A DNA stretch of 38,574 nt from Legionellaceae bacterium (GTDB lineage Bacteria; Pseudomonadota; Gammaproteobacteria; Legionellales; Legionellaceae), in contig JAOAUB010000068.1 of NCBI GenBank assembly GCA_030157805.1, positions 1 to 38,574 of the forward strand, read 5' to 3'. The position numbers and the translations under genes are program-made. The notes under the pieces were generated by a model. That model ran no database searches. It had not been told where the DNA came from and saw nothing but the letters and a program-made list of their open reading frames with translations. How positions within the stretch are numbered: the first letter of the stretch is position 1; every line of letters begins with the position of its first letter. Of the stretch, positions 1 to 38,574 are shown one piece after another.

Positions 1-435
1 TATAAAGCATATCCCCTTTCACCCAACTTTCACGTTCCTGGAAAGTCCTAATCATAGGCATCGATTTTTTAGGTAATAAATAATATTGGATCTGAGAAAT
101 CACATAGCAAAATTTGCCCGGGACTTGGATGAAAAATTATAGGCATTCTAATCTTAAAGCATTTATTTTAAAGACGGCAATCATACCAAGGAAATTATAA
201 GAATTCAGAAAAATAATATAAATTGCATCTTTGAAAAGTTATGATATTTTACACGAATAACGCTGACTACATTGAATACACTAATCAGATAGTACCTTTA
301 ATCTATATAATCAGACTTTTAATGAGGGGCTGTTTGAGCTACAATGATGGTTAAAAAATGTAATAATTTGCTCGCCCTAAATTTGAGGCCTCGTGATTTA
401 TTCGCGAGACCTCCAGTCTAGTGCAATAAAGCAAC
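1..435. other. Intergenic stretch with no supported gene
   Basis: I find no convincing coding region here. The stretch is very AT-rich. A TATAAT hexamer lies at 306-311 on the plus strand without a good -35 at normal spacing. An imperfect inverted repeat at 385-413 lies downstream of the gene that ends at 436 on the minus strand. The window edge may cut a neighbouring regulatory region. Confidence 0.6.
385..413 (-). terminator. Possible hairpin after the Gln-rich protein gene
   Basis: The arms at 385-395 and 403-413 pair over about 11 positions with one mismatch and, in minus-strand RNA, one G-U pair. The loop is 7 nt. The hairpin lies about 20 nt past the stop at 436. No run of U follows it, so it may stabilise the 3' end or be a weak terminator. 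Confidence 0.35.
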
Positions 436-798
436 TTATTGCTTTGCTGCTGGAATTGACTGTTGCACTTGAGTAATTTCCTGTTGCAATGACGTTTGAA
501 TTTGCTTCATCGCAGATTGTAATTGGGTGTTCATCGTGTCTATTTTAGTTTGCAACTGCGTTTGACTATCTTTGATTTGTGCTTGCAGTTGAGTATTTAA
601 TTGTTGCAACTGTTCTTGTTGTTGCGCTTGAAGTTGTGCGAACTGGGCTTGAATTTTAACATTTAAAGCAACAACATCAGGACTAGCTGATGTAACAACT
701 GCTGTAGAATCGATTGCTGCAGGCGGAGTTGTTGCCGCTGCGAAGGTTAACGCACTAAAAACAACACATGAAAAAACGATCCCAATTTTTATTTTCAT
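436..798 (-). CDS. Exported Gln-rich coiled-coil protein
   Basis: This 120-residue protein matches no family I can name. Residues 1-20 look like a Sec signal peptide, with cleavage near the Ala-Ala-Ala stretch around 20-22. A Pro/Ala/Thr-rich linker follows to about residue 40. From about 45 to 112 the sequence is almost entirely Gln, Leu, Ile, Thr and Lys with hydrophobic residues at heptad-like spacing, so a long helix or coiled coil is expected. The mature protein is probably periplasmic or attached to the outer surface. The ATG start is preceded by AAGGAT at suitable distance, and a good promoter lies at 877-905. It is monocistronic, with mutH ending 135 bases upstream. The function is unknown; structurally Lpp- or Skp-like roles are conceivable, but there is no lipobox Cys. 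Confidence 0.7.
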   Translation of the reverse strand: MKIKIGIVFSCVVFSALTFAAATTPPAAIDSTAVVTSASPDVVALNVKIQAQFAQLQAQQQEQLQQLNTQLQAQIKDSQTQLQTKIDTMNTQLQSAMKQIQTSLQQEITQVQQSIPAAKQ

Positions 799-876
799 TC
801 TATATCCTTATATGCGGTGATTCAAAAATTAAAAGAATAGTGCACTGACTAAATTAGCGCACTAAATTCATTTCCC

Positions 877-905
877 AATATAGCGAAAAATTAATCCATT
901 CACAA
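877..905 (-). promoter_or_regulatory. Sigma-70 promoter for the Gln-rich protein gene
   Basis: On the minus strand TTGTGA (900-905) and TATATT (877-882) are separated by exactly 17 bases. This predicts a start near 870 and a leader of about 70 nt. The leader begins with an inverted repeat at 839-846 and 856-863 (AGTGCACT against AGCGCACT), which could be an operator or a 5' stabilising hairpin. Confidence 0.6.
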
Positions 906-933
906 ATAAAGCGGCTATACTCGACTTTGGCTT

Positions 934-1596
934 TCATCTAAACTCTAAAATTTCTTTGGTAAATAAACGCCTTAAATAAAATCCTCTTGGAAGAGTTAAT
1001 GTTTTATTTCCCTCAGGATCAAAACCATAACATACTGATTTGCCGTTTGCAGCTTTCGGTCGAATTTGTAAGAATTCACCAATTCCTGCATGAATTTCAT
1101 CTAAACGCCCCGTGGCAATAAGAAAAGTTAAATCTTCCCAATCCTTGGATAAAACAAGCTCTTGTTCAATCGTGGGGGACCATAATAACGAACGACCTAT
1201 ACGACGCTGTTCAAAAGAAACTGTATTCTCCCCTTCGACAGGAACCCAAAGAACGCGCTTTAACTTAGCAAAGCATTGCGAACTTTTCCAGGATTGACGA
1301 TGGATGGTTAATAAAGGGATGCTAGTAATAAACGTTGATTCAATCGGAGTCCAATTTTCACCAAGAGGAATTGTTTTTAGCTCAATGCCTAAATGTTTAA
1401 AATCAGGCGCTGACTGATTTCCCGCATCAGCACCTAAAGCAATTTCGATAGCTTGTCCGGCCCATCCTTTCCTTTTGCTTGCCTCTTTAGGGATGGAAAC
1501 ACCAATAAGGCGTGCTAATTGAAGAAAACTAAGCCCTTCAATATCTCGACAGCGTAATAATAATTCATGTTCATTCTTGAGATGATTTTTTGACAA
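934..1596 (-). CDS. mutH: DNA mismatch repair endonuclease MutH
   Basis: MutH nicks the unmethylated strand at hemimethylated GATC sites when activated by MutS and MutL. The 220-residue length is close to that of E. coli MutH. The catalytic D-(x)n-E-x-K signature is visible as Asp65, Glu72 and Lys74 in the stretch DFKHLGIELKT. The conserved KLKRVLWVPVEGE, RRIGRSLLWSP, LQIRPKA and LPRGFYLRR blocks are all present. The gene overlaps the end of the mechanosensitive channel gene by 26 bp, so it is probably the last gene of the aspS operon and translationally coupled. The start is uncertain: the nearest usual codon is TTG at 1596, but the only good Shine-Dalgarno sequence (AAGGAG, 1616-1621) lies too far upstream for it. 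Activity implies that a Dam methylase exists elsewhere in the genome. Confidence 0.93.
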   Translation of the reverse strand: MSKNHLKNEHELLLRCRDIEGLSFLQLARLIGVSIPKEASKRKGWAGQAIEIALGADAGNQSAPDFKHLGIELKTIPLGENWTPIESTFITSIPLLTIHRQSWKSSQCFAKLKRVLWVPVEGENTVSFEQRRIGRSLLWSPTIEQELVLSKDWEDLTFLIATGRLDEIHAGIGEFLQIRPKAANGKSVCYGFDPEGNKTLTLPRGFYLRRLFTKEILEFR

Positions 1597-4486
1597 CTGA
1601 GAAATCAGATTGATTCTCCTTCAGATCAATTTCAATAGGAGGAATAGGAGGTTTTATTCCTGCCGCCTTAAATTGCGCCATAATAGCAAAGAGCACTTTC
1701 GATCGAGTTTCAACTCGTGAATGCGTTGCCACATTAATAAAATAACGAATCTCAAACTCAATCAAAGCATCATCAATTTTCATCAAAAACACTTGCGTTG
1801 GTGGTTCATTTAAAATTTCTGGGATAATCGCCAGAACATCAAAAACAAGTTGCTGAACCAAAAGAGGATCATCAACCCGACTAATTTTAATCGGAATGAC
1901 CGTGCGCACAATATTGTCCTGATGCGTCCAATTCGTAAAAGGCTTACTGAACGTCTCTGCGTTGGGAATTAACACCTCCGTATTATCCCAAGAACAAACT
2001 CGCATGGAACGTATGCCGATATGAGCAACTTTTCCCTCATAATTGTCAATGGTAATAAGATCTCCCTCTCGAACAGGCCTCTCAATAAGTAACATTAATC
2101 CACCCACAATATTACTAGCAAAGTCACGAAGCCCAAATCCCATCCCCACCGCTAAACCACCAATCACCATGGATAACCCACTAAAATCCAAACCTAATAC
2201 GTGCAGCGTGGTAAATGCACCAATGATAATAACGCCGTATTGAGTAAAAACGGCAAGACTATTGCGGATACCATGATCACGGGCATCACGATAGAGCCAA
2301 CGATAGCAAAATTCGCGAGTCCATTTGGATGCCCATGTAAAAATAAACACGAGTGCAATAAACTTCAAAATACTTGCCGGTGTAATATGAATTCCGGATA
2401 AATTAACCAGTGGATAATCATAAAATTGAATAAGATTGATCATGACCCATGAATGACGATCCCATCCAAATAAATTAAATAAAATATAAAAAGCTACAAG
2501 CAACAAGATCAACCGTAAAATTTTATCCATGGGTTTTAAGATGACTTCAATCCATAACCAACCGTGACTTAAGGATGAAACCATCCACTCCGATAGCAAC
2601 TCTAACGCATCAAACATTAAACCACGACACAACACATAAAACGCAAGAACTAGTAATAATTCGACTTGATAACTGCTCATAGTCCAAGCAAGATTAATAT
2701 AGCCAACAAGACCTATAATCGCTGTGGTAAATAATGTTATTGGCACGAGCGTAATAAGCATAATCACCGCGCGCTGCAGGTAACGTTTTTTATTTTTAAG
2801 GACAGGGTGTAATAAATGGGTAATCACTTCCCTACTTCGCCAGGATACGATGGACACCGCAACTAAAAACAACATGAAAAAACGATTAAAAAGATCTTGC
2901 AGTAGTAACGATAACGGCAAAAGATGACTCAACACCATAAACGCCGTAGTCCAAGCCCCAATCAATAAAAGCCATTTAATTCGAAAATATAAATGGACAT
3001 CGTGGCCTGACTCATCCTCGTTGATTCGCTCTAACAAAACAAATCGTGCAATAATAATTAAACTGCGGAAAGTTAATCCAACAAACAACAAATTAAGTAA
3101 TAATTGGTAATTGACAAAAAGAATATGATTAAAATAACAAAGAACAACGCCCGACAAGATTAAGCCCAATGGAGTTATATTCTTTAGAAGTAAAATTAAA
3201 ACTCCATCATAAATATGACCAGATAAGCGAGAGCGTGCCGTATCTCGAGTCATGTTTTTAAGGAGTTGATTTAAAACCAACGTAAGAATGGCCAGAAGGA
3301 CTATCAATAAATACATCAACAACGTAGGCCAAGCATCTAGCCATTGATAGTTATCATGAATTTTGAGAAGTAAGTTTTTCGCATAATGATAAAACTGACT
3401 CGGAATATCGCTAATTTGAACTATAATTTCAGGCCAGCTATCAATTCGATATTCAGAAAGGCTTTGCCTAACTGCCAATTGCTTTTTGAGTGCGGCTTGA
3501 TGTGTTTCTAAATCTTCTTGCAAGGTTTGTTCTAAAATAGCAACTGTCGCAATTTTAACCTTAACCCTATTTTCTAGATCGGTAAATGCATTTTTCAATT
3601 CGTCATAATGAATATAATGTGATTCTTTTTTTAAGTTATTGATAATGGTTCTAAATGACAGCTCCATATCGCTGAATTGATTAATTGCATCTTGATAAAC
3701 ACCCGTTATCGTTTGAAGTGTGCGAATATCAGGGCTTTTCAACAATAAAAAATCAGCATGAGCCAACTTGCGTTGTAACGTTAATTCCGTGACTTTGTTT
3801 TGCGTAAAATCAATAAGTTGATTATTAAAAAATAATTTAGCCTCCAAAAGATAACGCGAATTAAACTCCGCTTGCGTTTTCATTTGCCGTTGTAAACGAA
3901 CACTTCGGTCATAAAATGTGTTTAACAAATCATTCAAACTATCTTGTTCTGCGTGCGAAATTTCTAACTTACGATGTAATATTTGTTTAGCATGCCATAA
4001 TTCCAAGCGGCGTGACTCGTCAAGCAACGTCTCTTGATAAAGTTTAGATAAATCCAAATTATCTTCAATCAACGTAGTTATTTGCTTATGTACACTGTTT
4101 AGCGCATTGATTTTATTAATAGTTTGTTGAGCGTTAATGGGTTTTTTTTCACCGAGGTCCGTACGTTGAAGTTGTTTTATTTTTTCACTGAAATCCGATT
4201 GAACCTTCTGTTGATTTGTTAGTAAATTAGCAAAACTGGAACTATTAGCTTGGTTTAACGTCATTAACGCTTTGTTTTTTTGCAATAACTGATTGTATTG
4301 CGTTTCATCAATCGGTGGGCGTATTTTTTTTGATTGATTGATAGCCTGTATTAAATTATTTTTTTGTTGCGCAAGGTATTCAATAAAATGACTGTTCCCT
4401 CTTATCGTAGCGTAACTTGCAGAAGAAACCCCCAGCATCGCAATAAGAGCGAACAGCCAAAATAAAGTCTTAAGATCGTGGCGCAA
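1571..4486 (-). CDS. Large MscS-family mechanosensitive channel (MscK/MscM type)
   Basis: This 971-residue inner-membrane channel is expected to release osmolytes on hypo-osmotic shock. Residues 1-26 form a signal peptide ending in SSASYA. Residues of about 27-370 form a helical, probably coiled-coil periplasmic region like that of KefA/MscK. Multiple membrane segments run from about 385 to 780. The C-terminal MscS core is clear: the pore-lining helix reads [19 protein letters not shown], followed by the beta domain with the segment [17 protein letters not shown]. The start is TTG with AGGA 7 nt upstream. The gene overlaps aspS by 17 bp and mutH by 26 bp. The K+-dependent regulation of MscK cannot be inferred, so I leave the symbol empty. 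Confidence 0.9.
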
Positions 4487-6242
4487 GACGAAGTCCTACT
4501 TCATTAAGTTGTGCTAATCCAATTTCCGTCGGCGCACTGGTTAATAAACAAGAGGCTGATTGCGTTTTTGGAAATGCAATTACATCGCGAATTGAGTTTG
4601 AACCTGTCATTAACATGGCTAAACGATCAATCCCTAAAGCAATCCCACCATGAGGAGGACAACCATATTGAAGCGCCTCAAGCAGAAAACCGAATTTTTT
4701 TGTGCCTTCGTCTGCGTTGATTCCAATCAAATCAAACACCGCTTGTTGCAACTCAGGCCGGTGAATACGAATAGATCCCCCACCAATTTCATAACCATTA
4801 ATCACAATATCATAAGCTTTAGCTAGAGTTTGGGTTGGATTTTGCTTTAAAGCCTCAACATCAAGTTCTTGTGGTGACGTGAAAGGATGATGCATGGGTT
4901 GTAATTGAGTTGTTTTACTGTCGTATTCAAACATAGGCCAATCAATCACCCACAATAATCGCCAGCCCTCTTCGACTAAATGACAATCATGGCCCAATTT
5001 AACACGTAACGCACCCATATACTCACTAACTAGCGAGCCTGGTCCCGCTCCAAAAAATATCACATCACCTGTTTGAGCATGGACTAAATTAAGAAGCGCC
5101 TTAATACACTCTTCAGAAAGAAACTTAATGATAGGCGACTGAAGTCCTTCTAATCCCTGAGACAGATCATTTATTTTGATATAGGCAAGACCTTTAGCGC
5201 CATAATTACTAACAAAGTTAGCGTAATTATCAAGGTCCTTGCGACTTAAAGAAACGCCTTGGGGTAATCGAAGCGCAACAACACGCCCACCATCAAGATT
5301 AGCAGCATCTGCAAAAACTTGAAAATTAGAATTTTTAACTACTTCAGCCACATCGACGAGCTCAAGTGGAATTCGTAAATCTGGCTTGTCAGAGCCAAAA
5401 CGACGCATGGCCTCAGCATAAGTCATCCGTAACATAGGCGTGGTCAATGTAATATTAAGCAGTTGCTTAAAGACTGTTTGTAACATTCCCTCAATGAGGT
5501 TTTGAATTACATTTTCATCAATGAAGGCCATCTCAATATCTAATTGAGTGAACTCAGGCTGCCTATCGGATCTTAAATCTTCATCACGAAAACAACGAAC
5601 AACCTGATAATATTTGTCAAATCCCGACATCATCAGTAATTGCTTAAATAATTGAGGTGATTGTGGTAGAGCATAAAAACTTCCCGGATGAACACGAGAA
5701 GGAACTAAATAATCACGAGCACCTTCGGGCGTTGCTTTAGTTAGCATCGGTGTTTCAATGTCTGTAAAATCTTGTTTGTTCAGGTAGTCTCGTATAATTC
5801 GAATTAAATTATGGCGCAAAGTTAAATTACGTTGCATTTCATCACGTCGCAAATCTAAATACCGATACCGATAGCGAAGATCTTCATTGATGGCTTGATG
5901 TTCATCAGGCAAAAATGGTGGTACTTGTGATTGATTCAATATCACCAAATGAGTACCCAAAACTTCAACCTGTCCGGTTTTCATTTTGTCATTGATCATG
6001 CCAGCAGGTCGGAGTCTGACTTGACCTTCAATCTGGATTACAAATTCATGGCGTAATTTTTCAGCCACAGAAAAAACAGCCGCATTCTCAGGTTCATACA
6101 CCACCTGGAGAAGGCCAGAGCTATCTCGCACATCCAGGAAAATAACACCGCCATGGTCACGACGACTATGTACCCATCCACAACTACGAACAGTTTCCCC
6201 AACAAGCCTTTCGCTGATCTGGGTACAGTAATGCGATCTCAT
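4470..6242 (-). CDS. aspS: Aspartyl-tRNA synthetase, probably non-discriminating
   Basis: This class IIb synthetase has 590 residues, the usual bacterial length. The N-terminal OB-fold anticodon domain occupies about 1-105. Motif 2 appears as [18 protein letters not shown] and motif 3 as GIALGIDRL, with a GAD insert between them. In the anticodon domain His30 (RRDHGG) and Gly81 (RLRPAG) correspond to the His31 and Gly82 determinants that let Pseudomonas aeruginosa AspRS accept tRNA-Asn. E. coli has Leu at the first of these positions. I infer that the enzyme also makes Asp-tRNA-Asn for conversion by GatCAB. The start overlaps the DUF502 stop by 4 bp (ATGA). The fmdB-DUF502-aspS order is common in gammaproteobacteria, but the usual yebC-ruvC genes downstream are replaced by the channel and mutH. 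Confidence 0.97.
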
Positions 6243-6880
6243 AAAATTTCCTCGATAGTACTAGATTGCTTAGGTTCTTTAGAATTTTGCATGACCCCAA
6301 GTGAAATAATGTATTTAAGTGCCTCATCAATGCTCATCTTTACTTCTTTTGCTTCTTTCTCAGGAACTAAAATAAGAAAACCTGAGGTTGGATTAGGGGT
6401 GGTAGGTATAAAAACGCTGATCATCACCTCACCTTCCGGCCCTACTAAAGATGAACTTCCGGTTAAAAAACTCAAGCTCCACACCCCTTTTCGAGGGTAC
6501 TCAACAAGCATCACTTTGCGAAATGCCTGGCTGTTGGTGGCAAAAACCGCTTGAATCACTTGTTTAGTTGCATTATAGATTGAACTCACCAAAGGAATTT
6601 TGGCTAATAATGCCTCTCCCCAACTAAAAAGACGTTGTCCCAAAAAATTAGTTGCTATAATTCCTGTCAGCAACAATAAAATGAGCGAAAAAACAACACC
6701 CAATCCTGGAACCTCTAAACCAAATAATTGTTCAGGTTGATATTGATGGGGAAACAAGGACACTGTTGTATCAAGAATATCAACAATGAAACGAACCACA
6801 ACAAAAGTGACTAAAATAGGTAGCCAGACAATTAATCCGGTCAAAAGATAACTACGAAAGGATCTCGTTTTCAATTTCAT
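6239..6880 (-). CDS. DUF502 family inner-membrane protein
   Basis: The protein has 213 residues. It shows two hydrophobic segments, about 12-32 and 58-80, separated by a short loop containing PHQYQPEQ. A soluble C-terminal part follows with the typical block of this family: [16 protein letters not shown], then [15 protein letters not shown] and [13 protein letters not shown]. The biochemical role is not established for the family. It lies in the conserved context fmdB-DUF502-aspS, with 4-bp ATGA overlaps at both ends, so expression is coupled with aspS. Confidence 0.88.
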
Positions 6881-7194
6881 TGACCTTCTTGTGTTTTTTT
6901 ATGGGCTGAAGCAGCAGTTTCAGTTGGCTGTGGTGTTGATTTTTTATCGGTAGCTTTCGATGATACCGCTTTGGATTTAGATACTGAATCTGATTTTTCA
7001 GACGAAACACTTTTAGTTTTAAAATCAGTAGCATACCATCCCTGACCTTTCAACTGGAAACCAGCTGCAGACACAAGGCGAACGAGACTTTCCTCTAAAC
7101 ATTGAGGGCAAACAAGCGCTGGTGCATCATTCATTTTTTGCATTATATCAAGTTGATGATGACATTTGCTGCATTCATACTCATAAATCGGCAT
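6877..7194 (-). CDS. FmdB-type zinc-ribbon regulatory protein
   Basis: This 105-residue protein begins with MPIYEYEC and carries two CxxC knuckles, Cys8/Cys11 and Cys29/Cys32, which define the small FmdB/CxxC_CxxC_SSSS zinc ribbon. The segment FQLKGQGWYATDFK ends the conserved domain at about residue 60. The tail from 60 to 105 is a low-complexity Lys/Ser/Thr-rich stretch, probably disordered. The family is linked by annotation to transcriptional regulation of formamidase, but its general role is unknown. It is the first gene of the operon leading to aspS, with a strong Shine-Dalgarno sequence (GGAGAGAGG) and a -10 element at 7222-7227. Confidence 0.85.
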   Translation of the reverse strand: MPIYEYECSKCHHQLDIMQKMNDAPALVCPQCLEESLVRLVSAAGFQLKGQGWYATDFKTKSVSSEKSDSVSKSKAVSSKATDKKSTPQPTETAASAHKKTQEGQ

Positions 7195-7221
7195 AAACGC
7201 CTCTCTCCAAAAATAAAATTA

Positions 7222-7227
7222 ATTATA
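7222..7227 (-). promoter_or_regulatory. -10 element upstream of the fmdB-aspS-mutH operon
   Basis: A perfect TATAAT on the minus strand lies 27 bases before the fmdB-like start codon. This predicts a leader of roughly 20 nt that contains the GGAGAGAGG ribosome binding site. No good -35 hexamer is visible at 16-18 bases, so an activator or other contacts may be needed. Confidence 0.45.
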
Positions 7228-7350
7228 TACCCATGTACTCCAAATAGCTTATCTTGCTGCATGTACAAGGTGCGCTCACACCACGATTCACAATAAAAAT
7301 CAACGAATAATTACAATCGGGTGGCAAGCCCCTATTTTGATTAATTCCGC

Positions 7351-8001
7351 TTAGAGTTGCAAGCAGATATCACTCAATAATTCACCCTGATAAGAAATCG
7401 TTGCAAGATAAGGAATCGTCATTTTTTCCTGTAAGGTTTGAATATTTTCCTGCAGAACCAACATGCTCGGGTCAAGACAATTAGCCACCCAACCCAAACA
7501 AGGTATTTGATGTTGTTTTAATACTGCATCCGTCAACAAAGCATGATTAATACAACCCAAGCGCATCCCGACAACCAAAATAACTTCTAAACCAGCATCC
7601 TTTATAAAATCAATCCAAGTTTCTTTGTTATTAAGAGGAGCCATAAGCCCCCCTGCCCCCTCAATTAAAACATAATCAAAATCACTGAACTCCGATTTTT
7701 CACAAAAACGAATCACTTCCCTTGTTGAAATGGTTTTTTGTGACAAATTGGCTGCAATATGGGGTGCTATAGGCGGTAAAAATTTCCAGTAGCAAATGTC
7801 TTCAGTTAATTTCGGATTAATTTTTTTTATTTTATCAGCATCATCACTGTATAACTCCCCGTTATTAAAATAACATCCGCTAGCTACCGGTTTAAGGCCA
7901 ATTGCCGTTGTATTTTTTCTATGTAAAAATTTCAGCATCTCGCAAATCACATAGGTTTTTCCACAATCAGTATCGGTCGCGGTAATAAAATATCGTTTCA
8001 T
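7351..8001 (-). CDS. bioD: Dethiobiotin synthetase BioD
   Basis: BioD closes the ureido ring of dethiobiotin from DAPA, CO2 and ATP in the cytosol. I place the start at the ATG at 8001, giving 216 residues. It overlaps the bioH stop by 4 bp (ATGA) and gives the family-typical N-terminus MKRYFITATDTDCGKTY; a TTG 12 bases upstream is possible but less likely. The P-loop lysine is Lys15. The first P-loop glycine (G in GTDTxxGKT) is Ala8 here, a small deviation. The EGAGG block (IEGAGGLMAPLN) and the KPVASGC segment are present. bioH and bioD form a translationally coupled pair; bioA, B, C and F are not in this window. Confidence 0.92.
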   Translation of the reverse strand: MKRYFITATDTDCGKTYVICEMLKFLHRKNTTAIGLKPVASGCYFNNGELYSDDADKIKKINPKLTEDICYWKFLPPIAPHIAANLSQKTISTREVIRFCEKSEFSDFDYVLIEGAGGLMAPLNNKETWIDFIKDAGLEVILVVGMRLGCINHALLTDAVLKQHQIPCLGWVANCLDPSMLVLQENIQTLQEKMTIPYLATISYQGELLSDICLQL

Positions 8002-8702
8002 AAAAACTCGCAAATAATATTAACGAAATCATGTGGATGCGATAAAAAAGGCATATGGCTTGCTTTTTTTAAAGCATGATATTCAAACTGAGGATAATGA
8101 CGCTGCATCATCGATAACGTTTTAAATGGAACTACCGCGTCAAGTCGACCAAAAAAAAAGCATGTTGGTTTGCAATAATTTATTAAAACCTGACGAAAAT
8201 CCCAACTCACTAAACATTCAAGACCAGCGCGCAAACCAAGACAGTGGTTATCAATTGGAAAAGACCGATTGCCAGCTTGCAAGGCTATAAAATCAGACCT
8301 TGTTTTTTCAGGATCAACTTCTAAAGACATCGCAAAATGTGAAAACATGGAAGCTTCAATCCCTGGCCACGGGTCTTCTTTAATAAAATAAGGGGATGAT
8401 GCAACTGCTATTAAATGCGATACACGTCGTTTTTCTTCCAAGGCTAATCTCATGGCATAAAGACCACCCATCGACCAACCCAGTACCGCAAACTCATCGG
8501 GCAATCGGCATAATAATAATTGCTTAAATTCATACCAACCCATCAGATCAGTCTGACCAAAACCAGGTAAATCTACCAAATAAAGCGTGTAGTGATCGCG
8601 AAGAAAAGGAATCAAGCCATTCCATACATGGTGATTAAACCCCCATCCGTGAAAAAATACGAGCGGATAACCTTCGCCGTGCGTTTGAATAAATAGGTTC
8701 AA
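7998..8702 (-). CDS. bioH: Pimeloyl-ACP methyl ester carboxylesterase BioH
   Basis: BioH hydrolyses pimeloyl-ACP methyl ester to free pimeloyl-ACP for biotin synthesis. The 234-residue alpha/beta hydrolase shows the HGWG oxyanion motif (residues 18-21), the nucleophile elbow GWSMGG with Ser77, Asp188 in FGRLDAVVP and His216 in KKASHMPF. This is the same Ser-Asp-His triad and spacing as E. coli BioH. The start is TTG, and the N-terminus then aligns well with E. coli BioH; the ribosome binding site is weak. It lies 13 bases after a secreted cupin gene and overlaps bioD by 4 bp. Other alpha/beta hydrolases look similar, but the bioD partner supports the assignment. Confidence 0.9.
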   Translation of the reverse strand: MNLFIQTHGEGYPLVFFHGWGFNHHVWNGLIPFLRDHYTLYLVDLPGFGQTDLMGWYEFKQLLLCRLPDEFAVLGWSMGGLYAMRLALEEKRRVSHLIAVASSPYFIKEDPWPGIEASMFSHFAMSLEVDPEKTRSDFIALQAGNRSFPIDNHCLGLRAGLECLVSWDFRQVLINYCKPTCFFFGRLDAVVPFKTLSMMQRHYPQFEYHALKKASHMPFLSHPHDFVNIICEFL

Positions 8703-8715
8703 AAGAAGAGCTACC

Positions 8716-9084
8716 CTAATTTTTGAGTTCTACGACGATCACTCGAATCGGCTCATGACCTATGTTTTCATCACGATGTAACTCGTTAGGAACGTCTTTG
8801 CTTAAAAAATAACTTGTATCTTTTTCAAGTTTCAAATAATGCACTTTTCCCTTGTCGTTCGTGATTTTTAATGTCCCGTTGTTCAGCGCAACGAGAACAC
8901 GGTCATGATCATGATGATGCATTTTTAATGCTTGGTGAGATGAGGGGAAAATAACTGTTTTCCAAACAACAACCTGCTCATTAGCAAGTTGAGGATATCG
9001 TTGAGTCGCTTGCGATATTGCATGTAATGGATTAGTAACATAAAGAAACATAAAAAAAAATGGGATTTTGAAATAATTTATCAA
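8716..9084 (-). CDS. Exported small cupin-domain protein
   Basis: The protein has 122 residues. Residues 1-22 form a signal peptide ending in LHA. The rest is a single cupin barrel. The first metal-binding motif is the His cluster HHHDHD at 56-61, followed by a Gly/Asn turn and TLKIT. The second motif includes ELH at about 101-103 and the final strand IRVIVVEL. It is probably a periplasmic metal-binding cupin of unknown substrate. The start is TTG with AGGGG 7 nt upstream. It precedes bioH by 13 bases and could be cotranscribed with bioHD, but nothing in the sequence ties it to biotin. Confidence 0.75.
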   Translation of the reverse strand: MINYFKIPFFFMFLYVTNPLHAISQATQRYPQLANEQVVVWKTVIFPSSHQALKMHHHDHDRVLVALNNGTLKITNDKGKVHYLKLEKDTSYFLSKDVPNELHRDENIGHEPIRVIVVELKN

Positions 9085-9145
9085 GACAGACCCCTGTTGA
9101 GTTTATTTTTAATTTCTTGTTTATTAATTAACCTCAGTTTGTTCA

Positions 9146-9170
9146 GCCCCTTTCCCTGAAGAAAAGAGGC
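9146..9170 (-). terminator. Possible hairpin after rplI
   Basis: In minus-strand RNA the arms pair over about 10 positions, including two G-U pairs, around a short loop. The hairpin begins about 18 nt past the rplI stop and before the cupin gene. No U-tract follows, so it is a weak or factor-assisted terminator at best. Confidence 0.35.
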
Positions 9171-9187
9171 GAATCATACACTACAAA

Positions 9188-9637
9188 TTATTTGCTCGAG
9201 ACAACTTGCACTTGTAATTGAGCTACAACTTCACTATGGACATGAATTTGTACTACATAATCACCAACAGAATGAATCCCGCCTTCAGGCATGACAATTT
9301 CACGTTTAGCAACGTCAATTTCACGCGCACCTAACGCTTCTTCTATTTCAACAACCCCTACCGAACCATAAAGCTTGCCTTCATCACTGGCCATCGCAGT
9401 AATAACAAGATTAACATCATTTAATTTTGCTGCTCGTTGTTGGGCATTCGATAATTGTTCTTGCGCCTTTTTTTCAAGCTCTGCACGACGTTGCTCAAAT
9501 AACTCAATATTTTGGGGTGTTGCAAAAACAGCTTTGCTTTGAGGTATTAAATAATTACGAGCATACCCTGCTTTAATATTTACCTTATCCCCTAAATGCC
9601 CTAAATTTCTAACATGTTCTAATAAAATAACTTCCAT
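9188..9637 (-). CDS. rplI: 50S ribosomal protein L9
   Basis: L9 binds 23S rRNA near the base of the L1 stalk and helps maintain reading frame. With the ATG at 9637 the protein has 149 residues and starts [17 protein letters not shown], the canonical N-terminus. The GTG three bases upstream would add one Met and sits too close to the Shine-Dalgarno sequence AGGGG. The N-terminal domain ends near residue 50, the long connecting helix ([12 protein letters not shown] and onward) runs to about 75, and the C-terminal domain follows. It is the last gene of the rpsF operon, 30 bases after the DUF2232 gene. Confidence 0.97.
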
Positions 9638-9667
9638 CACATTACCCCTATTCTGAATTCACAAAAA

Positions 9668-10582
9668 TCAATCGCTATGAGTATATAAACTCTGGCGCGA
9701 CCTTAAATTAAACACGCTGTCAATCGATCCAAATAATACATAAGCTGGCAGTACAACATACGGTATAATCACTATGGGCAGAAATAAACTAACATAGATA
9801 ACGAGTTTTTTCTTACTGGACAATAAATTAAAAATCAAACTGATTCCCGCCATCATCAGATAAATAAAAAAGACTGGCAAACAAGTTATTGATAATAAAT
9901 TGTGCTGATAAGCCCCGAAAATCGTCAGTAAAAGTAAAACACTACCCATACTATGAGCCCGAAAATTAATTATTTCTTGTTTGAAACCACCGGGATAGTA
10001 CAAAGAAGATTGTATGGACCGAGCCAACATCAATGGTACTATTGCCGATAAAATAACACTAACTACTTTAATTCCAAAAAGATAATGAGCATATTTTAAT
10101 TGCATTGCCGTACGTTGGTGACTAAACAATTGCCCAACCAAATGCTCTTGATCAAAGGCGCTGATGATTTGCAGCAACGCTTGGTATTGATCCAATAAAT
10201 ACTGAGGAAAAAACCAATGTACTCCAAAAATGATGCCCACCGCTACCGACATACAAAAAATTGCGACAGATTGCCAACTCACGGCCCTTCTGAGGACGCA
10301 AGCACAACCATAACACAATAAGTAAGTAGGTACGATAGTATCAAGAGCTTCCGGAAGCCGCCCTATAACTTCAGCGAAACAGATAGAAACCGTAAGGCCT
10401 ACAATCAAGCATCTTATCCCATCAAGCCAATTAGACCTTAATGTTACCAACGCCATGACGGCTAACGATAACCAACCTGTAAAAGGAAACAAAGCCAAAA
10501 AACCTGTCAAAAGCCAAGCATAAACTGGCTTTTGCAGTAAAAAAGAGGCTTGCTTATTAAGGTAATCGCTAGTCTTCATCAT
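9668..10582 (-). CDS. DUF2232-type membrane protein in the S6/S18/L9 operon
   Basis: This integral membrane protein has 304 residues and about eight hydrophobic segments, with short loops and a basic segment SSKKKLV near 255. Its position between rpsR and rplI and its overall pattern match the DUF2232 (YybS-like) membrane proteins found at this spot in many gammaproteobacteria. The function is unknown. The start is one of two adjacent ATG codons (10582 or 10579), 14 bases after the rpsR stop. It is likely cotranscribed with the ribosomal proteins. Confidence 0.75.
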   Translation of the reverse strand: MMKTSDYLNKQASFLLQKPVYAWLLTGFLALFPFTGWLSLAVMALVTLRSNWLDGIRCLIVGLTVSICFAEVIGRLPEALDTIVPTYLLCYGCACVLRRAVSWQSVAIFCMSVAVGIIFGVHWFFPQYLLDQYQALLQIISAFDQEHLVGQLFSHQRTAMQLKYAHYLFGIKVVSVILSAIVPLMLARSIQSSLYYPGGFKQEIINFRAHSMGSVLLLLTIFGAYQHNLLSITCLPVFFIYLMMAGISLIFNLLSSKKKLVIYVSLFLPIVIIPYVVLPAYVLFGSIDSVFNLRSRQSLYTHSD

Positions 10583-10596
10583 TATTGAGCTTGCTG

Positions 10597-10827
10597 TTAT
10601 CGATGACTATCGCAATAAGGTAATAGACCAATAAACCGTGAATGTTTAATTGCAACAGCAAGTTGACGCTGCGTGCTAGCAGAGACACCTGTTATACGTC
10701 TTGGTACAATTTTACCGGTTTCGCTAATGTAATTTTTAAGCAAATTAACATCTTTATAATCAATGTCACATGAATCTTCGCTGTTGTTAAAATGAGACAT
10801 TTTTTTACGTCTAAAATAGGCTGACAT
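10597..10827 (-). CDS. rpsR: 30S ribosomal protein S18
   Basis: S18 binds the platform of the 30S subunit together with S6. The protein has 76 residues, the normal length, with the typical YFRRKK start and the conserved core [20 protein letters not shown] followed by RRITG and [17 protein letters not shown] lies 7 bases before the ATG. It is 9 bases after rpsF and 14 bases before the DUF2232 gene. Confidence 0.98.
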
Positions 10828-10836
10828 GAGAGCTCC

Positions 10837-11178
10837 TTATTGGGTGGAATGATCGCGGGTTTCTTTTTTCATAAAAATTGATTCGGCAGTAATTGCGCTC
10901 TTTGTTTTAAGAATCAAACTGCGTAAAATAGCATCATTAAATTTGAATGCATTTTTAAGTTCATCAAGAGATTCCTGACAACATTCAACATTCATTAAAA
11001 TATAATGTGCTTTATGAAGATCATTGATTGGATACGCCAATTGACGACGGCCACAATCTTCTTTTCGATGAATAACGCCCTGATTTTTAGTGATGATTGA
11101 TTCATAACGCTCAACCATTCCTGGAACTTGCTCACTTTGATCGGGGTGAACAAGAAATACAATTTCATAATGTCTCAT
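10837..11178 (-). CDS. rpsF: 30S ribosomal protein S6
   Basis: S6 pairs with S18 in the 30S platform. The protein has 113 residues with the typical N-terminus [19 protein letters not shown], the block [19 protein letters not shown] and the helix [13 protein letters not shown]. The C-terminal tail is Glu/Lys/Thr-rich, as in many S6 proteins. AAGGAA lies about 8 bases before the ATG. It is the first gene of the rpsF-rpsR-DUF2232-rplI operon. In many bacteria an S6:S18-binding leader regulates this operon; I could not recognise that motif upstream. Confidence 0.97.
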
Positions 11179-11553
11179 GATATAGTTCCTTATGGGTTAT
11201 TCCAATTTTGTTTCTGATTAAAGATTCAGAAAAAATTACAAAATTAGAGGAGCATTCACTTAATAAAAAGTTAACTCATTAAATGAAGGCAAGGGTTTTT
11301 AGCTTTGTAAAGACGAAATGCCCACAATTGCAACATGTTCAATTCACAAAGGTATAAAAAACGCTCGATTTTAACCGATCCTACCACGCATAGCAAATAG
11401 TAAAATTACCGAATGACCCGAGCGCGGATTACATCACATTGAAAAGTAACCCAAATCGTGGCGATCAACATGGCAAAGGCATACAAGGTGGTTATCAGCG
11501 GCAAAATTTGAAATTGCACTTTTAGCGAAACAACTATCAATGGATTATTAACG
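11179..11553. other. Divergent intergenic region between rpsF and the DprE1-like gene
   Basis: This 375-base region must hold the promoters of both flanking operons. I see no convincing gene or tRNA. A short inverted repeat at 11211-11232 (TTTCTGA and TCAGAAA arms) lies in the expected rpsF leader. No clear sigma-70 pair stands out on either strand. An autoregulatory S6:S18 leader could lie here but would need covariance modelling. Confidence 0.5.
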
Positions 11554-12858
11554 ATGCGTCATCAATTGAAAAACTTATCTAATTTTACTCAAGCAATTCA
11601 TCGTCAATCTCCTTGTTTTAGACCGGAGAACGAATACCAACTAGCAACAATTTCAACCGAGCAATCGATGCAACAACCCCTAGCACGTGGTGCCGGATTA
11701 AGTTACAGCGATTGTTGTTTAAATAAAGATAAACCCATTATTGATTGCACTCGCTTGAACCATTTTATATCGTTTGACGAAACGAGTGGCTTATTAGTCT
11801 GTCAGCCCGGAATTACATTTTCTGAACTGTTCGAGATCCATCCTGATTTTATTCCTCCTGTAATCCCAGGAACTCTAAAAGCAACACTCGGCGGTGGTAT
11901 TGCCAATGATGTCCATGGCAAAAATAATAGCCGCGCAGGCACGTTGGGTCATCACATTGAATGGCTTGAATTGCAATTGCAAAATAGCGTGATTTATTGC
12001 AGTCGCACTGAAAACGAGGATCTTTTTTTCGCGACCCTGGGTGGTCTAGGACTAACAGGCATCATCAAACGCTTAGCAATCAACTTAAAAAAAGCATCTC
12101 AAGCTGTTCATGTTTCAAAACAACGAATCATGACATGGGAGAAATTATTTCGAGCAATGAGCGAAGAACACCAACACCATGATTATCAAGTGGCCTGGCT
12201 TGATCTTTTAAATGAATCACAACAATCCGTGTTATCCCAAGCCAATCATGACGACTCACCACACACTATCACAACATCTAAACCATTTACCTTGCCCAGA
12301 TTGCCATTTCGATTTATTAGCCGATTGAGTATGAAACAATTTAATCGAATTTATTTTCATGCGGCGCAACAAACAACCCCGCAGATAGTATCACTTAGCC
12401 AATTTAATAATCCATTAGACAGAATCAATCATTGGAATCGTTTATATGGAAAACAAGGATTAGTTCAGTTTCAGGCTGTTTTTGCTCGCGCGAAAGCGGA
12501 TGAAACGCTGTATGAGTTACTGAAAATGATTACTGCCCATGGTGCAACTCCGACATTAGCTGTATTAAAATACTTTAACTTAAAAGGAGCTGGACTGTTA
12601 TCTTTTGTAGAGCCAGGGTTTACTGTCGCAATTGACTTTATTCACAATGAAAATGCAGCCAAGACAATTCAACGAATGAATGAAAAAATCACCTCGATCG
12701 GGGGAAAAATTTATCTGGGAAAAGATTTGTTTTTAACCGCTCAACAGTTCCAAAAGCAATACACCGAACATGCTCTTTTTAATGAGGTACTCAACAAATA
12801 TCACTGCAACGCTCAATCGGATCTGAGCCGCCGTTTAATGATCAAAGGAAATTCATGA
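11554..12858 (+). CDS. DprE1-like decaprenylphosphoryl-ribose 2'-oxidase family flavoprotein
   Basis: The 434-residue FAD oxidoreductase has the PP-loop FAD fold: LARGAGLSYSD at 43-52, PPVIPGT at 101-107, and GGGIANDVHGKNN at 113-125. Next come FATLGGLGLTGIIKR, FNNPLDRINHWNRLYG and a C-terminal substrate-binding part. These blocks follow mycobacterial DprE1 along the whole length. His121 and Lys390 (YLGKD) match DprE1 His132 and Lys418. The residue aligned with DprE1 Cys387 is Ala359 (PGFTVAIDF). By family the enzyme oxidises the 2'-OH of polyprenyl-phospho-ribose to a keto intermediate. It overlaps the partner reductase by 4 bp, which strongly supports the DprE1/DprE2 assignment over a gulonolactone oxidase. 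No UbiA-type phosphoribosyl transferase gene is nearby. Confidence 0.82.
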   Translation: MRHQLKNLSNFTQAIHRQSPCFRPENEYQLATISTEQSMQQPLARGAGLSYSDCCLNKDKPIIDCTRLNHFISFDETSGLLVCQPGITFSELFEIHPDFIPPVIPGTLKATLGGGIANDVHGKNNSRAGTLGHHIEWLELQLQNSVIYCSRTENEDLFFATLGGLGLTGIIKRLAINLKKASQAVHVSKQRIMTWEKLFRAMSEEHQHHDYQVAWLDLLNESQQSVLSQANHDDSPHTITTSKPFTLPRLPFRFISRLSMKQFNRIYFHAAQQTTPQIVSLSQFNNPLDRINHWNRLYGKQGLVQFQAVFARAKADETLYELLKMITAHGATPTLAVLKYFNLKGAGLLSFVEPGFTVAIDFIHNENAAKTIQRMNEKITSIGGKIYLGKDLFLTAQQFQKQYTEHALFNEVLNKYHCNAQSDLSRRLMIKGNS

Positions 12859-13574
12859 ACATAAAAACTTGGTTAATTACTGGTGCAACCTCGATCATTG
12901 CCCAGGAGTTTGCACGTCTTGCGGCGAAATCGGGATGCAATTTACTTTTGCTTGCTCGCAATGCAGATGAACTTGCCATCATTGCTAGCGATTTACAGCT
13001 GCGTTATCAAATTCAATGCACTGTTGTTGTGATTGATTTTTCAGAAAATATCAACTCAAAAATTCATGATTTAATGTTAGAAGATCATGAATTATCTGTA
13101 TTTATTGCTCATAGTCTCACTATGGACAATCAAAATTTAACGCCGGAAAAAATTAACGCCCTTATTCAAACTAATATCACAAGCACCGTGCAACTTATTC
13201 ACGCTTATTTCTCAAAAAAACAAACTACTCATGAGTTGATTTTTTTAAGTTCAGTCGCAGGATGTCGCGGACGTGCTAAAAATAGTCTTTACGGTGCTAG
13301 CAAAAAGGCCATAGAAGTCTATCTGGAAGGATTACAACAGCATGCCAAACCCCATGAGCACATTACCATTGCACGACTTGGATTTATTGACACCCCTCAA
13401 ACGTATGGGCTTCCTGGGGTCTTCTACGCTTCGCCGCCTAAATCTTGTGCCAAAGCCTGTTGGCAAGCTTGTGTTCAAAAAAAACGTATGATTTATCATC
13501 CCTTTTTCTGGAAATACATCATGGAGATTATTAAACAATTGCCTTTTATCCTTTATCAAAGACTCAAGGTTTAG
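12855..13574 (+). CDS. DprE2-like short-chain reductase
   Basis: This 239-residue short-chain dehydrogenase would reduce the 2'-keto intermediate to polyprenyl-phospho-arabinose with NAD(P)H. The nucleotide-binding turn is TGATSIIAQ at 9-17, with Ala16 where most SDRs have Gly. The catalytic set is Ser132/Ser133, Tyr146 and Lys150 (YGASK). The C-terminus FFWKYIMEIIKQLPFILYQR resembles the membrane-facing end of mycobacterial DprE2 (FRYVM, HIP, IFRKLP pattern). The ATG overlaps the DprE1-like stop as ATGA, so the two are translationally coupled. The pair probably acts at the inner membrane. General SDR chemistry on another substrate cannot be excluded from sequence alone. Confidence 0.8.
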   Translation: MNIKTWLITGATSIIAQEFARLAAKSGCNLLLLARNADELAIIASDLQLRYQIQCTVVVIDFSENINSKIHDLMLEDHELSVFIAHSLTMDNQNLTPEKINALIQTNITSTVQLIHAYFSKKQTTHELIFLSSVAGCRGRAKNSLYGASKKAIEVYLEGLQQHAKPHEHITIARLGFIDTPQTYGLPGVFYASPPKSCAKACWQACVQKKRMIYHPFFWKYIMEIIKQLPFILYQRLKV

Positions 13575-13589
13575 AGGGATAATTTTGAA

Positions 13590-13632
13590 TAAAAAAATGC
13601 CTCACCCACGCTAAAGAACGCATCGGGTGAGG
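13590..13632 (-). terminator. Intrinsic terminator of alaS
   Basis: The arms CCTCACCC (13600-13607) and GGGTGAGG (13625-13632) form a perfect 8-bp GC-rich stem. On the minus strand the stem is followed at once by CATTTTTTTA, a good U-tract. It lies just past the alaS stop at 13646. On the plus strand no U-tract follows, so it would serve the DprE2-like gene only weakly. Confidence 0.85.
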
Positions 13633-13645
13633 AAACATCTTATAC

Positions 13646-16255
13646 TTACTTCCTTTCTTCGATCCACGCTTTAATTTGCAGCAGACGACTATCCAAGTCG
13701 GCAGGCACTACACCGCCGCCCTGCGCCATATCATCACGACCACCGCCCTTGCCGCATAGGTGTTTCACTAAAGTTCCAGCATTAGGAACCTGGCCAACAA
13801 TCGACTTGCTCACTCCGGCAATCACTTGCATTTTATCTGCCTCAATCGCATAGAGTATAATCACCACTTGATCAAGCCTAGATTTGAGCTGATCCAAAGT
13901 TGTTCGCAAAGTCTGACCATCCGCCCCTGGCAAATTCTTAATCAATAAATTAATGCCGTTAATTTCAACAAGCTCATCCAACAAATCTCCACTCGATTGA
14001 GACGCAAGCTTTTCTTTTAGCTTAAACAGTGTTTTTTCTTGTTGTTTCATGGTGTTAGTAAAATGAATTAATTTTTCTGCTACTTGCGATGGTGTTGATT
14101 TCAACAAGTCTGCGGCTTTGGTTAGGACGGACAGCTGCTCATGAATCCACGTTAATGCATAGGCCCCCGTCATGATCTCAATACGGCGAATACCACTTGA
14201 AACACCGTATTCTGCAATAATTTTAAAAATACCAATATCGCCGGTTCTTCGTGCATGCGTACCACCGCATAATTCCTTAGAAAAATCACCCAAAGTCAAC
14301 ACACGAACTTTATCAGCGTATTTTTCACCAAACAGAGCCTCTGCACCGCTTGATTTTGCCTCATCAATCGCCATGACTTGCGTCACAACCTCATCATTAG
14401 CACGAATACGATCATTAACTAAACTTTCCAAAGCTTGAATCTGTTCATGAGTCAACGGCTTGTTATGAGAAAAATCAAATCGTGCACGCTCAGCATCAAC
14501 TAAAGAGCCTTTTTGTTGAACATGAGGGCCTACGATCTGTTTCAAAGCAGCATGCAGTAAGTGAGTTGCAGTATGATTAAGACGAATCGCAGCGCGTCGC
14601 GAGGCATCTACGCGCGCTTCGACCACGTCTCCCACGTGCAAAGAACCATTCAACAACTCACCAAAATGAGCAATGGCATGACCTAGTTTTTGAGTATCAT
14701 CAACACGAAAAATAGCGCCTGACACTGAAGTCAACAGTCCTTGATCGCCGACCTGCCCACCGCTTTCTGCATAAAAAGGCGTGTCCAAAAGAACAACCAC
14801 ACCTCGATGACCTGAAATTAATTTGTCTATTTTTTGAGAGTTAAACAGCAAGACCGAAACGCTCGACGTCATTAACTCCACTTCGTAGCCATGAAATACC
14901 GATGATTCCGTCAAATCCGCCGTTGAGTAATCCACTGCAAACTGATTGTTTGACTGCGATAACGTCCGTTGCTGCTGCATGCAAAATTCAAAGCCTTCCA
15001 AATCCACGTGCAATTGATGTTCGCGGGCAATGTCTTGCGTGAGATCCAAAGGAAACCCATACGTGTCATACAACTTAAACGCCACATGCCCTTCAATACG
15101 GTCCGTTGTCATACCCCGAAGATACTCTTGCAATAAAGTTAAACCATGATCTAAGGTACGAGAAAACTGATTTTCTTCTTGCGTCAACACCTGTTCAATC
15201 ACGTCTCGCTGCTCTTTCAAAACCGGATACGCATCCCCCATCACGTCAATTAACGGCGTCACAAGACGAGCAAGAAACGGCGTTCGTAGACCTAATTTAC
15301 TACCATGCCGAATAGCGCGGCGCATAATACGGCGCAACACGTAAGAACGTCCGTCATTTCCAGGTAATACGCCATCCGTAATCAGAAATGAGCACGATCG
15401 AATATGATCAGCAATCACTTTTAAGGAGGGGTTTTTAGGATCAACGCCGACCGTTAATTGGATGATGGCCTGTATCACATGATGAAACAAATCAATCTCA
15501 TAATTATTATGAACGCCCTGCACCACAGCTGTAATTCGCTCCAAACCCATTCCGGTATCAACAGAGGGTTTTGGCAATGGGTGTAAGTTCCCCTGTTTAT
15601 CACGATTAAATTGCATGAAGACCAAATTCCATATCTCAATATAACGATCAGCCTCTGCGCCCACTGAACCTGGCGGGCCGCCTGGAACTTCTGGACCATG
15701 ATCATAAAAAATTTCCGTGCAGGGCCCACAAGGCCCCGTGTCACCCATCGACCAAAAATTGTCTTTTTCACCGCATCGAGAAAAACGGTCAGATGAGATA
15801 CCTACTTCCGTCAACCATATTTCCGCCGCTTCATCGTCGTCTTCATAGACGGTGACCCATAAACGTTCAGGAGGTAAGTTCAAAACACCCGTTAAAAATT
15901 TCCAAGCATAAAAAATAGCATCGCGTTTAAAATAATCGCCAAAACTAAAGTTACCTAACATTTCAAAAAAAGTATGGTGGCGTGCGGTATAACCCACATT
16001 CTCAAGGTCATTATGTTTGCCGCCTGCACGCACACAACGTTGAGACGTCACAGCGCGCGTATAAGGACGTTCTTCTTGCCCTAAAAAAACATCTTTAAAT
16101 TGAACCATGCCAGCATTGGTAAATAATAAAGTAGGATCATTCGTAGGCACCAAAGAACTTGAAGGAAGCTCTTGATGACCTAATGCTGAAAAATAATCTA
16201 AAAATGCTTGTCGAATATCAGAACTGCTTAAGAAATTGTTCGAGTTTTTTTTCAT
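13646..16255 (-). CDS. alaS: Alanyl-tRNA synthetase
   Basis: AlaRS charges tRNA-Ala and edits mischarged Ser and Gly. The 869 residues match the bacterial length. The class II core runs from about 12 to 260, with motif 2 around HHTFFEMLGNFSFGDYF (93-109) and motif 3 near DTGMGLERI. The editing domain carries the zinc ligands His561 and His565 (HTATH) and Cys663 and His667 (CGGTH). The C-terminal domain ends with GKGGGRDDMAQGGG. The start ATG at 16255 has no strong Shine-Dalgarno sequence. Unlike many gammaproteobacteria, recA and recX are not adjacent. It ends in a clear terminator. Confidence 0.98.
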   Translation of the reverse strand: MKKNSNNFLSSSDIRQAFLDYFSALGHQELPSSSLVPTNDPTLLFTNAGMVQFKDVFLGQEERPYTRAVTSQRCVRAGGKHNDLENVGYTARHHTFFEMLGNFSFGDYFKRDAIFYAWKFLTGVLNLPPERLWVTVYEDDDEAAEIWLTEVGISSDRFSRCGEKDNFWSMGDTGPCGPCTEIFYDHGPEVPGGPPGSVGAEADRYIEIWNLVFMQFNRDKQGNLHPLPKPSVDTGMGLERITAVVQGVHNNYEIDLFHHVIQAIIQLTVGVDPKNPSLKVIADHIRSCSFLITDGVLPGNDGRSYVLRRIMRRAIRHGSKLGLRTPFLARLVTPLIDVMGDAYPVLKEQRDVIEQVLTQEENQFSRTLDHGLTLLQEYLRGMTTDRIEGHVAFKLYDTYGFPLDLTQDIAREHQLHVDLEGFEFCMQQQRTLSQSNNQFAVDYSTADLTESSVFHGYEVELMTSSVSVLLFNSQKIDKLISGHRGVVVLLDTPFYAESGGQVGDQGLLTSVSGAIFRVDDTQKLGHAIAHFGELLNGSLHVGDVVEARVDASRRAAIRLNHTATHLLHAALKQIVGPHVQQKGSLVDAERARFDFSHNKPLTHEQIQALESLVNDRIRANDEVVTQVMAIDEAKSSGAEALFGEKYADKVRVLTLGDFSKELCGGTHARRTGDIGIFKIIAEYGVSSGIRRIEIMTGAYALTWIHEQLSVLTKAADLLKSTPSQVAEKLIHFTNTMKQQEKTLFKLKEKLASQSSGDLLDELVEINGINLLIKNLPGADGQTLRTTLDQLKSRLDQVVIILYAIEADKMQVIAGVSKSIVGQVPNAGTLVKHLCGKGGGRDDMAQGGGVVPADLDSRLLQIKAWIEERK

Positions 16256-16312
16256 GCGTCAATTCAGCCAAGTTATTAAGTTCTGTTAATAATTACTCTA
16301 TAAGGCCTACAT

Positions 16313-16340
16313 ACCGTATCTTGAGAAAATAAAATGTCAA
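16313..16340 (-). promoter_or_regulatory. Possible alaS promoter
   Basis: On the minus strand a perfect TTGACA (16335-16340) is followed after 16 bases by TACGGT (16313-16318), a poor -10. This would give a leader of about 50 nt before the alaS start. Confidence 0.4.
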
Positions 16341-16449
16341 CAGGCCCTATTTATAATTTAATTAAACATGATAGAGATGAAGTCTGAATGTTAACAAATC
16401 CATATAAAAAATCGAGGCATTAATCACTTGAAGCAGCTACTTTTTTTCT

Positions 16450-17289
16450 TTGGATAATGTTAGCATTTCAAATAGTATTCACACCTCTTCTGATAGTTAC
16501 TCTAATGGAACACGTTATGGTAATCTTAAAACCATGATCTCAACTATTTTAAAAAAAACCGGAAAAAAAACATATCAACTTGTTGAGACGTTTTTCTTTT
16601 TTTTTGAATTTCTTGGCGCATTAATCTCACAGCTTCTACGTCATGGCAACAAAGTGACTTGGCGTAAAATGATTGTCGCGAACTTGCATTTTGGGACATC
16701 GATAGTTATACCCCTAATTCTTATTAGCATGCTCATTGGTATCGCTCTTACTGTCAGCGTCCATCTGACGCTGGCCCGTTTTCATCTTCAACAACAAGCC
16801 ATGGTCATCGTTCAAACGGCCATGCTGCGCGATATCGCGCCACTCCCTATCGGCTTTGTACTTTGCGTTCACTGCGGTTTAAATCTTATTGAAAAAGATC
16901 ACCCAAGCTTACATCAAGAACCTAAAATTATATTATGGGAAACAATTATACCCTTATTTGCCGGAATTAATATTGCAGCATTACTGCTTTACTCTTACGT
17001 GTTCACTTCTTTTTTATTCAGCGCCTACATCTCTTCTTATTTTATTTTAGAAAGTAACACTGATGAGTATTTACTCAATTTAAGCCAATTAATCAACCCC
17101 TGCCAGGCTATAGAGTCAATAGTAAAAACATTAAGTTACGCAACAACCGCCTGCCTCGTTGCCGGGTATTATTATTATGCAGTCGCAAGCGAGATAATCC
17201 CAACTCGCAAAGCAGTCTCAAGAATCATTACACGCAGCCTGTTTTGGTTGCTTTTACTAAGTGTTGCATTGAAGTTATTTATTCCGTAA
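16450..17289 (+). CDS. Divergent MlaE-family ABC permease
   Basis: The protein has up to 279 residues and about five membrane helices. It aligns by pattern with MlaE permeases: an amphipathic N-terminal helix rich in Phe (ETFFFFFEFLGALI, 47-60), the block LRDIAP in place of LRELGP, and a C-terminus IIPTRKAVSRIITRSLF corresponding to the family's GVGRATTRAVV. The usual cytoplasmic coupling helix (AGRxGxxxxAElGxMxxxEQ) is missing and the loop is about nine residues shorter. The start is uncertain: TTG at 16450 has a weak ribosome binding site, and ATG at 16534 would give 251 residues. The MCE and lipoprotein genes follow within 45 bases, but the ATPase gene normally present in such operons is absent. 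It probably belongs to an inter-membrane lipid transport system. Confidence 0.75.
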   Translation: MDNVSISNSIHTSSDSYSNGTRYGNLKTMISTILKKTGKKTYQLVETFFFFFEFLGALISQLLRHGNKVTWRKMIVANLHFGTSIVIPLILISMLIGIALTVSVHLTLARFHLQQQAMVIVQTAMLRDIAPLPIGFVLCVHCGLNLIEKDHPSLHQEPKIILWETIIPLFAGINIAALLLYSYVFTSFLFSAYISSYFILESNTDEYLLNLSQLINPCQAIESIVKTLSYATTACLVAGYYYYAVASEIIPTRKAVSRIITRSLFWLLLLSVALKLFIP

Positions 17290-17333
17290 CTACAGCACGT
17301 TAACCCCAGGGGAAATAAAGGTGAAACTACGTT

Positions 17334-18092
17334 ATGACTGAACAGCAACGACCGTATAAAACCATTGGTTTTTTTGTTTTTGGCGCTTTGATTTTATCAC
17401 TATTAACCGCCTATCTGTTTTTTGGCCGCTACTTACAGGGCCGAGTTGAAACTTATGCGATGTTATTTAATGGTTCACTCACGGGGCTTGATATTACCTC
17501 CCCTATTACTTACCGAGGCGTGAAGGTTGGGGAAGTCAGTCGCATTGAATTAACCGCCGCCAAAACTAAATCAAAAATTTCAATTCCTGTTTATGTTGAA
17601 TTTTTCATTGAAAAATCGTTTGTACAAAAAGACAATCCCATTGAGATCTTAATTGAAAACGGCATTGTTGCGACAATTTCAGCACCTAATATTTTTACAG
17701 GAACAGCAAGCATTCAATTAGTCCCAGGAAAATCAAAAAAAATACAGTCTCTATCAAAGACTTTCCATGGTTACGCTATGTTTCCTACTCAAAGCGCCAC
17801 AGAAGAGGATGAAATTAATCTAAACGATACGTTACAAACCGCCCATAAAGCCTTTGAGAATATCAGTAAGTTTGTGACGTCAAAAGAATTTAAAGAAACA
17901 CTTTTAACCATCAAAGACACCTCCGACAGCATTGACAAACTCGCCACGACGCTTGATAACCAAGTACCCGGCGTATTACTCTATTTCAGTGATGGTTTAA
18001 GAGAATTTTCAAGAGCCGCTTATTCAGCAAGAAGTTTAACTGACTATTTGGCTCGCCACCCAGAAGCATTATTGCGCGGAAAAAAAATATGA
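17334..18092 (+). CDS. MCE-domain (MlaD-like) inner-membrane protein
   Basis: This 252-residue substrate-binding protein belongs to a lipid transport system. One N-terminal transmembrane helix (about 10-30) anchors it in the inner membrane. A single MCE domain follows at about 38-120, with the signature ITYRGVKVGEVSRIEL and the later ENGIVATISAPNIFTGTASI. From about 155 to 240 there is a mostly helical tail with ENISKFV and SDSIDKLATTLDNQVPG, which could line a channel toward the outer membrane as in other MCE proteins. The stop overlaps the lipoprotein start by 4 bp. AAGG lies about 11 bases before the ATG. Confidence 0.9.
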   Translation: MTEQQRPYKTIGFFVFGALILSLLTAYLFFGRYLQGRVETYAMLFNGSLTGLDITSPITYRGVKVGEVSRIELTAAKTKSKISIPVYVEFFIEKSFVQKDNPIEILIENGIVATISAPNIFTGTASIQLVPGKSKKIQSLSKTFHGYAMFPTQSATEEDEINLNDTLQTAHKAFENISKFVTSKEFKETLLTIKDTSDSIDKLATTLDNQVPGVLLYFSDGLREFSRAAYSARSLTDYLARHPEALLRGKKI

Positions 18093-18694
18093 ACAATCAA
18101 TCAAGATGGCATCGACGATTTCATTGTCTAAGCTTTATCCTTTGTTTCTTCTTGTCAGGGTGTCACTCCAGCATCGAACCTGATCTTTATGTGCTCAATC
18201 CGAAGCCATTTACAATGAAAGCTCAAGGCAATCATCAGCCCACACTGATTGGCATTGATTCAGTGACCCTGCCTGAATACCTCGATAATCCACAGCTTAT
18301 GATTTTCACAACACCTCATCAAAGTAATCTTCTGGAGCATCACCAATGGGCCGAGCCCTTATCAAGCAACATACAGCGTGTTATTCAAACCAACCTCATC
18401 AACAGTTTGCCAGGTGCGGCCATTGAAATTGCACCGTGGGATAGTAACTTCTATCCACAATATCATCTGCGAGTGGAAATATCACAGTTTAAAGTAGACA
18501 AGTTGGGCAATAGTATTTTACGAGCAATTTACACCATAGAGTCTGAAAACAAGACGGTTCATCAACATCAAATTCAACTTTATGAAAAATTAACGATGGT
18601 CACACCAACAACGATCGTACTCAGCATGAATACGTTACTTAATCAATTAAGTGATAAAATTGCTGCATCGTTCACCCATCAAGAAAAAACATGA
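18089..18694 (+). CDS. ABC-type transport auxiliary lipoprotein (PqiC/YmbA-like)
   Basis: The protein has 201 residues. The N-terminus has a positively charged start, a hydrophobic stretch and the lipobox LSGC at about residues 22-25, so it is a lipoprotein that is probably sorted to the outer membrane. The segment DLYVLNP, then LIGIDSVTLPEYLDNPQLM and AEPLSSNIQRVI, is characteristic of the ABC_trans_aux/PqiC family that docks on MCE tunnels. It overlaps the MCE gene by 4 bp (ATGA). It is probably the last gene of the three-gene cluster. Confidence 0.88.
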   Translation: MNNQSRWHRRFHCLSFILCFFLSGCHSSIEPDLYVLNPKPFTMKAQGNHQPTLIGIDSVTLPEYLDNPQLMIFTTPHQSNLLEHHQWAEPLSSNIQRVIQTNLINSLPGAAIEIAPWDSNFYPQYHLRVEISQFKVDKLGNSILRAIYTIESENKTVHQHQIQLYEKLTMVTPTTIVLSMNTLLNQLSDKIAASFTHQEKT

Positions 18695-18728
18695 CGTGAC
18701 CGAAGCATTTAAGCTGGGATTCTTAAAC

Positions 18729-18762
18729 GCATCGAACTAACTTTAAGAGGTTAGTTCAATGC
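18729..18762. terminator. Hairpin between converging lipoprotein and gltX genes
   Basis: The arms GAACTAAC (18734-18741) and GTTAGTTC (18750-18757) pair perfectly. After one mismatch GCAT and ATGC extend the stem, giving 12 pairs around an 8-nt loop. It sits between two converging genes and is symmetric, so it could serve both. The T-tracts on either side are poor, which lowers confidence. Confidence 0.5.
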
Positions 18763-18804
18763 ATCATGATAGCTTTTAGATGAGACACTAAGCGAGTACC
18801 GATC

Positions 18805-20193
18805 CTACATTCGTAAACAATGCCCCAAACGCCGCAATGTTCGTTTTTTACCTAGAAGCTCAAGAGTAATATCTATTGATGGCGAAGTAGTCCCCCCTGT
18901 TACAGCAACACGTAAGGGTTGCGCAATTTTACCCATCCCTAACGATAACTCTTCACACACTTCATGAACACACTGATGAATTCCTTCAGCACTCCAAAGA
19001 CTCAGCGACTCCAATTTAACAGACAGTTTTTGTAGCGGTTCAACAGCAGCTGGCTGCAAATGTTTTTTAACCGCAACTTCATCATAAGTGAGATGGTCTT
19101 CAAACAAAAAGCGCGTCATTTCACATAACTCCACCAAGGTTTTGCAACGTTCCGCAAAAACAGGAATCACAGCAGAGAGTTCAGGACCTTCCATCAAATT
19201 GATGTTAGCTTGTGCATAATGAGCTCGCAGCGCTATCTCCACCTCATTGACGGGATCATGTTTTAAATAATGCTGATTTAACCACTGTAATTTATCATAA
19301 TTAAATCCTGCGCTACCGCGACTTACTTGATTTAAGTCAAATTTTGCAATCATTTCTTCAAGGCTAAAAATCTCTTGGTCGCCAGCAGACCAACCAAGCC
19401 GAACTAAATAATTGAGTAAGGCATGCGGTAAATAACCTTCTTTTTTAAACTGCATCACGTTAACCGCACCATGACGTTTAGACAAACGTTTACCATCATC
19501 GCCAAGAATCATCGGCAAATGCGCAAACACCGGAATGGGCGCATTGAACGCATTAAATAGATTAATTTGTTTGGGCGTATTATTAATATGATCGTCACCA
19601 CGAATCACATGTGTAATTTTCATGTCCCAATCATCAATGACTACGGCAAAATTATAAGTAGGATGCCCATCAGAGCGAACTAATACGAGATCATCAAGCT
19701 CCCGATTTTCAATATGAATATCACCATAAACTTCATCATGAAAAGAGACTACGCCATCGATAGGATTTTTAAATCGAATGACAAAGGGCTCATCGGCTGC
19801 GTCTAAATTTAACTCACGACAATGCCCGTCGTAACGTGGTTTCTCTTTAGCCGCTAATTGTTGTTCACGTAAACCTTCAAGACGTTCCTTACTGCACACA
19901 CAACGATAAGCCTTTTTTTCAGCTAAAAGTTGTTCGGCTGCTTCCTGATAACAAGAATAACGATTGGTTTGATAAACAGGGCCTTCATCATAACCAAGAC
20001 CAAGCCAAGCCATCCCGTCAAGAATTGCCTGTATCGACTCCGGCGTTGAGCGCTCTCTGTCCGTATCCTCAATTCGCAAAATAAACTCACCTTGGTGATG
20101 TTGAGCGTAGAGCCAAGAAAATAGAGCGGTACGCACCCCGCCAACATGCAAAAAACCGGTAGGGCTGGGGGCAAAACGAGTGCGAACGACCAT
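18805..20193 (-). CDS. gltX: Glutamyl-tRNA synthetase
   Basis: This class I synthetase has 462 residues. The HIGH-type motif is PSPTGFLHVGG near the N-terminus and the KMSKS-type motif is KRLSKRHG near residue 240. A Cys-x-Cys (YRCVCSKERL) near residues 98-100 and a later Cys in YDGHC suggest the zinc-binding SWIM-like knuckle found in many GluRS. The C-terminal helical anticodon domain ends with TLELLGKKRTLRRL. GGAG lies 8 bases before the ATG. It is monocistronic, convergent with the MCE cluster and divergent from the hybrid kinase gene. Confidence 0.97.
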   Translation of the reverse strand: MVVRTRFAPSPTGFLHVGGVRTALFSWLYAQHHQGEFILRIEDTDRERSTPESIQAILDGMAWLGLGYDEGPVYQTNRYSCYQEAAEQLLAEKKAYRCVCSKERLEGLREQQLAAKEKPRYDGHCRELNLDAADEPFVIRFKNPIDGVVSFHDEVYGDIHIENRELDDLVLVRSDGHPTYNFAVVIDDWDMKITHVIRGDDHINNTPKQINLFNAFNAPIPVFAHLPMILGDDGKRLSKRHGAVNVMQFKKEGYLPHALLNYLVRLGWSAGDQEIFSLEEMIAKFDLNQVSRGSAGFNYDKLQWLNQHYLKHDPVNEVEIALRAHYAQANINLMEGPELSAVIPVFAERCKTLVELCEMTRFLFEDHLTYDEVAVKKHLQPAAVEPLQKLSVKLESLSLWSAEGIHQCVHEVCEELSLGMGKIAQPLRVAVTGGTTSPSIDITLELLGKKRTLRRLGHCLRM

Positions 20194-20273
20194 AAATTTA
20201 CTCCGTGAATAAAGGTGGGGTTAGAGGATATCAACCCTTTAATTTATCAAAATTAAGAAGCTTGCGTGCTGGG

Positions 20274-20303
20274 TTGTAACCTAAAAATCAATCGGGCTAT
20301 AAT
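20274..20303 (+). promoter_or_regulatory. Sigma-70 promoter of the LetS-like kinase gene
   Basis: TTGTAA (20274-20279) and a perfect TATAAT (20298-20303) are separated by 18 bases. The predicted start near 20310 leaves a leader of about 20 nt before the ATG at 20331. No Shine-Dalgarno sequence is evident in that short leader. Confidence 0.7.
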
Positions 20304-20330
20304 ACCTCGCACGACCCTAATTTGAAAGTC

Positions 20331-23090
20331 ATGAAAAAAACACTGGGAATAAAATATCACTTAAGAATTACAACACTCATTCCTGTTTTAGTGGTCGCTC
20401 TTCTTTTTGGCGTTTTTTACAATTTTCAATTCGGAAATGATTTAAATCAACACATTTCTCGACTTGGCGAATCTTACATTAAACAACTTTTGCCTGCAGC
20501 ACAACTTGCGATGATGCGGCACGATTGGCGTACCTTACAAGGTCTTATTGATGCCTCAACAATTAACTCAGAAGTCAAAGCCTTAGCCTTTTACAATGCT
20601 TCAGGAGAATTAATTGCTTACCGCGGAGGTAAACATGCCATTAACAAACCCTTTCAGCCTTTGAAATTTACAGGGGATTATGTCGAAAATCAAAAAGTGG
20701 ACGCTAGCCTCATTAATTTTGTCGCGCCAGTGACTTTACCTAAGTATAATCTCTACTCAACAGCCTCATTAATGACGCCTAAAGATCTTAGCAATAGCCC
20801 TGCAGATGACATCTTGGGTTGGTTGTCCATTGATCTTGATATTAAATCAATACTTATCAAACGCTACCAAATGCTGATTGTCACCGTTGTGATCACTTTA
20901 TTGGGTTTATTAATTAGCTTATCCATTCACTTCTTTTTTTCTAAGCAAATTTATTTACCTATCTCGCGATTACGCCGCAGCATGAAACAAATTTTAAGTA
21001 ACGAATTCGAAACAAAAATTTCAACGACCAGCCACGGTGAATTAGGTATTATTGAACAAGGCTGTAAACATCTACAACAACATTATCTTAACAGCGTACA
21101 AGACCTCAATCACCATATCGAAGTTGCCACGGCTGATTTACAGCAAGCTCTTGAATTACTAGAAGAAAAAAACATTCAGTTGTCGCTTGAAAAGAAAAAA
21201 ACAGAGGAAAAAAGTCGTCAGAAATCAGAGTTTATCGCGAATATGAGCCACGAAATACGCACCCCAATGAATAGCATCATTGGTTTTTCAAATGTGTTGC
21301 TCGAAAGCAAATTAGATCCCTTGCAAATTGATTATGTTAAAACAGTCAAATCATCCGCGAAAGACCTTTTGATGATCTTAAACGATATTCTTGATTACTC
21401 CAAAATTGATAGCGGCAAATTACACCTTGATTCAATTCCCCTTGATTTACGCGCGTGCATTGATGAAGTACTGACTCTGGCAGCTCCCAACGCTCATAAA
21501 AAAGACATTGACTTAATTTCATCAACTGCAATTGACGTACCAAGAATGCTCCTAGGTGATCCCATCCGTATTAAACAGATAATCACGAATCTCATCAATA
21601 ATGCCATTAAATTTACTGATCACGGACATATTCTTATCGCGACCTCACTTCTGCAAGAAAGCCCAAAAACTTACACTCTAAACCTAGCTATCAGTGATAC
21701 AGGTATTGGAATTTCTGGTGAAGATCAAAGTAAGCTGTTCAATGCTTTTACTCAGGCAGACACCAGCATTACCCGACGCTTTGGTGGAACCGGTTTAGGA
21801 CTTGTGATTTGTAAAAAATTATCTGAAGCCATGAAAGGCCGCATCACCCTCACCAGTGAACCGTATCAGGGCTCTATATTCACCGTGGTGATACAATTAG
21901 AAAAATTTAACAGCTATGAAATGGAAAAGCATCAAAGCACGCGACTCTCTCATCTAAAAGCCCTCTGTTTTGATACTAATCAACTATATCTTCAGGCAAT
22001 CTCTAATAGTTTAGCTAGTCTAGGCATTTCGTGTACTGCGCACAACACTCCTGCTCAACTCCGTGATGAAGTACTGAATAATCAGCAATCGTATAATTTT
22101 GCCTTAATTGGCGTCAACGAGACTCTTGACGAGTCAATCCACTATTTTCTCAATCATCAGAGCATTCCAACTATCCTGGCTTCAAAAAAATTGCCAGAAG
22201 ATCCCAATTTGTTTGGTGCTGACGCTTTCTTATTTAAACCAATAAGTATTCAAAAACTACAAGAAACTATTGAATCACTTTTTACCCCCTCATTTTATTT
22301 AAAAAACTCAACCCAGCTTGAATTAGACCGGTTGCGGACAGAACTACAAGCTAGAAATCTAAGCATTTTGATTGCCGAAGATAATCTACTCAATCAAATG
22401 CTTTTAAAATCATTATTAAAAAACTACGCCCAACTTCACATGGTTGACGATGGATTACAAGCCGTCAACGCCTGCCGTGAGAAACGATTTGACATTCTTA
22501 TTCTTGATTTGCAAATGCCTAATCTGAATGGCTTTCAGGCGGCTGAAAAAATTCGAAGCGGATGTTTATATAATCAGAACACACCAACCATCGCTATTAC
22601 GGCCAACAGCAACGACATACCATCTGAGCAATCCCATTATTTTGGCATTGATTTGTGCTTACACAAACCTATTAGTGAACTCCACTTATTGACCGAGCTT
22701 TTAAAACTATCAAAACATGGCGTTCCGCCAGTCATTAATTGGTCGTTATGTGTTGAGAAAGTCTCCGGTGATGTAGTTTTTGCAAAAAAATATTTAGCTA
22801 GTTTTGTGACTGAATTACATCAGAATCGTGAAGATTTTTTATGTTTGCTTCGTAACCAAGATATTGAAGGCCTGGCCAATCAGGCCCATCAATTACTTGG
22901 GGCCTGTTGCTTTTGCGGTGTTCCTGCGCTGCAGGATCAAGTCATTGTGCTTGAAAAAAACGCAAGATCAACGCAGGAAATAACCACACTAGAACCGTTG
23001 GTGACCCAATTAATTTATCAGATTGATCGGATTATTGATGAATTTGAACGTCGTTATGCTTTTAATGAACTAGTTTTGGAGAAATCATGA
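20331..23090 (+). CDS. letS: BarA/GacS/LetS-type hybrid sensor histidine kinase
   Basis: This 919-residue inner-membrane sensor belongs to the family that phosphorylates GacA/UvrY/LetA response regulators, which control virulence and stationary-phase traits through small RNAs. Two transmembrane helices (about 12-32 and 181-204) flank a periplasmic sensor domain. HAMP and coiled coil run from 205 to 300. HisKA has His307 in NMSHEIRTPMN and HATPase has Asn424 and DTGIG at 456-460. A first receiver-like domain (540-650) lacks the acceptor Asp. A true receiver has Asp726 (LDLQMP) and Lys779. A C-terminal Hpt domain has His853 (HQLLG). I use the ATG at 20331 because it fits the promoter; a TTG 9 bases upstream is possible. 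pfp overlaps by 4 bp. The symbol rests on resemblance to Legionella LetS. Confidence 0.9.
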   Translation: MKKTLGIKYHLRITTLIPVLVVALLFGVFYNFQFGNDLNQHISRLGESYIKQLLPAAQLAMMRHDWRTLQGLIDASTINSEVKALAFYNASGELIAYRGGKHAINKPFQPLKFTGDYVENQKVDASLINFVAPVTLPKYNLYSTASLMTPKDLSNSPADDILGWLSIDLDIKSILIKRYQMLIVTVVITLLGLLISLSIHFFFSKQIYLPISRLRRSMKQILSNEFETKISTTSHGELGIIEQGCKHLQQHYLNSVQDLNHHIEVATADLQQALELLEEKNIQLSLEKKKTEEKSRQKSEFIANMSHEIRTPMNSIIGFSNVLLESKLDPLQIDYVKTVKSSAKDLLMILNDILDYSKIDSGKLHLDSIPLDLRACIDEVLTLAAPNAHKKDIDLISSTAIDVPRMLLGDPIRIKQIITNLINNAIKFTDHGHILIATSLLQESPKTYTLNLAISDTGIGISGEDQSKLFNAFTQADTSITRRFGGTGLGLVICKKLSEAMKGRITLTSEPYQGSIFTVVIQLEKFNSYEMEKHQSTRLSHLKALCFDTNQLYLQAISNSLASLGISCTAHNTPAQLRDEVLNNQQSYNFALIGVNETLDESIHYFLNHQSIPTILASKKLPEDPNLFGADAFLFKPISIQKLQETIESLFTPSFYLKNSTQLELDRLRTELQARNLSILIAEDNLLNQMLLKSLLKNYAQLHMVDDGLQAVNACREKRFDILILDLQMPNLNGFQAAEKIRSGCLYNQNTPTIAITANSNDIPSEQSHYFGIDLCLHKPISELHLLTELLKLSKHGVPPVINWSLCVEKVSGDVVFAKKYLASFVTELHQNREDFLCLLRNQDIEGLANQAHQLLGACCFCGVPALQDQVIVLEKNARSTQEITTLEPLVTQLIYQIDRIIDEFERRYAFNELVLEKS

Positions 23091-24325
23091 AACCTCAGAA
23101 TGCAATCTATGCCCAATCGGGTGGCGTCACCGCGGTGATTAATGCCTCAGCTTGCGCTGTCATTCAAACTGCTCGTCGCTATCCTGATAAAATTGGTCAC
23201 GTGTTCGCGGCACAAAATGGCATTATTGGTGCTCTAAATGAAGCATTAATTGACACCTCGTTGGAAAGTGATGATGACATTGCAAAATTGCTCCATACAC
23301 CTTCAGGCGCCTTTGGTTCTTGCCGTTTTAAATTAAAAGATTCCGGCGACGAATATGATCGATTGTTAGATGTGTTCAAAGCACATCATGTTGGTTACTT
23401 TTTTTACAATGGTGGCGGTGACTCCATGGACACGGCTAATAAGGTTTCTCGTATTAGTGCGAACATGGGCTACCCTATTACGTGCATTGGAATTCCTAAA
23501 ACAGTAGATAACGATCTTCCCTTTACAGATAATTGCCCTGGATTTGGGTCAGTAGCTAAATACGTTGCCATTTCGACGAAAGAAGCAGGATTTGATGTGG
23601 CTTCCATGGCCGCTTCATCCACAAAAGTATTTATTCTTGAAGTCATGGGTCGACATGCCGGCTGGATTGCCGCAGCAAGTGCTCTCGCCAATGAAGAGGC
23701 GAACCAAGCTCCTCACATTATTTTATTGCCCGAAGTGATTTTCAATAAAAAAGAATTTTTAACTAAAGTCGATCTTACTGTAAAAAATCATGGCTATTGT
23801 GTGGTCGTTGTTTCTGAAGGGATCCGCGATGAACTTGGGCGATTTTTAAGTGAAACCGGATTAAAAGACGCTTTTGGTCACGCTCAACTGGGCGGTGTTG
23901 CTCCCCAACTTGCCCAGTTGGTTCAACAAGAGTTAGGATATAAATTTCATTGGGCTGTTGCTGATTACCTGCAGCGCGCCGCACGCCATATCGCCTCACA
24001 AGTGGATCTTGATCACGCTTATGCTTTAGGTGAAGCTGCCGTTGAGTTGGCCATAAATGGTCATACTGCTGTTATGCCTTTTATTAAGCGCGAACAAGAC
24101 TCCCCTTACCGTTGGTCTATTGGTTTTGCCCCGCTCAGTGAAGTCGCTAATCAAGAACGAAAAATTCCTGCTGAATTCATTGCTGAAGACGGCATGGGGA
24201 TTACGGCAGCTTGTCGTCGTTACTTAGCACCCTTAATTCAAGGCGAGGCCTACCCACCCTACCTAAACAATGGTATGCCAGATTATGTCCGATTAAAAAA
24301 TATATTGGTTGAACGAGTCTTATAA
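23087..24325 (+). CDS. pfp: Pyrophosphate-dependent 6-phosphofructokinase
   Basis: The enzyme interconverts fructose 6-phosphate and fructose 1,6-bisphosphate using pyrophosphate. The 412-residue length and motifs fit the PPi class. The phosphate-donor loop is NGGGDSMDTA, with Gly111 and Asp112 where ATP enzymes have Asp-Gly. The catalytic segment is PKTVDND with Lys138 in place of the Gly of ATP enzymes; Asp at the first site and Lys at the second are the known markers of PPi use. The sugar-phosphate segment MGRHAGWIA is present. The ATG overlaps the kinase stop, with GGAG 6 bases before it, so it is translationally coupled to the sensor kinase gene. Confidence 0.93.
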   Translation: MKPQNAIYAQSGGVTAVINASACAVIQTARRYPDKIGHVFAAQNGIIGALNEALIDTSLESDDDIAKLLHTPSGAFGSCRFKLKDSGDEYDRLLDVFKAHHVGYFFYNGGGDSMDTANKVSRISANMGYPITCIGIPKTVDNDLPFTDNCPGFGSVAKYVAISTKEAGFDVASMAASSTKVFILEVMGRHAGWIAAASALANEEANQAPHIILLPEVIFNKKEFLTKVDLTVKNHGYCVVVVSEGIRDELGRFLSETGLKDAFGHAQLGGVAPQLAQLVQQELGYKFHWAVADYLQRAARHIASQVDLDHAYALGEAAVELAINGHTAVMPFIKREQDSPYRWSIGFAPLSEVANQERKIPAEFIAEDGMGITAACRRYLAPLIQGEAYPPYLNNGMPDYVRLKNILVERVL

Positions 24326-24385
24326 AATACTGCCAAAATAACAACATGAGCACCATGACAGATTATCAACATAGAGAGCACATTC

Positions 24386-25231
24386 ATGATTAAAATAGGG
24401 CAACAAAACACGTTGAAAGTCATTAAAGAGGTGCCTTTTGGTGTGTACCTCGATGGTGGTATGTGGGGTGAAATTTTGCTTCCCCTTAAGGTTGTACCAA
24501 AAAACACCCACGTCAACAGCACTGTAGAGGTGTTCATCTATTTTGACTCTGAAGACAAGATCATTGCCACGACCTTGTGCCCCTATGCCAAAGTGGGAAG
24601 TTTTGCTTTTTTAAAGGTCATTGATATTAATCCCGTAGGGGCTTTTCTTGATTGGGGCTTAGATAAAGACTTATTAGTGCCAAAACCCGAACAATATCGC
24701 CCCATGGAACTCAACAAATCTTATCTTGTTTATCTAAAACAAGATAATGAAGGCCGTATTATTGCCAGCTCTAAGTTAGATTATTACTTGGATAAATCGC
24801 CAGCACCATTTAATGTCGGTGATGAGGTGAATTTATTGATTGCAGAAAACACCGATCTTGGGAAAAAAGTAATCATTAACAACTCGCACTGGGGATTACT
24901 TTATTCAGCGGATATTTTTCAAACGTTGACTTACGGTCAAAAAATACCTGGCTACATTAAAACGATACGAGCTGATGGCAAAATTGATGTGGTCTTAAGA
25001 AAAATGGGGAGAGATAATACCCATGATTTAGCTCAACGCATACTGACGAAACTGCATAAGGTTGGAGGCTACTTACCGCTCCACGACAAAAGCCCCTCGG
25101 CCGATATTCAACAGGCATTTGGTGAAAGTAAAAAAAACTTCAAAAACGCGATTGGTTATCTCTATAAACGCCGAGAAATTACTCTCGAATCCAATGGGAT
25201 AAGAATACAAAATCAAGACGATACTAAGTAA
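24386..25231 (+). CDS. CvfB/YitL-like S1 RNA-binding protein
   Basis: This 281-residue protein has tandem S1-type OB folds, seen as repeated GVYLDGG, GAFLDWGLDKDLLVP and similar segments, followed by a C-terminal winged-helix part (GGYLPLHDKSPSADIQQAFG, then KNAIGYLYKR). This domain order matches the CvfB family, known as a virulence regulator in Staphylococcus aureus and widespread with a poorly defined RNA-binding role. The start ATG lies 60 bases after pfp and it may be cotranscribed. It converges on lptG with a 48-base gap that holds no clear terminator. Confidence 0.88.
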   Translation: MIKIGQQNTLKVIKEVPFGVYLDGGMWGEILLPLKVVPKNTHVNSTVEVFIYFDSEDKIIATTLCPYAKVGSFAFLKVIDINPVGAFLDWGLDKDLLVPKPEQYRPMELNKSYLVYLKQDNEGRIIASSKLDYYLDKSPAPFNVGDEVNLLIAENTDLGKKVIINNSHWGLLYSADIFQTLTYGQKIPGYIKTIRADGKIDVVLRKMGRDNTHDLAQRILTKLHKVGGYLPLHDKSPSADIQQAFGESKKNFKNAIGYLYKRREITLESNGIRIQNQDDTK

Positions 25232-25279
25232 GCCAGCTTCATTTTAAGATTTTATACTCGAAGGTATTGGCAAAAAAAC

Positions 25280-26344
25280 TCATCGCACCTGCCGCATCAT
25301 GTACAATCCCAGTAAAGCAAACAGCAGTATTGGGATTGGCACAATTAATAATGGTGGTAATTGAAAAATCTGCCCGAATAAATTAAACAAGCGACTCAAA
25401 ATATAAAAACTAAACCCAGCAGCTGCGCCCAGTATGAATCTTGAGCCCATCGTTGATGATCGTAACGACCCAAAAATAAACGGTATAGCTAATAACATCA
25501 TTACTGCGGTTGCAAAAGGCTGTAACAATCGTTGAAAGTAGGCAAGTTGGTAACTCACGGCAGTTTGATGATTACGCCTCTTTTCTTGGAGGTATTGATG
25601 CAAATCAAACAACGTCATTTCATCGGGCTCGGCTGTACTTAATTTTAATAACGAAGGTTGCACTAAAGCATCCCAAGGTGCACTTTTGATTTCACTGCTT
25701 TGTGTTCTTTCATTTAAAAATTCGGTTTGTTCAATGCCTGAAGCTTCCCATAGTTTATTTTTGTATTGAATCGTCTGAATTTTTTTAGCTGAAGTAAGTT
25801 GGTGCTTATGATTAAAATGAAATTGATACACATCTTCTAAGGTGTTGTCTGAATTAATTTTCCCAACAAAAATAAAATCATTATGAGAGCGCAGCCAAAC
25901 ACCAGAAGATGTTCGTAATGTTTGACCACCCGTGATAGCTTGCATTTTACGATTATTCGCATAATAAACCAATTTAGGAAGAAGACTTTCCCCAAGAAAA
26001 GTCATCAAAAGAACCACCAGAAAAGCAGCCTTTAAAACCGTTAATGTTATTTGCATGATGGACATGCCGCTAGCCCTCATCACAACCAACTCTCGATGAT
26101 TAGCAAGCACTCCAAGCCCTATTAATGCTCCCATAAGACTTAGTATTGGAAAAAAATTATAAACTTGCTGAGGTGTTTGCAACAATACAAAAATTGCTGC
26201 TTCTAAAAGTCCGTAGCCTTCACCACCGAGATCTTGTATTTGCTTAATAAATAAAACAAAAACTTGCAATCCTGATAATAAAAAAGTAACCATCGCAATC
26301 GCTGCCAAAACACTTTTGGCGATATGTCGTTCAAGTAACATCAT
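25280..26344 (-). CDS. lptG: LPS export ABC permease LptG
   Basis: LptG and LptF form the transmembrane part of the LptB2FGC machine that extracts LPS from the inner membrane. The protein has 354 residues, with membrane helices near 12-35, 50-75, 97-117 and three more from about 270 to 350. A periplasmic beta-jellyroll lies between. The segments LLQTPQQVYNFFPI and REL-VVMRASGMS (coupling helix) are typical. The first ATG (26344) overlaps the lptF stop as ATGA. It is the second gene of the lptF-lptG operon. Confidence 0.95.
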   Translation of the reverse strand: MMLLERHIAKSVLAAIAMVTFLLSGLQVFVLFIKQIQDLGGEGYGLLEAAIFVLLQTPQQVYNFFPILSLMGALIGLGVLANHRELVVMRASGMSIMQITLTVLKAAFLVVLLMTFLGESLLPKLVYYANNRKMQAITGGQTLRTSSGVWLRSHNDFIFVGKINSDNTLEDVYQFHFNHKHQLTSAKKIQTIQYKNKLWEASGIEQTEFLNERTQSSEIKSAPWDALVQPSLLKLSTAEPDEMTLFDLHQYLQEKRRNHQTAVSYQLAYFQRLLQPFATAVMMLLAIPFIFGSLRSSTMGSRFILGAAAGFSFYILSRLFNLFGQIFQLPPLLIVPIPILLFALLGLYMMRQVR

Positions 26345-27420
26345 GATAATTTTGCCCGATTATGAAAAAGCAAGATCATGCCTAGTACAAGCACTAAAAC
26401 ATGAAGCCACCAAATACCTAGCCATTGCGGTATTTTTCCATCAGATAGCCAGTCTCGCGCCACAAACATAAAATTGGCATAAATAAAAAAAATACAAATA
26501 GCTGGAAAAAGTTTTGCAAACTTTCCCGAACGAGGGCTTACGCGACTTAATGGAATGGCAATTAGGGTTAAAGGAAACACCATTAAAACTAAGGATATTC
26601 GCCACTGCAATTCAGCCGCTTTATGAAAATCTGAATTAAAAAATGGTAACAACTGGCTTGTTTTAATTTCGCTGATGTTGTCTTTCATTTTCAATTTAGG
26701 ATGCGGCAATCTTGCTTTATATTGAGAAAATTGCGCGACTTGATAAGATGACGCTCCAGGAGATCCTTGATACTCTTGCCCCTGCTGCAACACTACGTAA
26801 TTTTCCCCGGTTTTTGGATCGCTTTGCGTGAATCCGTGTTGAGCCCATAAAATATCCCATTGCGGATGATTTTCTTTCATCGCTTGACGCGCCCAAAAAA
26901 TATGCTGAGCTTCGTTATGATTTCGATTCATGGCCTCAATATAAATTATTTGCGCGCCACCTGAAATCGCTTGAAATCGCCCTGGAATCACGGTTTGAAT
27001 TAAAACCTGTGCGCCCGAGGCATCTAACAACTCACTGCGTTTTTGTGCCACAAAGGGGCCGCCCCAAAACACAACCACCGCTAAAAATAACGAGGCAATC
27101 GACGCCATAATTAAACTATGCTTGAGCAGGTGATGAGAGCCATAACCCGAGGCCTGCAATACGACCATTTCGCTTTCCGCATAAAGGCGGCCATACACGA
27201 CCAAGAGTGAGATGTAAAAACCCAAAGGCAATAAAGGCCCAAGTAACATGGGCAGCTCTAGCGCCATCAGTTTCATCAAAATAACAACAGGAATTTTTCC
27301 ATTCGCTGCACGATTTAAATAAAGCATAAACTCATTACTCATAAAAATGAGCAAAAGAATGGCCGTCAGCGCGGCTAAAGTGACGATGACTTCTTTGGCT
27401 AAATAGCGAAAAATCAACAC
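26341..27420 (-). CDS. lptF: LPS export ABC permease LptF
   Basis: This is the partner permease of LptG in the Lpt bridge. The protein has 359 residues with six predicted membrane helices, three at each end, and a central periplasmic jellyroll. The coupling helix region reads YAESEMVVLQASGYG, and LLGPLLPLGFYISLLVVYGR is typical of the family. The start is GTG, followed by TTG, with GGAG 11 bases upstream. It is first in its operon and divergent from the BepA-like gene. LptA, LptB and LptC are encoded elsewhere. Confidence 0.94.
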   Translation of the reverse strand: MLIFRYLAKEVIVTLAALTAILLLIFMSNEFMLYLNRAANGKIPVVILMKLMALELPMLLGPLLPLGFYISLLVVYGRLYAESEMVVLQASGYGSHHLLKHSLIMASIASLFLAVVVFWGGPFVAQKRSELLDASGAQVLIQTVIPGRFQAISGGAQIIYIEAMNRNHNEAQHIFWARQAMKENHPQWDILWAQHGFTQSDPKTGENYVVLQQGQEYQGSPGASSYQVAQFSQYKARLPHPKLKMKDNISEIKTSQLLPFFNSDFHKAAELQWRISLVLMVFPLTLIAIPLSRVSPRSGKFAKLFPAICIFFIYANFMFVARDWLSDGKIPQWLGIWWLHVLVLVLGMILLFHNRAKLS

Positions 27421-27476
27421 AATTTACTGTTCTCCGGATAGGAATTGCACATCATTAACCATTTTATAACTATTTC

Positions 27477-27506
27477 TGCTAAAATAGGTTTATTTGTTAA
27501 CAAATA
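27477..27506 (+). promoter_or_regulatory. Extended -10 promoter with a 16-bp perfect palindrome
   Basis: TG at 27477-27478 precedes TAAAAT (27480-27485), an extended -10 element. The predicted start, near 27492, lies inside a perfect 16-bp palindrome, TATTTGTTAACAAATA (27491-27506). A repressor bound there would block transcription of the BepA-like gene. No good -35 is seen. Confidence 0.5.
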
Positions 27507-27541
27507 TCGACAACTCAACCCTCTCTTGATGAGACACTGGC

Positions 27542-28939
27542 ATGATTGACCGAGTTTTGAACACCTATTTTTTAGTTGCTTTACTCCTGTTTAACGCATT
27601 CATTGTGTCACCCACCTATGCCTTTAATCCTTACTCAACGGAGGAGCTTGAGCAACTCGAAAAGCAATTTATTCAACTAATCAATCAATCTGATCAAGTT
27701 GAACGCAATCCGCTGGCAGCTCAGTACATTAATCATCTTGGCCGCGAACTATCCCATGGGGCACCAATGCAGACCCCTCTTTTTTTTATTGTCAAATCAA
27801 ACGAAATTAATGCATTTGCAGGTCCTGGTGGATATATTGGCATTAATTCAGCTCTAATTCTAGCAACCGAGAATGAAAGTGAACTTGCTGCCGTCATGGC
27901 TCATGAAATGTCACACGTTAGGCTTCATCATCTTTATCGTATGATTCAACACCAAAAACAAATGCGTGCCCCAATGTTAGCCTCCTTACTTGCCTCGGTG
28001 GCTTTAGGTGTCATTAATCCAACCCTAGCAAGCGGCGCCATGGCAGCCTCACTGACAGGATTTGCCCAAGACAGCATTAACTTTACACGTTCCAATGAAA
28101 AAGAAGCTGACCGAATCGGCATTGATATGCTCATTAAAGCGGGTTTTAACCCACGAAGCATGGCTTCTTTTTTTAAAAAAATGCAAGAAAACAGCCGTTA
28201 TTATTACACCTCCAACATTCCCGCCATTCTGCGCAGTCACCCCTTAGACGAAGATCGTATTGCTGAGGCTGAAAACCGTAGTGCCAATATTAAAAAAACC
28301 ACTTATTCCGATACCCTTGATTACCATTTATTTAAAGAAATCATTCGTAATGCCGTTAGTAATGATTCTAAAAAGCTACTGGATTTTTACCAAACTCAAT
28401 GCCAAAAACACAATAATCATGCCGCTTGCACCTACGGAAAAACGTTAACGTTGTTAAATCTGAATCACTTTCAACAAGCAGAGCTGAATTTAAGTCCTTT
28501 ATTACAAAATAATCCCAATAATTTGTTTTACCAATTTGCTATGGCTGATGCAGAGATCGGAGAAAAACAATTCACCCAAGCCATCAAAAGACTGCATGAC
28601 CTACAGCATAATTATCCTGATAATTATGCTGCACTCATGAATTATGCACAAAGTTTACTCGCCGCAGGACAAAGTGAACATGCGGCAAGTCTTCTTATTA
28701 AAGGGTTTCGTCAATTTAAACACGATCTACCCCTATGTGAAGCTCTTGCTCAAACCCAAGCGGAAGCTCATCAAAAAGGTTATGCCTATTTGACACAATC
28801 ACAATGTTATTTATTGCAAGGACGACGTTTTGATGCACTACGGCAACTTGAGCAAGCTAAATTATTCGCAAAAAATGATCATTATCTCCTCGAACGAGCT
28901 AATGCCATGGTTGAAACTATTAAAATGATGAGCCAATGA
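27542..28939 (+). CDS. bepA: BepA-like periplasmic M48 metalloprotease with TPR repeats
   Basis: BepA assists or degrades outer-membrane assembly intermediates such as LptD. The protein has 465 residues. A signal peptide ends at about residue 27 (PTYA). The M48 active site is HEMSH at 121-125, with the third zinc ligand Glu188 in NEKEAD. His233 in RSHPLDEDRI corresponds to the BepA loop histidine (His246 in E. coli) that masks the active site. From about 260 to the end there are TPR-like helices. The start ATG lies 36 bases past the palindrome. The stop overlaps the secreted deacetylase gene by 4 bp. Its place beside lptFG fits an LPS-transport quality-control role. Confidence 0.9.
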   Translation: MIDRVLNTYFLVALLLFNAFIVSPTYAFNPYSTEELEQLEKQFIQLINQSDQVERNPLAAQYINHLGRELSHGAPMQTPLFFIVKSNEINAFAGPGGYIGINSALILATENESELAAVMAHEMSHVRLHHLYRMIQHQKQMRAPMLASLLASVALGVINPTLASGAMAASLTGFAQDSINFTRSNEKEADRIGIDMLIKAGFNPRSMASFFKKMQENSRYYYTSNIPAILRSHPLDEDRIAEAENRSANIKKTTYSDTLDYHLFKEIIRNAVSNDSKKLLDFYQTQCQKHNNHAACTYGKTLTLLNLNHFQQAELNLSPLLQNNPNNLFYQFAMADAEIGEKQFTQAIKRLHDLQHNYPDNYAALMNYAQSLLAAGQSEHAASLLIKGFRQFKHDLPLCEALAQTQAEAHQKGYAYLTQSQCYLLQGRRFDALRQLEQAKLFAKNDHYLLERANAMVETIKMMSQ

Positions 28940-29790
28940 AAAAAATAACCTTATTGTTTGTAACCTTATTATTACTATTGATTAAAAATTGCATAGCCCA
29001 AGAGCGTACCATCGCAATCACACTCGATGACTTACCCTTTGTTGGTGAAGGCGCCAATTTTCATCTCAATCTCATCATTGACTGCATTGAAAAAAATAAT
29101 ATCCCCGTGACTGGTTTTATTATTGGAGAAAAGGTTGCCCCCAAAACCTGGCCGGTCTTAGAACGTTTTCGCAACGTTGGCCAAGGACTGGGTAACCATA
29201 CCTTTTCTCACTCAAGCCTCGATCAAATGGACGCGGCAACGTACATTCAAGAAATTGCCCGAACGGATGACAAAATACGCCCGCTCTTAACGGAGCCGAA
29301 ATATTTTCGTTACCCCTACCTTGCGATGGGTCATGGTTCCAAAAAAGAGGCCGTTTTAAACTACTTAGCCCAGCAAAATTACCATGTTGCGCCGATTACC
29401 ATTGATAGCAAAGACTTTATTTTTAACCAACAATTATTAGCTACTCCTGAAATAGAACGCCGTGATTTTCTCAAAGAATTAGCCCCTGTTTATCTTGACT
29501 ATATTTTGATTCAAACTCTCGATGCAGAGCAGTTCAATCGTGCCAACCATTTTCAAAATCGTGCTCAAATTCTTCTCATTCATGCCAACTTACTTAACGC
29601 TTATATGTTATGTGACATCATTAATTTATACAAAGCGTTGGGATACCGCTTTGTGTCGCTAGAAAAAGCATTGCAAACATTTCCGCTGAACCACAGGATG
29701 CGAACCCATGCAGCAAAACTTAATATCACCACACCGAAAACTAACGATACCATTAATCATCAAATCGAAGAATTTCAGATTTGGGATTAA
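28936..29790 (+). CDS. Exported NodB-type polysaccharide deacetylase
   Basis: The 284-residue protein has a signal peptide ending near CIAQ (21-22) and a single NodB domain. The first motif is TLDDLPF with Asp31 and Asp32, followed by the zinc motif HTFSH (His88, His92) and then RYPYLAMG. The late His motif is LIHAN. The metal triad Asp-His-His and the substrate Arg are therefore all present. It would remove acetyl groups from a periplasmic or cell-surface polymer such as peptidoglycan or an exopolysaccharide; the substrate cannot be read from sequence. It is translationally coupled to the BepA-like protease by a 4-bp overlap, an unusual pairing. Confidence 0.85.
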   Translation: MKKITLLFVTLLLLLIKNCIAQERTIAITLDDLPFVGEGANFHLNLIIDCIEKNNIPVTGFIIGEKVAPKTWPVLERFRNVGQGLGNHTFSHSSLDQMDAATYIQEIARTDDKIRPLLTEPKYFRYPYLAMGHGSKKEAVLNYLAQQNYHVAPITIDSKDFIFNQQLLATPEIERRDFLKELAPVYLDYILIQTLDAEQFNRANHFQNRAQILLIHANLLNAYMLCDIINLYKALGYRFVSLEKALQTFPLNHRMRTHAAKLNITTPKTNDTINHQIEEFQIWD

Positions 29791-29833
29791 GAAACAGCAC
29801 CAAAATCAAATGTTGTTGTCGAATAAATTGAGT

Positions 29834-29839
29834 TATAAT
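29834..29839 (+). promoter_or_regulatory. -10 element for the glycosyltransferase gene
   Basis: A perfect TATAAT lies 27 bases before the ATG at 29866, in a 75-base gap after the deacetylase stop. The best -35 candidates (TTGTTG at 29813-29818) are spaced by only 15 bases, so the promoter is tentative. Confidence 0.4.
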
Positions 29840-29865
29840 TCTTAACTTTAGGTTACTGGAAAACA

Positions 29866-30828
29866 ATGGATCTAACTCACATTAAACTCACTATCATTGC
29901 CCCCATGTTTAATGAAGAGGCGGTGATTAAAGCCTATATTGAACACACCATTGCGGTGCTTGATCTTCATTTTATTGATTATGAACTAATTCTCATTGAC
30001 GATGGATCTACCGATCAAACCGTGCAATTTTGTTTACCTTACATTAAAACCAATAAAAAAATAAGACTTATTTCTTTTTCCAGAAACTACGGGCATGAAA
30101 TCGCATCTACCGCAGGTTTGGATCATGCGCAAGGTGATTATGTCATTCTTATGGATACCGATTTACAACACCCTCCCGAAATAATTCCTGCCTTAGTCAA
30201 AAAGGCAATGGAAGGTTACGATGTGGTCTGTGCCGCACGCAATAACCGAGAGTCTGAACCTTGGTTAAAAAAAATGACCGCAAAATTATTTTATCGTATT
30301 TCTCATAAAATGACGGGCTTTGATTTGGCTTCCGACACGGGTAATTTTCGTTTGTTGAGTCGAAAAGTCGTCGAATCATTAAAAAAAATGAAAGAAAGCA
30401 ATCGCCATTTGGTGATGATGTTTGCTTACGTTGGTTTTAAAACAACTACCATTACCTATCATTGCCCACCAAGACTTGCCGGACAAAGTAAATACACGCT
30501 TCGAAAGCTCATTCATTTATCGCTTGATTCCATTATTGGTTTTTCAGGAAAACCATTACGTACCATGTCGATTTTATCCGTGTTGATCAGTATCATTATG
30601 GTTTTTTACGCAGGATTTATCCTCGTTCAAAAATTATTTAGTCATCAACACCTTGCCGATGGCGTGGCGTCAATCATCTTCCTCATTTCCGGGTTGTTTT
30701 CTATTTTGTTTTTATTTTTAGCTGTGATCTCAGAGTACATTAGCCGTATTTTGATCGAGACTAAAAATCGTCCTTTGTATAATATTAAACACGAAATTAC
30801 TTATGACTCACTGAATGATGTTCACTAG
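29866..30828 (+). CDS. Polyprenyl-phosphate glycosyltransferase (GT2, GtrB/ArnC/FlmF type)
   Basis: The 320-residue enzyme transfers a sugar from a nucleotide donor to undecaprenyl phosphate at the inner membrane. The GT-A domain occupies about 1-235, with PMFNEE at 13-18, IDDGSTD at 44-50 and the DTD metal site at 97-99 followed by LQHPPE. Two C-terminal transmembrane helices lie at about 238-262 and 270-296, the usual GtrB/ArnC architecture. Only three bases separate it from a YdjC-family deacetylase gene. That pairing matches Francisella FlmF2 next to NaxD, which together make undecaprenyl-phosphate-galactosamine. The sugar donor cannot be determined here; a Glc or GlcNAc donor is an alternative. 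Confidence 0.87.
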   Translation: MDLTHIKLTIIAPMFNEEAVIKAYIEHTIAVLDLHFIDYELILIDDGSTDQTVQFCLPYIKTNKKIRLISFSRNYGHEIASTAGLDHAQGDYVILMDTDLQHPPEIIPALVKKAMEGYDVVCAARNNRESEPWLKKMTAKLFYRISHKMTGFDLASDTGNFRLLSRKVVESLKKMKESNRHLVMMFAYVGFKTTTITYHCPPRLAGQSKYTLRKLIHLSLDSIIGFSGKPLRTMSILSVLISIIMVFYAGFILVQKLFSHQHLADGVASIIFLISGLFSILFLFLAVISEYISRILIETKNRPLYNIKHEITYDSLNDVH

Positions 30829-30831
30829 ATC

Positions 30832-31671
30832 ATGTTAAAAAACATCCTAATTTGTGCCGATGATTATTCTCAAAACAACGCCATTTGCGACGGCATTTTA
30901 AATTTGCTAAGCCAAAAAAAAATCAATGCAACCAGTTGCTTGGTGAATTCAGAAAGCTGGAATGAAACGCATCAAGCATTAAATCAATTTAAAAATCATG
31001 CTTTGATCGGTTTGCATTTGAATTTGACACTCGGTTCTCCTTTAAGTCAAACTTGGAAAAAATATTATGGAAACTCATTTCCTGGTCTAGGTCAGGTAAT
31101 AAGACGATGTTATTCATCAACTTATCAAAAAGACGCCTTTGTTGCAGAAATCAATGCTCAAGTGGATGCGTTTACCCACGCTTTAGGCATCAATCCTGAT
31201 TTTATTGATGGCCATCAACATATTCATCAGCTTCCTGGTCTTCGTGATGTGTTAATGGCGAGTCATACGCAACAACATTGGACTGGGTTTTTTCGCAACA
31301 CCAGCAATGGCGTAAGTGATTATTTATCGTTAGCATCGTTTCCAAAACGTCAACTTATTGCTTTGTTAGGTGGGCATGACTTTAAAAAAAGCTTAACCCA
31401 AGAAAAAAAAGCAAGCAATACTAGCTTTGCGGGGATCTACAATTTTAAGCATGCCGCAAATTATCGTCATTACTTCAAAAAGTTTTTAAAGTTAAGCCAA
31501 CCAGGCGGCTTGATTATGTGCCACCCTGGAATGCCTTCAACAGATCATCGTGATCCGCTTTACCGATCTCGTCATCATGAATTTCATTACTTCATGAGCG
31601 ATGATTATGTGCAGGATTTAGCGGCCAATCAAACCGAGTTAGCGACTCAAGAAAACTTGATCCTCAGTTAA
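30832..31671 (+). CDS. YdjC/ChbG-family carbohydrate deacetylase (NaxD/HpnK-like)
   Basis: The 279-residue cytosolic or membrane-associated enzyme carries the YdjC signature. Asp10 and Asp11 lie in CADDYSQNNAICDGI, His62 in LHLNLT, His128 and His130 in DGHQHIHQLPG, and a late CHPGMP motif follows. These form the metal and catalytic site of ChbG, HpnK and NaxD. By context the substrate is likely the lipid-linked N-acetylhexosamine made by the adjacent glycosyltransferase, as for Francisella NaxD. There are no hopanoid genes nearby, which makes the HpnK role less likely. It converges on ligA with a 30-base gap. Confidence 0.87.
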   Translation: MLKNILICADDYSQNNAICDGILNLLSQKKINATSCLVNSESWNETHQALNQFKNHALIGLHLNLTLGSPLSQTWKKYYGNSFPGLGQVIRRCYSSTYQKDAFVAEINAQVDAFTHALGINPDFIDGHQHIHQLPGLRDVLMASHTQQHWTGFFRNTSNGVSDYLSLASFPKRQLIALLGGHDFKKSLTQEKKASNTSFAGIYNFKHAANYRHYFKKFLKLSQPGGLIMCHPGMPSTDHRDPLYRSRHHEFHYFMSDDYVQDLAANQTELATQENLILS

Positions 31672-31701
31672 GATCGGTTGACCATAAAAACCACATCTCC
31701 C

Positions 31702-33762
<2,061 letters not shown>

Positions 33763-33789
33763 TTAGTCGTTCAATAAGGCAAATTAAGG

Positions 33790-33818
33790 TTGAACAATTC
33801 GATTTACTTTGATATAGA
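33790..33818 (+). promoter_or_regulatory. Sigma-70 promoter for the lipase-like gene
   Basis: TTGAAC (33790-33795) and TATAGA (33813-33818) are separated by 17 bases, with TG one base before the -10, making an extended -10. The predicted start near 33825 gives a leader of about 26 nt. Confidence 0.6.
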
Positions 33819-33850
33819 TAGACAATTCTGTTTTTTAAATGGACTAAAAA

Positions 33851-34732
33851 ATGAGCTCACTGCGCACTATTTTCGGTTTATCACTCATCATCCTTTCCTT
33901 CGCCTCTTTCGCCGGCAATCAAGGCATAGCGCTAATTCATGGCACGAGTGATCACCGTCAGGATGCTGATGGCATTTATTGGAAAAGGGACTTTATTGAT
34001 TCACTACGAGGAGCTTTAGATAATCCCGAAAATTACGTGATTGTTGCTTGCGATTATACTCATTTTATGTGGGATGAAGAGGCTGCCGGTTGTACAGCTA
34101 ATCAACTGTTAGACTTTATTGATACTAAAAAAATCACTGAACTCAAGGTTTATACTCATTCCAACGGAGGCAATGTAATTCGTTGGATTCTTTCCAATCC
34201 CACTTACGATATGCGCTATTTGCGCCTTTCTAAAACGATTCAACAAGTCATTGCCATTGCACCATCCAGCGCCGGAACCCCACTCGCCGATGAGGCAGTC
34301 AATGGCAGCTTTTTTACAGAAGCCGTAGGCTGGTTGTTAGGCTACGTTAATGACTCTGTCAAACAACAACGTGTTGGTGATATGGCCCTTTATAATGACC
34401 ATGTTTTGTTGGGCACCAAGGGACGTCCTTCGTTACCCGTTCCCTTCCGAACCATCATTGGTTCAGACGTTGCAGCATCTCCTTTTTCAAGCTCAAGTTA
34501 CTGCAATGGTTATTGGCTTAATACCGGTCTTAAGGTCACGCAAACTTACCTTGACTACTGTTCCGATGGTTTCTTAAATTGCACCTCTCAAAGTGCTGCA
34601 GGCGATGTATGGTTTTTGGATGTTCAACAAACGAATGATGCCTTAACGCTCAACCATAACCAAAGCCGACATAGCTGTTTTGGCTTAGATACTATTTTAC
34701 GTCAAGATCTTAGATCCGAAGGAGTTGCCTAA
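33851..34732 (+). CDS. Exported lipase-like alpha/beta hydrolase
   Basis: The 293-residue protein has a signal peptide to about residue 21 (ASFA). The first strand IALIHGTSDH carries the HG oxyanion motif. The nucleophile elbow is THSNGG with Ser104, where the usual first Gly of GxSxG is Thr. The region IAPSSAGTPLADEAVNG resembles lid segments of secreted lipases, and several Cys residues (67, 81 and a group near 218-245) could form disulfides. The candidate catalytic His is in the C-terminal NHNQSRHSCFG segment. It is probably a periplasmic or type II secreted esterase or lipase. Its stop overlaps the next start by one base (TAATG), so the two exported proteins are coupled. Confidence 0.7.
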   Translation: MSSLRTIFGLSLIILSFASFAGNQGIALIHGTSDHRQDADGIYWKRDFIDSLRGALDNPENYVIVACDYTHFMWDEEAAGCTANQLLDFIDTKKITELKVYTHSNGGNVIRWILSNPTYDMRYLRLSKTIQQVIAIAPSSAGTPLADEAVNGSFFTEAVGWLLGYVNDSVKQQRVGDMALYNDHVLLGTKGRPSLPVPFRTIIGSDVAASPFSSSSYCNGYWLNTGLKVTQTYLDYCSDGFLNCTSQSAAGDVWFLDVQQTNDALTLNHNQSRHSCFGLDTILRQDLRSEGVA

Positions 34733-35934
34733 TGAACATTAAATTAACAATGACGGTCACAGGAATGGCCCTTCTTTGGTCCGTGTCTTCACATGCAGTC
34801 GTGATATCCACTCAAACACCACATCCCTACTCATGTAAAAATTGTGAACGCCTTTCTCATGACACATTAACCACCCATTGGCCAATACGCGCTACCTCAT
34901 TGGGCCATACCACGCAACATCAACAAATTAGCAAAAAATACGCTGTCAACACGACGTTTAAAGAACTTGAAAAAGGCCTGGTTTTATACACGCAAGCCCC
35001 CAGCGCGGTCATCAGAATTAGTTCGGCGTTACCCCAAAGCGAGCTTAAAGCAGCGTCTGACTTTAAACCAACCTTTTATATCAAAACAAAAAAATCAGGA
35101 CAATTATCATTAAATGAAGCTTCAAGCCTCATTGCAGCGAACGATGAACTTAATAACTCTTACTTTGCAAAAAATACTCCCGCAATTTTACAATTAAAAC
35201 CCGAATTAGGCTCCGGAAAAATCACCCTGCTTGCAAGCCCAAGCCCTGGTCATGAAAACGATCTGTACGTCGTGCACGTTTATGATAAAGAAGCCAAAAG
35301 TTATCTTACTGTAGAAACAAACAAAGCGATGTATCAGTATGGTGATCAATTAACCACGACCATGACTTTAGGAGACGACCTCTCCAACTATCCCCTGGAT
35401 TCAGTCAAAGCCACTATGGTCAATCCCGACGGAAAGGCCATTCCATTAACGCTGAAGCAAAACAACGATCGCAGTTATACCGCAAGCATTCCGCTTAAAA
35501 GTGAAACAAATACCGTTGGAGATCACGAGTATATTGAAGTAGAAACAACCGCCACGCTGCAAGGAAATGTGATCCACCGACAAGCACATACCGCGTTCAC
35601 GTATTCCATTCCTTCAGCAGTCATTAGCGACATCAATCAGACTGATTCCTTTTCTTTCAAAGCCACATTGAATGTCGCTACGGGAAGCCGCTATGCGCTG
35701 CAAGCTGTTTTATTTAAAGCCGATAACAAAGGAAATAAAATTCCTCTTGAAATAGCTCAATCAGCATCATGGCTAACCCCAGGAAATCATGACATCACCT
35801 TTTCATTTTCTCCTGAAAATAAAAACACATCGCCAGACAAATTTTACGTGGGAGCATTGGAATTAATTGATTACGGTCAAATCAAACCTGTTTTTATGTA
35901 TAATAGCTTTGTTTCAGTTAACACCGAGCTTTAG
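34732..35934 (+). CDS. Exported DUF4785-like protein, probably with Ig-like domains
   Basis: The 400-residue protein has a signal peptide ending at SHA (about 22) followed by a CKNC motif at about 35-38. The body is rich in beta-type alternation. From about 195 to the end it resembles two Ig-like modules: one begins YLTVETNKAMYQYGDQLTTT, the second around AFTYSIPSAVISDINQTD. The length and pattern recall the DUF4785 family known from Legionella and relatives; I recognised this only loosely. The function is unknown. Coupling by TAATG to the lipase-like gene suggests a shared task, for instance as a binding partner, chaperone or cosecreted factor. Confidence 0.6.
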   Translation: MNIKLTMTVTGMALLWSVSSHAVVISTQTPHPYSCKNCERLSHDTLTTHWPIRATSLGHTTQHQQISKKYAVNTTFKELEKGLVLYTQAPSAVIRISSALPQSELKAASDFKPTFYIKTKKSGQLSLNEASSLIAANDELNNSYFAKNTPAILQLKPELGSGKITLLASPSPGHENDLYVVHVYDKEAKSYLTVETNKAMYQYGDQLTTTMTLGDDLSNYPLDSVKATMVNPDGKAIPLTLKQNNDRSYTASIPLKSETNTVGDHEYIEVETTATLQGNVIHRQAHTAFTYSIPSAVISDINQTDSFSFKATLNVATGSRYALQAVLFKADNKGNKIPLEIAQSASWLTPGNHDITFSFSPENKNTSPDKFYVGALELIDYGQIKPVFMYNSFVSVNTEL

Positions 35935-35943
35935 CGACCAGTT

Positions 35944-37173
35944 ATGGACTTAATCTTTACCCCCCAGATACAAACTGTAATTCTTGTTTTTCAATTGTGT
36001 TGCCTCTTGCTTGTTCTGTACAAAACAAGCAAGACTCACCAAGTGTCACAAGAACGATTTGACAGCACACAGCGACAATTCACCCAATGCTTGCACCAAT
36101 TACAAATTGCTTTGCAAGAAAATCTTCTCAACACTCAGGCACACCTTACTGAAAAAATTTCACACGGACAACTTGCAAGCCAACAATTAATCGGTGATAC
36201 CGTTCAACGCCAAATGATTGACGTAAGAAAACAAATTGAAATGAGTTTCAAGCAACATGCTGACGGCTTAACCTCTCATTTAAAATCGTTGAGTGAGGAA
36301 ATCCGTCATCACCTTCAACAGCTAACGCAACAAGTAAATCAACAATTAACTGCTGGATTTGAAAAAACATCGCTCACCTTCACCGATGTTGTCAAACGAT
36401 TGACCATTATTGATGAAGCGCAGAAAAAAATCACGGAGTTATCCAGTCATGTCATTAGCTTACAAGATGTGCTAGTTGATAAACGATCTCGTGGTGCTTT
36501 TGGTGAGGTTCAGCTGTGCAATTTAATTTCAAACATGATCCCCTCAAGCCATTATCAAATGCAATACACTTTAAGTAATGGCAACCGAGCCGATTGCATC
36601 CTTTTTTTACCCGATCCTTCGGGCGATCTCGTGATTGATGCTAAGTTCCCTTTAGAAACTTATCAAAAGCTCATCACGACTGATATTACAAACCCTGAAC
36701 GAAAACAGCTTCAACAGCAGTTCAGACAAGACTTAAAAAAGCATATTAAAGACATCTCAGAAAAATACATTATCCCCAACGAAACCAGTGACGGAGCCGT
36801 GATGTTTATCCCCGCTGAGGCAATTTTTGCAGAAATGCATGCGAATTATCCCGATATTATTGCTATCGCTCAGCGCTTAAAAGTTTGGCCTGTTTCACCC
36901 ACCACTCTCATGGCTGTTTTAACAACAGCGCGTGCTGTACTTAAAGACGATGCGACGCGTAAACAAGTCCATATTATTCAACAGCACTTACATTCTTTAG
37001 CCAATGACTTTGAACGATTTGAGAAAAGGATGGATAAACTTGCAAAACATATTGTTTTAGCGCATCAAGATGTCGGTGAAGTCTCTACCTCTGCAAAAAA
37101 AATAACTCAACGTTTTCAAAAAATTGAATCCGTTGATCTCGAGTTAGGTGAACTTGCTTTGCAAGAAAAATGA
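35944..37173 (+). CDS. rmuC: RmuC-family DNA recombination limiting protein
   Basis: RmuC limits rearrangements at inverted repeats and is related to nuclease-fold proteins. The 409-residue protein begins with a hydrophobic anchor at about 8-25. A long coiled coil runs from about 30 to 170. The RmuC domain follows with DKRSRGAFGEVQL, NRADCILFLPD, VIDAKFPLETYQ and MFIPAEAIFAE. The pattern D-(x)n-DAKFPLE is shared with PD-(D/E)xK nucleases. It starts 10 bases after the DUF4785-like gene and ends next to a 16-bp perfect palindrome. Confidence 0.93.
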   Translation: MDLIFTPQIQTVILVFQLCCLLLVLYKTSKTHQVSQERFDSTQRQFTQCLHQLQIALQENLLNTQAHLTEKISHGQLASQQLIGDTVQRQMIDVRKQIEMSFKQHADGLTSHLKSLSEEIRHHLQQLTQQVNQQLTAGFEKTSLTFTDVVKRLTIIDEAQKKITELSSHVISLQDVLVDKRSRGAFGEVQLCNLISNMIPSSHYQMQYTLSNGNRADCILFLPDPSGDLVIDAKFPLETYQKLITTDITNPERKQLQQQFRQDLKKHIKDISEKYIIPNETSDGAVMFIPAEAIFAEMHANYPDIIAIAQRLKVWPVSPTTLMAVLTTARAVLKDDATRKQVHIIQQHLHSLANDFERFEKRMDKLAKHIVLAHQDVGEVSTSAKKITQRFQKIESVDLELGELALQEK

Positions 37174-37180
37174 TTTAAAC

Positions 37181-37196
37181 GGTCTTTGCAAAGACC
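37181..37196. terminator. Perfect 16-bp palindrome after rmuC
   Basis: GGTCTTTGCAAAGACC is a perfect palindrome beginning 8 bases past the rmuC stop. As RNA it forms a 6-bp stem with a 4-nt loop. No U-tract follows directly (T-rich sequence begins about 16 bases later), so it may be a weak terminator or a protein-binding site. Confidence 0.4.
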
Positions 37197-37302
37197 CACA
37201 GTAACTTCATCTTTTTCTTTCACCAAGAATCGATCGATTAACAATAACCCCAATTTAAAAATTTATGCTATGCTGATAAAACAAGGAAGGACGAGACTAG
37301 TC

Positions 37303-37677
37303 ATGCGCAAACTAACTTTTATATTGGTTTTCATTATTTCTTCATTTTATTTAACAATAAGCTTCGCTGGAACCTGTGGAGGACAGACCCCATGCCCACG
37401 CAAATCATGTGCGGATGATATCTGTTGTGCAAGAATGGGCGGTGTGAGTTATTGTGACTCCTCTGCAGGCCGACTAGTTTGCAATAATGGTTATTTCTCT
37501 TCATGCTATTGCTCCCATCACGCAGTTATGGATTTGCAATTACTTGAGGGCTGTTGTTTATGGCAAGGCGGCGTTGCATCAACGGATGAGCTGACTGGAA
37601 ATGTGATTTGTCGTAACGGAAATATTTCTGAGGAGTGTTCATTACACAATCGTTCAACTTTCGGCGGAATATGGTAA
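37303..37677 (+). CDS. Small exported Cys-rich protein with a duplicated CC-GGV repeat
   Basis: The likely start is ATG at 37303, giving 124 residues; longer in-frame starts upstream add a sequence that would bury the signal peptide. GGAAGG lies 12 bases before it. Residues 1-22 are a signal peptide (ISFA). The mature part has 15 Cys in about 100 residues. Two copies of a motif are visible: CCARMGGVSYCD with LVCNNGYFSSCYC, then CCLWQGGV with VICRNGNISEEC. The shared pattern is C-C-x3-GGV, a gap, then a hydrophobic residue, C-x-N-G-x2-S-x2-C. Disulfide-rich folding in the periplasm or outside the cell is expected. I do not recognise a named family and give no function. Confidence 0.7.
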   Translation: MRKLTFILVFIISSFYLTISFAGTCGGQTPCPRKSCADDICCARMGGVSYCDSSAGRLVCNNGYFSSCYCSHHAVMDLQLLEGCCLWQGGVASTDELTGNVICRNGNISEECSLHNRSTFGGIW

Positions 37678-37688
37678 GATTAGCTGTA

Positions 37689-37730
37689 ATGAAGCCCTTT
37701 TTACCTAGGAACGATGGACAATCGCTTCAT
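37689..37730 (+). terminator. Possible structured 3' end of the Cys-rich gene
   Basis: An outer pair ATGAAGC (37689-37695) and GCTTCAT (37724-37730) encloses a smaller CGAT/ATCG hairpin (37712-37724). The feature starts 12 bases past the stop. There is no U-tract, so termination is only a possibility. Confidence 0.25.
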
Positions 37731-37783
37731 CACTTAGATTTACAAAAACTAAACGCCCTTTAATTTTTTAATTGTACATTGAA

Positions 37784-38470
37784 ATGAATAAGCAGCCGAT
37801 CATGCCGCCTGAATTATTAGACTATTTAAATCATGTTGATAGCTGCTATCTTCGTGATTTAAAATTAATACCGTTATTTAATACCTGCGAATGGGACAAG
37901 CAGCGACAACATCATTTTGCCGCAACTTTTTATCATTTGCGGGGGCATTTTGTTGACTTTATGTGGTACATCGTCAACTTTTGTACCAATCAATCAATAA
38001 AACAAATTATTACAGAGAACCTGCTCGAAGAAATAGGTTCAAAAAATCTCCTATCTCATGAAATGCTGTATGAACAATTTACTAATGAATGTGGGGTTAA
38101 CATTCACGAGGAAATCATCAAAGAAACCCATTATTATTCCTTTGCCAAGGAATATAATAAACAACATATTCGTTGGCTTTCAGAGCATGACCTCGATGAA
38201 CAAATTGCCGCGTTCTCAGCTTATGAACGACTTGATAACTTGGATTACCCATCCCTTCTCAAATTGGTTAGCCATTTTCAGATGAGCCCTAAAGCACTGA
38301 TGTTTTTTAACGTTCATGCTCAAGTTCAACATTTTAACAACACCTTAACTGCCCTTTTACCTCTTTGGGAAAGTAGCCCTGAAAAAATAAAAACAGGCTT
38401 TAATTTTATTTACCAACATCAACTTAACATGTGGGAGCAATTATCAAACATTATTCTCCAAAATAAATAA
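37784..38470 (+). CDS. Haem-oxygenase-fold (TenA/PqqC/CADD-like) protein
   Basis: The protein has 228 residues from the ATG at 37784; a TTG 12 bases upstream would give 232. No clear Shine-Dalgarno sequence is seen. It is all-helical with no signal peptide. The segment NLLEEIGSKNLLSHEMLYEQF resembles the E-x2-G-...-H helix of iron-containing haem-oxygenase-like enzymes. A second Glu lies in AYERLDNLDYPSL and the last helix has MFFNVHAQVQHFNNT. These match the positions of the Glu-His-Glu-His-Asp-His ligands of CADD-type diiron oxidases, but the Asp appears as Gln and the last His as Asn. Possible roles include oxidation of a small molecule, or a fold reused without metal. I assign no pathway. 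Confidence 0.65.
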   Translation: MNKQPIMPPELLDYLNHVDSCYLRDLKLIPLFNTCEWDKQRQHHFAATFYHLRGHFVDFMWYIVNFCTNQSIKQIITENLLEEIGSKNLLSHEMLYEQFTNECGVNIHEEIIKETHYYSFAKEYNKQHIRWLSEHDLDEQIAAFSAYERLDNLDYPSLLKLVSHFQMSPKALMFFNVHAQVQHFNNTLTALLPLWESSPEKIKTGFNFIYQHQLNMWEQLSNIILQNK

Positions 38471-38574
38471 CATGCCTTAACCTCTAATAGCTTCTTCCTG
38501 GATATGTCACTAAAATAAATTAGAAATTCCTGATTGCCTTATATACCCGTCGCCACTGAAAGTACTGGAAATTT
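38471..38574. other. Right-hand end without a gene
   Basis: The last 104 bases are AT-rich. I see no coding region, terminator or RNA gene in them; the window ends before the next gene. Confidence 0.5.

Follow-up and report, generated by a model that had tools for sequence, protein, structure and literature searches.

The window, that is, the whole stretch of DNA that was analysed, comprises contig C68 from position 1 to 38574 and belongs to a Legionellaceae genome of 1.84 Mb in 111 contigs with a completeness of 99.8%. A sequence-only reading of this DNA had proposed a DprE1/DprE2-like epimerase pair in a "Legionella-like" genome. Both open reading frames were recovered where it had placed them, on the forward strand and with an overlap of four base pairs reading ATGA, and the attribution of the genome also held, the named relatives of the GT-C protein described below being nearly all Legionella. 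The features of the locus are as follows.

11554-12858, forward strand: DprE1-like FAD oxidase of 434 amino acids, a predicted polyprenyl-phospho-ribose 2'-oxidase (NCBIfam and PDB matches)
12855-13574, forward strand: DprE2-like SDR reductase of 239 amino acids, predicted to reduce the 2-keto intermediate (NCBIfam, PDB, orthologues and structural model)
12855-12858, forward strand: ATGA overlap of the stop of the dprE1-like gene and the start of the dprE2-like gene (direct sequence reading)

The two genes are likely to be translationally coupled via the ATGA overlap. An Rfam search of positions 10800-16500 of the window returned no match. The pair is bordered by housekeeping genes without a related role; among 20 relatives inspected, many carry a flagellar/rpoD-type region and alaS-recX-recA on its flanks, and none has envelope genes beside it. 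Two other groups of genes were observed in the window. The first, at 16450-18694, is probably a set for lipid transport: an MlaE-like permease (a weak match) comes first, then an MlaD-like protein and then a lipoprotein, with no ATPase gene directly adjacent. At 28936-31671, a separate small glycan set consists, in a row, of a polysaccharide-deacetylase-like protein, a GT2 polyprenyl-phosphate sugar transferase (NF047588, 251 bits, below cut-off) and a YdjC-like deacetylase.

The oxidase and reductase pair

The top NCBIfam model for the oxidase is that of DprE1 (NF053785), which was matched with 250 bits over residues 23-429 against model positions 20-448 of 449, below the equivalog cut-off of 500 bits. 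That threshold was reached by none of the homologues of 369 gammaproteobacterial genomes, indicating that it was set for actinobacteria, and the window protein would on its sequence be classed as a divergent DprE1-like enzyme rather than a curated equivalog. A single-sequence search of the PDB retrieved mycobacterial DprE1 structures (1e-46, residues 40-411), and a profile of 18 Legionellaceae orthologues matched DprE1 residues 11-460 at 6e-66 over profile positions 6-428 of 430, the next non-DprE1 family following at 1e-9. The homology is full-length, both the FAD domain and the substrate domain being covered by the profile. The likeness to the mycobacterial enzymes along their whole length, as claimed at the outset, was thereby borne out for DprE1; for DprE2 it is true but weak when taken by itself (80 bits).

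In an alignment with DprE1 of M. tuberculosis, whose numbering is used here, Y60, H132, K134, W230, Q334, Q336, K367, Y415 and K418 are conserved without change, both in the window protein and throughout the 18 members of its clade. C387 of the mycobacterial enzyme, to which benzothiazinones bind covalently, is replaced by Ala in every gammaproteobacterial sequence examined, including that of the window, and Y314 is aligned with Asn in the window-type clade only. In a DprE1 tree, the window type (system A) forms its own clade, composed of Legionellaceae alone, with a support of 100/100 and a branch length of 1.18.

For the reductase, the top NCBIfam model is PRK07102 (NF005489, 143 bits), followed by DprE2 (NF053786) with 80 bits over residues 4-238 against 9-251 of 252; the latter score is below the cut-off of 250 bits, and DprE2 is not the closest SDR model. 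Likewise, DprE2 was one of many SDR matches in the PDB and not the top one. The SDR of a linked DprE1 cluster in a related genome also ranks PRK07102 (247 bits) above DprE2 (166 bits), so that PRK07102 probably represents DprE2 as it occurs in proteobacteria, and the profile of the window SDR matches the SDR of linked DprE1/E2 clusters with an E-value of 1e-23. Residues Ser132/133, Tyr146 and Lys150 are invariant in the 18 orthologues; the predicted model adopts an SDR fold (mean pLDDT 85), the matches listed in a fold search being generic SDRs; DprE2 entries such as 21gq were not among the rows listed, which speaks neither for nor against the assignment. With this fold, the Ser-Tyr-Lys residues and its position adjoining DprE1, the protein was classed as DprE2-like. 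It belongs to the SDR subfamily with which DprE1 is paired in other gammaproteobacteria, and its identity as DprE2 rests on the pairing more than on sequence. The original assignment as DprE2 therefore stands as "DprE2-like", the protein being nearer to this proteobacterial subfamily than to mycobacterial DprE2.

This SDR adjoins DprE1 in all 30 DprE1 loci examined, and this pairing is far above chance. The alternative that the window merely holds a generic FAD oxidase and a generic SDR, brought together by chance or serving an unrelated metabolic role, would accord with the many equally good SDR matches in the PDB and with the unrelated housekeeping genes alongside. It is nevertheless very improbable, and chance pairing was already disfavoured, in view of the adjacency at every locus examined, the gap between DprE1 and the next structural family, and the co-occurrence of DprE1 with the DPPR synthase outside the Legionellaceae (p 4e-49).

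The DPPR synthase and its GT-C neighbour

Three UbiA-family genes are present in the source genome. One of them encodes the DPPR synthase, sought elsewhere in the genome and on whose presence the sequence-only reading depended.

C65:33345-34208: DPPR synthase of the UbiA family (NF008977, decaprenyl-phosphate phosphoribosyltransferase, 291.7 bits)

The score of this protein, encoded on contig C65, exceeds the curated cut-off of 234 bits, and in the PDB it is matched best by the structure of the mycobacterial enzyme (8j8j, 6e-22). It keeps both the NDxxDxxxD and the KRxxE motifs, the second of which is missing in the UbiA-family protein encoded on contig C9. Alanine replacement in the Citrobacter enzyme targeted the corresponding motif Asp, Arg and Glu and showed them to be essential (PMC11127046), the residue correspondence with the C65 protein being set here by motif spacing. 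The C65 synthase has no HAD phosphatase domain. The stop of its gene overlaps (ATGA) the start of a gene for a membrane protein of 544 amino acids, which is followed by a gene for a WbpM/PglF-type dehydratase. A protein of about 400-490 amino acids without a Pfam match was also seen to be encoded divergently upstream of the synthase gene in 38 of 66 loci compared (for example, L004:11621-12988, reverse strand).

The 544-residue protein matches no Pfam or NCBIfam family. Its AlphaFold2 model, computed with 27 relatives, displays a GT-C fold (mean pLDDT 82, pTM 0.87), and the first three Foldseek matches are chains of AftA and AftB, with oligosaccharyltransferases (OST) and ArnT close behind; VIA-align returned many GT-C enzymes at Z 13-20 without singling out AftB. 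As these matches are spread over GT-C enzymes, the fold speaks for the class and not for the substrate. In a profile search of the PDB, AftB was the sole sequence match, with an E-value of 0.23 that is not significant alone. The protein carries the DD motif of the AftB-like fold, and D62, E172 and R221 of AftB align with its D34, E136 and R186, none of which varies among the 27 relatives; the aligned range excludes R372 of AftB. In AftB, D62 is catalytic, E172 binds the C5-OH and R221 binds the phosphate of the arabinosyl donor (PMC12041299). In another Legionellaceae genome, the GT-C protein belonging to a linked HAD-UbiA/DprE1/DprE2 cluster is also matched by the profile (E 6e-10). The gene adjoining that of the DPPR synthase thus supplies the GT-C protein that had been looked for in the genome, and its product is the likely D-arabinofuranose (D-Araf) transferase of this pathway.

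As for the acceptor, no pilin gene was seen beside the GT-C gene in the Legionella loci read, and in the part of a study of L. pneumophila pilin covered by a word search, glycosylation appears only in a reference; pilin as the acceptor of D-Araf is neither supported nor opposed by the evidence. The WbpM-like neighbour hints, as a guess from gene order, at an acceptor glycan containing a 6-deoxy-aminosugar.

Neither a dedicated 5-phosphatase gene nor a dedicated flippase gene (MATE or GtrA/SMR) is linked to DprE1/E2 or to the DPPR synthase locus. A stand-alone GtrA protein encoded on contig C24, unlinked to these loci, is one candidate flippase. PAP2 phosphatase matches were found in a 213-residue protein on contig C6, weakly similar to undecaprenyl diphosphatase, and within a longer frame on contig C105; neither could be assigned.

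Distribution in Legionellaceae and other gammaproteobacteria

The survey covered 143 genomes of the order, every one of which falls in the Legionellaceae. The DPPR synthase was found in 111, DprE1 in 107 and the GT-C protein in 88; the synthase is present in every one of the 107 genomes with DprE1 and of the 88 with the GT-C protein, and synthase and DprE1 are both missing in 32 of the 143. The source genome shares with about three quarters of the relatives checked a dispersed set of core genes that looks complete. Genomes of the same family are not independent, and genome-level p-values overstate the evidence; at the level of genera, 15 of 33 have the GT-C protein, and each of these is one of the 23 with the DPPR synthase (p 5e-4). 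The gene order UbiA, GT-C, WbpM is kept across the Legionellaceae. One contig scan gave as carriers of the GT-C protein, among others, L. jamestowniensis, L. feeleii, Fluoribacter (Legionella) gormanii, L. tucsonensis and L. norrlandica; L. pneumophila did not appear by name in its loci. The DprE1 match at G064:C7:4158-5431 is broken by three stop codons, with the UbiA and GT-C frames open, and L. norrlandica (L073, G508:C7:4161-5264) has, at almost the same place on its contig, a DprE1 frame shortened to 373 amino acids; G064 and G508 may therefore belong to one species.

Some Legionellaceae carry a second system (system B), a linked cluster of a HAD-UbiA fusion, DprE1, DprE2, a GtrA-type flippase and GT-C-like proteins that sits inside polysaccharide islands. 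Its DprE1 sequences fall in the tree among other gammaproteobacterial sequences, mostly from linked clusters. In L148-L150 (genomes G054, G058 and G074), the HAD-UbiA fusion, DprE1, DprE2 and GtrA were seen linked in polysaccharide gene islands together with large GT-C-like membrane proteins that match neither Pfam nor NCBIfam.

Of the 92 genomes whose DPPR synthase is of the A type, 11 lack the GT-C protein but retain the synthase and the WbpM-like neighbour, and most of these retain DprE1/E2 as well; the vacated slot is empty or holds unrelated genes, with no replacement transferase in it. It follows that another user of the donor exists, or that the pathway is changing and the GT-C protein is being lost in these genomes. 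A second GT-C copy, 38-40% identical, was observed in Legionella sp. PC1000, L. anisa, L. parisiensis, L. steelei and L. bozemanae (L114, L116, L117, L120 and L126), within a conserved polyhydroxybutyrate-metabolism-like neighbourhood and with no UbiA gene adjacent. The possibility should be considered that the donor pathway is right and that the GT-C protein is either not the arabinosyltransferase or one of several, with another transferase using the lipid-linked D-Araf. The 11 genomes lacking the GT-C protein, most of them with DprE1/E2, and the unrelated surroundings of the second copy would favour such an arrangement, which we consider unlikely, though worth keeping in mind, against the ATGA overlap and conserved order of the GT-C and synthase genes, the complete nesting of the GT-C protein within synthase presence in the family, and the three donor-site residues shared with AftB.

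Outside the family, 365 other gammaproteobacterial genomes were sampled with thresholds of E <= 1e-25 for the DPPR synthase and E <= 1e-50 for DprE1. The synthase was found in 77, DprE1 in 65 and both in 61 (p 4e-49), and in 50 of these 61 the two lie within 10 kb of each other. The arabinose-donor pathway is hence common in Gammaproteobacteria and not a mycobacterial rarity. The view that the pair is unusual for its genome had to be abandoned, as the pair is a family-wide feature of Legionellaceae and about 18% of the sampled gammaproteobacterial genomes have related pairs. GT-C homologues are present in just five of the 365 genomes, all five of which have the DPPR synthase or DprE1 (p 5e-4); these are orphan genes without linkage to UbiA or DprE1.

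The proposed pathway and its relatives

Taken together, the enzyme families, most of the active-site residues, the fold and the gene co-occurrence argue that the window pair is probably the epimerase step of a polyprenyl-phosphate-D-Araf pathway that has its remaining genes at other places in the genome and whose transferase would be a periplasmic GT-C protein. The substrates, order of steps, location and product may be proposed as follows. The UbiA-family enzyme on C65 would move 5-phosphoribose from PRPP onto a polyprenyl phosphate, presumably undecaprenyl phosphate, after which a phosphatase would strip the 5-phosphate from the lipid-linked phosphoribose. The DprE1-like oxidase would then use FAD to oxidise the lipid-linked ribose at C2, and the DprE2-like SDR would reduce the resulting keto group with NAD(P)H to give the arabino form. 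A flippase would carry the lipid-linked D-Araf to the periplasm, where the GT-C-fold protein may pass the sugar to an envelope acceptor. The D-arabinofuranose donor predicted for a Gram-negative bacterium is thereby supported, at the level of sequence, by the DPPR synthase with its 291.7 bits, the DprE1 residues and the co-occurrence of the two.

Several findings count against this pathway, namely the unlinked state of its genes in the genome; the DprE1 score below cut-off, together with its long branch and the change of Y314 to Asn; an SDR that is not specifically closest to mycobacterial DprE2; the lack of a linked 5-phosphatase or flippase and the orphan state of the outside GT-C homologues; and the 11 of 92 genomes in which the GT-C protein is missing, meaning either that something else also uses the donor or that the pathway is in flux there. 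The pair might alternatively act on a different lipid-linked sugar or yield another pentofuranose (ribofuranose being kept, or a C2-keto product), in which case the end sugar would not be D-Araf. In line with this are the divergent DprE1 clade, the scores of both oxidase and SDR below their NCBIfam equivalog cut-offs, the use of DPPR synthases by Ribf and Xylf systems as well (PMC11127046), and the three genomes with the synthase and without DprE1 (G060, G076 and G096). We judge it rather improbable, since every tested catalytic and cofactor residue of DprE1 is kept, the NF053785 cut-off appears to be set for actinobacteria, DprE1 never occurs without the DPPR synthase in the family, and sequenced makers of Araf-containing glycans have DprE1/E2 (PMC11127046).

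The D-Araf pathway can be set beside three known systems. Kelly et al. (2024, PMC11127046) described three-component systems for periplasmic pentofuranose addition in Citrobacter youngae O1/O2, with variants that carry DprE1/E2 for Araf. Common to these and the Legionellaceae set are a UbiA-family polyprenyl phosphoribose synthase and a GT-C-fold transferase, with epimerases where the sugar is not ribose. In contrast, the Legionellaceae genes lie at two loci that are not part of an O-antigen cluster, the synthase lacks a HAD phosphatase domain, no flippase is linked, the GT-C protein has no Pfam or NCBIfam name, and the set is conserved across the family rather than variable between serotypes. 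Given this different layout without a flippase in the cluster, it is put forward as a variant that would work like a three-component system.

With the mycobacterial DPA pathway (Rv3806c, Rv3807c, DprE1/DprE2, Rv3789 and AftA-D/Emb), the Legionellaceae set shares the DPPR synthase and DprE1 families, the DprE1-SDR pairing and a GT-C-fold enzyme in which D62, E172 and R221 of the AftB donor site are kept. It differs in its low sequence identity, the change of C387 to Ala, the presence of one AftB-like GT-C protein in place of a set of arabinosyltransferases, the lack of arabinogalactan and a lipid that is presumably undecaprenyl. The glycosylation of pilin with D-Araf in Pseudomonas paraeruginosa (TfpW, genes PSPA7_6245-6251; PMC12369383) likewise involves a Gram-negative host, ubiA and D-Araf biosynthesis genes, and a GT-C arabinosyltransferase, the likeness being one of gene content. 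In that species a single island holds the biosynthesis genes and TfpW is encoded with pilA, whereas the Legionella GT-C gene has no adjoining pilin gene in the loci read.

As a kind, such linked clusters are already known as three-component pentofuranose systems (PMC11127046), and they are common among gammaproteobacteria. What appear to be new are the split, family-wide layout, the separate long-branched DprE1 clade and the GT-C family, "unnamed" in the sense of having no name in the databases searched. A search of literature available mostly without subscription found no report on Legionella that mentions arabinofuranose or DprE1.

The sugar D-arabinofuranose, familiar above all from the cell wall of the tuberculosis bacterium, has otherwise been described mostly in the walls of mycobacteria, in a small number of O antigens and on the pilin of Pseudomonas. 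On balance, we lean slightly towards the view that most Legionella species make an unreported envelope glycan or glycoprotein bearing D-Araf, via a split pathway specific to the family with its own DprE1 clade and an unnamed GT-C family. If true, a surface sugar would have been overlooked in the well-studied Legionellaceae, human pathogens included, which would matter for serology, phage receptors and host recognition. The family would also provide a second natural setting for DprE1, one in which Ala stands in place of the cysteine that benzothiazinones bind covalently, as in all gammaproteobacterial sequences examined.
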